Shown one piece after another: positions 1 through 64,000 of a DNA stretch of 64,000 bases (within the stretch, counting starts at the first letter, position 1; every line of letters begins with the position of its first letter). Below the pieces are notes generated by a model. The model was not told the origin of the DNA, did not search any database, and saw only the letters and a list, made by a program, of their open reading frames with translations. The stretch comes from Atopobium sp. oral taxon 810 str. F0209 (GTDB lineage Bacteria; Actinomycetota; Coriobacteriia; Coriobacteriales; Atopobiaceae). A program made the translations under genes and the position numbers. The DNA lies in the NCBI RefSeq assembly GCF_000466405.1, contig NZ_KE952934.1, positions 15,671 through 79,670 on the forward strand, given 5' to 3'.

Positions 1-130
1 TGTTCGAAACTTGAACCATTTGCGGTTTGTGTTCTACCTATACTCGGTCTTTTGGCAGTCGGTACGAAGCAGAACGTGGCTTTTGACATCTAGCGTGAAA
101 TGAAGTGTGGCTTTTTGTTCCACGATGAGT
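1..130. repeat. intergenic repeat block at left edge
   Basis: No gene is visible in the first 182 bases. Bases 1-30 are identical to bases 54958-54987; both contain the core CGAAACTTGAACCATTTG followed by CGGTTTGT. Bases 73-88 (AACGTGGCTTTTGACA) and about 101-117 (GAAGTGTGGCTTTTT) are reverse-complement copies of the CAAAAGCCACGTT family that recurs near 50.4 and 54.6 kb. Two repeat families therefore lie side by side here, as they also do at 54.5-55.0 kb. The block sits downstream of the PSP1 gene, which is transcribed leftwards. Confidence 0.8.
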
Positions 131-182
131 TGCTACAAGGCAAGTTGATATGTCGCAAGATGTTGCTTATTCAAAATACTGA

Positions 183-1691
183 TTATTCACTTTGATTGGG
201 GCTGCCAGGGTTGCGATGGCGACGGCGGTTAACACGCTTGCGAGGCTGAGGAGTCTGCTGCGTGCTAGCAGTCCCATTGCTGCCAGACTTGCGACCAGCA
301 CCAAAGCCACCCTGAGGTTTGCCACCCTGCTGAGCAGCTGCTCCACCACGGTCACCTGGACGGCGCCTCAGATGACGGCTAGCGCCACTACCAGAAGTCG
401 GACGATTCTGCTTGGCATTTGTCTTCATCTGCGGTTGTGCCTCCGCACCCTCAACACTGTGATGACGACGACGCTTGCGGAGAACTTCTGTCTGCGGCGC
501 AATAACATTCCGCTTGTTATCATTTTTCTTGGAAGCAGAGCGCTCAGCAGTAGGATGTCCATTAGCAGAACGCCCATTTTGAGCTTCGGGTACTTCCTGA
601 ATTCTGCGGCGACGGCGACGAGGCTGAGCTGCTTCTTTCGCTACAGCTACGGGCTTTGCTTCAAGCTCATTTTTCTTTTCGGCAGGGCGACGAACTTTCT
701 GTGACACAAAAATGTCACTTTCATCAAAGTCCTGCTCATCTGCACCAACACCATTTTGGCGATCCAGCTCAGCCAGCGCCATTTGCACGTCAGGAGAACT
801 GAGCTTGTCCAAAATATCGCGCGTTACAGTATCGGGACGACAAGGGCAATTAAGCTCTTCGCTCTTTTTGACCGCAGCATCTGACGTAGTCATATCAGCG
901 AGTTTGACGCGGATAGTCTTGCCATTTTCCAGGCGCATCACCAGCTCTTCTTTGGGCGTGTTGTACTCGACAATCTTTGCCTTACCCAATGGCGTATCAA
1001 TAATGGCGTTACGCTTGGGTGCACGCTGCTTGAAGTCACGATATGCTTCAAACTCATAGCGCAAACAGCACATCAAGCGTCCGCAGGCACCCGAAATTTT
1101 GGCAGAGTTAAGCGGCAAATCCTGCTCTTTTGCCATGCGAATCGACACAGGCTCAAACTGATGCCCAAAGCGTGCACAGCAGAGCTCTTGGCCACAGTGA
1201 CCATAGCCACCTACCAGCGCTGCTTCCTCACGCACGCCAATTTGGCGCATATCGATACGACGATGCAGCTCATGTGACAAGTCACGTACAAGCTGACGAA
1301 AATCCACGCGCTCGTCAGCCGAGAAATAGCAAACTGCCTTGGCTCCGTCAAAGGTGTACTCCACTCCGACAGGCTTCATGTCTAGACCTTCTTCTTCGGC
1401 CAGATGACGAAAGACAGGTAGCGCGCGCTCGGCATCCTCGGCAAGCTTGTCTGCCTGAGCAAGATCTTCTTCTGTTGCGACACGAATAACCGCCCGCAAG
1501 GGTACATCGCCAATAATATCGTGCAAATCGGCATCAGAATACTCACGAGCGTCAGCTGTGGTAAGTCCAATTTCAAGTCCGCGTTCAGTCTCGCAGACTA
1601 CATGGTCGCCCTCGATAGCCTCGCTCTGGCGAGGATCAAAAAGCAAATCACAGCTCGCATAGCGAAACTTTACCGGAATCGCGGTGGGCAT
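183..1691 (-). CDS. ricT: PSP1-domain protein, RicT/YaaT-like
   Basis: A 502-residue protein of the PSP1 family. In Bacillus subtilis the homologue RicT (YaaT) forms the Fe-S-containing RicA-RicF-RicT complex that supports RNase Y function and mRNA maturation. The conserved cysteine-rich core is present: GHCGQELCC near residue 165, GACGRLMCC near 200 and CPC near 283. Family members are usually about 270-300 residues. This one adds a roughly 160-residue low-complexity basic tail with a run of six Arg and many Gly/Gln/Asn, typical of RNA-binding extensions. The start is supported by AAGGAGG seven bases upstream, and it overlaps the end of holB by 22 bases. The holB-PSP1 neighbourhood also occurs in Firmicutes, which supports the assignment. 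The function of the tail is unknown. Confidence 0.88.
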   Translation of the reverse strand: MPTAIPVKFRYASCDLLFDPRQSEAIEGDHVVCETERGLEIGLTTADAREYSDADLHDIIGDVPLRAVIRVATEEDLAQADKLAEDAERALPVFRHLAEEEGLDMKPVGVEYTFDGAKAVCYFSADERVDFRQLVRDLSHELHRRIDMRQIGVREEAALVGGYGHCGQELCCARFGHQFEPVSIRMAKEQDLPLNSAKISGACGRLMCCLRYEFEAYRDFKQRAPKRNAIIDTPLGKAKIVEYNTPKEELVMRLENGKTIRVKLADMTTSDAAVKKSEELNCPCRPDTVTRDILDKLSSPDVQMALAELDRQNGVGADEQDFDESDIFVSQKVRRPAEKKNELEAKPVAVAKEAAQPRRRRRRIQEVPEAQNGRSANGHPTAERSASKKNDNKRNVIAPQTEVLRKRRRHHSVEGAEAQPQMKTNAKQNRPTSGSGASRHLRRRPGDRGGAAAQQGGKPQGGFGAGRKSGSNGTASTQQTPQPRKRVNRRRHRNPGSPNQSE

Positions 1692-2845
1692 ATGAGCGCC
1701 TCCTTGATGCGCAAAAGCATGGCCTCAATGGCCAGCTGAGGTGTGACATTGTGAGAAAGGTCATCAGCTGCATGATTGAGAGCGTCAAGCGCAGCGAAAA
1801 CACCCTCAGTGCCACATGCGCTGGCAAGTTGCTCAACCACATCAGCAACATCGCTATTAACGATGTCCTGACCAACCCCCTCCGAACGCAGCAAAACGTC
1901 CCGCAAAACAGACGATAGAGCTGCAAGCATTTCCATAATACCTGAACGACCTTGAGCAGTCTGTTCGCGCTTTTCTGCATCGGCAAGCTGACGAATAGCC
2001 GAGGCACTTAAATATTCTTTGCGAATATCGGCAAGTTCTTGCTCTTCTTCGCTCAGCTCAACACTATCTTTTTTGGAAGTCTTTTTGTTAAGAGAAATAC
2101 CTGCTGCCTCGACAAAAGTCCGAGCGGCAAGCAACGTATCCCAATCGTCTAGCTGAGCTAATTGCGCCAGCGTGCGTATCGCAACTGTACGTGCATTCCA
2201 ACGCTGTGAAGACGAAAGTAGCTCTATCGCCTTTGAGGGTGTATGTGCAATCGAAAGAGCAATACGTGCATCAACAGTATCCGCACCTGTCTGTGACTGA
2301 ATAAGCGCACAAGCGTCCTGCTCGCTAGCCGCATGAAAGGGTAATTGCTGACAGCGCGATGCAATAGTGGGCAAAAGCTGATCAAGCGTGCGCGCAATCA
2401 GGATAAAGACAACATCTGACGGTGGCTCTTCGATAGTCTTGAGCAGGGCATTTGCTGCAGCACCACCAAGCTTGCCCGCATCATGCAGGATATAAACCTT
2501 GCGCTGAGCTCGCACGGGAGCCATTGTAGCCTGCGCCGTCAGCTCGCGCGCTTGCGACACCAGATAGCCCGTCGCGCTCTCGGGTTTCATAACCTGCACA
2601 TCAGGGTGCGTACCATGTGCCACGCGCTGACACTCCTGACAATTACCGTCTCCCCCACGAGGACAGACGATGCACTGCGCCAAGGCAAGCGCTGCTTCCG
2701 TTTTACCCGAACCCTGAGGTCCAACAAACAAATACGCATGCGACACATAATCATGTGCCAAGGCAAACGCAAGAAAATCTCGCACCTGGGGATTCCACTG
2801 AATTTGTTCCAAAGCCGGAGGCAGTGGGGACACAAGCTCACTCAT
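1670..2845 (-). CDS. holB: DNA polymerase III delta' subunit
   Basis: A 391-residue AAA+ clamp-loader subunit that helps load the sliding clamp during replication. The Walker A motif is GPQGSGKTE near residue 43. A zinc-binding cysteine cluster (CIVC...CQEC) follows near residues 58-73. KTIEEPP and the SRC motif (IASRCQQL) typical of delta-prime/gamma clamp-loader subunits lie near residues 135-170. The central and C-terminal parts are helical and less conserved. The gene overlaps the end of tmk by 8 bases, so translational coupling is likely. The tmk-holB-PSP1 order is a common Gram-positive arrangement. Confidence 0.92.
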   Translation of the reverse strand: MSELVSPLPPALEQIQWNPQVRDFLAFALAHDYVSHAYLFVGPQGSGKTEAALALAQCIVCPRGGDGNCQECQRVAHGTHPDVQVMKPESATGYLVSQARELTAQATMAPVRAQRKVYILHDAGKLGGAAANALLKTIEEPPSDVVFILIARTLDQLLPTIASRCQQLPFHAASEQDACALIQSQTGADTVDARIALSIAHTPSKAIELLSSSQRWNARTVAIRTLAQLAQLDDWDTLLAARTFVEAAGISLNKKTSKKDSVELSEEEQELADIRKEYLSASAIRQLADAEKREQTAQGRSGIMEMLAALSSVLRDVLLRSEGVGQDIVNSDVADVVEQLASACGTEGVFAALDALNHAADDLSHNVTPQLAIEAMLLRIKEALICPPRFR

Positions 2846-3479
2846 TTCTAGCCTCCGCCAACCGGGGAAGCAAATCCGCTAAAACCCTACACACTCGGGC
2901 AAAAACCTCTTCGGGACTACCAGTGGCATCCACAAGTTTGACACGCTCGGGCTCTTCTTTTGCAAGCCTTAAGTAAGCAGAACGCACACGCTGCTGGAAC
3001 TCTAAACCTGCCGCCTCCATGCGATCAACGCTGGTTGCGGTTGCGCGGGCAAAGGATTGTTCAACTGGCATATCCAGCACCAGCGTCCTGTCAGGCTTGC
3101 GCCCAAGACTACCCAGCTTATTAGCTTGACGCACCAATGAATCCAAAAGTCCTCGACCACCTGCTTGATAGGCGTAAGTCGAATCAAAAAAACGATCACA
3201 AAGTACTAAGGTATCTGCCGCCAGCGCGGGCTCAATTACCTCGTGTACCAACTGCGCACGCGAGGCTTCGTAGAGCAACAATTCGCACTCAGAGCACATA
3301 CCTGCATTTGCTGTATCCAACAACAGTGCACGGATCTTTTCGGAAACCACCGTCCCACCCGGCTCGCGTAGACGGCATACACTAAAACCAGCCTCAAGAA
3401 GAGCAGTGTTCAACCGCGTGGTCTGCGTTGTCTTGCCGCAGCCATCGGGACCTTCAAGCGTTATGAACAAGCCGCTCAT
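2838..3479 (-). CDS. tmk: thymidylate kinase
   Basis: A 213-residue dTMP kinase that phosphorylates dTMP to dTDP for DNA synthesis. The P-loop EGPDGCGKTTQT is at residues 9-20. The substrate-binding DRFFDSTYAYQ motif is near residue 95, and GRKPDRTLVLDMP follows near residue 126. Length is normal for the family. AGGAG lies 8 bases upstream of the ATG. The gene starts 11 bases after the topA stop, in the same leftward operon, next to holB as in many Gram-positive genomes. Confidence 0.95.
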   Translation of the reverse strand: MSGLFITLEGPDGCGKTTQTTRLNTALLEAGFSVCRLREPGGTVVSEKIRALLLDTANAGMCSECELLLYEASRAQLVHEVIEPALAADTLVLCDRFFDSTYAYQAGGRGLLDSLVRQANKLGSLGRKPDRTLVLDMPVEQSFARATATSVDRMEAAGLEFQQRVRSAYLRLAKEEPERVKLVDATGSPEEVFARVCRVLADLLPRLAEARNE

Positions 3480-3490
3480 GCGACCATCTC

Positions 3491-6049
3491 CTAGCTCTTG
3501 CGTGAGGCTGTCTTTTTACTGCTTGCCTTTTTGGTGCTGGTCTTGCGCGTGGAGCTTGCCTTGCGCCCAGCGACGCGCCCACGAGTCGTGGGTTTCTTTT
3601 CCTTGCTAGGACAATCTATGTTGACGCAAATCTTCCAAGGACCACGCTGGGTATTGACCACCACCATCGGTGCACCACAGTCGGGGCAAGTCTCACCCGT
3701 TGCCTCAAGTTTGCCGCGCTGTGGCAAGGGGTAGCTCGTACCGCAGATATCATAGTTGGTACAGCGAATAAAACGTTTGCCCGTACGCTCGGATTTATGC
3801 GCTACCAAATCACCATGGCGGCCAGCCTCAGCACAGGCCTTGCACTCCCCCACAATAAGATCGGGTTCAGCATTGGTAGGACAAGCAGGATTAACGCAAG
3901 TTTCAAAGACGCGTTGACGGAAGGGATGCACCTTAACGCGGGGAGCGCCACATTCTGGGCAGACACCTGCATCACCCTCGAGCGGCTCAATGCGACCCGT
4001 TGGAACGGGATAAGTAACATCACAATCAGGCCAACCCATACAGCCAATAAAGCTACCACGAGTCTTTGCCGAATGCTTCATCACAAGGTCACGACCGCAC
4101 TTAGGACAGGCGCCCACCTTGGCATCAGCGGTCACCGCATCAGAAATACGGTCACCCAAATCATCTTTGTGCTCAATCAACTCGTCCATCATGCCGGCAA
4201 GCAACGCACGCGAATGCATAACAACCTGATCTTGCGACTTATTGCCCTCAGCCACTTTGGTCATATCGCCTTCGAGCTCGGCGGTCATATCGGGAGTCGT
4301 AATATGCGGAGCATACTGCGACAAAGCATCAATGACGGCCATGCCTAGCTGACTTGGCTCCACAGGATCATTTTTGAGATAGCGTACATCATAGAGACGC
4401 TGAATAATCGAGGCACGCGTGGATTTGGTACCCAGACCGCGCTTCTCCATCTCCTGAATGAGTTTGCCTTGGCTATATCGCGCAGGGGGTTCGGTTTGCT
4501 TGTGATCCTTATTCATGCTCGCAATCGACAGCACATCTCCCTCAGCAAGGACAGGCAACTGCTCGTCTTTGCGCAGACCATAAGGATAAATGGCGCGAAA
4601 ACCTGGTTTCGCCAGCACAGATCCTGACGCGCGGAAAGGCTCTCCCGCAACATCAAGCATTACCTTGGTATCTTCGATAACCGCTGCCTCGGACAGCGTT
4701 GCCAAAAAGCGCCGCGCAATAAGGTTGTAGAGCTTCCATGCGGCCGGCTGGAGTTTACTAGGATCTGCCGCTGCCGTGGGATAAATGGGCGGATGGTCGG
4801 TGGTTTCCTGTTTGCCACGGGTTGCCGTCAGCTTTGATTTGCCAAGCAATTCCGTGCAAGTCGGACGGTAGTTAGGCACCGCCGAGAGAGTCTTTACTAC
4901 ATCACGCAAATCAAGTGAGCGCGGATAGACCGTATTGTCAACGCGAGGATAGGAAATCAAGCCATCCATGTAGAGTGACTCTGCCAAACGCATAGTACGC
5001 GAAGGCGAAAGACCTTCTGACGCAGCCGCTGCCTGCAGTGATGTTGTATTAAAAGGCACTGGCGGACGCACGGTACGAGTCTTTTTGCTAACAGCACTCA
5101 CCGTGGCTTCCTTGGCATCACGGACACGCGAAAAAATCTCATCTGCAAGCTCTGCTTCCCAAAAGCGACCTTCCTTGGTGCCCGGATGAGAAATACGAAA
5201 AGCATCCTCAGCATCATCCTGCTGGCGATGCGCCATACCCCAAATGACCCAATAATCCTTGGGAACAAAAGCCTGACGTTCGCGTTCACGCTCAACCACC
5301 AGCGCAAGAGTGGGCGTCTGCACACGACCAGCCGAGCGCACATTTCCAAAGCCACCAAAATGTGCCATCGTGAGGTAACGAGTCAACACTGCACCCCAGA
5401 TAAGATCGATATACTGACGGCTCTCACCCGCATCTGCGAGGTCTTGGTCAAGCGGTACCAAATTGGCAAAAGCGTGGTCAATCTCAGATTTGGTAAAGGC
5501 TGAATAACGTGCGCGAGATACAGGAACTTCTGAAGCTACTTGCTGCATCTGCCGTAGGGCATCCGAGCCAATGAGCTCGCCTTCGCGGTCAAAGTCCGTG
5601 CCAATAATAATGGCATCAGACTTCTTGGCAAGATTTTTGAGCGCACGGATAATCTCTTTTTCAGCAGGCTGCTTTTCGATAGGAGCCCAAACCAAATACG
5701 GCAGGCTGGGCACCTTCCAACCTTTGATATCGATGCCATCAGCAAGGTAAGGCTTACGCTTACTCGTGTAGGGTGGACGATCCAATCCATCGGGCAAATC
5801 CGCAGCTAAATGCTCTCCTGAAAGAGTTTCTGCATACCAACCTTCACGCTGATTAAACCTCAACACGGGAGGAAAATCGGGCGCCATAATATGACCGCGC
5901 AAACCAATCGTGACACAGTCACGCCCATCATGACTAAAACGGTAGATGGGCGTGTTGTAAACCTTGTCTGGCTTTGGCTTGCCAATGTCACAGAGCAATC
6001 GTGCAATCTGTTGGGCAGCGTCATTTTTCTCGGTGACAATCAGTATCAA
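3491..6049 (-). CDS. topA: type IA DNA topoisomerase (topoisomerase I)
   Basis: An 852-residue type IA topoisomerase that relaxes negative supercoils. The Toprim domain opens with LIVTEKNDAAQQIARLL and carries the acidic triad as GTDFDREGELIG near residue 150; the usual bacterial form is DPDREGEAI. The catalytic tyrosine is probably in GLISYPRVDNTVYP near residue 370, and SAGRVQTPTLALV is in the core. The C-terminus has several four-cysteine zinc ribbons (CPKCGRD, CPECGAP, CKACAEAG, CPDCGAP) and a Lys/Arg/Ser/Thr-rich tail. The N-terminal half reads more like archaeal-type TopA than the Escherichia coli type. The gene lies between tatC and tmk in the leftward string. Confidence 0.92.
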   Translation of the reverse strand: MILIVTEKNDAAQQIARLLCDIGKPKPDKVYNTPIYRFSHDGRDCVTIGLRGHIMAPDFPPVLRFNQREGWYAETLSGEHLAADLPDGLDRPPYTSKRKPYLADGIDIKGWKVPSLPYLVWAPIEKQPAEKEIIRALKNLAKKSDAIIIGTDFDREGELIGSDALRQMQQVASEVPVSRARYSAFTKSEIDHAFANLVPLDQDLADAGESRQYIDLIWGAVLTRYLTMAHFGGFGNVRSAGRVQTPTLALVVERERERQAFVPKDYWVIWGMAHRQQDDAEDAFRISHPGTKEGRFWEAELADEIFSRVRDAKEATVSAVSKKTRTVRPPVPFNTTSLQAAAASEGLSPSRTMRLAESLYMDGLISYPRVDNTVYPRSLDLRDVVKTLSAVPNYRPTCTELLGKSKLTATRGKQETTDHPPIYPTAAADPSKLQPAAWKLYNLIARRFLATLSEAAVIEDTKVMLDVAGEPFRASGSVLAKPGFRAIYPYGLRKDEQLPVLAEGDVLSIASMNKDHKQTEPPARYSQGKLIQEMEKRGLGTKSTRASIIQRLYDVRYLKNDPVEPSQLGMAVIDALSQYAPHITTPDMTAELEGDMTKVAEGNKSQDQVVMHSRALLAGMMDELIEHKDDLGDRISDAVTADAKVGACPKCGRDLVMKHSAKTRGSFIGCMGWPDCDVTYPVPTGRIEPLEGDAGVCPECGAPRVKVHPFRQRVFETCVNPACPTNAEPDLIVGECKACAEAGRHGDLVAHKSERTGKRFIRCTNYDICGTSYPLPQRGKLEATGETCPDCGAPMVVVNTQRGPWKICVNIDCPSKEKKPTTRGRVAGRKASSTRKTSTKKASSKKTASRKS

Positions 6050-6091
6050 GCTTCTAAGCCTTTCTTGATAATGTCCTGGGCAAAGCCGGGC

Positions 6092-6946
6092 TTAGGACTT
6101 TTTCTTTGCAAGAGCCTTTTGTTGCTCGGCCTCCTGCCGTGCGAGTTTACGAGCTTCAAGCTCGTCTTGATGCTCCTCGTAATCTTCGCGACTCCATTTA
6201 AGCGCTGCTTTGCCATCGCGAACAGTAATAACCTGTCTGGCAACCGCAAGAGCAGCCTCGTACAAAAGTACCATAGGGAAATACATCAGCAGCATGGTCA
6301 TTGGCGATGCATCAGGGGTAAAGCAGGCAGTCAGCACCAACAGGCCTACATAGACATAGCGCCAATTCTCGCGGAAAGCTTTGTAGGGAACAACATGCAA
6401 AATCGACAGGTAAAAAACGAATAGCGGCAGCTGAAAGGTCACGCCAAACGCAACTTCAAGCAGCATCATTAAGTTAAGGTAGTCGGTAGCCTCTGCCACG
6501 ACATTAGCTCTCATCTCGATTGCTTGGTCAACCAACCAGCCAAAAGCTGCCTGCAAAATCACGGCATAGCAAAAGGCCATACCCAAGAAGAAAAGAAAGA
6601 CCATAATCATAAAGGTAGGAATTACCCAGCGACGTTCTTTTTCCTTGAGAGCTGGCAGTACAAAACCAAAAATCTCCCACACAATGATAGGAGTACAGAC
6701 AATCACGCCAAAGAAGAGCGCTACTTTAAAGCGGATGGTAAAGCCACCCAAGGCGGTAAGTACCGTGAGCTCGGTACCCTTGGGCAGAGCCTGACGGATA
6801 GTATCCATCATCATCTCGATAAGCGTTGGGGTAGCCACATATACGACCACAGTAGTGATAAGTACCGAAACGATAATGATGGTCATCCTCCGGCGAAGCT
6901 CGCCAAGGTGATCCAACAAGGGCATACGCGCGGGACCGATAGGCAT
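6092..6946 (-). CDS. tatC: Sec-independent protein translocase TatC
   Basis: A 284-residue multi-spanning protein of the twin-arginine translocase, which exports folded proteins and recognises the twin-arginine signal. The conserved cytoplasmic N-terminus DHLGELRRRM is at residues 11-20. About six hydrophobic spans follow, and the conserved late motif is TPDASPMTMLLMYFP near residue 215. The C-terminus is a charged Glu/Lys/Gln tail. The gene begins 15 bases after the tatA stop, so the two should be co-transcribed. Confidence 0.93.
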   Translation of the reverse strand: MPIGPARMPLLDHLGELRRRMTIIIVSVLITTVVVYVATPTLIEMMMDTIRQALPKGTELTVLTALGGFTIRFKVALFFGVIVCTPIIVWEIFGFVLPALKEKERRWVIPTFMIMVFLFFLGMAFCYAVILQAAFGWLVDQAIEMRANVVAEATDYLNLMMLLEVAFGVTFQLPLFVFYLSILHVVPYKAFRENWRYVYVGLLVLTACFTPDASPMTMLLMYFPMVLLYEAALAVARQVITVRDGKAALKWSREDYEEHQDELEARKLARQEAEQQKALAKKKS

Positions 6947-6961
6947 ATCTATACGGGAACG

Positions 6962-7507
6962 CTACTTTTGCGCGTCCCCTCCCTCCTTCCTGGGGGTGAG
7001 GGCATACAGCGCAGCAGCGCTCGTATCAGGCTTTGCAGGCTCAACGGTAGGCGCTGCAGGAGCATCACTGTCCGCATCAATATCTGCATCGGAGTCAACA
7101 TCTTCTGCAGAAGTTGCAGCCTCAGAAGCAGAACTCTCCTCAGCTTCGGCAGCTTCTTTTGCTGCAGCCTCAGCAGCAGCGCGCTCAGCCTTGAGCCGCT
7201 CACGACGCTCGGCAAAGGTCTCTTTGTGAGCAATAGCTGCCGTTTCCTCATCAAGATCCGCATCCTCCGCAGCAGCTGCAGCCACAGCATCACGCTTGGC
7301 CTTTGCCTCAGCAGGGTCGTTAAGCGCATCAGACAGTGGATCTACTACCTCAGCCTGCACAACCTGAGTAAAACCCTCCTGTGCATCACGGAACTGACGC
7401 AGCATGCGGCCAATAGTCCTGCCCATACCCGGTAATTTGTCCGGGCCAAAGAGCAAGAAACCAAAGATCAAGATGATGACCATCTCTGTTGTGCCGATAC
7501 CAAACAC
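6962..7507 (-). CDS. tatA: Tat translocase TatA/TatB subunit
   Basis: A 181-residue TatA/B protein. One N-terminal membrane helix (about residues 5-22, VIILIFGFLLFGP) is followed by the FGPDKLPGMGR hinge and an amphipathic helix (RMLRQFRDAQEG). The rest is an unusually long acidic and Ala-rich region that looks disordered. Normal TatA is about 60-90 residues, so the tail is longer than usual and resembles TatB-like or actinobacterial forms. No second tatA/B gene is seen in the window, so this one may serve both roles with TatC; that is inference. Confidence 0.88.
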   Translation of the reverse strand: MFGIGTTEMVIILIFGFLLFGPDKLPGMGRTIGRMLRQFRDAQEGFTQVVQAEVVDPLSDALNDPAEAKAKRDAVAAAAAEDADLDEETAAIAHKETFAERRERLKAERAAAEAAAKEAAEAEESSASEAATSAEDVDSDADIDADSDAPAAPTVEPAKPDTSAAALYALTPRKEGGDAQK

Positions 7508-7546
7508 CTTGGCTCCTCTTCTTTAGAACTCAGTAATTAGGATGCC

Positions 7547-7864
7547 CTAGTCGCTTTCACGCACGCCGAGCTTATCGGCAACGTCAAGCAGAGTAAAAAC
7601 ACGAGCAACATTGCGTTGTGGATTGGTTACATGAAATGTCACACCGGCCTCAAAGGCTTTGTGTGCAAATGCCACGAGCACACCAATACCCGTCGAATCA
7701 ATATAGGGCACCTGTGCAAGATCAGCCTCAATGGTACGCGGCATGCTTGCAAGCTGCACGTCTAACTCATCACGCAGCTCAGAAGCATTCGATACGTCTA
7801 CTTCACCTATAACGCTTACACGCACTGTATCTTCTAGGCGCATTGCTTGGATATCCATTGCCAT
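7547..7864 (-). CDS. STAS-domain anti-sigma factor antagonist
   Basis: A 105-residue stand-alone STAS protein of the SpoIIAA/RsbV type. The family binds an anti-sigma kinase and so frees a sigma factor, controlled by phosphorylation of a serine in the DST/DSS motif. Here the motif is YIDSTGIGVLVAF near residue 55. The chosen ATG begins MAMDIQAM and has GAGGGG upstream. A GTG six codons earlier is in frame but lacks a better site. No cognate RsbW-type kinase or sigma gene is present in the window, so the partner must be elsewhere. Confidence 0.85.
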   Translation of the reverse strand: MAMDIQAMRLEDTVRVSVIGEVDVSNASELRDELDVQLASMPRTIEADLAQVPYIDSTGIGVLVAFAHKAFEAGVTFHVTNPQRNVARVFTLLDVADKLGVRESD

Positions 7865-7915
7865 GCGTTCCACCCCTCTCACATGAACTCAGTCCATGTT
7901 GTCCCTTAATAATAT

Positions 7916-8776
7916 CTACTTATTGAGATCAGAAAGTAGACTGTCAACACTAGAAGTATTATTGCCAGTCGCACTCGAACTATCTGTTGTTGTGGACTGT
8001 TGTTTGTCTGCCGTCGCAAGCTGTGCCAAGCGAGTCACAGCCATGCTACGCGCACCAAATTCATCATTTGGATCGAGCTTTTGTGCCTGCTGATAGGCTG
8101 CTTTTGCAGAATCTGTATCACCTTTTGCCTGATAAGCAATGCCTAAGTACATATAAGCATAACCGTACTCAGATCCAGCATCCTTAGGTGCAGCATCGGT
8201 TACCTTTTTGAGTGCTGCAATAGTGCTATCGATATTACCTTCATAGAGGTCGCAAAGAGCCCTATCAACGCGAACGGTCACCGCATCCTGTAAAGCCAAA
8301 TAGCGGTCAAAATAGCCTTTGGCCTGCTCAAAAAGGGTGGCGACCTTCTTTGCATCATCATTGGTTTTTGCCACGCTTGTCGCCTGGCCGCCCGCCTTCA
8401 TATAGGTCTTGCCGCACTGCAGCAAATCTACCAAGCTATTTTTGTCCTTCTCCAACGCTTTTTCATGACGCGTAATATCGGCAGAGTAAAGCTTCATGAT
8501 GCCATCAACTGTCGTGGTATCTGCCGCTTCAGTCTGAGAAGCAGAACCCGTCTCGGCGCTTTGCTTCTTTTCTGCTGCCTCGGTTTGGGCCTGCTTGTCG
8601 GCCTGACTATTGTTAGAAGCAAAAATCTGAGCTAGCGAAGGCAGTGTCATCGAAAGAGCCATCAGCACCGCAAAGGCAATAATAATGATGCTGGTGAGCT
8701 TTTTCTTGCCATCCTTCTTTTTGGTCTCGGGCGCTCGGCTATGCTTGCGCGACTTATCTGCGTTTTGTCTTGACAT
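7916..8776 (-). CDS. membrane-anchored TPR protein
   Basis: A 286-residue protein. A Lys-rich cytoplasmic N-terminus precedes a single membrane helix at about residues 30-52 (LTSIIIIAFAVLMALSM). A Gln/Ala/Ser linker follows, then tetratricopeptide-like helices near residues 110-260, including a clear TPR (YGYAYMYLGIAYQAKGD). The C-terminus is Ser/Thr-rich. The predicted topology places the repeats outside the membrane, suggesting a scaffold for an envelope complex. It is the first gene of the leftward string ending at PSP1. No specific function can be assigned. Confidence 0.75.
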   Translation of the reverse strand: MSRQNADKSRKHSRAPETKKKDGKKKLTSIIIIAFAVLMALSMTLPSLAQIFASNNSQADKQAQTEAAEKKQSAETGSASQTEAADTTTVDGIMKLYSADITRHEKALEKDKNSLVDLLQCGKTYMKAGGQATSVAKTNDDAKKVATLFEQAKGYFDRYLALQDAVTVRVDRALCDLYEGNIDSTIAALKKVTDAAPKDAGSEYGYAYMYLGIAYQAKGDTDSAKAAYQQAQKLDPNDEFGARSMAVTRLAQLATADKQQSTTTDSSSATGNNTSSVDSLLSDLNK

Positions 8777-8974
8777 AAACGTTCATGCCTTTCATCCAGC
8801 CCTAACGGGCAGAAAAATCATCCATCTGCGTACTGGCAATCTATGTACCGACTAAGCTACTTGCCTGCACATAATGACAGCACTTATGGTGCAAAGTTCA
8901 TAATATTACAGAAAAAGCTTTACCCATCGTTTTTGTATAGAGCCTACAGGTGCCCAGCGGAAGCCTCTCGGCAG
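8777..8974. other. gene-free spacer before the TPR operon
   Basis: A 198-base spacer between the start of the leftward TPR gene and the end of the leftward aminotransferase gene. It is AT-rich and should hold the promoter of the long leftward operon. No riboswitch, strong terminator or repeat-family copy is recognisable. Confidence 0.4.
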
Positions 8975-10258
8975 TTAGCGGTTTGCCCGAGCAAGACGCG
9001 CAGAGACAAGCTTGACAACCAAAACAAAGACGTCGAGGGCACTCGAAAGCTCTTCTAGGCTAGGATAGGTCGGCGCGATACGAATATTAGTATCGTGAGG
9101 ATCGATGCCACTAGGCCAAGTTGCACCAGCATCAGTCATTTTGACACCAAGCTCAGCCATCAGCGACACAATTGCACGCGCCGATCCCTCAGGACCATCA
9201 AAGCTTACAAAGTAGCCGCCACGAGGATGACTCCAACTAGCCACATGAAGTTCGGAGAGACCCTCACTGAGTTTGCGCTCAACCAGCTCAAAACGTGGAC
9301 GAACAATGGCTGCATGCTTTTTCATATGGGCACGGACCCCAACTGCATCACGCAAGAAAAGCACATGGGCAAGCTGGGTAAGCTTTTCGGGGCCAACCTG
9401 CTCGACTGCAAGAGTTTCGCGCACTTCAACCATGTCTTGGGGATCGGCCGTAACCCATGCCAAACCAGAGCCAGGGAAGGTAACCTTGGAAGTTGAGGCA
9501 AACTCATAGACGAGGTTTGAAGTGCCCGCTTCTCTCATCGCATCAAAGATATTAAGCAGCTGGTCGGACTCATCGTAGAGATCGTGGACGATATAAGCAT
9601 TATCCCAATAGATACGAAAATCCAGTGCTGCTGGTTTGAGCGCAGCAAAACGACACACCACCTCATCGGAATAAGTTATTCCATTGGGATTGGCATACTT
9701 GGGGACACACCAGATACCCTTGACCGAACTGTCATTGTTGACAAACTGCTCAACCAAATCCATATCAGGGCCATCAGAATTCATTGGTATGGGGATATTT
9801 TGAATACCGTAGGTTTCGGTCACGCGGAAATGGCGATCGTAGCCAGGGCTGGGACAAAGCCACTTGACCGTGTCCTGCTTGCACCAAGGTGTATGCCCTG
9901 CCACCCCACGCGTATAACCATGTACCACAAGGTCATGCATCAAATGCAGACTCGATGAGCCCGAAACCACGACATTGGCAGGATCTACATCAAGCAATTC
10001 AGCTGCCAGCTCGCGGGTCTTGGGCAGGCCATCGGGAAAACCGTAGTTATCAGCAACTCCCCCTGCAGCTGTAAAATCGCTGCTTGAATTCAGCAAATCC
10101 AGCATGGGGCGGGACAGGTCGGTCTGTTCGGGGCTGGGCTTGCCACGTGCCATATCTAGCGAAAGATTACGAGCTCGCACCTCTTCAACACGACTTTCTA
10201 AAGAAGCAATTTCTGCATCAAGAGTTGGGGTATCCATCAAATCGAATGCGCTCTTCAT
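8975..10258 (-). CDS. PLP-dependent aminotransferase, aspartate aminotransferase type (class Ic)
   Basis: A 427-residue fold-type I aminotransferase. The best resemblance is to the AspT/class Ic aspartate aminotransferases known from Corynebacterium, which transfer amino groups between aspartate and 2-oxoglutarate. Visible motifs are ARGKPSPEQ near residue 40, SGSSSLHLMHDL near 105, YWDNAYIVHDLYD for the cofactor aspartate/tyrosine region, and FASTSKVTFPGSG with the probable PLP lysine. The start MKSAFDLMD is preferred because GGAGG lies 5 bases upstream; an ATG 12 bases earlier overlaps that site. The gene is divergent from the small gene at 10397. Substrate specificity is inferred from family resemblance. 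Confidence 0.85.
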   Translation of the reverse strand: MKSAFDLMDTPTLDAEIASLESRVEEVRARNLSLDMARGKPSPEQTDLSRPMLDLLNSSSDFTAAGGVADNYGFPDGLPKTRELAAELLDVDPANVVVSGSSSLHLMHDLVVHGYTRGVAGHTPWCKQDTVKWLCPSPGYDRHFRVTETYGIQNIPIPMNSDGPDMDLVEQFVNNDSSVKGIWCVPKYANPNGITYSDEVVCRFAALKPAALDFRIYWDNAYIVHDLYDESDQLLNIFDAMREAGTSNLVYEFASTSKVTFPGSGLAWVTADPQDMVEVRETLAVEQVGPEKLTQLAHVLFLRDAVGVRAHMKKHAAIVRPRFELVERKLSEGLSELHVASWSHPRGGYFVSFDGPEGSARAIVSLMAELGVKMTDAGATWPSGIDPHDTNIRIAPTYPSLEELSSALDVFVLVVKLVSARLARANR

Positions 10259-10358
10259 AGTTGCCTCCATTGCCTACATCACACGATGGGCTCGACTACT
10301 TGTCTCCATCTTTTCCTGCACGAAGTATAAACTACCTAGACCTCAGACCCTGTTAGTA

Positions 10359-10372
10359 TGGTGTGCACACCA
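10359..10372. promoter_or_regulatory. perfect 14-bp palindrome between divergent genes
   Basis: TGGTGTGCACACCA is a perfect palindrome in the 138-base gap between the aminotransferase (leftward) and the gene at 10397 (rightward). It lies 24 bases upstream of the latter's ATG, just downstream of TTAGTAT, which could serve as a -10 box. The position fits an operator, but no regulator is identified. Confidence 0.4.
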
Positions 10373-10396
10373 CAGACTTATCTGTTAGGAGTTCTC

Positions 10397-10678
10397 ATGA
10401 CACGCCGAACCCAAGCAGCGCCCTCAGGCAGCAAGCCCGCCGCAGAGTACGGAGAATTGCAACGCTTGGTTGACGAACTCTATGCGCAGGGACCTTCACA
10501 GGCGGTATCACGTATGGATGCCTTGGTGCGTGCAGAAGTCGATGATCTATCCGAGGATCTCATCGAGATTATCGAGCTGCTACCTGCAGGTTCATATCAT
10601 CGCGGCAAGCTCTGCGACCAGCTGAATTCCATCATCACCGCCCACGGTTGGGCCTACGTCTACGGCACTGTAGAGTAG
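10397..10678 (+). CDS. small acidic protein of unknown function
   Basis: A 93-residue soluble protein with no recognised family. It has a short basic N-terminus (MTRRTQAAPSGSK) and then an acidic, probably all-helical body (ELQRLVDELYAQ, DALVRAEVDDLSEDLIEIIE). The C-terminus contains HRGKLCDQLNSIITAHGWAYV. TTAGGAG lies 5-6 bases upstream of the ATG. It stands alone, divergent from the aminotransferase and followed by a repeat-rich spacer. The coherent composition and good ribosome site support a real gene. Confidence 0.7.
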   Translation: MTRRTQAAPSGSKPAAEYGELQRLVDELYAQGPSQAVSRMDALVRAEVDDLSEDLIEIIELLPAGSYHRGKLCDQLNSIITAHGWAYVYGTVE

Positions 10679-11002
10679 GCCAATGCCCTACATACGACCC
10701 GAAGTAAGCTGCAACATCCGAAAAGGGTTCATCCTTCGGCGCACACTCACACAGATGGTTCATCCTTCGGTCTACCGAAAAAAATGACCAGCTGTTTTGT
10801 GTACTCCAACTCCGAAACTTGAACCATCTATTTGGAAATGCTCCGAAGCTTGAACCATCTGTGGGTGCAGTGCCCGACACCTGAACCATTTGTGGTTTGT
10901 GTCCCACCCGCGTTCCAAATAGAGAAGCTATCCCATCCGTATTCCAAATAGCGAAGCTTGCGCGTGCTAAAAATGGGCTCTGAACGTACGCGTTTGAGTA
11001 TC
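10679..11002. repeat. GAACCAT-family repeat cluster
   Basis: A 324-base gene-free spacer filled with short repeats. Words matching the GGTTCATCCTTCGG form occur at 10727-10739 and 10751-10770. Reverse forms CCGAAACTTGAACCATCT and CCGAAGCTTGAACCATCTGT occur at about 10812 and 10843-10862. The arms at 10751-10770 and 10843-10862 are reverse complements with two mismatches over 20 bases and enclose a 72-base loop. A further unit (CTGAACCATTTGTGGTTTGT, then TCCAAATAGCGAAGCTTGC near 10942-10961) matches a unit at 61.26-61.34 kb. There is no ORF of substance. The spacer separates a rightward gene from the end of leftward nhaA. Confidence 0.8.
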
Positions 11003-12418
11003 CTACTTGGATTTTTTGCTTAAGGCGTCACTGATGTTGACATAGAGCAAGCCCAAGGTACTCGAAGCCACCGCGGCAGCTAAAATTGCGCACTTGGCAA
11101 TATTGGCCTCGTGCGGGCCAAAAGCTAGGCTGGCAATCAAGATAGACATCGTAAAGCCGATACCACCCATGAGACCAACTGCGACCACCTGATGCCAGTC
11201 CACACGGTGCGGCAGCTCAAAGATACCTGTCTTGACCAACAAGAAAGTCACACCAAAAATTCCGATGGGCTTACCAAACACGGCACCCAAAAATACACCC
11301 TGCGCCACAGGATCAGCGACAACTTGTCCTAGGTCAACACCCACAATACGTACTTGCGCATTCACAAAGGCAAACAGCGGCAAAATCAAAAAGTTCACAG
11401 GCACGGTCCAGTACTGCTCCATACGTTGCAGAGGTGGACGCACATGATGCATAACACGTTCGACATACCAAGCTGCATGCGTAAAATCATGCTGACCCAA
11501 AATATGCTCTTGGCTATCGTAGTCACGATCAAGCTCAACAGCCCGCGCATCCAACCATCCTCGCAGCTCAGAAAGCTGAACATCGGAATGCGAAGGCAAG
11601 AAGAACGCCAAAATAACGCCCGCCAACGTAGCGTGAATACCCGAATTAAACATGCAAAGCCATAACACGAGACCCATAAACACATAGGGCTTGAGCGAGT
11701 AAACCTTTGCGTGGTTAAGCAAAGCAAGCGCAAAAATTGCTCCTAGGGCTGCGGCTGTCCACATCACATCGATGGTTTGTCCATAAAAGAGCGCCAACAC
11801 CACAATGGCCAAAATGTCATCTGCAATAGCAAGTGTCTGAAAAAAGACCTTTGCTTCAGGAGAGACTTTATTGCCCAACAGGCTCATTACTCCCAGTGCA
11901 AAAGCAATATCCGTTGCAATAGGAGTGGCCCAACCTTGGTGTACACCATGTAGATTAAAGATGAGATAAATAACTGCAGGTACGACAACACCACCAACAG
12001 CAGCAAGCATTGGAAGCGCAGCTTGGCGAGGGTGACGCAGCTGGCCAACGGTCATTTCATACTTGAGCTCAACACCTACCAGCATAAAGAAAATGGCCAT
12101 CAAAAAGTCATTGACAAATTGCTCGGCACTGATTTCAACAGCAGCCCGTCCCACACCTACCATCAACGGCGCTTCAATTGCATGACGTACTGCTTCATAA
12201 AGCGGAGAATTGGCAACAATAACAGCCAGCACCGCAGCAAAAACCATCGCTGCAGCAGCAATCGTTGAGCTTGAGCTTAGTTCGGATAGGGCGCTACGCT
12301 GACCGATACGACGTATGACCGCATCTTCGTCATAAATGCGTGCAGCATGGTGGCGTGCCTCTTGAGCCTTGGTATGGCTAATGAGAGACGTGTATTTGCT
12401 ACTTCTTTTTTCACTCAT
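11003..12418 (-). CDS. nhaA: Na+/H+ antiporter NhaA
   Basis: A 471-residue antiporter that exchanges internal Na+ for external H+ across the cytoplasmic membrane. The conserved ATDIAFALGV and the ion-binding double aspartate in AIADDILAIVVLALFY match the family (Asp163/164 of the E. coli protein). It is longer than the E. coli protein (388 residues) owing to a roughly 45-residue cytoplasmic N-terminus and a roughly 60-residue hydrophilic insertion between late helices (HSDVQLSELRGWLDARAVEL onwards). It is a single gene, divergent from the lipoprotein gene. Confidence 0.94.
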   Translation of the reverse strand: MSEKRSSKYTSLISHTKAQEARHHAARIYDEDAVIRRIGQRSALSELSSSSTIAAAAMVFAAVLAVIVANSPLYEAVRHAIEAPLMVGVGRAAVEISAEQFVNDFLMAIFFMLVGVELKYEMTVGQLRHPRQAALPMLAAVGGVVVPAVIYLIFNLHGVHQGWATPIATDIAFALGVMSLLGNKVSPEAKVFFQTLAIADDILAIVVLALFYGQTIDVMWTAAALGAIFALALLNHAKVYSLKPYVFMGLVLWLCMFNSGIHATLAGVILAFFLPSHSDVQLSELRGWLDARAVELDRDYDSQEHILGQHDFTHAAWYVERVMHHVRPPLQRMEQYWTVPVNFLILPLFAFVNAQVRIVGVDLGQVVADPVAQGVFLGAVFGKPIGIFGVTFLLVKTGIFELPHRVDWHQVVAVGLMGGIGFTMSILIASLAFGPHEANIAKCAILAAAVASSTLGLLYVNISDALSKKSK

Positions 12419-12572
12419 ATATCTACTCCATTAGAAATTCTTAGCTGAATAAGAGTAATTCTGCTCTAGTCTTTTTCCCCTCTCTTTTCAAAAATATCCT
12501 AAAGCAGCTTTCTGCTAGACGCTAGAGCCTGCATGCTGCCGAAACGCATATAGGCAAGAGAAGGGAGTCATT

Positions 12573-13430
12573 ATGAAGCATAAAGGAATTATCAGCCTGC
12601 TTTTGGGAACTCTGTTGCTTTGCTTTGTGCTAGTCGGCTGCGGTGGAGGCACCTCTTCTGCGGATGCTAGTGCCTTTATTGGTACGTGGGATTTATACGA
12701 GATTACCGGCGACGATGGTGCCAGCCACGAAGATATCAAAACCATGAATGACTTTGGTATTGAGACATATCTTGAAATAGAAAAAGATGGTAAAGGCACC
12801 TTCAATGTCTTTGGAGAAGACATTCCCCTTACTTGGAAGGCAAAAAATAACACACAAATTGATGTCACTATAGAGTACGAAGGAAAAAAGCAAACTGAGC
12901 CTCTTACACTCAAAGATGACAAGGTGAGTTTTTCCATAGAAGGCGAAGACTCCACCATGGTCTTTGAAAAGGGCAAAAAGCATGACAAGTCAGATAAGTC
13001 TGCTTCTGGCTCAGAAGAAGGTGGAACTGCTGCACTTGACAGTTTGATGGGTAATGATGATGAGCAGAACGTCACAGAAATCAATAGCGTGGTAGCTGAT
13101 GATGAAACTATAAAAATTGAAGCTATCAAGATGTATGACAATAGCTTTAGCGATGCCGTCATTGAATTTAAGGTCACCAATAAAAGCGATAAAAACCTGA
13201 TGATTACCTGCGAATATGGTAGTTGGTCGGTCGATGGAAAGATGGTCAATCCATCCATGTATGAAAAAATTAAAGCAGGCGCTTACGCTGACGCAGACCT
13301 TTATTTCACCAAAGATGAGCTGGGCGGAGGCACAGAAAAGCTCGTCAATATCGACGGTAAATTTGAACTTACTGATGATGAGTACAACACCATTGCCACC
13401 TATGAGTTTAAGTATGGACAGAAGAGTTAG
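12573..13430 (+). CDS. secreted lipoprotein of unknown function
   Basis: A 285-residue predicted lipoprotein. A signal peptide runs to residue 22 and the lipobox is LVGC, so Cys23 would be lipidated. Residues 35-140 (GTWDLYEITGDDG onwards) resemble lipocalin-like beta barrels that open with a GTW motif. An acidic Ser/Lys linker follows. The C-terminal domain (about 170-285) is beta-rich and resembles the DUF4352/Ig-like domains of Gram-positive lipoproteins (SDAVIEFKVTNKSDKNL). AAGGGAG lies upstream of the ATG. A strong terminator follows, so it is probably monocistronic. Function is unknown. Confidence 0.78.
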   Translation: MKHKGIISLLLGTLLLCFVLVGCGGGTSSADASAFIGTWDLYEITGDDGASHEDIKTMNDFGIETYLEIEKDGKGTFNVFGEDIPLTWKAKNNTQIDVTIEYEGKKQTEPLTLKDDKVSFSIEGEDSTMVFEKGKKHDKSDKSASGSEEGGTAALDSLMGNDDEQNVTEINSVVADDETIKIEAIKMYDNSFSDAVIEFKVTNKSDKNLMITCEYGSWSVDGKMVNPSMYEKIKAGAYADADLYFTKDELGGGTEKLVNIDGKFELTDDEYNTIATYEFKYGQKS

Positions 13431-13457
13431 TTAACTGGGCAAATTTGCCCTAGTTGA

Positions 13458-13502
13458 GCGGCGCACATCAGACTCGGTTTTTGGATGTGCGCCGCACTTT
13501 TT
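13458..13502 (+). terminator. rho-independent terminator after the lipoprotein gene
   Basis: A perfect 12-bp stem (GCGGCGCACATC with GATGTGCGCCGC) encloses a 14-base loop and is followed by ACTTTTTG. It starts 28 bases after the stop codon. A second short palindrome around GGGCAAATTTGCCC lies between the stop and this hairpin. Confidence 0.93.
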
Positions 13503-13623
13503 GTCCAGCGAACCACTTTTACTGCTGCGATGCTAATTCGCCGACATGTCGCTGCTCCACCTAGCGCCAGAGCTTTGTGAAGGTCATACTAAAGAAGACC
13601 GCAAGCACGTTAAAGGAGTTTGC

Positions 13624-15060
13624 ATGCCTAACGAGACTGTCAACTACCATTGCCCTGCATGTGGCGGGTCAATGCACTACGACGGCGAGCTTGCCAAACT
13701 CCGTTGCGATTTTTGCGACTCAACTTTTACGGTGGCAGAAATCGAAGCTCTTTATGCTCAGGAGCAACAGCAAGCAGATTCTGCTGCAGAAGCTGCCGAT
13801 GAGCGTGCCGCAGCAGGCACTCTAAGTGATTATGAAGTTGCAGGTAGGGTCGCTGGTGAAGGCAAACGCACAGTGGCCGAGTCTATCGCAGATGCTCGCA
13901 AAGTTTCGGCCGCAGAAGTTGACCCTATTAAGGCTTTTCTTGACCGCGCAAGCTGGAATGAGAGTGAGCGAGCAGGACTCAGAACCTATACCTGCTCATC
14001 TTGTGGTGCAGCCCTCACGGTTGATGCAACCCAAGCGGTGGCCGAGTGCCCTTATTGTGGAAGCAGTGCTGTAGTACCTGGAGCCCTCACCGATAGTGCA
14101 CGACCCGAAATGGTCATTCCATTTAGGATTAAACATGACGATGCACAGGCAGCCTTGGCAGGCTACTACAAAGGAAAGAAATTCTTACCCAAAGCGTTTG
14201 CTTCGAGCAACCGCATCGCACATATTCAGGGTGTCTACGTTCCATTTTGGCTGTATGACTCCCAAGCTTCAGGGCGCGCGAGCTTTGAGGCTACCAATAC
14301 TCACAGCTATGTTTCAGGTGATTATCGCGTTACCAAAACTGATGTATACGATGTGAGACGCGCAGGTAGCCTAGCGTTTTCACGAGTACCTGCTGATAGT
14401 TCATCAAAGATGCCGGATGCGCATATGGACGCTATTGAGCCTTTTAACTACGGCGAGATGACAGATTTTTCAACTGCATATCTCACAGGATACCTGGCAG
14501 AACGCTATGACATTGAGGCAACTGAGTGCCGATCCCGCGTAGAGCAGCGTATGAAGCAATCAATGCTCGATTCGTTGCAAGCAACAGTCACGGGCTATGG
14601 CAGTGTAAGTCTCAACTCTGGCGAAGCACGGGTGAGTTGGAAAGACTTGCACTACGCTCTGCTTCCCGTGTGGCTGCTACATACACAATGGCAGGGTGAT
14701 GACTACCTTTTTGCCATGAACGGGCAAACTGGGCGCTTTGTCGGAAATCTGCCAGTAGATAAGCTCAAAGTTGCCCTCTGGTTTGTTGGCATGTTCTTGC
14801 TCACGGCGGCAGCTACCTGGGCCATCTGTATATTTCTGCTCGATATGGGTGACGATACACTGCTATGGCCAGCGGTTATAGGTGTTGGTGCAGCTATTGC
14901 AGCGGGAATTTGCTGGATGTTTTATTCCGAAATGAAAACCGCACGCGAGCGAAGTGAAGCCGCCGAGTATATCTCGACTCCTCTAGAGCTCAGCGAGAAG
15001 TCAGACCGCTATGTCACCACCCGTGTCACGCGCACGCGCATTGAACGTCCTAAGAGCTAG
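13624..15060 (+). CDS. zinc-ribbon (TFIIB-type) membrane protein, YdjG-like
   Basis: A 478-residue protein. Zinc ribbon 1 is CPACGG...CDFC near residues 11-33, and ribbon 2 is CSSCGA...CPYCGS near residues 125-147. A beta-rich central domain opens with VIPFRIKHDDAQAAL and includes IQGVYVPFWLYD. Two membrane helices near residues 380-400 and 415-435 precede a short charged C-terminus. This resembles the TFIIB-zinc-ribbon proteins found beside SPFH proteins, such as YdjG beside YdjI in Bacillus, which help bring PspA to the membrane. The start has AAAGGAG upstream; an in-frame ATG 78 bases earlier is less likely. The SPFH gene follows in the same direction after 157 bases. Confidence 0.8.
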   Translation: MPNETVNYHCPACGGSMHYDGELAKLRCDFCDSTFTVAEIEALYAQEQQQADSAAEAADERAAAGTLSDYEVAGRVAGEGKRTVAESIADARKVSAAEVDPIKAFLDRASWNESERAGLRTYTCSSCGAALTVDATQAVAECPYCGSSAVVPGALTDSARPEMVIPFRIKHDDAQAALAGYYKGKKFLPKAFASSNRIAHIQGVYVPFWLYDSQASGRASFEATNTHSYVSGDYRVTKTDVYDVRRAGSLAFSRVPADSSSKMPDAHMDAIEPFNYGEMTDFSTAYLTGYLAERYDIEATECRSRVEQRMKQSMLDSLQATVTGYGSVSLNSGEARVSWKDLHYALLPVWLLHTQWQGDDYLFAMNGQTGRFVGNLPVDKLKVALWFVGMFLLTAAATWAICIFLLDMGDDTLLWPAVIGVGAAIAAGICWMFYSEMKTARERSEAAEYISTPLELSEKSDRYVTTRVTRTRIERPKS

Positions 15061-15217
15061 CGCGTGACACAAAAGGCAGCAAGCTGGGTATGCTAAAGGT
15101 GTTCCGCATACCCGATGAACGACGGAAGGACAAGCACCAAACCACAAGGTCAAGTGCTTGGAATCTAAAGGAATCCGAAGCGCTAAGGGCGACGACGGAT
15201 CAGCGAAAGGGGCCACG

Positions 15218-16495
15218 ATGGGTCTAATTAAGGCAGCAGTAGGGGCAGCGGGCGGCGTCTTAGCTGACAGCTGGAAAGAAATGATTTACTGCGATTCTTT
15301 GCCCGAGAATGTGCTTGCAGTAAAGGGCCAAAAACGCACCAGCGGACGTAGTTCTAACGTTCGTGGTGAGGAAAACATCATCACCAATGGCTCGCGTATC
15401 ATCGTTAACGATGGTCAGGCAATGATTATCGTAGACCAGGGAGCTGTCGTTGATTTTTGCGGCGATCCTGGCGAGTATACCTACGATCAATCCAGCGAGC
15501 CATCCTTCTTCTCTGGTGATCTTGGTGAGAACATCACCAAGATGTTCGAGCAAATCGGCGGACGTTTTGCCTTTGGTGGCGATACTGGCCATGACCAGCG
15601 TGTGTACTATTTCAATACCAAAGAGATTATTGGCAACAAGTATGGAACCGCAACACCTGTCCCCTTCCGTGTGGTTGACAATAACATCGGTCTTGATGTT
15701 GATATTTCAGTTCGCTGCAATGGTCTGTATAGCTACAAGATTACCAATCCCCTGCTCTTTTATAAGAGTGTCTGCGGCAATGTTGAGCAGCCTTATACTC
15801 GCGACCGCCTAGATGCACAGCTCAAGAGCGAGCTGCTGACAGCCCTGCAGCCCGCCTTTGCCAAGATTTCTGGCATGGGCATCCGCTATAGCGCAGTACC
15901 TGCACACACCCTCGAACTTGCCGAAGCTCTCAACGAGCAACTGAGCAGCAAGTGGCGCGATTTGCGCGGCATCGAGATTGCAGAGTTTGGCGTTAATTCA
16001 ATTTCTGCTTCGCCTGAAGACGAGCAGATGATTAAGGATCTGCAGAAGTCTGCTACGATGCGCGATCCCGGTATGCGTGCCGCCGCCTTGGCGGGTGCTC
16101 AGGCCGATGCAATGCGTGCTGCTGCCAGCAATACCGCAGGTGCTATGACCGGCTTTTTGGGCATGAATATGGCGGGAATGGCTGGTATGGGTGCTCAGCA
16201 AACTTACGCTCAGGCTCCTAGTCAAACACCAACCAATCAGTACCAGACCGCAGCAAGCGGTGGCTTTGCTGCGCCTGCGCCTGCATCCGCACCCGTGGCA
16301 ACTTCCGCTCCCACACCTGCAGCGGCACCCGCTGGTAGCTGGACCTGCAGCAACTGTGGCGCTACCAACACGGGTAAATTCTGTGCTGAATGCGGTACAC
16401 CCAAGCCTGCAGCATCTAACCAGTGGACCTGCTCAAATTGCGGAGCTACTAACACGGGCAAGTTCTGCTCTGAGTGCGGAAACCCACGCGCGTAG
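15218..16495 (+). CDS. SPFH-domain protein with C-terminal double zinc ribbon, YdjI-like
   Basis: A 425-residue protein of the YdjI/virion-core-like SPFH family. The N-terminus MGLIKAAVGAAGGVLADSW is the usual membrane-targeting start. The SPFH domain spans about residues 25-300 (SRIIVNDGQAMIIVDQGAVV; GIEIAEFGVNSI). A Met/Gly/Ala-rich stretch (MNMAGMAGMG) and a Pro/Ala linker follow. Two almost identical zinc ribbons (WTCSNCGATNTGKFC and CSECG/CAECG) close the protein. AAGGGG precedes the ATG. It pairs with the upstream zinc-ribbon membrane protein; no pspA-like gene is adjacent. A role in envelope-stress scaffolding is inferred from the Bacillus relatives. Confidence 0.85.
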   Translation: MGLIKAAVGAAGGVLADSWKEMIYCDSLPENVLAVKGQKRTSGRSSNVRGEENIITNGSRIIVNDGQAMIIVDQGAVVDFCGDPGEYTYDQSSEPSFFSGDLGENITKMFEQIGGRFAFGGDTGHDQRVYYFNTKEIIGNKYGTATPVPFRVVDNNIGLDVDISVRCNGLYSYKITNPLLFYKSVCGNVEQPYTRDRLDAQLKSELLTALQPAFAKISGMGIRYSAVPAHTLELAEALNEQLSSKWRDLRGIEIAEFGVNSISASPEDEQMIKDLQKSATMRDPGMRAAALAGAQADAMRAAASNTAGAMTGFLGMNMAGMAGMGAQQTYAQAPSQTPTNQYQTAASGGFAAPAPASAPVATSAPTPAAAPAGSWTCSNCGATNTGKFCAECGTPKPAASNQWTCSNCGATNTGKFCSECGNPRA

Positions 16496-16586
16496 TCAAG
16501 CAAAGCGGCTGTTGCTTTGCTGAACTTGGCCGCACCCTTCTCGCGCTGCTCTGCGTGGTCTGCCCGATGCCCCGCGTTCGTCCGAC

Positions 16587-16625
16587 GCCCCGACCTGCGG
16601 TATCCCTGCTCGTCGGGGCTTTTTG
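16587..16625 (+). terminator. rho-independent terminator after the SPFH gene
   Basis: Arms GCCCCGAC (16587-16594) and GTCGGGGC (16612-16619) form an 8-bp perfect stem, followed by TTTTTG. It lies about 90 bases downstream of the SPFH stop codon and would end the two-gene rightward unit. Confidence 0.85.
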
Positions 16626-16689
16626 TGTTCATTGATGTGCTTTCGTTCGTCCCCACCCCACATCCGGTTCATGATGCACCTTTTTGTCC

Positions 16690-16770
16690 GCAGGCGGTTC
16701 AATATGCGCCCTTACGCCAATTTTTATCTGGGGTTTCTCGAGTCGTTTGGTACGGTTTTGAACCGTCTGC
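16690..16770. repeat. GAACCAT-family inverted repeat (GAACCG variant)
   Basis: GCAGGCGGTTCAA (16690-16702) and TTGAACCGTCTGC (16758-16770) are reverse complements with one mismatch over 13 bases. A related CCGGTTCATGATGC word lies just upstream at 16664. The right arm matches the copy near 36133-36150 (GACGGTTTTGAACCGCCTGT), so this variant has at least two copies in the window. Confidence 0.65.
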
Positions 16771-16987
16771 ATTAAATGGAAGACAACGGGTTCAAGAAGC
16801 ACCCTCAGTAACGAAGCGGCAGAAGACGCCTACCAAGAAAAAGGACAGCGGGACAGCATGAATCGTGCGCGCGAAGTCAGCGGCACTCCCCCACCCGCAG
16901 GTCTTGCACCAACACGCGCAACTCCAACTCAAAGCTTCTCCCATTCACGCGCACGGAAGCGGTACAAAACGGGTATAGTCAACTTGT

Positions 16988-17115
16988 CAGTTTCAGGGCG
17001 GGGTGAGATTCCCCACTGGCGGTGACGGGACTTATGTCCCCCAGTCCGCGAGCCGCGTTGCGGCAGACCTGGTGTAAATCCAGAACCAACGGTACAGTCC
17101 GGACGGAAGAAACGG
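16988..17115 (+). ncRNA. FMN riboswitch (RFN element)
   Basis: The conserved RFN core is present: AGGGCGGGGTGAGATTCCCC, then ACTGGCGGTGA, a GGGACTTATGTCCC hairpin, CCGCGAGCCGCG, GACCTGGTGTAAATCCAG and the closing AGTCCGGACGGAAGA. It senses flavin mononucleotide. The closing P1 helix can form from CAGTTTC (16988-16994) and GAAACGG (17109-17115). The 3' strand of P1 runs into the ribU Shine-Dalgarno (CGGAG, 17113-17117), and the ATG is at 17123. Ligand binding would therefore hide the ribosome site directly, which argues for translational control. No separate terminator hairpin fits before the ATG. Confidence 0.96.
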
Positions 17116-17122
17116 AGCCATC

Positions 17123-17716
17123 ATGGCAGCTTTTTCCTCGCAGCATCCATCTGCAAATCGTCACGACACACACTCAACGACCACCCAAGGCGGATCGTGG
17201 TCAACCAAACGCATCGCTACTTTGGGCATCCTTTGCGCCGTTGGCCTAGTAACCAGCTTCATCGAAATCCCCATTTTTCCACCTGCGCCTTGGCTGAGTT
17301 TTGACCCCTCTGGCGTAGTAGCACTAGTTGCAGGCTTTGCTTTCGGACCAGGTACTGGCGTTCTCGTTGCCGTGCTGAGCTGGCTTGTTCACATGCTTTT
17401 TGCCTTTAACCCCTACGGTGTCATCATGGCAATTCTTTCGTTAGTATCTCTTGTTGCACCAGCATCGGCAATCTATTGGCACAAGCTCAATATGCGCGGC
17501 GCAATCACGGGCATGGTTGTTGGTAGCATTTGCTCCACCATTGTTTGCATTTTGGCAAACCTCGTCATCACACCGCTTTATACACCCATTGCCATCAGTG
17601 ACGTTATCGCGATGATCGTGCCTATTTTGCTGCCTTTCAACCTGCTCAAAGTGGTTTTGATTTCAGTTATCACGGCTCTTATTTACAAGCCCATCTCCAA
17701 AGCAATCGCGGGCTAG
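17123..17716 (+). CDS. ribU: ECF riboflavin transporter S-component RibU
   Basis: A 197-residue membrane protein with five to six hydrophobic helices. It is the substrate-binding S-component of an energy-coupling-factor importer. Helix 1 (IATLGILCAVGLVTSFIEIP) and PWLSFDPSGVVALVAGFAFG match the RibU pattern. Its position directly behind an FMN riboswitch fixes the likely substrate as riboflavin. The first 30 residues are polar (SSQHPSANRHDTHSTTTQGG) and longer than usual. The energy-coupling genes follow after 9 bases, so the set forms one operon. Confidence 0.93.
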   Translation: MAAFSSQHPSANRHDTHSTTTQGGSWSTKRIATLGILCAVGLVTSFIEIPIFPPAPWLSFDPSGVVALVAGFAFGPGTGVLVAVLSWLVHMLFAFNPYGVIMAILSLVSLVAPASAIYWHKLNMRGAITGMVVGSICSTIVCILANLVITPLYTPIAISDVIAMIVPILLPFNLLKVVLISVITALIYKPISKAIAG

Positions 17717-17725
17717 TGAGGTATC

Positions 17726-19564
17726 GTGGCCAAAGCTTTTACCAGCAACAACACCCTTGTCAAGCAGAGTTCGCAAGGAGATGCACTGCTTGCCGCGCAC
17801 CATGTCAGTCTGATTTACGATGACGCTCACAACAAAAACAATTACGCGTTAGACAATATTTCAATCGAGCTACACGCGGCTGAACGTCTGTGCATTTTGG
17901 GCGCTAATGGCTCGGGCAAGTCGACCTTGGCATCAGTGCTTTGCGGCTTGTTGGCACCCGACACGGGTGATGTACGCCTATTAGGCGAGCAGGTCTGTCA
18001 AAACGGGAAGATTGATTTAGAAGCCTATCGTCGTGCACGCCGTGGCATCGGTCTTGTATTCCAAAATCCTGGCGACCAGATTGTAACGAGTGTCGTTGCG
18101 GAAGACGTTGCCTTTGGTCCCGAAAATCTTGGCGTTCCCAGCGACGAAATCGCCGCTCGCGTAGAGCGAGAATTGCATCGTGTTGCTCTCGACGCCTATG
18201 CTGATGCAGATCCACGCCGTCTTTCTGGAGGTCAACAGCAACGTGTTGCTATTGCTGGCGCACTGGCAATGGAACCGCAGGCGATTATCTTTGACGAGCC
18301 AGGGGCGCTTTTGGATGTGCGCGGGCGTCGTTCAATTTTGCATGTAATGGATCGCCTACGCGATGCGGGAGTTGCGGTCGCTCACATCACTCACTACATG
18401 GAAGAGGCCCTCGGCGCTGACCGTGTTGTCGTACTTGACCACGGTAAAATTGCGCTAGAAGGTACTCCTGCCGAAATTTTTTCTCAGAAAAATAACCTAG
18501 CTGCACTAGGACTTGAATGGCCTTTTGCTGCTCGTCTTGCACGCAAACTACGCGAGCGCGGACTGCCGATCCCTTGGGTTTCCACAGACAAAGAGCTACT
18601 CGCAGAGCTTGGTAAGTTAAAAAGCATATCAGTGGCATCCCCTGCTAAAAACAGTACAACAGTCCCCCAAGCTGCTTCCGTTCTCGCAGCTCAACAGCTA
18701 AGTTTTTCTTATACCCCGCAGCATAAAGCGCTAGAAAATATCACCATCACAATTCCTGCGGGCAGCCGAGTTTCTATCGTAGGCCAAACTGGTTCGGGCA
18801 AATCCACACTGCTCCGCTTGCTTTGCGCACTTGAACTACCCGATGAGGGCAAGATACTCATTTATGGACAAGATAGTGCAAGTGGAGGTCAGGGCCGTCG
18901 CGGACGTGCATGGCGAGCAAAGCTAAGGTCACGCGTAGGCTATGTTATGCAACGTCCCGAACGCCAACTTTTTGCTAATACCGTTGCAGAAGATATAGCT
19001 TTTGGTCCCTCCAACCAAGGGCTTTCAGTGCAAGAAGTGCAGAAACGCGTTGAGGAAGCGATTGAGATTTGCGGACTACAAGACAAGCGTACTGCTTCTC
19101 CTTTTGAACTTTCGGGAGGTCAGCAGCGCCTCTGTGCGATTGCTGGTGTACTTGCCACAAAACCCAAGGTACTGGTGCTTGATGAGCCCACGGCGGGACT
19201 TGACCCGCATGGGCGTCAAGAGTTATACCGTCTGCTTTCGCTGCTCAACGCTCAAGGAGTTACTATCGTGCAGGTCACGCACTCAATAAATGACGCTGCA
19301 AACTCTCAAATTGTATACGTGCTTAACCAATCGCATTTACTTGCTGCAAGTACCCCTCAAGAGATTTTTTGTCGAGCAAATCAACAAGAACTAAGGTCTT
19401 GCGGGCTGGGCTTACCTTTGGCTTTGCAGTGGGCAATCAAACTCGAAGAAGCAGGATTTATCCAGGCAGACGAGTTAGGCCAGCCGCTTACCATTGATGA
19501 ACTGGCAGACAGTCTCGCCTCAAAATATGTTGCAAAGGAGGCACATGATGGCAGTCAAAATTAG
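17726..19564 (+). CDS. ecfA: fused ECF transporter ATPase (EcfA-EcfA')
   Basis: A 612-residue protein with two complete ABC ATPase domains; many bacteria encode these as separate EcfA1 and EcfA2. Domain 1 has Walker A GANGSGKSTL (near residue 58), signature LSGGQQQRV and Walker B IIFDEPGALLD, where Gly replaces the usual Thr. Domain 2 has GQTGSGKSTLL (near 350), LSGGQQRLC and VLVLDEPTAGLD. The chosen start is a GTG with GTGAGG upstream, 9 bases after the ribU stop. Its end overlaps ecfT by 20 bases. It powers uptake by the ECF complex at the inner membrane face and may also serve other S-components encoded elsewhere. Confidence 0.93.
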   Translation: MAKAFTSNNTLVKQSSQGDALLAAHHVSLIYDDAHNKNNYALDNISIELHAAERLCILGANGSGKSTLASVLCGLLAPDTGDVRLLGEQVCQNGKIDLEAYRRARRGIGLVFQNPGDQIVTSVVAEDVAFGPENLGVPSDEIAARVERELHRVALDAYADADPRRLSGGQQQRVAIAGALAMEPQAIIFDEPGALLDVRGRRSILHVMDRLRDAGVAVAHITHYMEEALGADRVVVLDHGKIALEGTPAEIFSQKNNLAALGLEWPFAARLARKLRERGLPIPWVSTDKELLAELGKLKSISVASPAKNSTTVPQAASVLAAQQLSFSYTPQHKALENITITIPAGSRVSIVGQTGSGKSTLLRLLCALELPDEGKILIYGQDSASGGQGRRGRAWRAKLRSRVGYVMQRPERQLFANTVAEDIAFGPSNQGLSVQEVQKRVEEAIEICGLQDKRTASPFELSGGQQRLCAIAGVLATKPKVLVLDEPTAGLDPHGRQELYRLLSLLNAQGVTIVQVTHSINDAANSQIVYVLNQSHLLAASTPQEIFCRANQQELRSCGLGLPLALQWAIKLEEAGFIQADELGQPLTIDELADSLASKYVAKEAHDGSQN

Positions 19565-20342
19565 TCTGAGACAATACATCTCGGGCGACTCTTGGCTGCA
19601 TCATCTCGATCCCCGATCCAAACTTTGCTGTGGGCTTATCTTTGTAATTGCCGCATTTACGGTGGTTACTTTGGAGCAGCTCATACTTGCACTCACGTGC
19701 ACAACAGCCATCCTCATAAGCAGCAAGATCTCCCCTCGAGCTGTATTGCGCTCGATTCACCCCGCACTTGCTCTGCTTGCCATCTTGGGGCTTTTTAATC
19801 TCTTTTTCATCAAAACAGGTACGGTGTTACTAACTTTGGGAAGCGCTCACATCACCAGCCATGGTGTATGGGCAGCTATTCTCTATCCCACCCGCTTTGC
19901 CATTGCGCTGGTTGTCGGCTCGTTGACAACACTTACTACTACCCCTACCGCCATCGCAGATGCCTTTGACTCTCTGTTATCACCACTATCGCACATAGGT
20001 CTACCAGGACATGAAATTGCGATGGTACTAGCACTGATGTTGCGCTTTATCCCAACACTCATTGATGATGTACAAACCATTTCTGAAGCCCAAGAATCTC
20101 GTGGAGCTGCACTTTCTTCGGGAAAGATGGGGCTACGCATACAAGCTGTGACTGCTCTTTTAGTTGCTCTTTTTGCAAGCGCTCTGCGCCATGCCAACAA
20201 TCTCTCGCGCGCGTTGGACGCCCGCTGTTATGAGGGAAACGCGCAGCGCACTCACTTGCACCCTCTCAGATTCCAGCATCATGACCTCATCTGCGCAATT
20301 TTGACCTGCTCATTTGTGGCAGCCCTCATCTACCTTGCATAA
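19545..20342 (+). CDS. ecfT: ECF transporter transmembrane coupling protein EcfT
   Basis: A 265-residue membrane protein that links the S-component to the ATPases. Several hydrophobic helices are evident. The two coupling-helix motifs with conserved arginine are EAQESRGAAL near residue 183 and SRALDARCYEGNAQ near 222, corresponding to the Ala-Arg-Gly motifs of the family. The ATG at 19545 is preferred: AAAGGAGG ends 3-4 bases upstream, and a second ATG follows immediately. It overlaps the ATPase gene by 20 bases, so coupling is likely. Confidence 0.92.
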   Translation: MMAVKISLRQYISGDSWLHHLDPRSKLCCGLIFVIAAFTVVTLEQLILALTCTTAILISSKISPRAVLRSIHPALALLAILGLFNLFFIKTGTVLLTLGSAHITSHGVWAAILYPTRFAIALVVGSLTTLTTTPTAIADAFDSLLSPLSHIGLPGHEIAMVLALMLRFIPTLIDDVQTISEAQESRGAALSSGKMGLRIQAVTALLVALFASALRHANNLSRALDARCYEGNAQRTHLHPLRFQHHDLICAILTCSFVAALIYLA

Positions 20343-20645
20343 ATTATCTACCTTGCCCCAATTCTCCAGCTGTATGTTTTGAAACCCCTAACTACCAGGC
20401 TTGCTATGCTTCCGCAACATCAAATCCGTTGCAACCTGAGGTTGCAACACCAGACCATCTAGCTGCAGAAATAGTATATATACGCAGGTAGGACGCTCAC
20501 AGAAATAGACGTTGCAACCTCAGGTTGCAACGTCTGGAGATAATACCAAGCAGGACGTAGCAGCAAGCAATCCTAATTCAAGCTTGCAAAGGTCGTTTAA
20601 GCTTGCACAGGTCGACCAGCTGTCATCACCAACAGCTCGCTTCAC
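20343..20645. other. convergent spacer with twin palindromes and a tandem repeat
   Basis: 303 bases between the 3' ends of ecfT (rightward) and the activase gene (leftward). The first palindrome is at 20428-20448, with half-site GTTGCAACCT. The second, at 20507-20535, is a perfect 29-bp palindrome with the same core. A 16-base direct repeat AAGCTTGCAAAGGTCG / AAGCTTGCACAGGTCG lies at 20580-20595 and 20599-20614. No U-tract terminator is obvious and no gene is supported. Confidence 0.7.
20428..20535. repeat. two GTTGCAACCT palindromes 83 bp apart
   Basis: Both copies are GTTGCAACCT-S-AGGTTGCAAC around a single central base, G in the first and C in the second. In the second copy the symmetry extends outward four more bases on each side (AGAC...GTCT), giving 29 bp of perfect dyad. 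The 79-base spacing runs from the end of the first arm pair to the start of the extended second. They could be twin operator sites, nucleoid/structural sites or bidirectional transcript-end hairpins; the sequence does not decide. Confidence 0.8.
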
Positions 20646-23600
20646 CTACTTCACGCCGGTCTCAACCTTAGCGCGCTCAATTTCTGCCAGCTGCTCATCA
20701 GTCAGATGTAGCGAGAAATGACTTTCCCCCTGACCCATATCAGTGCTGCAGCTACCGCCTTCATTCACAATTGAGTCATCCAACTGACCAGGGCGGCAAT
20801 GCTCCTCAAAGACTGGCCAATCCTGACGCTCGGTTGGATCGTCATCGTTTTGCAGCTTGAAGCCACCATTTTCTTTGAAGTTTTCCTTGGCAACTGAAAT
20901 CATCAGCTTAATACGGTTAAGCTGATTGACCTCAGACGCGCCAGGGTCATAATCGACCGCGACGATATTGGATTCTGGATGCATCTGGCGCAAACGCTTG
21001 ATAACTGACTTGCCTACTACATGGTTGGGAAGACAAGCAAAAGGCTGCGCACACACAATATTAGGCGTACCGTGCTCAATCAAGTCAATCATCTCGGCAG
21101 TCAACAACCAGCCCTCGCCCATATTGTTGCAGAGCGAGACTACTCGACCGGCTTTTTCGGCCAGAGACATGATTGGCTCGTAGGGCTCGAAGCGCTCGGA
21201 CTTAATAAGCATCTTGTCAATGGATCCGCGAATACTTTCAATGAGCTTGATACCAGTGCCATGCACCGCGCGCGTCACTGCAGACGAACCTAGCTCATGA
21301 CGGCCAGTAATGGGATTCGCAAAGCCATACAGGAAGAAGTCCACCAAACCTGGCACGTTGGCTTCGCAACCTTCCTCCTCAATAACTCTAACCAACTCAT
21401 TATTGGCCGTAGGATGGAACTTAACTAAAATCTCACCGACCACACCGACACGAGGTTTGCTACGGTCATTGACCAGCGTCAATGCATCAAAAGCTTCAAT
21501 CGTATCGCTACACAGACGGAAGAATTCCTTGCGGCTGCAGTGCACCAACTGCACGCGAGCACGACTATTAAAGCTCGCATATAGGCGATCAGCAGCACCA
21601 CGCTCAGCCTCATATGGACGCACACGATATAGCAGCTGCATCAACAGGTCGCCATACAGCAAGATATACACCGCACGCATCAAGAACTTGGGCTTGAGCA
21701 CATCAAAGCCAGGATTATCCTCATCCAAGCCACCTGCCATCGCCAGTGAAATAACTGGAATATTCTCATGACCAGAATCTTTGAGCGCCTTGCGAATTAA
21801 CGCAATGTAGTTGGTAGCGCGGCAGCCGCCACCTGTCTGGCTGATAAGCAGTGCCGTGCGGTTAAGGTCATATTTGCCAGAAAGAACGGCTTCCATCAGC
21901 TGACCTACGGTCAAAATCGATGGATAGCAAATATCATTGTTGACATACTTCAAGCCAGTTTCAACGGCACCATGGTCAACGGAGGGTAACAGCACGAGGT
22001 TCAAACCAGCGTCATGCAGCAATGGCTCAATCAAATCAAAGTGAATGGGACTCATCTGCGGTGCCAAGATGGTGTAGCCCTGCTGAGCCATCTCCTTGGT
22101 GAAGCGAACCTTTTTAAAGGCTGCAGAAGTCGCCTTGCGATAGACGGGATTGCGACGAGAAAGATCCGTTGCACGTGCGTGCTCTAAAGAGCCATCTGCC
22201 ATGTAGACATCCTGAGGCTGCTCTTCCTGAACCAGTCCTGCAACTGTCTGACGTCTGAGCTCAGCTTCTTGCTCGCGCAGAGCTGCCATCAACGAACGAA
22301 TACGGATACGCACTGCACCAAGATTGGACACCTGGTCGATCTTAAGGTTGGTGTAAATCTTACCCGAGCCTTCCAGGATCTCTTGCACCTCATCGGTGGT
22401 CAGAGCATCCAAGCCACAACCAAAGCTCTGCAGCTGCACAAGATCCAAATCATTGCGTGATGCAACAAAACGAGCCGCGCGATACAGGCGGCTATGATAG
22501 GTCCACTGGTCAACAACACGAATCGGGCGCTCAATTTCCATCTTGTGTGCAACGGAATCCTCAGTGAGCACTGCAAAACCAAAACCAGAAATTAGCTCAG
22601 GAATAGCATGGTTGATCTCTGGATCGTTATGGTACGGACGGCCCGCAACAACGATGCCATGGCGACCAGTCTTCTCAATCCAGGCAAGAGTCTCGTCACC
22701 TTTGCGACGCATCTGCGCCTTAAACTCAAGGTCGGCATCCCAAGCAGCATTAACAGCGTCATCAATCTCAGCACGAGTGATATGCTCGCCCTTAAAGCGA
22801 CCCTTGCCCTGCTTGGCATCAGCCTCACGCTGAATTGAAACCAACTCATACAGACGACGCTTGAGCTCGCGCTTGTTATCATAAGGAATGAAAGGCGCCA
22901 TATATTCGATCGACGGGTCAGAAAGCTCATCTACATTGAGCTCAAGACTCTGCGGATAGCTCATAACAATCGGGCAATTATAGTGGTTGGTCGAATGTTC
23001 ATCTTCCTGACGCTCCCAACGAATACAGGGCATCCAGATGAAATCAGGGTCCTTGGCCAGCAAGTTCATGATGTGGCCATGACTAAGTTTGGCGGGATAG
23101 CACACCGACTCAGATGGCATCGACTCAATACCCACCTCATAGGTGTTTTTGTTGGTCTGATCGGAAAGCACAACCGAGAAGCCCAAGCGTGTAAAGAACT
23201 CATGCCAGAAGGGGAAATTCTCATACATATTGAGCGCGCGTGGAATACCCACGGTACCACGAGGAGCCATCTCAGCAGGTAACGTCTCACGCTCAAAGAG
23301 GAGCTTGTTTTTGAAAGCAAAGAGGTTTGGTGCAGGCTCGAGAGTCTTTTCTTTCTTAACTTTGCCTGCGCCACGCTCGCAACGATTGCCTGTAATGAAC
23401 TTGCGACCCTTACCAAAGCTATTAACTGTCAACAAGCAGTTATTGGCACAAAGGCCGCAATGCACATTGGTGTGCCTAACCTTCAAAGCGTCAATCTCTT
23501 CACGCGGCAAAATGCTCGAAATGCCATCCTGACCTGCACGATCGCGGGCAAGCAGAGCAGCGCCAAAGGCGCCCATCACACCTGCAATGTCAGGACGAAT

Positions 23601-25376
23601 AACATCGCGACCAGTCAGCAGCTCAAACGCACGCAGAGTCGCATCACTCATAAACGTGCCACCTTGAACGACGATATATTTGCCAACCTCGTCGTAATCA
23701 CGCAGCTTGATGACCTTAAAAAGGGCATTCTTGATGACCGAATAGGACAGTCCTGCCGCAACGTCACCAATGGTGGCACCCTCTTTTTGGGCCTGCTTGA
23801 CACGGGAGTTCATAAAGACGGTGCAACGTGAACCCAAGTCAACAGGAGCAGTACCACGAACTGCCGCCTTGGCAAAGTCCTGCACACTCATGTTCATCGA
23901 GTCGGCAAAGGTTGCAATAAAAGAACCACAGCCCGAAGAACACGCCTCGTTTAGGCTGATATGCTCAATAACACCATCTTTGATCTGCAAGCACTTCATA
24001 TCCTGGCCACCAATATCGAGAATAAAGTCGACATCGGGGACAAATGCTTTGGCACCACGAAGATGAGCAACTGTTTCGACTTCACCCGAATCCGCGCCAA
24101 GGGCTGCTTGCAAAATTCCCTCGCCATAACCTGTAGTTGTAACATGGCCGATAGTACAACCCTCGGGCAACTGGTCGTAAATCATATCCATGATTTTGCG
24201 TGCCATGCCTACAACGTCACCGTTGTTATTGCCATACCATGTCCAAAGCAGCTCGCCACTCTCACCAACAACTGCAGCTTTGATAGTGGTTGAACCCGCA
24301 TCAATGCCGATAAAGACACGCCCCTGATAACCCTCAAGGCTACCCTTAGGTACGACCTGCTCGTCATGGCGAACTTTAAATTCCTGATAGTCCTGCTCAG
24401 TTGCAAAAAGCGGATCGAGACGCTCGACCTCAGAGCCCTGAGTATCACCCAGATTATCAAGCGCATCGATAACCTGCGCAAAACTGACCTGCTTGTCAGA
24501 CTCACCTGCCATCGCAGCACCCGTTGCAACAAAGAGGTGAGCATTTTCGGGCAACACACGGTGCTCTTCATCAAGATGTAAGGTCTCATAAAAACGATGA
24601 CGCAGCTCGGAGAGGTACTGCAGAGGACCGCCGAGGAAGGCAACATAACCACGAATGGGGTGTCCGCAGGCAAGACCAGAAACCGTCTGATTTGCCACAG
24701 CTTGAAAGACTGACGCCGCAATATCCTCACGAGGAGCACCCTCGTTAAGCAGGGGTTGAACGTCAGACTTGGCAAAAACACCACAGCGGCTAGCGATAGG
24801 ATAAATATGCGTTGCCGACTTTGCCAGCTCGTTGAGACCAGGTGCGTCAGTCTCCAAAAGCGATGCCATCTGGTCGATAAAGGCGCCCGTACCACCAGCG
24901 CAGGTACCATTCATGCGCTGCTCAATGCCATTATCAAAGAAAATAATCTTTGCATCCTCGCCACCAAGCTCAATAGCACAGTCAGTCTGGGGAATCAACG
25001 TCTCAACTGCACGCTTGGAAGCAATAACTTCTTGGACAAACTCCAAGTCAAGCCACTCAGCCAGCAACATACCACCCGAGCCCGTAATAGCAACACGCAT
25101 AGGCACATCGCCTACGGTCTTGCGCGCGCGAGCAAACAAGGCGCGAGCTGTCGCCTTAACATCGGTATGATGACGCTCGTAGTTGGCATACACCAAGTGA
25201 TTTTGGCTATCTACCACCGCAAGCTTGACCGTTGTTGAACCAACGTCAATACCTAGACGCAGGCGAGCATGCGATAAGTCTGCTTTGCGCGGAACGAGTT
25301 CAGCATCGTGCTGCACAAGCTCAAGCGGCTCTTTTGCAGCCGCCTGTACGCGATTGCTAGAAGTAGTGTTAGTCAT
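20646..25376 (-). CDS. giant acyl-CoA dehydratase activase fusion (BadF/HgdC type with HgdB-like parts)
   Basis: A 1576-residue protein. Two ASKHA ATPase domains are in tandem: LGIDVGSTTVKLAVVD near residue 42 and FIGIDAGSTTIKAAVVG near 350. Each carries a Cys-containing loop (GTCAGGTGAFIDQM; ACSSGCGSFI) like the iron-sulfur cysteine of 2-hydroxyacyl-CoA dehydratase activators. Next come a cysteine cluster (HCGLCANNC, GNRC, near 645-670), a DUF2229-like region and an HgdB/double-cubane-like region with NNDICYPSIL and QTGGGCRATNY. Such activators use ATP to deliver low-potential electrons. The gene starts 9 bases after tetR. No separate dehydratase subunits are adjacent, so the substrate is unknown. 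Confidence 0.88.
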   Translation of the reverse strand: MTNTTSSNRVQAAAKEPLELVQHDAELVPRKADLSHARLRLGIDVGSTTVKLAVVDSQNHLVYANYERHHTDVKATARALFARARKTVGDVPMRVAITGSGGMLLAEWLDLEFVQEVIASKRAVETLIPQTDCAIELGGEDAKIIFFDNGIEQRMNGTCAGGTGAFIDQMASLLETDAPGLNELAKSATHIYPIASRCGVFAKSDVQPLLNEGAPREDIAASVFQAVANQTVSGLACGHPIRGYVAFLGGPLQYLSELRHRFYETLHLDEEHRVLPENAHLFVATGAAMAGESDKQVSFAQVIDALDNLGDTQGSEVERLDPLFATEQDYQEFKVRHDEQVVPKGSLEGYQGRVFIGIDAGSTTIKAAVVGESGELLWTWYGNNNGDVVGMARKIMDMIYDQLPEGCTIGHVTTTGYGEGILQAALGADSGEVETVAHLRGAKAFVPDVDFILDIGGQDMKCLQIKDGVIEHISLNEACSSGCGSFIATFADSMNMSVQDFAKAAVRGTAPVDLGSRCTVFMNSRVKQAQKEGATIGDVAAGLSYSVIKNALFKVIKLRDYDEVGKYIVVQGGTFMSDATLRAFELLTGRDVIRPDIAGVMGAFGAALLARDRAGQDGISSILPREEIDALKVRHTNVHCGLCANNCLLTVNSFGKGRKFITGNRCERGAGKVKKEKTLEPAPNLFAFKNKLLFERETLPAEMAPRGTVGIPRALNMYENFPFWHEFFTRLGFSVVLSDQTNKNTYEVGIESMPSESVCYPAKLSHGHIMNLLAKDPDFIWMPCIRWERQEDEHSTNHYNCPIVMSYPQSLELNVDELSDPSIEYMAPFIPYDNKRELKRRLYELVSIQREADAKQGKGRFKGEHITRAEIDDAVNAAWDADLEFKAQMRRKGDETLAWIEKTGRHGIVVAGRPYHNDPEINHAIPELISGFGFAVLTEDSVAHKMEIERPIRVVDQWTYHSRLYRAARFVASRNDLDLVQLQSFGCGLDALTTDEVQEILEGSGKIYTNLKIDQVSNLGAVRIRIRSLMAALREQEAELRRQTVAGLVQEEQPQDVYMADGSLEHARATDLSRRNPVYRKATSAAFKKVRFTKEMAQQGYTILAPQMSPIHFDLIEPLLHDAGLNLVLLPSVDHGAVETGLKYVNNDICYPSILTVGQLMEAVLSGKYDLNRTALLISQTGGGCRATNYIALIRKALKDSGHENIPVISLAMAGGLDEDNPGFDVLKPKFLMRAVYILLYGDLLMQLLYRVRPYEAERGAADRLYASFNSRARVQLVHCSRKEFFRLCSDTIEAFDALTLVNDRSKPRVGVVGEILVKFHPTANNELVRVIEEEGCEANVPGLVDFFLYGFANPITGRHELGSSAVTRAVHGTGIKLIESIRGSIDKMLIKSERFEPYEPIMSLAEKAGRVVSLCNNMGEGWLLTAEMIDLIEHGTPNIVCAQPFACLPNHVVGKSVIKRLRQMHPESNIVAVDYDPGASEVNQLNRIKLMISVAKENFKENGGFKLQNDDDPTERQDWPVFEEHCRPGQLDDSIVNEGGSCSTDMGQGESHFSLHLTDEQLAEIERAKVETGVK

Positions 25377-25385
25377 GATTTTCTC

Positions 25386-26108
25386 CTAATCCTGACCCAT
25401 AAAGCTCGCAAGCAGCGAAAGTCCAAACGCTGGTACATCAAAATCGATAGTTTTGCCATACAGATCGCCGGGACGCACAAACATGAGCGAAGTCATCACG
25501 CGTGCCATCAATTCAACACTTTCATGAGTGCCAGTTGTAAGCCAACGCACCAGCACGCCCGTCTCCGCCGAGATGGCATAAGTTAGGTAGTAGTCAAAAA
25601 AGGCACCAAAAACACTCAAGTCAAGACCTTCTTGAGCGCGCTTTTCAATAGCATGGCGAGCAACCACCTTCATGCGCTCAGCAAATGCAGGATCTCCCCC
25701 ATCACCAAGCAATGCCGACAGATAGCTCGCGCGGTCACGAAAATAGCTCAATAAAGCCACGGTGCCCGGACAAGCCTCCTGCGCCGCAAGTGCCACTTCC
25801 AGCTCATCCAAATGCACTGCCGCAATATCTTCCATCAGTGGACGCAAATCCGAGAGGGTCTCACCCTCAATCTGAGCAACCAAATCGGGAATGTCACGAA
25901 AGTGAGAATAAAACGTACGGCGAGTCACTCCAGCACGGTCAGTAACTGCTTTAACCGTAATCTGAGATAAGTCACCCGTTGAAACAATTTCTGTAGCAAG
26001 GGCATCACGCAACGCCAAGCGCGTACGTTGAGTGCGCGGGTCACCTGAAGCCGCGGGCAAACGGGTGGCTACTCCAGCCGCGAACGGCATAGTCAGCGTC
26101 TGTGACAT
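25386..26108 (-). CDS. TetR-family regulator
   Basis: A 240-residue TetR-type repressor. The helix-turn-helix lies in about residues 40-75 (ITVKAVTDRAGVTRRTFYSHF). The C-terminal ligand domain is helical (FDYYLTYAISAETGVLVRWL near residue 180). AAAAGGAG precedes the ATG. It is the first gene of a two-gene leftward unit with the giant activase 9 bases downstream, so it probably controls its own operon. The ligand is unknown; an acyl-CoA or fatty-acid-type signal is only a guess from the neighbour. Confidence 0.88.
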   Translation of the reverse strand: MSQTLTMPFAAGVATRLPAASGDPRTQRTRLALRDALATEIVSTGDLSQITVKAVTDRAGVTRRTFYSHFRDIPDLVAQIEGETLSDLRPLMEDIAAVHLDELEVALAAQEACPGTVALLSYFRDRASYLSALLGDGGDPAFAERMKVVARHAIEKRAQEGLDLSVFGAFFDYYLTYAISAETGVLVRWLTTGTHESVELMARVMTSLMFVRPGDLYGKTIDFDVPAFGLSLLASFMGQD

Positions 26109-26134
26109 AGAACTCCTTTTGACAAGAAGAACCT

Positions 26135-26186
26135 ATTACTCATAGTGTGCAAATTACACAGCGTGTGAATTATTACTCAGAGTGTG
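26135..26186. promoter_or_regulatory. candidate TetR operator and promoter
   Basis: A near-perfect 15-base direct repeat, ATTACTCATAGTGTG (26135-26149) and ATTACTCAGAGTGTG (26172-26186), lies 27-78 bases upstream of the tetR start. Between the copies TGTG-N7-CACA and CACA-GCG-TGTG dyads occur. On the leftward strand TTGACA (26188-26183) could be a -35 element. The position fits autoregulation by the adjacent TetR protein. Confidence 0.55.
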
Positions 26187-26300
26187 TCAAAAATCTCGCA
26201 GTTTGTAGACTGCCACAGACTCGCCATATTTTTTTGCGAATGGTGCCAAGCAATGCAGCTGACAAATCTCATCTCATATATCCCGCAGCGGGTTGCCCTC

Positions 26301-27563
26301 TTAGAGTTTGCCTTTGAGACTGCAACTCTTACGATCATACTCGGAACCCAAAACATCCTCACAGTACTTATGACAGCTCTCAAGAGTGATACTTGTTAAG
26401 TTTTTCTTTGCTAGCTTATCGGTGTAATCGGAAAGCTTATACACACTAAAACCCGTACCTTTAGCACGCTGGGTTACCACTGGATCAAACTCCCAATTTG
26501 TTACCCGCGCGCCATCTTTATCTTTTACGAGCTTTACCTTGACCTGCCCGCCAAGCGAAGTCATCGTGCCTTCTATCTGATTGGACATGAAGTTGCCTAA
26601 TGAATAAAAAATCAGCATTTTATGACCCGATTCATTGGTCATCATATCCACAGGACCGATGGTATGCGGATGAGAACCAATCACTACATCAACGCCAATT
26701 TCATTAAATAGCTGGGCATAATGCTGCTGAAACTCATCGGGAGTTGCTTGATATTCGGTGCCCCAATGAGGCCAAACCACCACGAGATCAGCCATCTTTT
26801 TTGCTCGGGCCACATCCGCACGAATCGCATCATCATCAAAGAGATGTGTGGCATAGGGGTTGGATTCAGGAATGGGAATGCCATTGGTGCCGTAGGTATA
26901 ATTCAAAAATGCCACGCGGAAGTCATCTTTTTCGTAGACGTAAATACTGTCGTAGCTTTCCTTACTATCTGCCATGCCAATGATAGCTGTCTTGGGATGT
27001 TGCGTGCGCCAAAACGCAAGCTCTGCGCTTACGCCATCTGCACCCATATCCAGCACGTGGTTAGAGGCCTTAACCATCACGTCCCAACCTGCTTTGACCT
27101 CGGAATCACCAATTTCTGTAGGTCCATTAAAGGCAGGATAGCCCGAATATCCAAAGTCCTTGCCACCCAAAACTGTCTCTTGACTAATCAACGCAAGGTC
27201 GGCGGCCCTTACTTCCTTGGTCACATGCTTCCACAGATGGTCATAGTTATAGCTACCGTCAGACTTTTGCCCACTTTTGATTACGGGACCATGCACAACC
27301 ACATCGCCCGAAGCCAGCAAATTAATGGTGACCTGATCCTTCTTTTTTTCAGGCTGCACATCGAGATCGCCCACGATGGGCATTTGCTCACCCTCAAAAA
27401 GCTTAGCTGCCGCACTCGCGCCAAGACTTACAGCACCACCAACAAGCTTAATTACCACGATGAGCAAAAGCAAAACCCCTGCCGCAATGCTGAGCCAATT
27501 CCAAATTGGCCTGCGGGAATTATGATTTCCGTTTTTTGCTCTGCTATGCGGCTTTGAACTCAT
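26301..27563 (-). CDS. CapA/PGA_cap-family metallophosphatase-like protein, membrane anchored
   Basis: A 420-residue protein. One N-terminal membrane helix (about residues 22-45, WLSIAAGVLLLLIVVIKLVG) anchors an external CapA domain at about 75-345. Family motifs are LLASGDVVVHG, KASNHVLDMGADGV, VVWPHWGTEY, VVIGSHPHTIGPVD and IFYSLGNFMSNQ, which place the metal-binding His and Asp residues. CapA relatives take part in poly-gamma-glutamate synthesis or export. No capB/capC genes are present, so capsule formation is not supported and an envelope hydrolase role is possible. AGGAGG precedes the ATG. The last 60 residues are not conserved in an obvious way. Confidence 0.85.
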   Translation of the reverse strand: MSSKPHSRAKNGNHNSRRPIWNWLSIAAGVLLLLIVVIKLVGGAVSLGASAAAKLFEGEQMPIVGDLDVQPEKKKDQVTINLLASGDVVVHGPVIKSGQKSDGSYNYDHLWKHVTKEVRAADLALISQETVLGGKDFGYSGYPAFNGPTEIGDSEVKAGWDVMVKASNHVLDMGADGVSAELAFWRTQHPKTAIIGMADSKESYDSIYVYEKDDFRVAFLNYTYGTNGIPIPESNPYATHLFDDDAIRADVARAKKMADLVVVWPHWGTEYQATPDEFQQHYAQLFNEIGVDVVIGSHPHTIGPVDMMTNESGHKMLIFYSLGNFMSNQIEGTMTSLGGQVKVKLVKDKDGARVTNWEFDPVVTQRAKGTGFSVYKLSDYTDKLAKKNLTSITLESCHKYCEDVLGSEYDRKSCSLKGKL

Positions 27564-27800
27564 CGCCTACCTCCTGCTGCACAACGTATGCTGCCCCATA
27601 TAGTGTCTCATGCCCCGCCACTTCCGTCTGCCTTTCACCGCCCAGTAATTCTGTAGACGGCAGAAGCTTTGCAGACGCGTCATAATGTGAAAGCTAGTCG
27701 CAAAGTCATCCGATACAAGGTGCAAGCGACGAGCAGAGAAAATTTGGGTTGTCTGTAAGCAGAACCATCCAGCTGCAGGCATTTTTTCGAGGAGGCACAC

Positions 27801-29165
27801 GTGTCGATTACCCCCGAAGAGGTCGCCGAGACCCGAAGCATGGTTGCCGAACAGCACCTTGACCTACGTACTATCACCATGGGCATCTCTCTTTTGGGCT
27901 GTGCAGACGAAAATATGGATCGCATGGCGACCAAGGTGTATGACCGCATCACCCAGACTGCCGAGCAACTAGTACCTGTAGCCGAGCAACTCGAGCGTGA
28001 GTATGGCATTCCTATTGCCAACAAACGCGTCTCTGTTACGCCGATTGCGCAGGTAGCAGCAGGTTGTGCGGACAATGATTTTTCGCCACTCGCGCATGCA
28101 ATGGATCGCGCCGCAGAAACTCTGGGCATTGACTTTATGGGCGGCTTTTCTGCTTTGGTGCACAAGGGCATGGGTGCCGCCGATCGTAAACTCATTGATT
28201 CAATCCCTGAAGCACTGGCATCAACCACACGTGTGTGTTCTTCAGTCAACGTTGCAAGCTTGCGTGCTGGCATCAACATGGATGCCGTTCTGCTCATGGC
28301 ACAAAAGATGATTGATGCGGCACGCCTAACCACTGATACCAACTGTTACGGCGCGGCAAAACTGGTTGTCTTTGCCAATATGGTTGAGGATTCTCCTTTT
28401 ATGGCAGGCGCTGTACATGGTACTGGTGAAGCAGATGCTGTCATCAATGTAGGCGTTTCCGGTCCCGGCGTTATGGCAGCAGCGCTGGAGCGCCTGCCTA
28501 GGGATGCCGATTTGATGGACGTCGCTGAAGAAATCAAACGTACTGCTTTCAAGATTACCCGCGCCGGAGAGCTGATGAGTCGCGAAGCAGCACGTCGCCT
28601 AGGTGTCGCAAAAGGCATTGTCGATTTATCGCTAGCGCCCACTCCTGCTGCAGGCGATTCGGTTGCACGCATCTTGGAAACCATCGGTGTTGGTACCTGT
28701 GGAGGCCCTGGCACTACGTGCGCGCTTGCTCTGCTTAACGATTGCGTCAAAAAAGGTGGCGTGATGGCAAGCTCCAGCGTAGGCGGACTGTCGGGTGCTT
28801 TTATCCCCGTCTCTGAAGATATGGGCATGATTGCTGCTGCCGAGGCGGGAGCCTTGTCGCTAGAAAAGCTTGAGGCCATGACCTGCGTCTGCTCGGTCGG
28901 TCTAGATATGATTGCAATTCCGGGCGACACGCCAGTAGAAACCATTGCTGGTATCATCGCAGATGAGATGGCCATCGGCGTTATCAACAACAAAACCACC
29001 GCTGTCCGTCTAATTCCCGCGATTGGTCATAAGGAAGGCGACATACTGGAATACGGTGGCCTCTTTGGATCTGCACCAGTCATGCATGTCAATCCACATG
29101 CAGGCACAGTACTTGCACATCGCGGTGGTCGTTTCCCCGCTCCTCTTAACTCGCTCAAAAATTAG
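27801..29165 (+). CDS. PFL-like DUF711/UPF0210 family protein
   Basis: A 454-residue protein of the UPF0210 family, whose structure resembles pyruvate formate-lyase but whose function is unknown. Typical stretches are [71 protein letters not shown] and [11 protein letters not shown]. The start is a GTG with GAGGAGGC just upstream. In most genomes an ACT-domain (UPF0237/GcvR-like) gene precedes this family; here the 237-base leader holds no such gene. Confidence 0.9.
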
Positions 29166-29170
29166 ACTCT

Positions 29171-30265
29171 ATGCACGAAGAGCAGGACATATCGGCGGTT
29201 CAAAGGCTCGTATGCCAAGTCCGGCACTTGGGCTTGGCAATACTTACTACTGCCCTTGCAGGGGTGGGCGTGCTCGTAGTTGCCACTTCCCAAGGGACCC
29301 ATGTCAGAGGCAAAGCAGAACCTGTAGCTTCAACTCTTTCGCATTCCGAAGGCTCATCTGCCTATAGCACTTCTAGTATAAGGGCAGGTCTGATACAACG
29401 GCACTAGATGAGATCGAGCCATTTGCAAATACTGCAAGTCTCCTACCTCTTTTCTTTGACGAACATGGTCAATCCTATCTACAAAATCCCAAAGCAACTG
29501 CACTTCTAAAGAGTGAAGCTATAGGCGATCTTGCCAACGAGATTTCTCTGCTTGAAGAAGACGGTTACAGCGTTGGAATTGTTCTGCTGGATATTCAGAC
29601 GGGACGACAGCTGATCTATCACGCCGATGAAGTTTTTTATCCTGCAAGCAGTATCAAAGGTCCCTATGTCACCGGCCTCTACCAGCAACTTGTCGAGACG
29701 GGACAGGTGAAGGAGTCTGCGCTGGATGCGGCCGTTAGCAATGTGTTGCGCTACTCTGACAACAATAGCTATGCTCAGCTGCGCCTTCGCTATGGATCTG
29801 AGCCTTTCGAAGCTTGGCTTACGGCAGCAGGTGTTGATGCAGGAGCCTATGACACACTCGCCGATTATGCCAAGCCCTCCTATCCCAATACCACTCCCAA
29901 ACAGCTACTTGCCATGTGGCAACAGACCTATCGCTATTTGGAGCAGGACAGTGACCCAGCTAATATCTTGGGGTATTTAATGTCGCAGCGCGAAGTTTCG
30001 GCTCTTGACGATGCGCTAGAAGGCCCTGAGCTCTCTTGGGGTAAGACGGGCTGGTATCCAGCGGACGCAGGCAACGAATATAGTGCCACTGTCGATGCCA
30101 GGTATCGTATGGTCCGACCAAGGACCTTATATTGCTGTTGTAATGAGTGATGTACCTGATGATATGGCCGCCCTTATACCACTTTTCGCTGCCCTTGATG
30201 ACATCCATACTGAGTTTGTCACAGCGACATCAGAGGTGCTTATGCCTGCCAAGACAGAAGAGTAG
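29171..30265 (+). pseudogene. serine beta-lactamase-like hydrolase, broken by two frameshifts
   Basis: Three overlapping reading frames together spell one secreted serine hydrolase of the class A beta-lactamase/transpeptidase fold. Frame 1 (29171 to about 29395) gives an N-terminus with a membrane helix (LAILTTALAGVGVLVVAT). Frame 2 (about 29380 to 30099) carries the SxxK motif ASSIKGPY, the SDN motif YSDNNSYAQ and KTGWYP. Frame 3 (from about 30095) gives GIVWSDQGPYIAVVMSD and the C-terminus. The first break looks like a one-base loss near 29380-29400. The second looks like one extra C in GATGCCAGG near 30098. It starts 5 bases after the DUF711 stop. Read errors are possible. Confidence 0.82.
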
Positions 30266-30318
30266 CGTGTTGTTAGCGCACTGGCTTGAAGGTTTTCTTC
30301 AACTATTCGAGCACTCAC

Positions 30319-31242
30319 TTAGCCTAGAAAGCGGACCTCAGGTTCCATATGGACGCCAAACTGACGCTCAACCTCATCTTGGACATGCGAAATCACCGCA
30401 CGAACATCGGCTGCAGTTGCGCCACCTAGATTGACAACAAAGCCAGCATGCTTGGTCGATACACCTGCACCACCATACTGGTAGCCCTTAAGTCCCGCAT
30501 CGGTAATCAACTTACCCGCAAAATAACCCTCGGGACGCTTGAAAGTCGAACCAGCGCTTGGCAATTCCAACGGCTGTTTTTCTTCACGGCGCTGAGTAAA
30601 GTCATCCATCTTGGCGCGAATCTTTTCGGGATCTCCGCGACGTAGAGCAAAACTCGCGCTTACAACCACGAGATTGTCCGTCTTGACGCGGCTGGTACGA
30701 TAACCCATTTCCAGCTCATCAATACCAAGAGTCTGTTGCTCGCCTGTTGGCAAAATTACGCGGATGCAAGACAGTACATCGGCAATACAACCATCATAGG
30801 CACCAGCATTCATAAAGCAGGCACCGCCCACAGATCCTGGAATGCCACAGGCAAACTCAAGACCTGTCAGACCCAATTCACATGCCATCTCGGACGCCTC
30901 ACGCAAAGGCACACCCGCCTCGCAGGTCAACAGCTCGTCATCGGCAGTAACGCCTGTCAGACCATCCGCAAGACCAATGATCACGCCACGATAACCCTCA
31001 TCAGCAACAAGCAGATCAGAGCCCTTGCCTAACACAAAATACGGCACTTCTCGCTCGCGACAAATCTCAAGAATCTCAGCAAGTTCAGCCGCATCCTCAG
31101 GAATCACGTACAGGTCGGCGGGACCACCAATCTTGAAAGTCGTATGCTCACTCATAGGTTCATTGAGAAGAACATCTTCTTCTCCTACTATCGAGCGAAA
31201 CTTCCACGCCAGACCCTCAAGGTCATAAGCAGACTCCGACAT
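30319..31242 (-). CDS. murB: UDP-N-acetylmuramate dehydrogenase MurB
   Basis: A 307-residue FAD enzyme that reduces UDP-N-acetylglucosamine-enolpyruvate to UDP-N-acetylmuramate for peptidoglycan. The FAD-binding region includes TFKIGGPADLYVIP near residue 40 and GIPGSVGGACFMNAGAY near 120. The catalytic-serine region is LPSAGSTFKRPEG near 225, and the C-terminus HVQDEVERQFGVHMEPEVRF is typical. The chosen ATG begins MSESAYDLEG with GGGAG upstream; a longer in-frame extension would run into the azlD region and is not supported. Its 3' end converges on the broken hydrolase. Confidence 0.94.
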   Translation of the reverse strand: MSESAYDLEGLAWKFRSIVGEEDVLLNEPMSEHTTFKIGGPADLYVIPEDAAELAEILEICREREVPYFVLGKGSDLLVADEGYRGVIIGLADGLTGVTADDELLTCEAGVPLREASEMACELGLTGLEFACGIPGSVGGACFMNAGAYDGCIADVLSCIRVILPTGEQQTLGIDELEMGYRTSRVKTDNLVVVSASFALRRGDPEKIRAKMDDFTQRREEKQPLELPSAGSTFKRPEGYFAGKLITDAGLKGYQYGGAGVSTKHAGFVVNLGGATAADVRAVISHVQDEVERQFGVHMEPEVRFLG

Positions 31243-31300
31243 CGTACTCCCGTCCTCGCGGTATAAGACATAACTAGTTTGACAGATTTGGGCTGCTTCG

Positions 31301-31630
31301 TCACACCAACCAAAGTAGGGCAGCATAGGCAAGCATACCCACAACAGCACTCCAAATGAGCGATCCCGTCTTTTTTGCAACAAGAATGACTGGCAGCGCA
31401 GCCACAAAAGGCAGTATCCCTGCTTTGGGATCACCCATCAACACATCGGGCTGGATAAGGTCATTTGCCACCAACGCCGCAAAAGCGGCTACTGGTATCA
31501 ATGAAAATGCCCCTTCAACACGCTCTGGCAGAGTACGTCCTTTAAGCAACAAAATAGGCGCCACACGACAAACGAGCATCTCAAGCAAAACGCCCGCATA
31601 AATAAGAAGGTAGCTCGCATAGGGACTCAT
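31301..31630 (-). CDS. azlD: branched-chain amino acid transport protein AzlD
   Basis: A 109-residue membrane protein with three to four helices, the small partner of AzlC in branched-chain amino acid export. Characteristic stretches are RVAPILLLKGRTLPERVEGAF near residue 22 and VAKKTGSLIWSAVVGMLAYA near the C-terminus. The start overlaps the azlC stop by 4 bases (ATGA), so the pair is translationally coupled. Confidence 0.9.
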   Translation of the reverse strand: MSPYASYLLIYAGVLLEMLVCRVAPILLLKGRTLPERVEGAFSLIPVAAFAALVANDLIQPDVLMGDPKAGILPFVAALPVILVAKKTGSLIWSAVVGMLAYAALLWLV

Positions 31631-32307
31631 GATTTCACCGCCCCATACACCGTACCCGCTATAACGCCAAGCAATGCCCCGATAAAAACTGCAAGCCCAC
31701 CCAATCCCACAAGTTTACAGGCAGCAACACCCAACACAGCCACTACCAGCGCAACTACTGCCTCAATGCGCATTTGCTGACCTACCAACAGACAAATAAA
31801 AATACTTGTCATTGCAAAAGAGGTAATCTCGGTTGGCAATGCAAGCAAGGGTCCGACCATTGCACCGACACAGTTTGCCGTCGCCCAAGAAAACATACTT
31901 TCAAGATTTATCGCCAACGCATCTTGAGGAGTCCAGTCCTCACCAACGCGTGAGAGCTTGTCGAGATTGATACCAAACGTTTCGTCAGTTACCGTGGCCG
32001 AAAAAATCACCGTAAGCAGCCTGCTCGCCTTACGAAAAAAAGGTGCAAAAGCTGCCGAATAAAGTACTTGGCGCGTATTAACTAGCGAAATCGAAGCAAT
32101 AATTGCAAGCGGACTTGCCCCTGCAAGCACCATATTAGGAAACATAAACTGGCCCGCACCTGAATAGACCGTTGCACTCACAACAAAACAAGCCCATGCC
32201 GGAACGCCCACCTGAGCCGCAAGAATGCCACTCGGCAGACCAATGGCCAAGTAACCCAACATGACAGGCAATGCCACAGGAACCGTTTTTTTAAGTCTCT
32301 TAATCAT
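31627..32307 (-). CDS. azlC: branched-chain amino acid transport protein AzlC
   Basis: A 226-residue membrane protein of the AzlC/YgaZ family, the large subunit of a branched-chain amino acid exporter. Family features are LGYLAIGLPSGILAAQVGVPAW, YSGAGQFMFPNMVLAGASPL and VTDETFGINLDKL. The chosen ATG begins MIKRLKKTVPVALP, 28 bases after the rsmJ stop. An in-frame ATG 57 bases upstream would overlap rsmJ and adds a non-conserved stretch. The ribosome site is weak for either start. Confidence 0.9.
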   Translation of the reverse strand: MIKRLKKTVPVALPVMLGYLAIGLPSGILAAQVGVPAWACFVVSATVYSGAGQFMFPNMVLAGASPLAIIASISLVNTRQVLYSAAFAPFFRKASRLLTVIFSATVTDETFGINLDKLSRVGEDWTPQDALAINLESMFSWATANCVGAMVGPLLALPTEITSFAMTSIFICLLVGQQMRIEAVVALVVAVLGVAACKLVGLGGLAVFIGALLGVIAGTVYGAVKS

Positions 32308-32335
32308 GCAGAATATTCTAATAGCTTGAGACACC

Positions 32336-33031
32336 TTATTGCGACAAAGTGTGCGGCGGCACAATTACATCAAAGCGCACCGCTTTACCCGAAAGACTGT
32401 AACTAGGACGCGAAGCCGCAAGCGTTGGTGCCTTGATAGGTCGCTTAATAACCACTTTACGCGGGTTTGCTGCAAGCGCCGCATATAACAGTGCTACTTC
32501 ATCAGTGCAAGGCTGCTCAAGATGATGTAAAAGTTGGAATTTCTTCTTAACTGCAGCTGACTTGGTACGACCTGGAAACATTGGGTCAAGATACACTACA
32601 TCTGCCTTGTTTACCCAGCCGGGCAAGGCGCCAATACTGTCTTCTTCAAAGAGTTGCATACGCGCAATAACAGGTGCCAACTGAGGCAAATTCGCCGCTC
32701 GTTGCAAACCGTCACGCAACAATGCCGCAATGACTGCATCGCTTTCAAAAAGCAAAACCTTACAACCGGCAGCAGCAAGAAGCAGCGAATCTTCACCCAG
32801 ACCCGCTGTGGCATCAATCACTACAGCTTGTGTAACACCTTTGATACGCGCTGCTCGCACCAATAATTCATGCGCCAGCCGATCCTGTCGCAGACGCGGT
32901 AGCAGAGCCGTAAAATCACAACTCAACTCCATTGTGCCGTCAGTTAAGACCAAACCACATTCGCCTTTAGTGAGTTCGAGTCCTGCTTGTCTTGCTTTCT
33001 GCTGTGCTTGCCTTAAGTCTGCGTCCATCAA
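32336..33031 (-). CDS. rsmJ: 16S rRNA (guanine-N2) methyltransferase RsmJ-like
   Basis: A 231-residue SAM-dependent methyltransferase. RsmJ methylates G1516 of 16S rRNA in E. coli. Motif I is VIDATAGLGEDSLLLAAAG near residue 93. The family's diagnostic DPMFPGRTKSAAVKKK is near residue 150, and RKVVIKRPIKAPTL follows. Length is normal. It lies 21 bases downstream of degV in the same direction and is followed by azlCD. Confidence 0.88.
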   Translation of the reverse strand: MMDADLRQAQQKARQAGLELTKGECGLVLTDGTMELSCDFTALLPRLRQDRLAHELLVRAARIKGVTQAVVIDATAGLGEDSLLLAAAGCKVLLFESDAVIAALLRDGLQRAANLPQLAPVIARMQLFEEDSIGALPGWVNKADVVYLDPMFPGRTKSAAVKKKFQLLHHLEQPCTDEVALLYAALAANPRKVVIKRPIKAPTLAASRPSYSLSGKAVRFDVIVPPHTLSQ

Positions 33032-33052
33032 ATTGCCTGTACAAAGCTATGC

Positions 33053-33934
33053 CTATACGCGTTTGGCAAAGAAAGACACTGCAATAGCACCAGGACCAGC
33101 ATGCGTACCAATAGTGGCACCCATAGGCCAAACGGGCGGCTTGCTTGCAGTACCCTCCCAAAGGTGATGGTTGTCATTGATGTATTTCTCGGCAAGATGC
33201 GCAGAGGTGCCGGCATAGCCCACATTAATAGGCAGCTCGTAATCGATACCGCCCACCTCTTCAATCTTTTGGTTGAGCAGGTTTTTGCCATTTTTGGAGC
33301 CGCGCGCTTTGCCCAAAATACCTACAACGCCATCACGAACCTCAACTACGGGCTTGATAGAAAGCAGGGTACCCACCGCAGCAGCGCCTCCTGTAAGACG
33401 GCCTCCGCGACGCAGATACTCAAGCGTGTCAAGCAATACCACAATGCGCAAATCGCGCTTGCGCAGCTCGAGCTCCTTGACAATTTGCTCGCAGCTCATA
33501 CCTTCGCCAGCCATGCGCAGCGCCCACTCTACTAGCGCACGCTGACCCACACAGGCTGAACCCGAATCAATGATATGCACGCGCGCCGCATACTCAGGAT
33601 CGCTCGCTGCAATTTCGGAAAGTGCTAGCTGAGCGCTCTGATAGGTACCTGAGAGTCCAGATGCGAGTGTAATGACTACAACATCATCATTGGCCTCGCG
33701 AGCTGCCAGATACGCATCACGAAAAAGACCGGGGGCAGGCTGGCTTGTCTTGGGCAAGGCATCCGTTTCAACCAGCAACTCGTAAAAACGCTGCGGAGTC
33801 AAATCGACACCGTCAGAATAGACTTTTGCAGTTGCACCTTCACCAAAGGTAATGGACAGAGGAACAACCTCAAGGCCTTGTTGAGAACCTTGAGCAATAT
33901 CGGATGCGGAGTCGGTAATGATGCGGATTGACAT
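33053..33934 (-). CDS. DegV-family fatty-acid-binding protein
   Basis: A 293-residue DegV protein. The family binds a fatty acid and, as FakB, presents exogenous fatty acids to the FakA kinase. Motifs are ITDSASDIAQG at the N-terminus, KTSQPAPGLF near residue 62, TLASGLSGTYQSAQLAL near 90 and DSGSACVGQRALV near 125, which position the lipid-head-group residues. No fakA gene is present in the window. It heads a leftward set with rsmJ and azlCD. Confidence 0.9.
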   Translation of the reverse strand: MSIRIITDSASDIAQGSQQGLEVVPLSITFGEGATAKVYSDGVDLTPQRFYELLVETDALPKTSQPAPGLFRDAYLAAREANDDVVVITLASGLSGTYQSAQLALSEIAASDPEYAARVHIIDSGSACVGQRALVEWALRMAGEGMSCEQIVKELELRKRDLRIVVLLDTLEYLRRGGRLTGGAAAVGTLLSIKPVVEVRDGVVGILGKARGSKNGKNLLNQKIEEVGGIDYELPINVGYAGTSAHLAEKYINDNHHLWEGTASKPPVWPMGATIGTHAGPGAIAVSFFAKRV

Positions 33935-34251
33935 AGTTTACCTCCACTTCACTGCCGACCAAAGGACCGGCATTCGTGCCTGTAATTCACCTAACAAGTG
34001 CATTTTGACGCGAAAAACCTTACCTAAACGCTAAAAAGCCTCAACTCAAATGCAAAAAAGCCCTAACCTAAACGCAAAAAACTCAACTCAAACGCTTCTT
34101 AATAGGATAATCGAACAGCAAATGTGCCGTCTACTTCCTTGAAATCCGTCTACTTCCTTGAAATGATAGTATGAGCCAACAATGTTTGCGGTAAAAGTAT
34201 GAGCCCTTTAATTATTTGGCGTGGGTAAGTAGCCCGCACCAAGGTTGCAAC
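33935..34251. repeat. AT-rich spacer with stacked tandem repeats
   Basis: A 317-base divergent spacer between degV and the OPT transporter. Bases about 34020-34098 alternate CCTAAACGCWAAAAA and CTCAACTCAAAYGCAAAAA units four times in total. CCGTCTACTTCCTTGAAAT is duplicated perfectly in tandem at 34127-34145 and 34146-34164. AGTATGAGCC occurs at 34168-34177 and 34196-34205. Both outward promoters should lie here. No gene is supported. Confidence 0.75.
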
Positions 34252-35961
34252 ATGTCAAGGGCAACTGACGAAAGGTTGGATGTGAAAACTGAAGTCCCAA
34301 CAAGCTCTCCTGAAAAGCCCACGATTGGTGAGACTCCTCGTGAACTTACTGTCACTGGCCTCATAATAGGCATCATTGGCTGTGTCATCATCACAGCCTC
34401 ATCTGTCTATACCGCGCTTAAAATGGGTGCGCTCCCTTGGCCGACGATTTTTACCTCAATTACGGCACTCACTTTGCTGCGCGCTTTTGGTCATCGCAGC
34501 TTGAGTGAGGCAAACGTCACACAGATCATTATGTCTGCAGGCTCAATGGTTGCTGGTGGTCTCGCATTTACCATTCCAGCAGCTTGGATGCTCGGTATGG
34601 CTGACCGCGTAAGCTGGGTAGTAATGCTGCTAGTGGCACTAGGCGGTACATTGCTGGGTCTCAGCTGGACAGCACTCTTTCGCCGTCGTTTAGTGGAGCG
34701 CTCTGGATTGGAATACCCCATCGGTATTGCTGCAGCTCAAACACTAGAAGCAAGTACGGCTGGTGGTAGTACAGGCAAAAAACTCTTTGGCTCAATGGCA
34801 GTAGCTGGCCTTTGGAGCATTGCGCGCGATGTATTGGCTCTCATGCCTCCCATCGTGGCTCAGTTGCCCATCCCTGGCATTGCATTTGGCATCTATAACT
34901 CACCAATGATGCTTTCTGTCGGCTTTCTTGTAGGCGGTAGCGCTGTGGCGTTTTGGTTGGGCGGTGCCCTGTTTGCCAACTTTGGTCTCACGGTGGGCGG
35001 CACTGCACTGGGACTTTGGGACCTCGCTACAGCAAGCCGCATTGTGCCAAGTTTGGGTATGGGTCTGATGATGGGATCTGGTGCAGGCGTTATTGTCAAG
35101 GACATCATTCCTCAGTTCATTCACTTCCTGCGTGAATCCAAGCATGGCGATGCAGCTCAGAGTAGCGATACTGCTGAGTCTTCTTGGCTCTCTCGTACCG
35201 ACGCAGGCGCCTTAGGTTTGCTGGTAGCTGCAGCGGCACTGCTCATTTGCTTTGGCTTGGGGCTAGGTCCTGTAGCAACACTCGTTATTGTGGCGCTAAG
35301 CTTTGTGACCACTATCATGAGTGCACAGTCTGTTGGCCAAACTGGCATCGATCCAATGGAAATTTTTGGCCTTATTGTTTTGCTGGCCATTGCTGCTTTG
35401 GGAGAAGCTGATGAAGTTAAGCTTTTCTTCGTCGCAGGTATTGTGGCTGTTGCTTGTGGTCTTGCGGGCGATGTTATGAGCGACTTCAAGACGGGTCAGC
35501 TCCTGGGTACCAGCCCTCGTGCCATGTGGAAGGGTCAGGCTATCGGTGCTCTGCTTGGCTGCATAATTTCGGTTGCTGTCATGGCAGCACTGCTTGCGGC
35601 ACATGGTGCAGACGCTTTTGGTCCTGGCAAGGAATTTGTCTCGGCTCAAGCTTCTGTTGTAGCAACAATGGTTGCCGGCATCCCAAGCCTACCTGCCTTT
35701 ATCACCGGTATTGTTGTAGGAGTAGTATTGCACTGCTTTGGTCTACCCTCAATGATGTTGGGGCTGGGTGTTTACCTGCCGCTTTATCTGTCGCTCACCG
35801 CTCCTATTGGTGCACTTGTCAAGTTTATCTATGACCGCATACGTCCTCAGGGCAAGGGTGAAGAAGACGGTATTGTCATAGCCTCTGGTCTGCTTGGTGG
35901 AGAATCCATCGTCGGCGTTGTGATCGCATTGATTGCTGTCGCCACTGGTTTGCTTGCCTAA
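34252..35961 (+). CDS. OPT-family oligopeptide transporter
   Basis: A 569-residue membrane protein with about 14 hydrophobic segments, of the OPT (oligopeptide/metal-chelate) transporter family. The conserved start region ELTVTGLIIGIIGCVIITASSVYTALKMGA and ERSGLEYPIGIAAAQTLEA (partial motifs) match the bacterial branch. QSVGQTGIDPMEIFG and GLPSMMLGLGVYLPLYLS lie in the C-terminal half. The ATG used has AAGG seven bases upstream; a GTG ten codons later with GAAAGG is an equally good alternative. It stands alone. Peptide uptake is inferred from the family. Confidence 0.87.
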   Translation: MSRATDERLDVKTEVPTSSPEKPTIGETPRELTVTGLIIGIIGCVIITASSVYTALKMGALPWPTIFTSITALTLLRAFGHRSLSEANVTQIIMSAGSMVAGGLAFTIPAAWMLGMADRVSWVVMLLVALGGTLLGLSWTALFRRRLVERSGLEYPIGIAAAQTLEASTAGGSTGKKLFGSMAVAGLWSIARDVLALMPPIVAQLPIPGIAFGIYNSPMMLSVGFLVGGSAVAFWLGGALFANFGLTVGGTALGLWDLATASRIVPSLGMGLMMGSGAGVIVKDIIPQFIHFLRESKHGDAAQSSDTAESSWLSRTDAGALGLLVAAAALLICFGLGLGPVATLVIVALSFVTTIMSAQSVGQTGIDPMEIFGLIVLLAIAALGEADEVKLFFVAGIVAVACGLAGDVMSDFKTGQLLGTSPRAMWKGQAIGALLGCIISVAVMAALLAAHGADAFGPGKEFVSAQASVVATMVAGIPSLPAFITGIVVGVVLHCFGLPSMMLGLGVYLPLYLSLTAPIGALVKFIYDRIRPQGKGEEDGIVIASGLLGGESIVGVVIALIAVATGLLA

Positions 35962-36294
35962 CGTCTAAGCGTGGCGCGCGTCGCAGACTGTAGGCGCGCG
36001 CCACAACTCCGCGCCATCCTCAACCCCACACCACTCGCGCAACCCCGCATCGCTCGCGCAGCCTCACATCACAAAGGGTTCATTTTTCTCCGATTCTCAA
36101 ATTGAAACCTGCGCATTTGCAATTTCGAACGACGGTTTTGAACCGCCTGTATAAATGAGCAGCAAAAGACAAGCAGATTGCTTATATTTCAGATGAACTT
36201 AAGAAAAGCTTAGGGAATCACATACCTCTTGACTAGGTTTGGGCACCATCATAGTGTCATCGACAAACAGCACAGGTGTTCAAGGAGGGACATC
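35962..36294. other. spacer with GC hairpin, GAACCAT repeat and candidate operator
   Basis: A 333-base spacer. A 10-bp stem (GTGGCGCGCG at 35971-35980, CGCGCGCCAC at 35995-36004) follows the OPT stop and may end transcription, though it lacks a U tract. Bases 36015-36065 carry irregular CTCGCGCA repeats. A GAACCAT-type repeat lies at 36076-36150 (GGGTTCATTTTTC and GGTTTTGAACCGCCTGT). CTTAAG-N5-CTTAGG at 36198-36214 resembles the TAAG repeats in front of the second response regulator. No gene is supported. Confidence 0.6.
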
Positions 36295-37533
36295 ATGTGG
36301 GAACGTTATGAACTAAAGGAAAAGGCCAAGAGTAGTCTTCGTGCCAACTATTGGAAGACCGTCCTAGTTGCTTTTTTGGTAGCAGCAATTGCAGGAGCTG
36401 GCATGGGTGCTGGCGCTGTTTCAGCTGCTAATGCGGCACTTCAGGGTGCCGTAGCGGGCGCTGGCAGCGCAGGTTATGCAGGTTATGTCTCAACTGAACA
36501 CTACACCAGTAGCGACCCAGAATTTTTCAACGACTTCGATACAGACTCCGAATACGGCTTTGGGGAGGATTCTGGATATAACTTTGGCGAAGATGAGGAT
36601 AGCTTCGTCATGAATAACTCAGATATGACCTTCCATCACCACAAGTACGCCGATTCATCCCTGCCTGCCATTGCACTTCTACCCGTTATTACTTTGATTA
36701 TCCTGATAATTGTTGTGGCTATCGGCGCTGCAGCCGCGTTGCAAATTCTTATCTACAACCCCTTGCGTGTTGGTATTAGCCGCTTTTTCCTGCGCAATCT
36801 CAATCAGCCAGCCAATGTAGCCGAGGTTGGTCGTGGCTTTGACCGCAACTTTACCGAAAACTTCAAAACGCTCTTCTTTATGGATCTGTACATCTTTGGT
36901 TGGTCCCTGTTACTAGTCATCCCCGGTATCATCAAGTTCTACGAGTACCGCATGATTCCTTACCTGTTGGCAGATGACCCCACCATGACCCGCGAGCGTG
37001 CTTTTGCCGAGAGCCGTCAGATGATGGACGGTAATAAGTGGCAGACCTTTATACTGGACCTATCCTTTATCCCTTGGCATCTGCTCGCTGGCTTGACCTT
37101 GGGCATTCTCGACATCTTTTATGTTGAGCCCTACATTCAGATGACTTACGCTGCTCTCTACGAGGCTCTACGCTATGGCACAAACCCGTCTTCCTTGCCT
37201 TTTGCTGTGGATGAGCAAAACAACAGTTGGGACGGTTCCGCCGACCATGTTCCAGTACCCCCTATGGTAAGTTATCCCATAAGCACCATTTCTGTAGTCC
37301 CAACTCCTATCGAAACTCCTGCCGATGAAGATTTCACTCCAGAAGTACCCGATACAGAACAATCCACTGAAATCGCCAATGATGAGAGCACCGCTGGTGA
37401 CGAGGATACTGCTGATGGTGAAGACGCCGCTGGTGATGAAGGCGCCGCTAACGATAAGGGTGCCGAAAGCAACGAGGACGATAGTCCTAATAGCCCTAGT
37501 GCAAGCGATACCGACGAAACGGCGCTCCTCTAA
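36295..37533 (+). CDS. DUF975-family membrane protein with acidic tail
   Basis: A 412-residue membrane protein of the DUF975 family. The N-terminus WERYELKEKAKSSLRANYWKT is typical, followed by a first helix near residues 22-40. An acidic external stretch covers about 60-120. Three to four more helices include LLPVITLIILIIVVAIGAAAAL and GWSLLLVIPGIIKFYEY, and EYRMIPYLLADDP is the family hallmark near residue 220. The last 90 residues are an Asp/Glu/Ala repeat tail. AAGGAGGG gives a strong start. It precedes two two-component systems and the dlt genes, so an envelope role is inferred. Confidence 0.85.
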   Translation: MWERYELKEKAKSSLRANYWKTVLVAFLVAAIAGAGMGAGAVSAANAALQGAVAGAGSAGYAGYVSTEHYTSSDPEFFNDFDTDSEYGFGEDSGYNFGEDEDSFVMNNSDMTFHHHKYADSSLPAIALLPVITLIILIIVVAIGAAAALQILIYNPLRVGISRFFLRNLNQPANVAEVGRGFDRNFTENFKTLFFMDLYIFGWSLLLVIPGIIKFYEYRMIPYLLADDPTMTRERAFAESRQMMDGNKWQTFILDLSFIPWHLLAGLTLGILDIFYVEPYIQMTYAALYEALRYGTNPSSLPFAVDEQNNSWDGSADHVPVPPMVSYPISTISVVPTPIETPADEDFTPEVPDTEQSTEIANDESTAGDEDTADGEDAAGDEGAANDKGAESNEDDSPNSPSASDTDETALL

Positions 37534-37595
37534 GCAAGACTCGCCTAACGCTGAGCTTGCATATTACTTTCTAGCGTTACCATTTGTCTTGAGAC

Positions 37596-37626
37596 GCGCC
37601 GCCCGGGCATTGCGCTCGAGCGGCGC
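37596..37626 (+). promoter_or_regulatory. GC-rich hairpin in the leader of the first response regulator
   Basis: GCGCCGC (37596-37602) pairs with GCGGCGC (37620-37626); an alternative CGGGC/GCCCG pairing competes. It lies 25 bases upstream of the ATG without a U tract. It could be a terminator for the DUF975 gene or a leader structure. Confidence 0.35.
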
Positions 37627-37650
37627 CCGTGTAGTTAAAGGGGAAATCAC

Positions 37651-38418
37651 ATGAGCAGCAATGAGCGCCGTTGCATCTTGATTGCAGATGATGAAGCAGA
37701 GATTCGCGAAGTTTTACGTCTCTACCTAGAAAATGCTGGTTTTCAGGTAGTAGAAGCAGCAGATGGTCAAGAAGCACTAGATGCTCTTGCAACTCAACCC
37801 ATTGACTTGTGCCTATTGGACATCATGATGCCCAAGGTTAATGGTTATGAGGTTCTACGTCAGCTGCGTGCCACAGCACCCACACCCGTAATTTTGATTT
37901 CGGCAAAGGGTCAAGATGCTGAGCGCGTCATTGGTCTGGATTTAGGCGCCGATGACTATTTGGTCAAACCTTTTAATCCTCTAGAAGCAGTCGCACGCTC
38001 CAATGCATTAATGCGCCGCGTTTACGCTATTGACGCACAGCCTCTCCCCTCCCAGCCTGTAGCTACAGAAATAGCGGGTACCAATACAGCCACAGCATCC
38101 ACTCAAACTGAGAGTGACGCAAATCGCCAGCTCAGCGTGAGAGACCTTGTACTTGACTTAGATGCCTGTGAACTCACCCGTGCGAGCGAACCCATCGAAC
38201 TCACTTCGGTAGAATTCCGTGTGATGGAACTTTTAATGGAACACCCTGGACGCGTTTTTACCAAACAGCAAATTTACGAGAAAGGCTGGGGAGAGACCTA
38301 CATGGCTGCTGAAAATAACGTCATGGTATGCATTAGCAAGCTTCGCGCCAAGCTCTCCGACGATGCAAATGCCTATATCCGCACCATTCGTGGTCTTGGC
38401 TACCGTCTGGAGCGCTAG
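37651..38418 (+). CDS. OmpR-family response regulator (system 1)
   Basis: A 255-residue regulator. The receiver domain is at about residues 5-120, with acidic pocket DDEAEIRE, phospho-acceptor Asp in LCLLDIMMPKVNG near residue 56, ISAKGQ, and DDYLVKPF. A Ser/Thr/Ala-rich linker at about 130-160 is longer than usual. The winged-helix DNA-binding domain (residues 165-255) has TSVEFRVMELLMEHPGRVFT and YIRTIRGLGYRLER. AAAGGGGAA precedes the ATG. The partner kinase starts 4 bases after its stop. Confidence 0.93.
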   Translation: MSSNERRCILIADDEAEIREVLRLYLENAGFQVVEAADGQEALDALATQPIDLCLLDIMMPKVNGYEVLRQLRATAPTPVILISAKGQDAERVIGLDLGADDYLVKPFNPLEAVARSNALMRRVYAIDAQPLPSQPVATEIAGTNTATASTQTESDANRQLSVRDLVLDLDACELTRASEPIELTSVEFRVMELLMEHPGRVFTKQQIYEKGWGETYMAAENNVMVCISKLRAKLSDDANAYIRTIRGLGYRLER

Positions 38419-38421
38419 GTT

Positions 38422-39456
38422 ATGGCACACAACACCGAGCCAAAAGTACCACCTAACAACGTCAATGAACTTGGATCCTTTAACAAGTATCTCAGCGTTA
38501 GGTTTTTGTTGGTATGTAGTTTGGTGGTCTTTGTCGAATGGATTGTTTGGCCCTTCGCTAACAGAATTGTTTTCCGACATTCCTTTTCACTTATCAACTC
38601 GGCAATTCAGGGTAATTCAGCAGCTTGGAGTCACGGCATCGCCACTTTACTCTTTGGCATGTCGTTGATATTGGCTCCCCTTATTATTGGTTCATTGCTT
38701 TTTGTTCGCATGATAGAACGTCGCGTCAAGCAGGAGCAGCATAAACGCGATCTTGAACAAGCAAAACTCTACGCAAGACGCAATCTCATGATTACCGATA
38801 TGGCTCACGATTTGCGCACACCCGTAATGAGCATTGGCGGTCTTGCTCAGGCACTGGCAGATGGTCTAGTAAGTAAACCTGACGACCAAGAACGTTATCT
38901 GCGCTCCATCCAAGCAAAGGCTGCCCGCATGGGTCGTCTGACTGATGTACTTTTTGATTTTACCAAGCTCGAAAGCGAGGGCTATACCCTCAGTCGTAAG
39001 CGATGCGACCTACCCCAAATCGTACTGAGAGAAGCGGCTGCTAGTTATACCGATGCTGAAGAAGCAGGAATAACACTTGAGGTAGAGGTACCTGAGGCTC
39101 CACTTCCCATCTATGCTGATGCGCATCAACTCGGTCGCGTTTTTGCCAACCTCATCACCAATGCCATCAGGCACAATCCCGCTGGTACCACCATCTACGT
39201 GGGACTTGTTCGTCTTGCAGGAGCTGTGACTATCGTTATCGGCGATACAGGTGTGCCAATCGCTGGAGATACGGATGCACTTTTTGAACCTTTTTCACGC
39301 GGTGATATGGCACGCAGCACTAGTTCAAGTGGTAGTGGGCTGGGTCTTTCCATTGCAAAAAAGATCGTCGACCTTCATGGATACCAAATACGCCTCGATC
39401 AGCCATACGGATGGCTCACCAAGGCGTTTGTAGTAACTTGCACTATTGAAGACTAA
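38422..39456 (+). CDS. sensor histidine kinase (system 1)
   Basis: A 344-residue kinase. Two membrane helices near residues 22-50 and 75-98 enclose a short external loop of about 25 residues, so there is no large sensor domain. The phospho-acceptor His is in MAHDLRTPVMSIGG near residue 133. The ATPase domain has NLITNAIRHNP, GDTGVPIAG and SGSGLGLSIAKKIVDLHG. A small external loop is typical of kinases that sense within the membrane or through a partner, as in antimicrobial-peptide sensing; the real signal is unknown. It starts 4 bases after the regulator gene. Confidence 0.92.
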   Translation: MAHNTEPKVPPNNVNELGSFNKYLSVRFLLVCSLVVFVEWIVWPFANRIVFRHSFSLINSAIQGNSAAWSHGIATLLFGMSLILAPLIIGSLLFVRMIERRVKQEQHKRDLEQAKLYARRNLMITDMAHDLRTPVMSIGGLAQALADGLVSKPDDQERYLRSIQAKAARMGRLTDVLFDFTKLESEGYTLSRKRCDLPQIVLREAAASYTDAEEAGITLEVEVPEAPLPIYADAHQLGRVFANLITNAIRHNPAGTTIYVGLVRLAGAVTIVIGDTGVPIAGDTDALFEPFSRGDMARSTSSSGSGLGLSIAKKIVDLHGYQIRLDQPYGWLTKAFVVTCTIED

Positions 39457-39787
39457 GACTGGCTCGATACACTAACCTTGCGTCAGGCCCTAGTCTGCCC
39501 AGAACATTTGAACTCAAACACCCATTTTCACAATGTGTTAGCCCTTCACATTTCCTTAATTACAATGCAAGCCTCTTCATTAAGGCGCATATTGATAGCA
39601 AAACAGCGCATACGTAATATATGGCCATCCTTTACAAGCTATAAATATTAAGACTGCAGTTCATTTAGGCTATTTTTCTCATTTCTTAAGAAAGCGTAAG
39701 CTTAGATGTAAGGTTTTCCTAAGATTTTCCTCCTACCATTAAAGCCGTTTCTTATCACATTGCTGCATGTAGAGAGAGGCTTTAGTC
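39457..39787. other. regulatory spacer before system 2
   Basis: 331 bases without a gene, AT-rich. The distal part carries several TTAAG/TTAAT-type words near 39555 and 39580, and the proximal part holds the TAAG direct repeats described separately. The promoter for the second two-component system, and perhaps dlt, is expected here. Confidence 0.5.
39687..39723 (+). promoter_or_regulatory. four phased TAAG direct repeats, probable OmpR-type operator
   Basis: TAAG occurs at 39687, 39697, 39709 and 39720, with spacings of 10, 12 and 11 bases, i.e. on one face of the helix. The block is 65-101 bases upstream of the second response regulator's start. OmpR/PhoB-family regulators bind direct repeats of this pitch, so autoregulation by one of the two adjacent regulators is likely. 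A shorter version (CTTAAG and CTTAGG, 11 bases apart) lies at 36198-36214, before the DUF975 gene. Confidence 0.6.
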
Positions 39788-40498
39788 GTGGAAAAGGCAC
39801 ACATCCTCATTGTCGAAGATGATGCAGATATTCGTGAGGGCATCCATATCTTGCTTGCCAACGAAAATTACGAAGTGTTTGAGGCTTCTTCTGGTGAAAA
39901 AGGTCTTGAACTTTTTGACAAGCAGCCCAATATTGATTTGGTGATTTTGGACATTATGATGCCTGGCATGTCCGGCATCGAAATTTGTCGTGAACTCCGC
40001 CGTCGCTCCACTTTGCCCATTTTGTTTCTCTCGGCAAAAACACAAGATGCGGACAAGGCATTAGGACTGGTTTCTGGAGGAGATGACTATCTCGCAAAGC
40101 CCTTCTCCTCCGTCGAACTGCTTGCTCGTGTCAACGCTCTGCTTCGCCGCTATCACGTTTATCAAAACCAAGGCGAGCAGGACGGATCTCATGATAACGC
40201 CACTATCATTCGCGATAATGTCGAGCTTGATTTGCGCGGAAAGAAAGTCCTCCGCGACGGCAAGCCTGTTGTGCTCACAGATACGGAATATGGCATCCTG
40301 TCTTTCTTGGCTAATGGTCGTGGCACCGTATTTTCCGCTCAGGAGATTTACGAAAATGTCTGGGGCAAAGCCTATGATCGCTCCGTTAATGCCACCCTTA
40401 TGGTGCACATTTCCCGCCTGCGCAACAAGTTAGAGACTGACCCTAAAGATCCTCGCCTCGTACGTACTGTGTGGGGAAAGGGTTATCGCTTTGAGTAA
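39788..40498 (+). CDS. OmpR-family response regulator (system 2), VanR-like
   Basis: A 236-residue regulator. The receiver has VEDDADIREGI, phospho-acceptor Asp in LVILDIMMPGMSGIE near residue 55, FLSAKTQDADKALGL and DDYLAKPFSS. The winged helix at about 140-236 has LTDTEYGILSFLANGRGTVF and RTVWGKGYRFE. The start is a GTG with AGAGAGG upstream. Its end overlaps the kinase gene by 8 bases. The order and motifs resemble VanR-type regulators, but no vancomycin-resistance genes are present. Confidence 0.92.
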   Translation: MEKAHILIVEDDADIREGIHILLANENYEVFEASSGEKGLELFDKQPNIDLVILDIMMPGMSGIEICRELRRRSTLPILFLSAKTQDADKALGLVSGGDDYLAKPFSSVELLARVNALLRRYHVYQNQGEQDGSHDNATIIRDNVELDLRGKKVLRDGKPVVLTDTEYGILSFLANGRGTVFSAQEIYENVWGKAYDRSVNATLMVHISRLRNKLETDPKDPRLVRTVWGKGYRFE

Positions 40499-41900
40499 TC
40501 GCCTAGTACAGGCAGTTCGTAAACTGCCCTCCTCGATTTATTATCTCCTCACCCGAGGAGGGCTTGAGCATAGACTTGCAAAACTGGTGCTCTTCTGCGC
40601 GGTAGCCATGCTGGTCTTTTATCACGCCATGATGCCTCTCGTGCGTTGGCTCAGCACATCAAGTGCATTTCACCACTCCTTTGTTGAATCACAGATTACC
40701 GACGATGTAAATTTGCTCCAATACAAACTTGACCACAAACCCTCAGGTACAAACGACTTTGACATCATTGATACATGGAACCAATCTGACTCGCATACCC
40801 GTTTTGCCGCAATTACCGAGAATGGCTCGGTTATCTATCCCTTTGCACTCAGTGGCAATATTAAATCCCCCATCAACGACAATGAATATGACGTCGCAGA
40901 GCTTAGTTTTTCGGGTAATCGCGCAGCTACAGCCTACGTTATCAACGATTACGACTACGTATTTTTTGCTCTACTCTCAATAGGCATGCGCGTGCTCTCG
41001 GTCGTACTCTTTCTTGCTATTTTTATCTGGGGCGTACGCCGCCGTATTGCTTATATTTTTCAGCTTGAAGAAGAAATATCCCATATCGAACAAGGTGATC
41101 TTGATACCAAGATCACTATCGACGGCGAAGATGAGTTGGCATCACTCGCCGAAAAGATGAATGATGTGCGCCTTGCACTTGCTGAGCGCGTTCACAGCGA
41201 AGAAACGGCACTTGCCGCCAACCACGATCTCATTACGACTATTTCTCACGACATACGCACGCCGCTAACCTCACTGTTGCTCTACACGCAAATCCTTAAG
41301 GCAGCCAACCCCGAAGACCTACCAAACATGAATCGTTACCTCGATAAAATCGACAACCGTGCACTACAAATCAAATCTTTATCTGATTCACTCTTCGAAC
41401 ATTTTACTGTTGGAGCAAGACAGCAGGAGCACCAAGAAGAAGGGCCTTTTGCCATTGTCATGAGGGATTTGATATCCAACCTTGTGGCCACACTCGAAAA
41501 TTCTGGCTTCCGGGTCGTTGCTACGGGCACTGCTAAAGGTGCCGATATGCTTGTCAACATTCAAAAGCTCGATCGTGTCATAGATAACATTTTGTCCAAT
41601 ATGCTCAAATATGCCGACCGTACTCAACCTATTCGTATCAATGCAACTAGTTTGGGTAATAAGTGGCAGGTGCGTTTTAGCAATACCATCGCACCAGACT
41701 TTGCTCAACAAGAAAGCACAGGGATTGGTATCAAAAATATGCGCAGACTAATGGCGGCACTTGGTGGTACGTACACCGAAAAAACCACCATTGATGGTAT
41801 CTATATCTCTACCCTGATTTTTCCCATTGCACCAGAAAATACTTTAACTACCACTAACCTTACAAAGGACAATTCCAGCCCCTCTGAACAGGTAAGTTAG
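40491..41900 (+). CDS. sensor histidine kinase (system 2), VanS-like
   Basis: A 469-residue kinase. Membrane helices near residues 30-52 and 160-182 flank an external domain of about 105 residues. A HAMP-like segment follows (EEEISHIEQGDLDTKI). The His box is TTISHDIRTPLTSLLLYTQ near residue 258. The ATPase domain has DNILSNMLKYAD and ESTGIGIKNMRRLMAALGG; the G1 box is degenerate. The start is a TTG that overlaps the regulator gene by 8 bases. The dlt operon begins 45 bases downstream, so the kinase and dlt may share a transcript. Confidence 0.9.
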   Translation: MSNRLVQAVRKLPSSIYYLLTRGGLEHRLAKLVLFCAVAMLVFYHAMMPLVRWLSTSSAFHHSFVESQITDDVNLLQYKLDHKPSGTNDFDIIDTWNQSDSHTRFAAITENGSVIYPFALSGNIKSPINDNEYDVAELSFSGNRAATAYVINDYDYVFFALLSIGMRVLSVVLFLAIFIWGVRRRIAYIFQLEEEISHIEQGDLDTKITIDGEDELASLAEKMNDVRLALAERVHSEETALAANHDLITTISHDIRTPLTSLLLYTQILKAANPEDLPNMNRYLDKIDNRALQIKSLSDSLFEHFTVGARQQEHQEEGPFAIVMRDLISNLVATLENSGFRVVATGTAKGADMLVNIQKLDRVIDNILSNMLKYADRTQPIRINATSLGNKWQVRFSNTIAPDFAQQESTGIGIKNMRRLMAALGGTYTEKTTIDGIYISTLIFPIAPENTLTTTNLTKDNSSPSEQVS

Positions 41901-41945
41901 CACTTTAAATCCCGACACATTGCTCAGCACCACGGAAGGAAAAAT

Positions 41946-43457
41946 ATGGCCTATACGAATGTTCTTCAATGGCTTGAGGAGTCAGCCCAACAGTACGCTG
42001 ACAAGATTTCATATGCCGATGATAAGAAAGAACTGAGCTATTCTGAGCTCCTCACTCAAGTTCAAAGCGTAGGCAGCACGCTCGCACGGCATGGCAAAGC
42101 ACAGCAGGCGGTAGCCGTTCTGTTACCTCGTGGGGTAGATCAGGTTGTAGCGCTATTGGGTATCGTCGCTGCTGGTGGCCATTATGCCATCCTTGATGCT
42201 GAGTCTCCTCGCGAGCGTCTGGTAAGCATCGTCTCGTCTTTTAAACCTGCAGCTATTTTGGTCTGCGATCAGACTGCCAAGCTTGGAGAAGAACTGCTTC
42301 CCGGCGCTTGCATCACTATTGACGGGGCAGTTGCGGGCGACATTGATACCACCGTGCTAGCCGATATTCGTAGCAAGACCTGCGCCAACGATTTGCTTTA
42401 TGTGCTCTATACCTCGGGTTCAACTGGCACACCCAAAGGTGTCATGGTAAGCCATGCCAATGTTATTTCCTATGTCAGCTGGTTTACCGAATGCTTTGAC
42501 ATCAGCGATGAAACCATATTTGGTAGCCAGACACCGCTGTACTTCTCGATGTCTGTCTCGGATATGTTTGCCACCATTCGCCAGGGCGCCACGATGTACA
42601 TCATCTCCAAGCGTCTCTTTAGTTGGCCAGTACCCCTAGTAAACTGGCTTAATGAGCGCAAAGTCAATACTATCTATTGGGTACCAACCGCTCTTGGGAT
42701 GCTTTCTCGTTGGGATGTGCTATCAGTCGCTCCGTTAGAACATATCCGCAAAGTTCTCTTTGCCGGTGAGGTAATGCCCACGCCCACGCTCAATTATTGG
42801 ATGGATAAGCTACCCGGGGCACAGTTTGCCAATCTCTTTGGTCCCACCGAAACTACCGATATTTGTACCTATTACAAGGTCAACAGACGTTTGGCTGACG
42901 AGGAATCGCTACCCATTGGCCGTGCCTGTGAGGGTATGAAAGCTATTGTCATGCGCGAGGACGGCCAAGAAGCCGGCATTGATGACGAGGGCGAGCTGTA
43001 TGTAGGCGGACCTTTTGTTGCCTTGGGATATTTGGGTGACACCAAACGAACCGCCGAAACCTTTGTTACCAATCCGTTAGATGCAAATGACCCACAGCTT
43101 TACTACCGTACTGGCGACATTGTGCGACCTGCTAGTGATGGCGATTTGCGCTATGTCAGTCGCAGAGACTTCCAAATTAAACGCAGCGGCTACCGCATTG
43201 AGCTAGGTGAAATTGAGGCTGCCGCAGCTGCATGTGAGGGTGTCGCAAGCTGCGCTGCTATCTGGGAACCTACCCAAGGTCATATTGTTATCTTTGCTTC
43301 AGGCAACAAGCTCAACAAAGACGAGCTACACAAGCAGCTGACTCATCGCCTGCCCACATACATGATGCCTGACAACATCAAGTTACTGCCTACACTGCCT
43401 CTTAATGCCAATGGCAAAATTGACCGTCATGCTTTGCTTGATGCTTGTTATGTGTAG
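41946..43457 (+). CDS. dltA: D-alanine--D-alanyl carrier protein ligase DltA
   Basis: A 503-residue adenylate-forming enzyme that activates D-alanine and loads it on DltC. The core motif is YTSGSTGTPKGVMVSH near residue 158. Others are GSQTPLYFSMSVSD, LFGPTETTDIC, YRTGDIVRP, QIKRSGYRIELGEIE and a C-terminal LPLNANGKIDRHAL with the catalytic lysine. GGAAGGA lies upstream of the ATG. It starts the dlt set and is followed by dltC after 66 bases, not by dltB as in the classical order. Confidence 0.95.
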   Translation: MAYTNVLQWLEESAQQYADKISYADDKKELSYSELLTQVQSVGSTLARHGKAQQAVAVLLPRGVDQVVALLGIVAAGGHYAILDAESPRERLVSIVSSFKPAAILVCDQTAKLGEELLPGACITIDGAVAGDIDTTVLADIRSKTCANDLLYVLYTSGSTGTPKGVMVSHANVISYVSWFTECFDISDETIFGSQTPLYFSMSVSDMFATIRQGATMYIISKRLFSWPVPLVNWLNERKVNTIYWVPTALGMLSRWDVLSVAPLEHIRKVLFAGEVMPTPTLNYWMDKLPGAQFANLFGPTETTDICTYYKVNRRLADEESLPIGRACEGMKAIVMREDGQEAGIDDEGELYVGGPFVALGYLGDTKRTAETFVTNPLDANDPQLYYRTGDIVRPASDGDLRYVSRRDFQIKRSGYRIELGEIEAAAAACEGVASCAAIWEPTQGHIVIFASGNKLNKDELHKQLTHRLPTYMMPDNIKLLPTLPLNANGKIDRHALLDACYV

Positions 43458-43523
43458 CTTTAACTGCAGTTTTTCGCTTCTATATACTGTTCAATGGTAA
43501 TTTTTCAAGAAAAGGGGAATGTC

Positions 43524-43763
43524 ATGGACGAAATCAAAGAGCAAGTACACGATATGCTGCAGGAGATCCTTCCTGATGTCGATATCGACAACACCGATGA
43601 CCTCGTTGGATCGGGTGCCATCGACTCGATGACCTCTATTATGCTTGTTAGCGCTATTGAAGACGAGTTTGAAGTTCGCGTGTCTCCCCTAGAAATGACA
43701 CCCGATAACTTCGCTTCTGTTGATTCCATCGCGGCACTTATTGAGTGCCTGCTCGACGAATAG
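43524..43763 (+). CDS. dltC: D-alanyl carrier protein DltC
   Basis: A 79-residue acidic carrier protein. The phosphopantetheine serine is in LVGSGAIDSMTSIML near residue 36, and DEFEVRVSPLEMTPDNF matches helix III of the family. The chosen ATG (MDEIKEQVHDML) has AAAAGGGGAA upstream. It carries D-alanine between DltA and the membrane machinery. It lies between dltA and dltB and ends 8 bases before the preferred dltB start. Confidence 0.92.
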   Translation: MDEIKEQVHDMLQEILPDVDIDNTDDLVGSGAIDSMTSIMLVSAIEDEFEVRVSPLEMTPDNFASVDSIAALIECLLDE

Positions 43764-43771
43764 AGTTTAAC

Positions 43772-45367
43772 GTGTCCCTCACAGCCTGGAAGGGTCTGGC
43801 GCTCTATCTTGGAGCGTTCCTCCCCCTTGTCTACATAGCTTATTTCATTGTCCCCAAGCGTTGGCGCTGGATAGTCCTGTTGGGCGCCAGCTACGCTTTC
43901 TTCTGGAACTCCAGCAAGATCTTGGTGGTCTATCTAATCGCAGCTACCTTGGTAACCTGGGGCAGCGGACTGCTTATTGAGCGGGCAAAAAATTCCATCC
44001 AAAAGCCTGAGGGACGTAAAGAGACCCGCGACGAACGCAAACAACGCCGCGCTATCACACAAAAGCGTATGCGCTTGGTATGTACAATCGGCACCCTCAT
44101 TTTGCTGGGTATTCTTGTGGTGTTAAAGTACGGCAGCTTTATACAGGGGGTTTTTATTGAGCTCTTTAAGGCTGACGCCAAGCTACCACTGGCAAAAATT
44201 GCGCTACCACTGGGCATCTCGTTTTACACGATGTCTGCTGTGGGTTATGTTATCGACGTATACCGAGGTAAATACGCGGCCTGCCACAATCTAGGGACTA
44301 TTGCCCTATTTTTATCCTTCTTCCCTACACTCACCGAAGGTCCCATCGGACGCTTTGATGAGCTCGCGCCGCAGCTACGCGCTGGAGAGATTGCTCGTGG
44401 TGAACGTCTGGTCTATGGTCTGCAGCTCATCGTGTGGGGCATGATAAAAAAGATTGTAATTGCCGATCGTATTGCACCTTTGGTAGGCATGATTTTTACC
44501 GACCACACCAAATACGAGGGCGTTATGGTAATCATTGCCGCAGCGCTCTATACTCTGCAGCTCTACGCTGATTTCTCGGGCGTTGTGGATATTGCCCGTG
44601 GCAGCTCCGAACTCTGCGGCATCACGTTGGCGCAGAACTTCCGTCAACCTTTCTTCTCAAAAAGTGTGAATGAATTTTGGCGTCGTTGGCACATGACGCT
44701 GGGTGGATGGCTGCGCGACTACGTTTTTTATCCCGTATCGCTGTCAGGCGCCACTAGGTCGCTTTCCACTTGGGCGCGTAAGCATCTTAAAGGCAACGCC
44801 GTTCGCATCGTACCAACCATTTTGGCTCTGCTTGCCGTATGGTCTGCCACAGGTATTTGGCACGGTGCCGACTGGAAATACCTAGCCTATGGCCTGTACT
44901 ACTTTGCACTAGTCATGGTAGGTATGCTGCTGGAACCCTTGTTTGTAGCTTTCTTTGAGCGCACTGGCATCAAACGCGATGGTCTGCTTAATAGTGGCAT
45001 CGCAATGGTACGCACCATAGCCTTGGTCATCATCGGCATGATGTTGTTCCGCGCCGATACACTCGCTGACTTTGTGCAGATGTTTAAGTCTATCTTTGCT
45101 GGCCCCGGTACCGAACCCCTCGTTAACAATCTGTGGCTCAGTTTCCGCGTATCTGATGCCGACCTCAACATTGCGCTTATTGGCGGTGCACTGATGCTCG
45201 CTGTCGATATTGCTCACGAGTTTGATATCGCTCTGCGGCCATTGCTACTCAGACATGGTACGGCGCTGCGTTGGGCAGTAGGTATCGCCTTGGTCGCTTT
45301 TATGCTGACCTTTGGAGCCTATGGGCCTGGCTATGATGCCATTCCCTCGATTTACGCCAACTTCTAG
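43772..45367 (+). CDS. dltB: D-alanyl transfer protein DltB (MBOAT family)
   Basis: A 531-residue membrane O-acyltransferase that moves D-alanine across or onto teichoic-type polymers. It has about 11 hydrophobic segments. MBOAT motifs are SFYTMSAVGYVIDVYRGK, TEGPIGRFDELAPQL, YADFSGVVDIARGSSEL, FWRRWHMTLGGWLRDYVFYP and the catalytic His in ATGIWHGADWKYLAYG. The GTG at 43772 is preferred, 8 bases after the dltC stop; a GTG at 43745 overlapping dltC is also possible. A basic cytoplasmic loop near residues 75-100 is longer than usual. Confidence 0.92.
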   Translation: MSLTAWKGLALYLGAFLPLVYIAYFIVPKRWRWIVLLGASYAFFWNSSKILVVYLIAATLVTWGSGLLIERAKNSIQKPEGRKETRDERKQRRAITQKRMRLVCTIGTLILLGILVVLKYGSFIQGVFIELFKADAKLPLAKIALPLGISFYTMSAVGYVIDVYRGKYAACHNLGTIALFLSFFPTLTEGPIGRFDELAPQLRAGEIARGERLVYGLQLIVWGMIKKIVIADRIAPLVGMIFTDHTKYEGVMVIIAAALYTLQLYADFSGVVDIARGSSELCGITLAQNFRQPFFSKSVNEFWRRWHMTLGGWLRDYVFYPVSLSGATRSLSTWARKHLKGNAVRIVPTILALLAVWSATGIWHGADWKYLAYGLYYFALVMVGMLLEPLFVAFFERTGIKRDGLLNSGIAMVRTIALVIIGMMLFRADTLADFVQMFKSIFAGPGTEPLVNNLWLSFRVSDADLNIALIGGALMLAVDIAHEFDIALRPLLLRHGTALRWAVGIALVAFMLTFGAYGPGYDAIPSIYANF

Positions 45368-45375
45368 GATGAATC

Positions 45376-46362
45376 ATGATTGAAGAAAAGAAGAACCGCG
45401 ATATGGCTACTGATGCGCAAAATGCAGATGGGCAGCAACCTTCTGCCAAGGGCGGGAACTCAAACGCACCATCTCTCCTGCATGGCATTGTGCGCTCGTT
45501 GGGATTTATGGCTGTGCTCTATGCAGTTCTGCTGGTGCTTTCTGCTGTAGTGACACCGCGCAACCCTGTAGTTACGCTGGGTCTACATTTCCCCAGCCAG
45601 TTTGATTACACACAGCTGGACCGTAACAGTCTTGATCTTATCTTTGTTGGCGACTCAAGTGCACAGAGCAGTTTTGCTCCTGAGATTATTGAAGAACGAA
45701 CAGGTGTCCACTCATACAATTCTGCTCGTCCACTACAAAAGCTCGCCGAATCGGTTGAGATTGCCGACGACACTTTTAACTATCACCACACCAAGATTGT
45801 CGTTGCCGAAACCAATAACTTTTTCCATCGCACGGGCATTCGTATGGTGATGCAGGATATTGGCCGCAGGGTCTGCCCCCTGCTGCGCTACCACAATAAC
45901 TGGAAGCTCATTGCGGGCGGTCATATGAACGACAATCCCATCGGTCTTGCGCCGCATATGGGCTACAAAAAGAAAAATCATGTAGTCCCTTATAAGGGCG
46001 GCGATTACATGAAGGACAAAGGCAACAAGATTTCCTTGACTCCCATTGCCGAGTACTACCTCAACGACCTAAAGAAAAGTTGCGAGGAACATGGCGCGAT
46101 ATTAGTACTGGTCAGCGCCCCAAACGCTCGTGAGTTTAGTTTTGCGAGGCATGTTGAGCTTGCACGTTGGGCAAAAAAGAACGGTGTAAAGTACTACGAC
46201 ATGAACATGCCGTCCTCTAAGGTTGGTATCGACTGGTCAGTCGATTCGCGTGATGGTGGTACGCATCTTAATTTTGCGGGTGCCACCAAGGCTAGCAATT
46301 GGCTTGCCGATCGTCTTTACGCCGACTTTGGTATTGGCAATCAGCCCACTAAGGAAAAATAG
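45376..46362 (+). CDS. DltD-like SGNH-type protein
   Basis: A 328-residue protein with a cytoplasmic polar N-terminus, one membrane helix near residues 40-62 (FMAVLYAVLLVLSAVV) and an external SGNH-hydrolase-like domain. The nucleophile region reads IFVGDSSAQSSFAPEII near residue 92, and the C-terminal Asp-His pair is in RDGGTHLNFAGATKASN. Sequence resemblance to classical DltD is low, but the position 8 bases after dltB and the membrane-anchored SGNH layout fit the DltD role. It is taken as the functional fourth Dlt protein by inference. Confidence 0.75.
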   Translation: MIEEKKNRDMATDAQNADGQQPSAKGGNSNAPSLLHGIVRSLGFMAVLYAVLLVLSAVVTPRNPVVTLGLHFPSQFDYTQLDRNSLDLIFVGDSSAQSSFAPEIIEERTGVHSYNSARPLQKLAESVEIADDTFNYHHTKIVVAETNNFFHRTGIRMVMQDIGRRVCPLLRYHNNWKLIAGGHMNDNPIGLAPHMGYKKKNHVVPYKGGDYMKDKGNKISLTPIAEYYLNDLKKSCEEHGAILVLVSAPNAREFSFARHVELARWAKKNGVKYYDMNMPSSKVGIDWSVDSRDGGTHLNFAGATKASNWLADRLYADFGIGNQPTKEK

Positions 46363-46433
46363 CACCCTAAGACATGCGGAGGACCAGCAGATTTCGCGCC
46401 CTTCCATAAATACATGGCAGATGGTTATAAATA

Positions 46434-46514
46434 ACAGATGGTTCAAACTTCGGACTCCAGACGTGAAAAACACCAGGTCAGGATTTTATAAAAGTCGAAG
46501 TTTGAACCATCTGT
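46434..46514. repeat. REPIN-like element with perfect 19-bp arms
   Basis: ACAGATGGTTCAAACTTCG (46434-46452) is the exact reverse complement of bases 46496-46514, enclosing a 43-base loop. It is the best-preserved copy of the GAACCAT family. It lies in the 198-base convergent spacer between the dlt operon and yaaA. A partial ACAGATGGTT-like word (CAGATGGTTATAA) occurs just upstream at 46418. There is no U tract, so it is not a classical terminator. Confidence 0.85.
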
Positions 46515-46560
46515 GGTTGAGGGTGTGTTTGACTGCGTGCTGCCAACACACGAGGCTGGC

Positions 46561-47319
46561 TTAGCGGGCTTTTCTTATAAAGAAAAACTCGGTATCAGTA
46601 GAAAGCGCATCAGCGAAGCGCCAATCTGGAGAGTCAAAATGCTTGAGTTCCTCAGGCGCTTCAACCTGATGCACAGCAGCGTAACGCACCATTTCACCGC
46701 GAGCCATCTTGCAGTAGACACCTTTTTGCACCAAACCACGCGAAGTTTCAACAACAAAGTTGCAGGTAACCATCCGGTCTTGCGGTATTAGGTAGCGCTC
46801 AACCATACGTGAATACTCTTTGGAAGCAAGGTTAACAATCACATGGTCAGCACCGACGCCACGCATTACTTCTTGGTAGACTGTGTCGCTCCAATACTCA
46901 TAAAGGCTGCGTGTACCGGCCACCTGTGCCTTTTCTTGCATTTCTAGGCGATATGGCACTACTCCATCAAAAGGCTGCAGTGCACCATAAAGTCCCGAAA
47001 GTATAAGCAGATGATCTTGCAGATAGGCCAGTTGTTCTTCTTCTAAAACACCAGCCGCAAGATAGTTAAAAGCAATTCCGTCATATGACAAAATCGCAGG
47101 TACAAGTCCTCGCTCTAGATTTGCATGCGCAACAGCATCATAAGCTGCCTGTGCAATAGAGTCACTCGTCTTCCATAGACGTTTTGCTTCCTCATAGGAA
47201 AGCGACTGCAACCACTCAAGCACCGTTTGCGCTTGTGTGAGAAAAAGTGGCTTTGTAAGCGGAGCAAGATCATCGACCTCACTCCGCATACGTTTTGCTG
47301 GGGAAAAAATAATCCTCAT
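46561..47319 (-). CDS. yaaA: peroxide stress protein YaaA (DUF328)
   Basis: A 252-residue protein of the YaaA/UPF0246 family, which in E. coli limits intracellular free iron during peroxide stress and binds DNA. Hallmarks are IIFSPAKRM at the N-terminus, YDGIAFNYL near residue 78, ILSGLYGALQPFDGVVPYRLEM near 107, and VNLASKEYSRMV near 160. It lies 15 bases downstream of bcp in the same direction, forming a small oxidative-stress unit. Confidence 0.93.
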   Translation of the reverse strand: MRIIFSPAKRMRSEVDDLAPLTKPLFLTQAQTVLEWLQSLSYEEAKRLWKTSDSIAQAAYDAVAHANLERGLVPAILSYDGIAFNYLAAGVLEEEQLAYLQDHLLILSGLYGALQPFDGVVPYRLEMQEKAQVAGTRSLYEYWSDTVYQEVMRGVGADHVIVNLASKEYSRMVERYLIPQDRMVTCNFVVETSRGLVQKGVYCKMARGEMVRYAAVHQVEAPEELKHFDSPDWRFADALSTDTEFFFIRKAR

Positions 47320-47334
47320 CGCTGGGACAATCTC

Positions 47335-47793
47335 CTATGCGTCAAGCAACTCAAGCGTATCCTGGGGGTTCTCTGCAGCCTTAACTTTGGTCTGTACGCG
47401 CGCAATACGACCCTCCTCATCAATGAGGTACGTACTGCGCACGATACCCATATAGGTTCTGCCATAGTTCTTCTTTTCTTGCCACACGCCATAAGCCTCA
47501 ATGACTTCGTGTTCGGGGTCAGATAGCAAGGTAAAGGGCAGATTAAACTTCTCCTGGAATTTCTTGTGTGATGCCACAGAATCTTTGGAAACTCCTAGTA
47601 CAACAGCACCCTTCTCAAGGAACTGAGGATAATGCTCGGCAAAGCCACAGGCCTGCTTGGTACAGCCCGAAGTATTGTCTTTGGGATAAAAATACAAAAC
47701 GACTTTTTTACCACGATAATCGCTCAGCTTGTGAGCCACACCATCTTGATCTGGCAGCTCAAAGTCTGGTGCAATGGTTCCAATTTCTAACAT
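47335..47793 (-). CDS. bcp: thioredoxin-dependent peroxiredoxin, Bcp/PrxQ type
   Basis: A 152-residue peroxiredoxin that reduces hydroperoxides using thioredoxin. The peroxidatic and nearby resolving cysteines are in YPKDNTSGCTKQACGFAEHY near residues 45-50, the usual five-residue spacing of the Bcp family. The chosen ATG begins MLEIGTIAPDF with AAAAGGAGG upstream; a 9-codon longer frame is not supported. yaaA follows, consistent with co-expression against peroxide. Confidence 0.95.
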   Translation of the reverse strand: MLEIGTIAPDFELPDQDGVAHKLSDYRGKKVVLYFYPKDNTSGCTKQACGFAEHYPQFLEKGAVVLGVSKDSVASHKKFQEKFNLPFTLLSDPEHEVIEAYGVWQEKKNYGRTYMGIVRSTYLIDEEGRIARVQTKVKAAENPQDTLELLDA

Positions 47794-47907
47794 ATCCCTC
47801 CTTTTAAAGCAGGGACGCAACGCTATTGCGTCACGCCCCGTTTGGATTTATCTGACGCTACTCATTGCATCATGACACAGCCGTGTCACGACACGTCTGC
47901 GAAACGT

Positions 47908-48846
47908 CTACTTATAAGAATAAAAACCCTCGCCAGCATTGATACCGGTCTTGCCCTCTGCAATCATGGCCTCGATCTTCTTGATAAGGATATTGTGAAC
48001 ATCGTTGGGGTCATCAGTGGTGACCTGCATCTTGGCGATATTAAGCACCGTAGCCAGGCCAACGATATCAATGATGCGGAACGGACCATGAGCGGCACCT
48101 GTAGCAATCTCCCAGACCCGGTCAATATCCTGGGGACTCGCAACATCCTTTGCCCAGAGCATCTGCGCTGCACTCAAGAAAGGTACCAGCATGGAGTTGA
48201 GAACATAACCCGGCTGTTCTTTGTGCATTTGAATGGGGACCATAGCAATATCTTCGGAGTATTTTACAAGCTGCTGATAGACATCATCGCTGGTGCCAGG
48301 GTGCGGCATGATCTCAGCAGTATTGCCAATCCAGATGTTGTTGGCAAAGTGATAACCCAAAAACTTTTCAGGACGTCCCGTCTTCTCAGCAAAAGAGCTG
48401 GGCAGCAGAGTTGAGGAGTTAGTAACTACGATGGTCTTCTCGGGAAGGTACTTCTGGAGCTCCTCATAGAAGACAACCTTCTGCTGAGGATCTTCAGCGA
48501 CAGCCTCGATAACAAGGTCAGCATCGCCAAAAGCCTCGTCCCAATCTGTGGTTAAGGTGAGATTGGCGCGGGCAGCCACAGCAGCAGCCTTAAGCTCGTC
48601 AATATGCGCATCGGTAGCCTCTTCGGGCTTGCCAAACCCAGGAGCCCATTTGCTCTTGTCAGTCTTTGCAGCCTCGAGGCTGGCAACATAAATACCCTGT
48701 AGACGATCAAGCTTGGGCTCGCAACGACCAATGGAGGCCTCACTGCGCAACCAAATGGTAACGTCAAAACCCCTAAAAGCACTTTGGTAGGCAATCTGGC
48801 TGCCTAGGACACCGCCACCAGCAATGGTGACCTTTTTAATACCCAT
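47908..48846 (-). CDS. 3-hydroxyacyl-CoA dehydrogenase family protein
   Basis: A 312-residue NAD(P)-dependent dehydrogenase of the 3-hydroxybutyryl/acyl-CoA type. The Rossmann motif is GGGVLGSQIAYQSAFRGFDV at residues 9-28. VTNSSTLLPSSF near residue 120 and the catalytic-His region LGYHFANNIW near 140 follow. The C-terminal helical domain contains PGYVLNSMLVPFLSAAQML. In fermenters the family reduces acetoacetyl-CoA or acts in fatty-acid turnover. No thiolase, crotonase or butyryl-CoA dehydrogenase gene is adjacent, so the pathway is not fixed here. AAAGGAG lies upstream of the ATG. Confidence 0.88.
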   Translation of the reverse strand: MGIKKVTIAGGGVLGSQIAYQSAFRGFDVTIWLRSEASIGRCEPKLDRLQGIYVASLEAAKTDKSKWAPGFGKPEEATDAHIDELKAAAVAARANLTLTTDWDEAFGDADLVIEAVAEDPQQKVVFYEELQKYLPEKTIVVTNSSTLLPSSFAEKTGRPEKFLGYHFANNIWIGNTAEIMPHPGTSDDVYQQLVKYSEDIAMVPIQMHKEQPGYVLNSMLVPFLSAAQMLWAKDVASPQDIDRVWEIATGAAHGPFRIIDIVGLATVLNIAKMQVTTDDPNDVHNILIKKIEAMIAEGKTGINAGEGFYSYK

Positions 48847-49287
48847 GATTGACTCCTTTCAAAGAGCTACAGAACTATAACGAAGCAAACTTCTAGGATT
48901 TTGTGAGACACATACTTCGTCAGTCATGTACCCAGTTATACCCCTCGCCACATGCAAATAGACATCAGAAACGTGATTGTTGGGATCGCTTTGGTAAATG
49001 GTGCGTATTCCCTGTGCGGCATAATAACGGACAAGAGCTTTTTAGGCCTCAACATTGCTACGAAGGATTTGGATTCTCTTCTATCCTGAGTCCCACTTAT
49101 GTGCGTTGCCGCGCGTTCATTCTATTCCCACGCGCACACGCTGCCTCCACACGTTCGCACCGTCACCGCAGCTCGCACCGTCACCGCAGCTCGCGCTATC
49201 CCCGCACGTTTGCGCTGTCACCGCGGCTCATGCTGTCACAGCGAGCACACACGCCGTCTGCAATACGAGTCAGAGGACTCGTGTCCC
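48847..49287. other. spacer with decayed 18-bp tandem repeat
   Basis: 441 bases without a supported gene, between the starts of the leftward dehydrogenase and the end of the leftward lyase. The first 290 bases show nothing notable beyond the dehydrogenase promoter region. Bases about 49155-49245 are a GC-rich tandem repeat described separately. Confidence 0.5.
49155..49245. repeat. 18-bp tandem repeat, about five copies
   Basis: TCGCACCGTCACCGCAGC occurs twice without change at 49155-49172 and 49173-49190. Three diverged copies follow with the same 18-base period (TCGCGCTATCCCCGCACG, TTGCGCTGTCACCGCGGC, then TCATGCTGTCACAGCGAGC). The stretch is much richer in GC than its surroundings. The period is a multiple of three, but no reading frame has a convincing start or context. 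Confidence 0.75.
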
Positions 49288-50337
49288 TTATTTCTTAAGC
49301 GAATGAATAAGAGAAACGAGCTGATCTGCCGCCTCGGAGGTCGTTGACCAACTCGTTGCAAATCTCACTAGTTGACGACCATCAGGCCACATCTCCATAA
49401 AACCATACTCAACTGACTCATTCAGCTGCGCAATTGTAGTCTCATCTGCAAGGAAAAAGACTTGGTTAGTCGGAGCAGGATAGGGCATCTCAAAGCCCTC
49501 CTCCGCCAAAGCTGCACGAATCCTATCAGCCGCCTCAATCGCAGGACGACCCACCTCCGCATAAAAATTATTCTCAAACAAGGCGCCAAACTGTACACCA
49601 AACAGACGACCTTTGGCAAAGAGCGCTCCGTGCTGCTTCATCTGTGTAAAGAAACGTGGCACAATACCAGCCTTTGGGAATACGACCGCTTCACCACAAA
49701 GAGCACCACACTTGGTACCGCCGATATAAAACGCATCACAGAGGCGCGCAAGATCTGACAGGCTTACATCATTTACAGGACAGGCGAGTGCATAGGCTAG
49801 ACGCGCTCCATCAACAAAAAGCGGCATATGCTTTTCATGACAAAGCGCTGAAAGCTCCTCTAGCTCGGAGAGAGAATAAAGCGTGCCATATTCCGTTGGC
49901 TGAGAGATATATACCATGCCGGGTTCGACCATATGCTCCCAGTTTGCGTCGTCCTCCCAAGTCTCGCGACAGACGCGCACGAGAGCAGCATCAAGCTTGC
50001 CTAGCTCACCAGCAATAGCAATTACCTTGTGTCCGCTATATTCAATAGCCCCAGCTTCATGCACACTCACATGGCCAGAATCCGCAGCTATAACCCCCTG
50101 CCACGGGTGCAACAGTGCATCAATTACCACCTGATTAGTCTGCGTGCCGCCACCAAGAAAATACACTTCACCCTCAGGACACCCGCATGCTGCAAGGATT
50201 TTCGTTCGTGCATCATCACAAAAAGGATCATACCCGTAACCGCCAACGCTTTCCCTATTGGTATCAACAAGCGCTTGCAACAGCCGAGGATGCGCATCCT
50301 CCATATAATCAGATGCAAAATGAAGTCTCTCGCTCAT
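49288..50337 (-). CDS. threonine aldolase-type PLP beta-eliminating lyase
   Basis: A 349-residue fold-type I PLP enzyme of the low-specificity L-threonine aldolase family, which cleaves threonine or allo-threonine to glycine and acetaldehyde. SDYMEDAHPRLLQAL opens the protein; FLGGGTQTNQVVIDAL near residue 60, VDGARLAYAL near 175 and FYIGGTKCGALCGEAV with the PLP lysine near 210 match the family. It has no operon partners. A related beta-eliminating lyase specificity cannot be excluded. Confidence 0.88.
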   Translation of the reverse strand: MSERLHFASDYMEDAHPRLLQALVDTNRESVGGYGYDPFCDDARTKILAACGCPEGEVYFLGGGTQTNQVVIDALLHPWQGVIAADSGHVSVHEAGAIEYSGHKVIAIAGELGKLDAALVRVCRETWEDDANWEHMVEPGMVYISQPTEYGTLYSLSELEELSALCHEKHMPLFVDGARLAYALACPVNDVSLSDLARLCDAFYIGGTKCGALCGEAVVFPKAGIVPRFFTQMKQHGALFAKGRLFGVQFGALFENNFYAEVGRPAIEAADRIRAALAEEGFEMPYPAPTNQVFFLADETTIAQLNESVEYGFMEMWPDGRQLVRFATSWSTTSEAADQLVSLIHSLKK

Positions 50338-50418
50338 ATTCGCTCCTCAAGACCAGTATTGCACTCCAACCCATCGGTACGGCATCTCATTCTACGCCCT
50401 TGTTCTGAGTCATACCGA

Positions 50419-50561
50419 GTGCCAAACGCCACGTTCCATTTCATGCCAAATGCCAAACGTCACGTTCTACTTCACTTTTTTGCCAAAAGCCACGCTTTGT
50501 TTCACGCCTAAAAATTTACCTGCACAAACGTGAAGGGTGATGAATTAGGGACCCTTTCGAG
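50419..50561. repeat. CAAAAGCCACGTT-family array plus one AGGGTTCCT-type copy
   Basis: Within the 289-base spacer upstream of the lyase, three units of GCCAAAMGYCACG followed by a TTCCATTTCA-like tail occur in tandem (about 50422, 50453 and 50483). CCACGTTCCATTTCAT at 50430-50445 is identical to 54618-54633. GATGAATTAGGGACCCTTTCGAG-like sequence (50539-50561) is the reverse form of the AAAAGGGTTCCTAATTCATC copy at 54668. Two repeat families thus lie together here, as at 54.6 kb. Confidence 0.75.
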
Positions 50562-50626
50562 TGAGAGAATGAGCACACCCAACACAACAATAAAGACTCT
50601 CGCAACAAGACAGTGTGTAGAAAACT

Positions 50627-51400
50627 CTATTCAACCTCGTTCTCCCAATACCCAAAGGCATCGCCCCAGGGATCTTTGGATCCCTGTGCACGGAAGTATT
50701 CCTCTGCATCATCGGCGTAGTCCTCGGGGCTATCGTAATCCCAAGGATCAAGCAGCTCAATTAGCTTATTCTCTGGTTTGGATGTTCCGTATATCTTCTT
50801 TGCCTTTCGCTCTACACCAGTACCTGAACGGTCAGGCAAAGAACGCAGCTCGCCATTTTCATCTCGCCAATAGTCAGTATCCCTGTTGCGATATGCAACG
50901 TCGATAATCTTGTAATCCTTACTATAGGCTTCATAGATGACATCGCCCGAATCTGCCGCCCAGTAATAATAATATGCACCCCGATAGCGACCTGAAGTCA
51001 TTTTCTTTGCAGCTGAACTTGATGCGCCCAGTCCTGTTTTATTGATTAATCTGACATCCATTCCAACAAAAGGCAGGCTTTGAGAAACAGACTTGCCACT
51101 GGGAGCAAGTTCCTTGTCGGGATCGAGCGTGGGTTCAGAGTCAGAGTCGGATTCCGATTTGGGTACAGTGGTGTACTCACTGCTTGAGCCACTGATAAAC
51201 GTATCGTCTGAACCATTGTTAATGCCACTCATACCAGATTCGGGCGATGAGATTGTTGTGGTGTTTGCACTTTCCACCTTCGGTTTTGCATCCTTTGTAG
51301 AGCTGGTTTTTACAACCCACGCCACAAGTATCAATACCAGCGCACCCACCACAGCATAGCCCGTGCGATGCATAAAACCTATTTGCCTGAACTTTTTCAT
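50627..51400 (-). CDS. membrane-anchored protein of unknown function
   Basis: A 257-residue protein. A short basic N-terminus and one membrane helix (about residues 13-32, YAVVGALVLILVAWVV) are followed by a Ser/Thr/Asp/Glu-rich linker at about 35-100. A C-terminal domain of about 150 residues includes SGRYRGAYYYYWAADSGDVI and DPWDYDSPEDYADDAEEYF. No family is recognised. The topology is that of an externally displayed domain. The chosen ATG has GAGG upstream; an ATG 11 codons earlier is less likely. It follows the DUF4230-type lipoprotein gene after 191 bases in the same direction. Confidence 0.7.
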   Translation of the reverse strand: MKKFRQIGFMHRTGYAVVGALVLILVAWVVKTSSTKDAKPKVESANTTTISSPESGMSGINNGSDDTFISGSSSEYTTVPKSESDSDSEPTLDPDKELAPSGKSVSQSLPFVGMDVRLINKTGLGASSSAAKKMTSGRYRGAYYYYWAADSGDVIYEAYSKDYKIIDVAYRNRDTDYWRDENGELRSLPDRSGTGVERKAKKIYGTSKPENKLIELLDPWDYDSPEDYADDAEEYFRAQGSKDPWGDAFGYWENEVE

Positions 51401-51591
51401 TTCGCTATCCCTCGCCCAGCTGGACATCTGCATAGCTACTACTTCTCTCTATTGTAATAACTCAGAATTTGCCACAACGTTGTAGTGCTTTTCTTACCAG
51501 TTGGAGAGAAGGGCATGCAGCAGAGCGAATAGGGGTCAAAAAGGATGCGACCCTTAACGGACCACACCCCTTTTGCTGCGACAACCTATCT

Positions 51592-52179
51592 TTACTCTAC
51601 ATCCTCAAATTCAACCTTATAATCCTCACCAATCGCCTTGCCAACATTTTGAACGTAGCCAGTTATAAGGTCTTCTGCGCGACTCCGTGCCTGTTTTAGC
51701 ATGACTGTATCCGCTTTTGCTGCCTTCTCGAGGTCATCTTGCGCATTGCTGATTGCTTTATTTTTTTCGCTAATCGAAAGATCTGGCAAGAAAGCTATTG
51801 GCTTGTTTTCCGCAACTAGCTGAATGGTTTCCTCCTGCAAGTCGGGCCGGCCAAAAACCTGAGGTTGCGGCATTTTCACTGTAACAACCATACGTGTGCC
51901 AACTTTATGCGGATGCCCGATTTCAAGCTTATTTGCGTCGATTCCATAAGTCACAATCGCATCATATTCGAACCACGACCTCCGGTCGAGGAAAAGAACT
52001 TTTGAGGTATGACGAGCAACATTGTGCGTATATACCTTGTATGTCGCCAGTTCCGCCACTGCGCGCGCATTGGAGAAGTCAGGCTCTTTTGCCCCTTTAT
52101 TTTGCTTACAGCCACACATAGAAAAAAGGCAACCACAGAGACACAACGCCGTAAGAAAAGGAATGATTTTACGCCGCAT
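51592..52179 (-). CDS. DUF4230-like lipoprotein
   Basis: A 195-residue predicted lipoprotein. The signal peptide is Cys-rich and the most likely lipidated residue is Cys24 (SMCGC then KQN). The domain at about 45-195 contains WFEYDAIVTYGIDANKLEIG and MVVTVKMPQPQVFG, which look like the DUF4230 family pattern; a helical C-terminus follows (ISNAQDDLEKAAKADTVML). GAGGG precedes the ATG. Its start overlaps the end of the upstream membrane protein by 11 bases, so they are coupled. Function is unknown. Confidence 0.75.
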   Translation of the reverse strand: MRRKIIPFLTALCLCGCLFSMCGCKQNKGAKEPDFSNARAVAELATYKVYTHNVARHTSKVLFLDRRSWFEYDAIVTYGIDANKLEIGHPHKVGTRMVVTVKMPQPQVFGRPDLQEETIQLVAENKPIAFLPDLSISEKNKAISNAQDDLEKAAKADTVMLKQARSRAEDLITGYVQNVGKAIGEDYKVEFEDVE

Positions 52180-53183
52180 TTGTATCACCCTCACTCACGT
52201 TAGTGTTCTCTGGCTTATCTTCTGGCCATACGATTTTATAGCCCTTGGATTCCAGAAGATTCATTGAAAGCCCTTCCACAACTTTGCGCGCATTACCAGT
52301 AGCTAGACTTTTGATATCTGCTTTTTTCTTAACTTCAGAAATGGCATCCTCTTTGCATGCTGTTAGAACCGATGCCTGGTTGATGTTTTGTGCGTCACGC
52401 TCAAGACAGTCAATACGATCATCCACATTAGGATCAGATATGGTCATCTCGGGCAAAGTGGGAATAACAACCTTTGCCTTATCGTCCACAGCGTAGGTGA
52501 TATCGCCAGGGTTAAAACTAGCCTTGAACTGTGCTTTATAGTAAATGTGCAAGGGATCTTTTTTATGTCCATCACCCTTGTATATGGCAATACCTTCGTA
52601 GTTAAAATCAACCACAGCAAGTTCATTGATGGCTACTACCTTGCTAATTTGAGCAGAAGTTAAAGTTTCAGAAGGACGCGTTGAGGACCAGCCAACATAT
52701 CCTCCGATTGAAATAACGGCCGCAACCGCAAGAATTATCAGCACTCCCTTTACTCCTAGGAAGCGAAAAATACGCCCAGCTATCTTTTTTCGTTGCTTTG
52801 ATCTTTCTTCGGAAACTTTAGCCTTAGCTTTGCGTCTGGCTGTTTTGAGTTCTAATTCTGCTTTAACAGAAGCTTCCTTTGCTTTTGCCTGAACCTCTGC
52901 GAGGCGCGCCTGAGCTTCTGCTTCCGTAATGGCTGTCTGCGCCTTCGCTTTTGCAATAGCTAGCTCTGCCTCGGCTTTTGCCTTTGCAAGCTCAATCTCC
53001 TCAGCAGAAAGGTGGATGTCTGGGACCTCAATCACATCTGCATCCTTGGCTTCGCCAAGTGGATCTAATGCTTCAGAGTCGACCCCCCCCCTGACTAATT
53101 TCCAATTTATCATTTACTTCTGAGTTGGTACTCATTGATTCCTGAGGCTTCTCATACAAGGAGTCATGATCCCTTTCATCCAC
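52169..53183 (-). pseudogene. DUF4230-like coiled-coil membrane protein, out of frame at a G9 tract
   Basis: The intact protein would begin at the GTG at 53183, which has a perfect AGGAGG six bases upstream, and read VDERDHDSLYEKP...KLEISQGG, then VDSEALDPLGEAKDADV onwards. The coding strand has nine G (53083-53091) where eight would keep the frame; as written translation stops four codons later. Downstream frame: an Ala/Glu/Lys coiled coil (residues about 60-130), one membrane helix (GVLIILAVAAVISIGGYVGW) and an external domain resembling the DUF4230 protein encoded next. A weak internal ATG at 53113 could give a shorter product. It may be a slippage switch and not a dead gene. Confidence 0.8.
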
Positions 53184-53436
53184 GCCAGACCTCCTAACCT
53201 TTTCCAGTAACTTCACCCGGGCAGTGCCTTCATTATATGAAATGCAAATTACGCGAGCTGGATTAATTTGAACAAGGACAAACATAATTCTGTGGGTGGC
53301 ATTTGTATGCACAGGTATTTCTTATTGTGGGCAACTCGGGCAACTCAGCTCTCAACTTGTGCAAGTTAACGTAACCAGAAGCGCATTTTCTCTCTCCTCC
53401 CTTATGCTTTCATTACACGAAGATATGGGAGAAGAG

Positions 53437-53886
53437 ATGCTTATACAGCACATACAACAAGAGGGCCAGCGCGACATCAAGGTAGTCGTAACCAGTGCGC
53501 CATCTGACCCGCGCGCAACGAGGATTGTTGATAAGCTCAAAACACTCGATGGGAAGCTCATCGCATATGAACCTGGCACTATAACACGCCGCATGCTGCC
53601 ATATAGCGAGGTGCTATTCATTGATATCCGTGCTCATCAATGCTGGATTCACTGTACTCATGGCATCGAGTTCGAAAGTTCTCAGCGCCTTTACGAACTA
53701 GCGGAGTCACTTGCGCATACAGAATTCATTCGTATATCAAAGCAAGTTATTGTCAATTTCGACAAGGTCGTGCGTATCCGACCTGAATTCAACCACCGTC
53801 TTATGCTTGAGCTAGAAGATGGTACGCAGGTACTCGTCACACGCAGCTACGTATCCGAAATTAAACGACGACTTAGCATGCTATAG
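53437..53886 (+). CDS. LytTR-domain DNA-binding regulator
   Basis: A 149-residue regulator without a receiver domain. The N-terminal part (about 1-50) has VVVTSAPSDPRATRIVDKLK. The LytTR domain at about 55-149 has LFIDIRAHQCWIHCTHG, FIRISKQVIVNFDKVVRIRPEFNHRLMLEL (partial motifs) and LVTRSYVSEIKRRL. The ATG at 53437 is preferred because GGAGAA lies 5 bases upstream; longer in-frame starts reach into the divergent promoter region. This size and the following DUF3021 gene are the usual pair in Gram-positive bacteria, in which the membrane protein restrains the regulator. It is divergent from the DUF4230 genes. Confidence 0.85.
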   Translation: MLIQHIQQEGQRDIKVVVTSAPSDPRATRIVDKLKTLDGKLIAYEPGTITRRMLPYSEVLFIDIRAHQCWIHCTHGIEFESSQRLYELAESLAHTEFIRISKQVIVNFDKVVRIRPEFNHRLMLELEDGTQVLVTRSYVSEIKRRLSML

Positions 53887-53924
53887 GTCCCAACCATATA
53901 TCCGTATTCTAAGAAAGGACAGCT

Positions 53925-54416
53925 ATGAAAACAGAAAATGGCACGCTTTCTACCAGTATATTTGGCGAAGCATACGAGCATAAATCATTAACCGTAGTTG
54001 TGCGCGGCATATTCAGCGGCAGCGTATTTGCAGTTGTATTGCTACTTCTCTCTTGCATTTTTTGCGCAGTAACAGGCAGGTGGAATCAGGGGATAGCTAT
54101 GTGCTGTTCTTTTATCGTAGCGAGCCTTTTGGGGGGATTGTTACAGCAATTTTGGTTTAGCTATGCACTGCTCATCAAGCCAAACTACCCCATTAGAATT
54201 GCTGGTTTTGGTCTCAGCTACTTTGTAGTTCTTGCATTTTGTGCTGCATTAGGCGCGTGGTTTCCCGCAAAAAACCCTAATGCATGGATTGGTTTTACAG
54301 TTTCCTACCTGCTCATTCTTGCCATCATTACCGCTGGCTTTACTCTTGCATTTCGCCGTCAAGGCGCCAGCTACAGCGAACGCCTCGCTACCTACCGCAA
54401 ACAACAAAACAAGTAA
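53925..54416 (+). CDS. DUF3021-family membrane protein, LytTR partner
   Basis: A 163-residue membrane protein with four helices (about residues 28-50, 58-80, 93-113 and 120-143) and a charged C-terminus (RRQGASYSERLATYRKQQNK). This is the DUF3021 layout. AAGAAAGGA precedes the ATG. It follows the LytTR gene by 38 bases. By analogy with LytTR regulatory systems it probably inhibits the regulator at the membrane; the trigger is unknown. Confidence 0.85.
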   Translation: MKTENGTLSTSIFGEAYEHKSLTVVVRGIFSGSVFAVVLLLLSCIFCAVTGRWNQGIAMCCSFIVASLLGGLLQQFWFSYALLIKPNYPIRIAGFGLSYFVVLAFCAALGAWFPAKNPNAWIGFTVSYLLILAIITAGFTLAFRRQGASYSERLATYRKQQNK

Positions 54417-55180
54417 TCAGCAATCCAAATCAAAACAGGTAACCAACAATCCAGTAACCATCAATCAAAGTTCCCACAAAGGGGCTGTATCAAAAGTAAT
54501 GCAGCCCTTTTTGGTGCGCCGAGCTGATGGGTAGCATGCTATCGACTTACTTCTGTAATGCTCTGCGTGTCAAAAGTCACACGCTCTTCCAAGCAGCGCA
54601 GTTCTGCTTATCAAAAGCCACGTTCCATTTCATCCTGCATGGCCACACGAATTCTCGGATCCAGACCAAAAGGGTTCCTAATTCATCATCTCGTGCGAAA
54701 AGGGTTCCTGATTCTCTTTTAGGACTACAAATGCGCAGGTAATTTTTTCGCCTGTGATGCTTTAGGAACCCTTTTCGACAGCGGGTGATGCTTTAGGAAC
54801 CCTTTTTAAAGTGGGAGCATGAACAACGCATTCCTGCTTGCCAAAAGTCAAAATTTAGATAGATTTCGATAGATGGTTCATTTTTCGAGTTATAGGAAAA
54901 TCTGACCTGCGCTTTTACGCTCGCTTACCTCGAAACTTGAACCATCTGTGAGTGTCGTGTTCGAAACTTGAACCATTTGCGGTTTGTATCCCACCTGCAC
55001 TCGGTTTTTTAGCTAACGCTCATTAATTTAACTAGCACACATGAAGTTTGATGCGATACGTATACATTTGTGTAGGATAATTCTTCTGTCAGTTTTCTAT
55101 ACTAGAAAAAAGTCATTTGAATACCTAGTTTTGCTGTATCCCAACCAGCATTTCAAGCGCGACACAAAGAAGGGATCCCT
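54417..55180. repeat. 764-base spacer packed with three repeat families
   Basis: No gene is supported. CAAAAGYCAC-type words occur at 54570, 54611-54633 and about 54841. AAAAGGGTTCCT occurs at 54668-54679 and 54698-54709; its reverse complement occurs at 54764-54775 and 54795-54806, the latter two inside the 20-base word GATGCTTTAGGAACCCTTTT repeated 31 bases apart. A GAACCAT-type inverted repeat has arms 54871-54889 and 54929-54947 (two mismatches in 19, loop 39). The 30 bases from 54958 repeat bases 1-30. The last 160 bases look like an ordinary AT-rich promoter region for the next gene. Confidence 0.8.
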
Positions 55181-56257
55181 GTGAATTTGCCTTGGAACCT
55201 CATCGTTTCACTGATTGCCACCATCCCACTGACAATCTCCGTCTTTCTTTTTGTCAGACAATGGCGACGCGAACGCAGAGTCCTAAGGTTGGCCGCAGAA
55301 CTAGGGTTAGTTATTCTTTGCTTGGTATTCTTTATTGGCGGTATCAGTACACAGCTGGGGACTGAGTCGCCTTTTGTTCGCATCGGATTGGTAATACTTG
55401 CCATTATGGCGCTCGTTATTATTAGTTTCCCTTTTGTACTCATTATTTCTGCCATTGTGACAGGCATAACTCTTATTCGCCACGAAGGCCTCAAGCCGAG
55501 GAACTTGCTTTCCCTAAGTACTGGCTTACTTGCTCTGTTTTATCCTCTGGCGTGGAAACTCTTTCAACCTCAAACGAGCAACAGTACCCTTCTCACCATC
55601 TTTGGGATTGCATACACACTGTTCTCCACAGCGGTAGCCTTTATTTCCATTCTCTTTTTGCTCTACGTAGTAGCAAGCTGGCTCAATCTTATCCCCCTGC
55701 GTCGCAAACACTACGACTACATTGTTGTATTGGGAGCAGGACTCAGCGAAGGTCGAAAGGTGACTCCTTTGCTTGCCAAGCGCGTAGAAACGGGCATCAA
55801 GGCTTGGCACAAAAACCCCGATAGCACACTTATCATGTCAGGTGGACAAGGCGCAGATGAACTTGTCCCCGAGGCGCAGGCGATGAGCGAATACGCAATT
55901 GAACAGGGTATTCCCAAGGCAGCACTTATTGAAGAAAACCGCTCGGTCAACACGCTACAAAATATTCAGTTTTCCTTTGACATCATCAACGCTAAAGGCG
56001 GCACCAACCCCAACGTCAACCCACATGTGTTAATCGTGTCAGATGACTACCACGTATTTCGCGCACTGCTTCTCGCGCGCAACAATGGCTTTATGTGCGA
56101 TGGACGCGGTTCACGCACACGCCTGTACTTCTACATCAATGCAATGGTACGCGAGTTTGTCGCATTTCTTGTATCTCAAAAAGCCCAACTCGCAAAACCA
56201 CTGGCTATTGTTTTAGGTCTGGAGCTTTTTGTATTTATCATACAGTTGGTCTCGTAG
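55181..56257 (+). CDS. YdcF/DUF218-family membrane protein
   Basis: A 358-residue protein. About five membrane helices occupy residues 1-165, followed by the DUF218 domain at about 175-330 with DYIVVLGAGLSEGRKVTPLLAKRV, LIMSGGQGADELVPEAQAM, ENRSVNTLQNIQFS and VLIVSDDYHVFRALLLAR. A last helix closes the protein. DUF218 proteins include SanA and ElyC, linked to envelope integrity. The start is a GTG with AGAAGGGA upstream. It stands alone after the repeat block. Confidence 0.85.
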   Translation: MNLPWNLIVSLIATIPLTISVFLFVRQWRRERRVLRLAAELGLVILCLVFFIGGISTQLGTESPFVRIGLVILAIMALVIISFPFVLIISAIVTGITLIRHEGLKPRNLLSLSTGLLALFYPLAWKLFQPQTSNSTLLTIFGIAYTLFSTAVAFISILFLLYVVASWLNLIPLRRKHYDYIVVLGAGLSEGRKVTPLLAKRVETGIKAWHKNPDSTLIMSGGQGADELVPEAQAMSEYAIEQGIPKAALIEENRSVNTLQNIQFSFDIINAKGGTNPNVNPHVLIVSDDYHVFRALLLARNNGFMCDGRGSRTRLYFYINAMVREFVAFLVSQKAQLAKPLAIVLGLELFVFIIQLVS

Positions 56258-56313
56258 CGTGTATCAGTGCATTATTTCCCAAGAGGTTACATCCATAAAA
56301 TGGAGGTATAAGG

Positions 56314-56898
56314 ATGATTGAGTTGGAGAAAAAGATGTTCCCCGTCTATTTTGCCACCTACTCGTCCCCTTTGGGCAAAATTTCCCTTGCTGCCAACACA
56401 GAAGGACTTTGTGGGGCATGGTTTGAAAACCAAGCGCATTTCGAAGAAAAGCTCGCTATACGTCTAGGCATTTCAACGGTGGATTTGCCCCACGGCGACA
56501 TCAAAAGAAACGCAAGTCTCCAGAGTTCGCAGTCTATCTTACTTACCTGCAAATGGCTTGACGCTTACTTTGCAGGTGAAATACCTACTGCCCTCCCTCC
56601 TTTTTCTCTTCATGGGACAGCTTTTCAGGAGGAAGTATGGGCACAGCTAACTCAAATTCCTTATGGCATGCATACTACTTACGGCACACTTGCACATCAG
56701 ATAGAAACTCAGCGAAATGACGGGCGACGCGTATCGCCTAGAGCCGTTGGCTCGGCAGTCGCACGCAATCCTATTTCAATTATTATTCCGTGTCACCGCG
56801 TTATAGGTGCAAATGGTAGCCTTACAGGTTATGCGGGCGGTCTTCAGCGCAAACAAAAACTTCTTGCCTTTGAACAAAGGACTATTGGAGTAATGTGA
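56314..56898 (+). CDS. ogt: methylated-DNA--protein-cysteine methyltransferase
   Basis: A 194-residue O6-alkylguanine-DNA alkyltransferase that removes alkyl groups from DNA onto its own cysteine. The acceptor motif is IIIPCHRVIGANG near residue 166. FQEEVWAQLTQIPYGMHTTYGTLA near 110 and VGSAVARNPISIIIPCHRV match the C-terminal DNA-binding domain. The last part, LTGYAGGLQRKQKLLAFE, is typical. GGAGG lies seven bases upstream of the ATG. Confidence 0.94.
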   Translation: MIELEKKMFPVYFATYSSPLGKISLAANTEGLCGAWFENQAHFEEKLAIRLGISTVDLPHGDIKRNASLQSSQSILLTCKWLDAYFAGEIPTALPPFSLHGTAFQEEVWAQLTQIPYGMHTTYGTLAHQIETQRNDGRRVSPRAVGSAVARNPISIIIPCHRVIGANGSLTGYAGGLQRKQKLLAFEQRTIGVM

Positions 56899-56937
56899 CG
56901 CAGTATGCATCAAAATATAAATAAAAGCAGGGATAAC

Positions 56938-57672
56938 ATGGCAGAAAGCTACCACGAAAGCACCCACAGCAACCCAAAGGAAAATAATGCCAGCCCAAAG
57001 GATGCGAACCACACTTTTATGAGTTCTATCCATTTGTTTGCTGGACTGCCTGATGATGCCAAAGAAGATCTTATCTCAGGAGCAATACATGCATTACGGC
57101 CAAAAGGATCCATCTTGGTACATGAAGGCGATCCCATTAATTCCATTATTATTGTTCGCTCGGGTCGCATCAAAACATTTCGTACCGACAGTGATGGCCA
57201 GGAATACGTATTGGATGTTCTCCATGATGGGCAGGCAATTTGGCATGGCGTATTTATGGAAGAGCAGACCTATCACTACTCCGTAGGATGTCTTACCGAT
57301 GTTGATCTGTATGTCATTCGCCGCCCTCATTTTGAGGCGCTCATCAAAAACAATCCTAGGGTAGCCATAGGACTTGTACATATGCTTGGCGCAGAACTTT
57401 TTGAAGCCGAAGAAAAAATTATGATGCTGGGTATACGTGACCCCCAGCGTAGGCTTGCAGAGTATCTGCTGTATCGAGATGAGCGATGCGTCGGCCCTGA
57501 AATTCGTCTTAAGTTACAAGATATTGCGGGCTCTGTTGGACTACGACCCGAGACGGTTTCACGCACTCTAAGTACCTTTGAACGCAAAGGTATGTTGCGT
57601 AGAGTTGGACAAGGAAGACTCTTGTTGCTCGATCGTTCTGCTTTACACGACGTAGCAGTTGGAAGCAACTAA
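56938..57672 (+). CDS. Crp/Fnr-family transcription regulator
   Basis: A 244-residue regulator. A cyclic-nucleotide-binding-like domain at about 30-140 has ILVHEGDPINSIIIVRSGRIK. A dimer helix follows, then a winged helix at about 165-240 with LKLQDIAGSVGLRPETVSRTLSTF (partial); the recognition helix E-x-x-S-R matches FNR. No N-terminal four-cysteine cluster is present, so it should not carry the FNR-type Fe-S sensor. The chosen ATG (MAESYHES) has CAGGGA upstream. It lies directly before pflAB, whose leader has an FNR-type box, so regulation of pfl is likely. Confidence 0.88.
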   Translation: MAESYHESTHSNPKENNASPKDANHTFMSSIHLFAGLPDDAKEDLISGAIHALRPKGSILVHEGDPINSIIIVRSGRIKTFRTDSDGQEYVLDVLHDGQAIWHGVFMEEQTYHYSVGCLTDVDLYVIRRPHFEALIKNNPRVAIGLVHMLGAELFEAEEKIMMLGIRDPQRRLAEYLLYRDERCVGPEIRLKLQDIAGSVGLRPETVSRTLSTFERKGMLRRVGQGRLLLLDRSALHDVAVGSN

Positions 57673-57823
57673 CTAGACAATTGGGCATGGGGAGTCGCCA
57701 GGCATACGAAGATACCTGTTGCAGACAGATGGATACGCGCAGAAAAACTTTGATTCAACAAACCTGAACCATGCAACTCAAATCCAACGCCCCGCAACTC
57801 AAAAAGGTTGCTGAATGAAAAGA

Positions 57824-57873
57824 ATCACATCCGTGATGGAGTCGTGGATTTCCCACAACTTGATTCTAATCAT
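57824..57873. promoter_or_regulatory. FNR-type box and second dyad in the pfl leader
   Basis: TTGATTCTAATCAT at 57860-57873 matches the TTGAT-N4-ATCAA consensus in nine of ten fixed positions, 72 bases upstream of the pflA start. A second dyad ATCAC-ATCC-GTGAT lies at 57824-57837. Both are in the 272-base gap between the Crp/Fnr gene and pflA. They are plausible sites for the adjacent regulator. Confidence 0.6.
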
Positions 57874-57944
57874 AGAACGCGCCTCTCCCCCGCTTTAGAT
57901 TGGCGTTGTACAACGTGAGGAATTGCTGCGGGGAGATGTAACAG

Positions 57945-58697
57945 ATGCTGGGAAGGGTTCACTCGACAGAGTCGTTCGGTTCGGCCGACGGCCCTGGGGT
58001 GCGCTATCTCATTTTTCTCCAAGGCTGCTCGATGCGTTGTCGCTACTGTCATAATGTTGATACATGGGCACTCAACAAAGGTGAGCTCAGAGGTGCTGAT
58101 GAACTGCTAGATCAGGCCGAACGCTATCGTAACTATTGGGGAGAAGAGGGTGGCATCACGGTAAGCGGAGGCGAAGCGCTTCTGCAAATCGATTTTTTGC
58201 TTGAACTCTTTTCCAAAGCACATAATCGTGGCATTAACACCTGCCTTGATACCTCGCTTGCGCCCTTTTCACGAAAAGAGTCTTATTTTGAAAAATTCCG
58301 AAACCTCATGCAGGTCACTGACCTCGTTCTCGCAGACATCAAGCATATCGACCCTGTTGCGCACAAAGCCCTTACGGGAAAGAGCAACGAAAACATCCTC
58401 GATGCGCTGCGATATCTCTCCTCTATCAACCAACCCGTCTGGATACGACACGTGCTCGTTCCCGGCATCACAGATGACGACGACTACCTCAAGCAAACAC
58501 GAGCCTTTATCACAACACTAAATAACGTCGAACGTATTGAGGTATTGCCTTATCACAGCCTTGGCGCCTTTAAATGGGACAAGCTTGGCATCCCCTATAC
58601 CTTGGGAGATACCAAGCCGCCAACTGCAGAACGTGTGGCTAACGCAGAGCGCATTCTTCTTGGAACAGATGAATGCGATGCAAAGCATAAATGCTAA
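57945..58697 (+). CDS. pflA: pyruvate formate-lyase-activating enzyme
   Basis: A 250-residue radical SAM enzyme that installs the glycyl radical on PflB. The [4Fe-4S] motif is CSMRCRYCHNVDTW near residue 27 (C-x3-C-x2-C). GGITVSGGEALLQIDFLLELF near 65, DTSLAPF and LVLADIKHIDP near 120, and LVPGITDDDDYL near 170 follow. Length is normal. The gene order pflA then pflB, 12 bases apart, reverses the common pflB-pflA order. Confidence 0.96.
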   Translation: MLGRVHSTESFGSADGPGVRYLIFLQGCSMRCRYCHNVDTWALNKGELRGADELLDQAERYRNYWGEEGGITVSGGEALLQIDFLLELFSKAHNRGINTCLDTSLAPFSRKESYFEKFRNLMQVTDLVLADIKHIDPVAHKALTGKSNENILDALRYLSSINQPVWIRHVLVPGITDDDDYLKQTRAFITTLNNVERIEVLPYHSLGAFKWDKLGIPYTLGDTKPPTAERVANAERILLGTDECDAKHKC

Positions 58698-58709
58698 GGA
58701 GGCATAGAA

Positions 58710-60980
58710 ATGCAACTTCGTGACGAATGGAGCGGCTTCACGGGAGGCCACTGGACTGAAGACATCAATGTGCGAGACTTCATCCAGAAAAACTACACCC
58801 CTTATGAGGGCGACGAGTCGTTTCTCGTAGGTCCCACTGAGGCAACCGACAAGCTCTGGGGCAAGGTACAAGAGTTTCAGGCTCAGGAACGCGCAAATGG
58901 CGGCGTGCTTGATTGCGAAACCGAGATTGTCTCTGGTCTCACCGCATATGGTCCCGGCTACATCGACGCTGATATGAAAGACTTGGAGCGCATTGTCGGC
59001 CTTCAGACTGACAAGCCTCTCAAGCGCGCTTTTATGCCTTACGGCGGCATCAAGATGGCCCAGCAGGCAGCCGAGACCTATGGCTATCACGTAAACGATA
59101 AATACGATCAGATTTTCAATGAGTACCACAAGACTCACAACCAAGCCGTCTTTGATGCTTATACCCCCGAGATGCGTGCCGCACGTCACTCTCATATCGT
59201 AACCGGCTTGCCAGATACCTATGGTCGTGGCCGCATTGTTGGCGACTATCGTCGTGTTGCACTATATGGTGTCGACTTCCTCATCGCCAAAAAGCAGGAA
59301 GACCTCGCTAATTGCGGCGATCGCACCATGACTGACGATGTCATCCGCCTGCGCGAGGAAATCGCCGAGCAGATTCGTGCCCTTAAGGGTATGAAAGAAA
59401 TGGCCAAGATCTACGGCTATGACATCTCTGCTCCTGCTACCAATGCGCATGAAGCCTTCCAGTGGCTTTACTTTGGCTACCTTGCTGCTATCAAGACCCA
59501 AAACGGCGCGGCCATGTCTGTTGGTCGTATTTCCACCTTCCTCGATATCTATCTCGAGCGTGACCTTGCCGCAGGGACGCTGAGTGAATCTGAAGCCCAG
59601 GAACTTGTTGACCACATGGTGCTCAAGTTCCGCATGGTCAAGTTTGCCCGCATTCCCTCTTACAACGAGCTCTTCTCGGGTGACCCCGTGTGGGCAACGC
59701 TTGAAATGGCCGGCCTTGGCATGGATGGTCGTCACATGGTGACCAAGAACGACTACCGCTTCCTGCATACACTTGAGAATATGGGACCTGCACCCGAGCC
59801 CAACCTCACGGTTCTTTACTCAAAGAATCTTCCCAAGAGTTTCCGCAACTATGCTGCTAAGGTTTCTATTAATACCTCATCGGTTCAGTACGAAAACGAT
59901 GACATCATGCGTCCTGTCTGGGGCGATGACTACAGCATCTGCTGCTGCGTGTCCGCCACCGAAACTGGCAAAGAAATGCAGTTCTTTGGCGCCCGCGCAA
60001 ACCTAGCTAAGTGCCTGCTCTACGCTATTAACGGTGGTGTTGATGCTAAGTTTAAGGACAAGCAGGGACGCAATATGCAGGTAGGTCCTGAGTTTGCTCC
60101 TATTACGTCTGAATACTTGGACTACGATGAGGTCATGCACAAATTCGACCTCATGATGGATTGGCTTGCTGACATCTATGTCAACATTCTAAACCTCATC
60201 CAGTACATGCACGATAAGTACTATTACGAGGCCGCCGAGATGGCACTCATCGATACCAACGTCCGTCGTACGTTTGCCACGGGCATTGCGGGCTTCTCGC
60301 ACGTTGTCGACTCGATTTCGGCAATCAAATATGCCAAGGTCAAGTGTCTTCGCGATGAAAATGGCATTGTCTACGACTTTGAGACCGAAGGTGATTTCCC
60401 TCGTTACGGCAACGACGATGACCGCGCAGACGATATCGCTGTATGGCTGCTTAAGGCATTCATGACCAAAATCAAAAAGCATCATACCTATCGTGATTCT
60501 GAGCCAACCACCTCTATTCTTACCATTACCTCTAACGTGGTATATGGCAAGGCAACAGCTGGCATGCCTGACGGTCGCAAGCCCTACACGCCATTTGCTC
60601 CTGGTGCCAACCCTGCATATGGTGCCGAGCAGAACGGGCTGCTTGCCTCGCTAAATTCCGTAGCAAAGCTCCCTTATGAGTACGCACTTGATGGCATCTC
60701 TAACACTCAAACTATCAGCCCAAGTGCGCTGGGCAATGACCCTGAGCAGCGTAAGGCAAACTTGGTGAGTGTGATGGATGGTTACTTTGCTGCAGGCGCA
60801 CATCATCTCAATGTGAATGTTTTTGATACTGACAAGCTCAAGGATGCAATGGAACATCCCGAAAAACCCGAGTACGCAAACTTCACCATTCGCGTCTCTG
60901 GCTATGCTGTGAAATTCATCGACCTCACGCGCGAGCAGCAACTTGATGTTATTGCTCGTACCTGCCACGATCAGATGTAG
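58710..60980 (+). CDS. pflB: formate C-acetyltransferase (pyruvate formate-lyase)
   Basis: A 756-residue glycyl radical enzyme that converts pyruvate and CoA to acetyl-CoA and formate without oxygen. The active-site cysteine pair is in [21 protein letters not shown] near residue 412 (three consecutive Cys). The radical-bearing glycine is in [11 protein letters not shown] near residue 728. AAGGAGGC precedes the ATG. Its presence with pflA and an FNR-type box indicates mixed-acid-type anaerobic metabolism. A strong terminator follows. Confidence 0.97.
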
Positions 60981-61088
60981 CACTACTCTGATGGAGCAAA
61001 TCTCCAGCTAGAGATGCTGGGGGGCGGGTTGCTATTTGCTAGCCAACAGGTTGTCCCATTGGCCACCGTGGGTTCGTCTTGAATACCT

Positions 61089-61130
61089 AACAAACCGCCA
61101 CAAGCAATTAGGCTGTGGCGGTTTGTTTTG
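61089..61130 (+). terminator. rho-independent terminator of pflAB
   Basis: ACAAACCGCCACA (61090-61102) pairs perfectly with TGTGGCGGTTTGT (61114-61126) around an 11-base loop, followed by TTTTGG. It begins about 110 bases after the pflB stop. Confidence 0.93.
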
Positions 61131-61417
61131 GATACATAGGACAAATGCATGGCTGCTCGTATTTTGATAGATGGTTCGTTTCTCGAGTTGTAGGAAAAGA
61201 TGGTTCATTTCTCGGACTATAGAAAAATGTGACCTGCCCTTTTGTGCTTGCTCACCCCGAAGCTTGAACCATTTGCGGTTTGTATCTGTGGTTTGTATCC
61301 CATCTGTGCTCCAAATAGCGAAACTTGCATGTGCTGGAAAGCGTCTTTTAATATTTATATAAAGTTAGTCTATACTTACTTTTTGATATAAACATCTAGT
61401 AGCAGAATGCGCATTGA
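61131..61417. repeat. GAACCAT-family repeat cluster before the truncated ATPase
   Basis: Two forward copies (GATGGTTCGTTTCTCGAG near 61170 and AGATGGTTCATTTCTCGG at 61198-61215) face CCGAAGCTTGAACCATTT (61257-61274). The last is followed by GCGGTTTGT and by TCCAAATAGCGAAACTTGC near 61310-61328, which matches the unit at 10.88-10.96 kb. An AT-rich stretch (61345-61410) with no repeat or recognisable IS end leads into the broken ATPase gene. No gene lies in this stretch. Confidence 0.75.
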
Positions 61418-62407
61418 AGGGAACAAAAACAAAAGCTTGCTATCGCTTCGGTTATGGCTCCCCACCCCACACTGCTCGCAATGGACGAACCTTCCTCCAA
61501 CCTTGACGAGAGTACGGGCTGGGCCTTGGGCAAAACTCTTGCTCAGCTCAAAGCCAGCGGGCACACCCTTGTTATTGCCGAACATCGTATTGCTTACTTG
61601 ATGAATGTTGCTGACCGCTTTTTCTACGTGCGCGACGGCCGCATCCAAGCAGAACTTACACGCAAGCAAATGCTTATGTTGAGCGACGATGAGCGCCGCG
61701 CCATGGGTCTGCGAGCACCGCGAAAAATAGTCCGCCCTGAACTTCCGTTGCCTCAGCTCATCCCCACGAACACACATGCGACACCTACCCTAGAAGTGCG
61801 TCAGGCAATGATGGCATTTGACCACCACCAGATATTTTCAGATGTGTCTTTTACTGTCGATCAAGGACAGATTGTTGCTCTTACAGGCATAAATGGAGCT
61901 GGCAAGACTACTCTCGCACGCATTATCGCGGGCCTTCTTAAATCAAAAAGCTCGCAAATTCTCATCAATGGCAAGCGACTTTCAGCCCGACAACTACGGC
62001 ATAACGTGTGGTTTAGCCCTAATGATACACGGACAGAATTTTTTACTACCAGTGTTGCAGAGGAAGTCATGTTGTTGGTCTCCCCCAATGAGACAAACAA
62101 GGAGTTCGCGCGACGCGTCCTGCATGAACTTGGACTTTGGGAGCTAAAGGACCACTACCCCGCAACACTTTCGGGCGGACAAAAGCAACGACTATCTATT
62201 GCCTGCGGCCTTGTTGCACGTAGACAAGTACTGGTGCTCGACGAGCCTACGAGCGGTCTTGACTCTTACAATATGACACGCCTTGCTGAAACTCTTAGCT
62301 ACGCTGCCCACAAAGGACAAGCAGTGCTTGTTATCACCCACGACAATGAATTCATTTCCAGCTGCTGCACTCATAACTACGAGTTGGCAAGCAAACCCTC
62401 TCACTAG
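61418..62407 (+). pseudogene. 5'-truncated ECF-type double ABC ATPase
   Basis: The open frame begins abruptly with REQKQKLAIASVMAPHP, the end of an ABC signature region, and a stop at 61415 precedes it. Domain 1 therefore keeps only Walker B (LLAMDEPSSNLD) and the H-loop (VIAEHR) and lacks Walker A. Domain 2 is complete: Walker A GINGAGKTTLA, signature LSGGQKQRLS, Walker B VLVLDEPTSGLD and ITHDNEF. The layout resembles the YkoD-type ECF ATPase fusion. About 150 N-terminal residues and any membrane partner are missing. An ATG at 61454 could still yield a 317-residue product. The break sits next to the repeat cluster. Confidence 0.85.
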
Positions 62408-62413
62408 ATCGAG

Positions 62414-62457
62414 AGATAAAAGAGGTGCTGCCTGCAAAGCCAGCACCTCTTTTATCT
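62414..62457. terminator. bidirectional terminator between convergent genes
   Basis: A perfect 17-bp stem (AGATAAAAGAGGTGCTG with CAGCACCTCTTTTATCT) encloses the 10-base loop CCTGCAAAGC. The T run on the right serves the rightward ATPase remnant, and the A run on the left serves the leftward surface-protein gene. Confidence 0.93.
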
Positions 62458-62484
62458 GAAAATCTTTTTATTGCATATCAGATA

Positions 62485-64000
62485 TTAGTTATCGGTCTTG
62501 CGGACCTTCATACTCAGAGCCACCGCAACTACAGCAACACCTGCAATAGAACTGGCGATAGGCAATATGCTTGTATCGTCACCAGTCTGAGGCAGCACCT
62601 TCCTCTTGATCTTCTTTACCTTAGTCTTTGTCTGAGGTTTGGGAGCAGGCTTAGGCGTAGGCTTAGGCTGCGGTTTGGGCTCGGGTTCGGGATCAGGCGT
62701 AGGAGCTGCAACCGCAAAAGGCAGCGTCGGCACTTCGAAGTCTTCGGCAGTACCAACAACACCAGCAGAATCAGTGGGAACCAAAGTCGCACGCGTATTA
62801 GTAGCCAGAGTGTAGTTGCCTGGCTGAGTAGGAGCTTGTTTCAAATCAACCTTGTAGGTCAGATGCACTGGCGCAAAGTTGGAGATGTTCTCATGGCTTG
62901 TCAGGGTGATTGAATCAGACGCAACATCATAGGTCAGGGTGTAGCGAAGCTTTGTGGTATCAGGATCAACAAACTCCCAAGTATTCTCACTCTTCTTGTT
63001 TGCGGTCAACTGAGTATCGCCCACGGTCAGAACAGCACTACCAGCCTGGAAGTCAAAGTTGTAGTTATCGCCTTTACCCATCGAGTCGGTAATCTTGGTC
63101 TCGGGACCGCAGGCATACAAGATATTATTAGCAATCTCACCGAAGCCTATGTCCGTCTTGCCCTTGTTAAGTTCGTCCATAAACTTCTTGGAGAAATCAG
63201 AGTCACTGCCCGTACGCACAGCAAAGCAGTGATAACCTTCCGCAACCATTTGCTGATATGTGTTGTAGGCTTCATATACCGCACGGTCAACAGCCATTGC
63301 ATGCTTTGCCTGGGATCCATGCTCAATAAAAGCAAAATTAGTATCGATAATAGCGCCCGTAGCAGGGTCTTTTACTTTAGTAGTTGCGTCATTACCATAC
63401 TTTTCAAAATCTCGTGCGTAGGTATCGCCATCAGCTGCAACCCACTCTTGAAGTTGAGTGTAATAGGCATTCCAGCTACCAAAAGGCATGGTGTAGTCAG
63501 AACTATCAGGAGTGCGCGTTTGCCTCCACTCATCAATCATTCCAAAATAGACAAAACTTCTCAGATCACAATCACTGGCGGGCTTTTTCGAATTCGGATC
63601 GGAATAAGTGTACTGATAGTAAATATCCTTTACTTTGCCATCACTGCCAGTAAAGAGACGGGTCAAACCGTCACTTACCAAAATCATGTATTTACGATTG
63701 GCGGGGGTTGCGCTATCGCTATCAAGCATATCCTTGGCCTTAAGCAGACCGTCATGCATATTGGTACCGCTCTTGATGCTGCCCGTGTATCCATTCTGAA
63801 TAGCAGCCTTAAAAGCATCAAGACTTCCTGCATTCAGGGCAGATAAATCTTTTTCTACCTTGCCATCGCCCTTGAATGAAACAACACCAACCTTAACCTG
63901 CTCAGCACCCTTGACCTCAGTCACCAATTTGTCGAGGGTATCAAGAGCGCCATTAATTGCATCGTCTTTGCAGCTAGAGTTATCTACTACAAATACGATA
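62485..64000 (-). CDS. VWA-domain LPXTG surface protein (partial, start beyond window)
   Basis: At least 505 residues are visible and the N-terminus lies to the right of the window. The von Willebrand factor A domain begins at the edge with FVVDNSSC, a MIDAS DxSxS-like site, and continues through KVGVVSFKGDGKV, SIKSGTNMHDGLLKAKDML and YMILVSDGL. A domain with many beta strands follows (LTYDVASDSITLTSHENI). A Pro/Lys repeat (PEPEPKPQPKPTPKPAPKP) precedes the sorting signal LPQTGDD, a hydrophobic stretch and KVRKTDN. This is a sortase substrate displayed on the cell wall, probably an adhesin or pilus tip/major component. No sortase gene is in the window. Confidence 0.9.
   Translation of the reverse strand, partial: IVFVVDNSSCKDDAINGALDTLDKLVTEVKGAEQVKVGVVSFKGDGKVEKDLSALNAGSLDAFKAAIQNGYTGSIKSGTNMHDGLLKAKDMLDSDSATPANRKYMILVSDGLTRLFTGSDGKVKDIYYQYTYSDPNSKKPASDCDLRSFVYFGMIDEWRQTRTPDSSDYTMPFGSWNAYYTQLQEWVAADGDTYARDFEKYGNDATTKVKDPATGAIIDTNFAFIEHGSQAKHAMAVDRAVYEAYNTYQQMVAEGYHCFAVRTGSDSDFSKKFMDELNKGKTDIGFGEIANNILYACGPETKITDSMGKGDNYNFDFQAGSAVLTVGDTQLTANKKSENTWEFVDPDTTKLRYTLTYDVASDSITLTSHENISNFAPVHLTYKVDLKQAPTQPGNYTLATNTRATLVPTDSAGVVGTAEDFEVPTLPFAVAAPTPDPEPEPKPQPKPTPKPAPKPQTKTKVKKIKRKVLPQTGDDTSILPIASSIAGVAVVAVALSMKVRKTDN

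Follow-up and report, generated by a model that had tools for sequence, protein, structure and literature searches.

The window, a 64,000-nucleotide stretch of a 1.95-Mb genome (G000) from a species of Olegusella whose sister is O. massiliensis KHD7, carries a perfect inverted repeat at 46434-46514, in which the 19-bp arm ACAGATGGTTCAAACTTCG occurs at 46434-46452 (+) and 46496-46514 (-) with zero mismatches. The first-pass annotation had noted this repeat and had placed it at the head of a dispersed, intergenic family of inverted pairs that behaves like miniature mobile DNA, a view that our analysis supports. The members found in the window, assigned to types A, B and C, are as follows.

1..23, + strand: type A right arm, cut by the window edge; the whole copy is G000:C2:15605-15692, partly N
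10720..10893, + strand: type A array with arms at 10720 and 10751 (+) and at 10813, 10844 and 10875 (-), in 31-bp steps; core 10778-10798
16659..16800, + strand: type B array with GGTTCA arms at 16665 and 16696, core 16719-16733, reverse arm 16751-16770 and a further arm 16785-16800
36070..36152, + strand: degenerate chimeric element with left arm AAAGGGTTCATTTTTC, core AATTGAAACCTGCGCATTT (36100-36118) and a type B right arm
46434..46514, - strand: type A element with perfect 19-bp arms and a 43-bp center; core CTGACCTGG (- strand) within 46465-46487
54668..54811, - strand: type C element with arms AAAAGGGTTCCT (54668, 54698) and AGGAACCCTTTT (54761, 54787); core GCGCAGGTAATTTTTTC at 54733
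54869..54980, + strand: type A element with one outer right arm (54962-54980); core 54897-54916
61167..61276, + strand: type A element (61196-61276) with an outer left arm (61167-61185); core 61223-61243

Immediately downstream of the type B array, an FMN riboswitch (RF00050, 104.9 bits) occupies 16985-17118 of the window.

The paired copies originally reported near 10751, 16690, 54869 and 61196 are all real. Two of them needed revision: the pair given as 10751-10862 is an array of three to five arms at exact 31-bp steps, and the pair at 16690-16770 represents a second subfamily, type B. Two stretches described as single arms proved to be parts of larger elements, that at 1-30 being the right arm of the copy cut by the window edge and that at 36133 the right half of the chimeric element (36072-36150). 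Allowing up to three mismatches, we found seven arms in the window, compared with 0.05 expected in shuffles, and 55 genome-wide, compared with 0 for a reversed-pattern control; the family is thus dispersed, at a copy number that chance does not explain.

Anatomy and copy number

The type A unit is 81 bp long and directional, and consists of 19-bp arms and a conserved 43-bp center. The arms pair facing the center, at a fixed pitch of 62 bp in most pairs, and further arms can be found outside the pair at exactly 31-bp steps, all pointing inward. When copies are oriented, the center has the consensus gacTtncgAAAAAaTGACCtGCgnTTTTayGcttgcttACtt; the original description, in which arms were conserved while loops differed, was therefore wrong. 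The element at 46434-46514 folds at -24 kcal/mol (z -8.1), whereas a lone 19-nt arm has a predicted folding energy of 0 kcal/mol and forms no hairpin. Wobble mismatches in the arms (G.T on one strand versus the other) numbered 27 versus 24 and 41 versus 29 (p 0.19), and give no sign of selection on a hairpin formed by one strand. Such a lack of strand bias is what recognition of the arms as duplex would predict.

A search with a sequence-only covariance model identified 38 type A copies above 50 bits in G000. Weaker matches to the model led to type B. Its layout resembles that of type A, with 64 bp from GGTTC to GAACC, arms 30 bp apart and cores of TTTTTACCTGG or similar, and it often forms compound arrays. 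About 40 places in G000 carry this second subfamily besides the 38 well-matching type A copies, and the pattern GGTTCAN57TGAACC occurs 66 times, compared with 0 in the control. Occurrences of GGTTCA..TGAACC arms in other genera were rejected as chance singletons, mostly in coding sequence. The type C element at 54668-54811 combines AAAAGGGTTCCT arms with the core ATTACCTGCGC. With approximately 80 related elements genome-wide, the observation in the first-pass annotation is confirmed but underestimates the family; it missed the outer arms on their 31-bp grid, the conservation of the core, the existence of types B and C, and the occurrence of the core with other arms throughout the order. The elements explain a sizeable share of Olegusella intergenic DNA.

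Placement and turnover in Olegusella

Among 60 relatives examined, the only carrier of type A is O. massiliensis KHD7 (G004; NZ_FLLS01000002.1), which is approximately 88-90% identical in nucleotide sequence to G000 over syntenic stretches and has about two dozen copies. Three other genomes placed in Olegusella (G001-G003) contain no type A copies. Gene context was taken from a simple codon-usage gene predictor, and every copy lies within a predicted intergenic gap, as had been proposed. In G000, 15/34 classified copies are in convergent gaps, 19/34 in codirectional gaps and 0/34 in divergent gaps, although divergent gaps make up 22/109 of the background in this comparison. In G004, 10/14 copies are convergent and, again, 0/14 divergent.

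The location behind genes and the long stable hairpins would suit an RNA element, in which a 3´ hairpin would end transcription or stabilize mRNA and the core would be a loop motif. However, core orientation in codirectional gaps is random relative to transcription (10 with, 9 against), none of the 36 elements scanned (0/36) contains a terminator-like site, the wobble bias is absent and Rfam has no match at the elements. We therefore regard an RNA function as very unlikely. The preference for convergent gaps, the absence of divergent copies and the 31/62-bp phasing speak for the main rival to a mobile element, a host architectural or topological site. Here, the core would bind a conserved host protein such as gyrase, condensin or a nucleoid protein, and the phased arms would stabilize a wrapped complex; sites between convergent genes would absorb supercoils, and copies would persist because they are useful.

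Comparisons between copies bear on both possibilities. The array at 10751 in the window is 93.5% identical to C16:37873 over approximately 170 bp, spanning the whole five-arm array with its outer arms, and the homology stops abruptly at unrelated flanks. G004 is empty at the syntenic gap, where the insert in G000 is approximately 300 bp and is bordered by CCTACAT and CCTACTT, an imperfect 7-bp repeat possibly due to chance; no consistent target duplication was found at arm ends in other genera. The type A element at 54869..54980 is likewise missing from its syntenic place in G004. Two observations, the single clean empty site and the near-identity of copies whose flanks are unrelated, thus support insertion, and recent duplicates with such sharp ends argue against a host site.

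The retention of identical intergenic positions in two species, on the other hand, favors a host site. For 14 of 17 G004 copies examined, a G000 copy is present in the corresponding gap, a proportion derived from stretches picked around G004 copies, with the reverse proportion (G000 copies whose site is empty in G004) less well sampled. Of these shared-gap copies, only three are closest to their syntenic G000 partner and five are reversed in orientation, and most are more similar to a paralogue within G004. The pattern suggests that the sites are old and that their content was later replaced, converted or inverted.

A constant core with different arms across Coriobacteriales

When 140 genomes of the family were searched with only the core (AAANNTKACCTGCNNTTT), G089 stood out, in which the core is flanked by TAACATGCCCTTTG arms, and one match came from G029, in which it is flanked by GCACGCCCCAACGCAC and GCGTTCGACGTACTCG at 30-31-bp steps; in both, the arms are unlike those of Olegusella. 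A relaxed search of the order, with reading of the matches, added G302, G332, G344 and G181, from two further families. Core-like matches in G060, G071, G304 and G038 had no inverted arms and were taken as chance. The strict core AAANNTGACCTGSGSTTTT was found in 21/396 genomes of the class, from 15 genera and all Coriobacteriales, compared with 1 match for the reversed control; it was absent from 83/83 genomes of other orders of the class and from most Coriobacteriales genomes searched. The core therefore spans at least 15 genera and three families of the order.

Since these loci were chosen for the core, its conservation within the pattern is by construction, and independent support for a core class lies in matches being more numerous than for the reversed control, and in the flanking repeats. 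In 22 of 30 core-picked loci (17 genomes), we found a flanking inverted repeat scoring at least 25, where the 99th percentile at random positions in the same loci was 24, and several of these repeats are near-perfect over 27-37 bp. Between genera, 11/226 pairs of arms exceeded the 99% shuffle level (2-3 expected), and the arms are mostly unrelated; a weak outer TGGC-NN-AAAT motif common to some families is only suggestive.

Miniature repeats are usually defined by ends that stay the same; this family keeps its middle constant over at least 15 genera and lets its ends vary. The constancy of the core speaks for a host site, and the complete difference of the arms between genera speaks against one. 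An essential host site is also hard to square with the lack of type A in G001-G003 and of the strict core in most Coriobacteriales genomes. We consider a host site possible but rather unlikely. We suggest, if tentatively and as something short of probable, that the elements form an order-wide mobile or domesticated foldback class, in which a conserved machine acts on a constant core of approximately 19 bp and specificity comes from inverted arms that are lineage-specific and interchangeable. The two kinds of explanation are not exclusive, as a mobile element may have been domesticated. The fixed middle points to a new enzyme or host protein in bacteria that are common in the gut and vagina, and AAANNTGACCTGSGSTTTT with flanking inverted repeats provides a searchable signature for finding the responsible protein by co-occurrence.

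Some genomes depart from this simple layout. G344 has approximately 24 AACCATGACCTGCGTTTT copies embedded among small hairpins (CTCCGCCGAAGGCGGAG, CGCGCTTCGCGCG; L214-L231) that together make up a larger mosaic, for which consistent symmetric arms were not found; the mosaic may be a derived member of the core class. In G089, the cores are flanked by CTACAGGTATACAGAGTTT / GTAGGCACAA repeat arrays with partly self-palindromic arms (L174-L176, L241), and in G089:C132 a series of 15-bp tandem repeats (CATGTTCAGACGCCACGTG...) abuts a duplicated core element (L177).

Relation to known systems and candidate movers

The first-pass annotation had likened the family to REPINs moved by RAYT transposases. 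The resemblance is real in that both have short inverted pairs with two ends at a fixed spacing, occur extragenically in tens of copies, can fold, and are similar within a genome. REPINs, however, typically have a pitch of 71 bp, compared with 62 bp here, and conserved ends with a less conserved spacer (PMC3116915). In the present family, the center is conserved while the arms vary between genera, the arm is not a palindrome, the GTAG/CGTC tag is absent and the outer arms are direct repeats on a 31-bp grid. The Y1 transposase that the annotation had suggested as a check (PF01797; RAYT) gave no match at E<=0.001 in G000, which is 99.5% complete, and control genomes were positive. With no RAYT found, no hairpin in a single arm and a conserved center, the REPIN label fails.

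A broader version, in which single-stranded DNA is moved by an HUH enzyme (RAYT or other) and the core is a nick site in the loop, would gain from how well the inverted pair folds. Rolling-circle origins, with a constant nick site at the center and variable, lineage-specific binding repeats around it, offer a parallel. The analogy goes no further, since the present elements are dispersed over the chromosome with no adjacent replication gene. Given the lone arm without a hairpin, the wobble pairs without strand bias and the lack of PF01797, the sole HUH family searched in G000, movement of this kind seems unlikely.

The units also recall BIMEs and similar mosaic intergenic elements (E. coli BIME, Neisseria NIME) in being modular, with regularly spaced inverted and direct units and chimeric copies. 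Those units are alternating palindromes, whereas here asymmetric 19-mers point toward one central core. Bacterial MITEs agree in anatomy and copy number, being short (about 80-300 bp), non-coding, intergenic and multi-copy, with terminal inverted repeats, and here there is one empty site. The ends of MITEs are normally the conserved part, while in the present elements they differ between genera and an internal core of approximately 19 bp is constant; moreover, we know of no parent insertion sequence. The combination of constant core and variable arms appears to be undescribed, as no account of it was found in the open-access papers searched.

Taken with the placement and turnover in Olegusella, we give about an even chance to a non-coding, non-autonomous, MITE-like mobile element that is copied and homogenized by a putative enzyme. 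In such a model, a lineage-specific protein would bind the inverted arms as duplex. The arms in Olegusella are often repeated on a 31-bp grid of three helical turns, and such steps, identical on both sides, would fit duplex recognition by a repeated protein. The constant center AAAANNTGACCTGSGSTTTT may be needed for processing or copying, and its constancy fits a shared processing or host-factor step. An enzyme acting in trans could place new copies of the unit at neutral positions between genes, mostly behind a gene, and the copies of one genome could be kept alike by conversion among them. Against the MITE-like reading, neither a transposase nor an autonomous partner was found in searches for PF01797 and PF00078, and the clean empty site is a single case. 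In addition, the conservation of sites between two species shows low mobility or retained function, and a MITE would not normally combine variable ends with a constant core.

The enzyme search in G000 covered these same two Pfam families. A reverse transcriptase was rejected as the mover, as G000 has only a broken, frame-split, intron-type gene (G000:C35:36455-37085; L148) and G004 has none. Plasmids and phages gave no match to the elements, and viral contigs contained no type A pair and two core matches, both without inverted arms. An orphan gene of 331 aa (G000:C17:160986-161978; L036:2984-3979) has a type A copy on each side, the two being inverted and from one subfamily. It was rejected as a mover, being absent from G004 and without a Pfam match. 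Weak elements also flank a 57% identical paralogue (C17:180178-181167), and the orphan gene looks like cargo.

Follow-up and report, generated by a model that had tools for sequence, protein, structure and literature searches.

A likely slipped-strand poly-G switch at the start of a DUF4230 membrane-protein gene in Coriobacteriia

Slipped-strand switching at homopolymers is a known kind of gene control, documented in both Bifidobacterium and Gardnerella. The sortase-dependent pili of Bifidobacterium breve are switched by replication slippage at a G-tract, as shown by Maximum Depth Sequencing (PMC9187656), and Gardnerella has variable homopolymer tracts whose lengths, such as 9 and 10, vary between colonies (PMC11287997). 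The locus described here shares with the B. breve pili an intragenic G-tract in an actinobacterial envelope gene, the length of which decides expression there and would, we infer, decide it here; it differs in gene family and in class, and the case for it is a comparison between species. With Gardnerella the common feature is that runs of 8 or more are linked to surface genes, whereas the tracts lie mostly upstream of open reading frames (ORFs) in that genus and the present one, known from single genomes, is intragenic. In the paper library that we searched there was no earlier report of a homopolymer slippage switch for Coriobacteriia, Atopobiaceae, Olsenella or Atopobium, nor of such a switch for the DUF4230 gene family; its occurrence in this class and on a DUF4230 pair may be new.

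Judging from sequence, we consider it likely that this is a phase-variable contingency locus, in which replication slippage controls a DUF4230 membrane protein together with its partner lipoprotein. Its elements, in the coordinates of the window (the whole 64-kb stretch of DNA that was analysed), are as follows.

51592..52179, minus strand: DUF4230 lipoprotein; its start overlaps the stop of the membrane-protein gene.
52169..53113, minus strand: DUF4230 membrane protein, with a long helix, a single membrane helix and the DUF4230 domain; the ORF is read through the G9 from an ATG at 53113 that lacks a Shine-Dalgarno (SD) sequence.
53073..53183, minus strand: N-terminal frame from the GTG to a stop just past the tract, the out-of-register state (from sequence and codon usage).
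53083..53091, minus strand: G9 homopolymer, the proposed slippage tract (from sequence).
53190..53195, minus strand: AGGAGG, the SD sequence for the GTG start (spacing 6).
53232..53237, minus strand: TATAAT, a possible -10 element, read by eye.

The TATAAT (53237-53232) was not among the outputs of a consensus promoter scan. Divergent from the putative switch gene, a LytTR DNA-binding protein, possibly a regulator, is encoded at 53296-53886 of the window.

In the mechanism that we propose, a G would be gained or lost at the G9 during replication, about 30 codons past the true start of the membrane protein, and such slips would go unrepaired, as searches showed no known mismatch-repair system. 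Each change of the tract would shift the N-terminal frame set by the SD start into or out of register with the membrane and DUF4230 body. In register, the full membrane protein would be made and translation would enter the overlapping lipoprotein start; out of register, as the sequenced molecule is, translation would end just past the G9 and both products should fall, with residual expression of the body coming perhaps from the SD-less ATG at 53113, in its own frame.

From the GTG at 53183, about 30 codons lead to the G9 (53091-53083 on the minus strand), a long repeat in the 5' part of the coding sequence. Translation in the GTG frame gives VDERDHDSLYEKPQESMSTNSEVNDKLEISQGGGRL and ends at a stop at 53073, whereas the DUF4230 body lies in another frame; it is thus the tract length that sets the reading frame. 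We compared codon log-odds with those of 30-codon pieces of real window genes (median 6.1, 5th percentile about 0, off-frames about -5). The 92 nt before the G9 score +5.1 in the GTG frame and -6.0, a typical off-frame value, in the frame of the body; the 300 nt past it score +28 in the body frame. This flip between the two frames indicates that the coding frame changes at the G9. The initial annotation had proposed the GTG at 53183, with AGGAGG six bases upstream, as the best start, and had taken nine G to shift the frame into an early stop; both readings hold (AGGAGG at 53195-53190, stop at 53073, codon usage switching at the tract). Its view that nine G halts the gene is right for the GTG frame, which does stop, but overlooked the ATG at 53113, which lies in the body frame and opens a complete ORF of 314 aa reading through the G9, so that the OFF state is maybe incomplete. 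Expression may leak in the out-of-register state, or this ATG may yield a form with a shorter or other N terminus. Since this ORF is intact, a gene caller would show no break at the DUF4230 membrane gene.

The same ORF, complete and including the G9, could be taken to mean that the gene simply begins at ATG 53113 and that the nine G belong to its normal coding sequence (Arg-Gly-Gly-Val), with no switch at all. We think that this is unlikely: there is no recognisable SD sequence before ATG 53113, ahead of the tract the GTG frame has the codon usage of coding sequence and the ATG frame does not, GGG makes up only 6.2% of the glycine codons in the long ORFs of the window, and in the two closest relatives (genomes G080 and G063) the genes begin upstream of their tracts at SD-preceded starts.

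These relatives came from a profile search of 140 genomes of the family, which gave DUF4230 ortholog matches in 18; poly-G stands at the matching N-terminal place in three of the 18, and in the other 15 the places inspected have no long 5' tract. From species to species the tract varies both in length and in register: the ortholog in G080 (L036/L102) has a G10 that is in frame from an SD-preceded GTG, and that in G063 (L108) has an out-of-frame G9 followed by a stop 4 nt beyond the tract. Both genomes belong to one genus (g11) of the same family as the window but a different genus from it, and their proteins, 39% identical to the window protein, are the closest that we found. The two share neighbours with each other; what they have in common with the window is limited to the DUF4230 pair beside the tract. 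A single-protein search of the genome contigs gave no matches, and a search with an alignment as query gave relatives that are all without the tract, several of them near-identical across families. Closely similar DUF4230 pairs occur in an Eggerthellaceae MAG, Olegusella massiliensis, Collinsella phocaeensis and Atopobium deltae (L032, L033, L034 and L035, respectively), a similarity that looks like recent horizontal transfer. Two genes from the DUF4230 pair of G080, a 347-aa gene has an eight-base run close to its N-terminal end (L122, 8829-8836).

The presence of G-runs at the matching place in two related species, one out of frame and one in frame, makes a switch likelier than a sequencing slip. 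It is true that homopolymers are error-prone and that the genome is a draft assembly (1,947,547 bases in 38 contigs), so one might suppose a miscount, the true tract being fixed at an in-frame length and the gene always ON. Yet a corrected tract would still be long and slippery, the orthologs, assembled independently, show lengths of 9 and 10 with one out of frame and the other in frame, and several further tracts of the genus are out of frame too; we therefore give a miscount little chance. The varying register of the orthologs at the DNA level also bears on a third reading, in which transcriptional slippage or ribosomal frameshifting would draw a constant mix of products from one DNA length. 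Slippage of a nine-G run is conceivable during RNA synthesis or decoding, but for the closest actinobacterial precedent it was replication that was shown to slip (PMC9187656), and action at the RNA or ribosome level seems to us very improbable. Least credible of all is a decaying pseudogene with an ordinary frameshift that fell in a homopolymer, since, although the SD-driven frame is indeed broken in both the window copy and G063, the 314-aa body is free of stops, its codon usage is normal, the partner lipoprotein is intact, and the in-frame ortholog has a tract as well.

We return to the slippage switch and to the proteins that it would control. Both members of the pair match PF14014 (DUF4230), the membrane protein at 41.5 bits and the lipoprotein at 85 bits against a Pfam gathering cut-off of 27, and their adjacency is kept in most relatives examined; the long N-terminal helix of the window protein, in contrast, was not seen in the aligned homologs. 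The membrane protein comprises this predicted helix (residues 37-117), one membrane helix with a basic stretch ahead of it, and the domain. A structure model of it is weak outside the domain and the helix; no PDB relative was found by sequence, and a fold search in the PDB gave a best E of 0.22, which is not meaningful. The partner carries a lipoprotein-like signal in its own sequence. Its ATG (52179) is overlapped by the membrane-gene ORF, whose stop is at 52169-52171, and because of this overlap its translation is possibly coupled to that of the upstream gene, in which case lost upstream translation may lower the lipoprotein too. The initial annotation had thus been correct in describing a DUF4230-like membrane protein overlapped by a lipoprotein gene. 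It had also spoken of a tract within a surface-exposed protein, and this has to be amended: the tract itself falls in the N-terminal tail, which precedes the membrane helix and by the positive-inside rule is probably cytoplasmic, and by the same rule it is the DUF4230 domain that should face outward.

We infer, then, slippage in living cells, coupling of the lipoprotein and an outward-facing role of the pair, which would act in the envelope. Deletion of a DUF4230 gene in Streptococcus mutans left biofilm formation without a significant defect (PMC13041782). If the switch is real, it offers a first clue to the DUF4230 pair, namely a role, probably in the cell envelope, that is subject to fluctuating selection, and surveys of single genomes would misjudge the set of surface proteins open to such a strain.

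Within the window, the second-longest G/C run is 6. The whole 1.95-Mb genome has four G/C runs of at least 8, three of which reach 9 or more; for runs of that length the Markov expectation is about 0.7 to 3, depending on model order, so that the count is near expectation and not significant alone; it is the placement that stands out. Each of the three runs of 9 or more is found at the 5' end of an envelope or surface gene (a G8 at C3:360, at the end of a GC-rich contig, was excluded). One, a G9 (L004 227-1573; G000:C11:48945-48953), lies inside the signal peptide of a pilin-like protein with SpaA domain and LPXTG motif; it is in frame here and is a second candidate switch. Another, a C10 (L002 1501-1510; G000:C7:9347-9356), is 27 nt upstream of the ATG of a surface protein with Listeria-Bacteroides repeats, whose expression it could possibly tune.

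Placement is biased across genus and family as well. We compared 68 distinct G/C runs of 9 or more with 303 control runs of 5-6 from the same loci, using a simple ORF caller, with the loci taken in the order of the search listing and the discovery cases included among the 68: 17 of the 68 long runs, and 5 of the 303 controls, lie close to the 5' end of a gene whose product has a hydrophobic N-terminal stretch (Fisher p=6e-10). For loci below 55% GC the figures are 7/15 and 0/22. Where a 5' tract is intragenic and has a plausible SD start, it is out of frame in six cases (L001, L108, L022, L025, L026, L047) and in frame in two or three (L036, L004 and, weakly, L052). L022, L025 and L026 are signal-peptide genes of one congener (G001), in each of which a G/C run of 9-10 lies out of frame relative to the SD start. 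In another congener (G003, L023 1501-1509; G003:C60), a C9 sits in the 16-nt spacer of a promoter-like TTGACA/TATTTT pair upstream of a signal-peptide gene.

Mismatch-repair proteins were searched for too. The MutL domain was not found in the genome of the window, MutS_I not in six genomes and NucS not in three, while control genomes with known members of these families gave matches; this fits uncorrected slippage, without proving it. The phase switch suggested in the initial annotation gains support from these searches, from the opposite registers of the ortholog tracts and from the biased placement. We also lean, with less assurance, towards a wider view, that the locus belongs to a family-wide set of poly-G and poly-C contingency loci at the starts of envelope and surface genes, in the Coriobacteriia family to which Olegusella and Atopobium deltae belong, whose genomes, with no detectable MutS, MutL or NucS, would diversify the cell surface by slippage as in Bifidobacterium and Gardnerella. 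Many tracts in high-GC MAGs (G025, for example) are away from gene starts. Finally, poly-C runs of 12 and 22 (L063 and L064) are found just upstream of two related membrane proteins (MATGRPHRLEG and MATGHAYHLEG).
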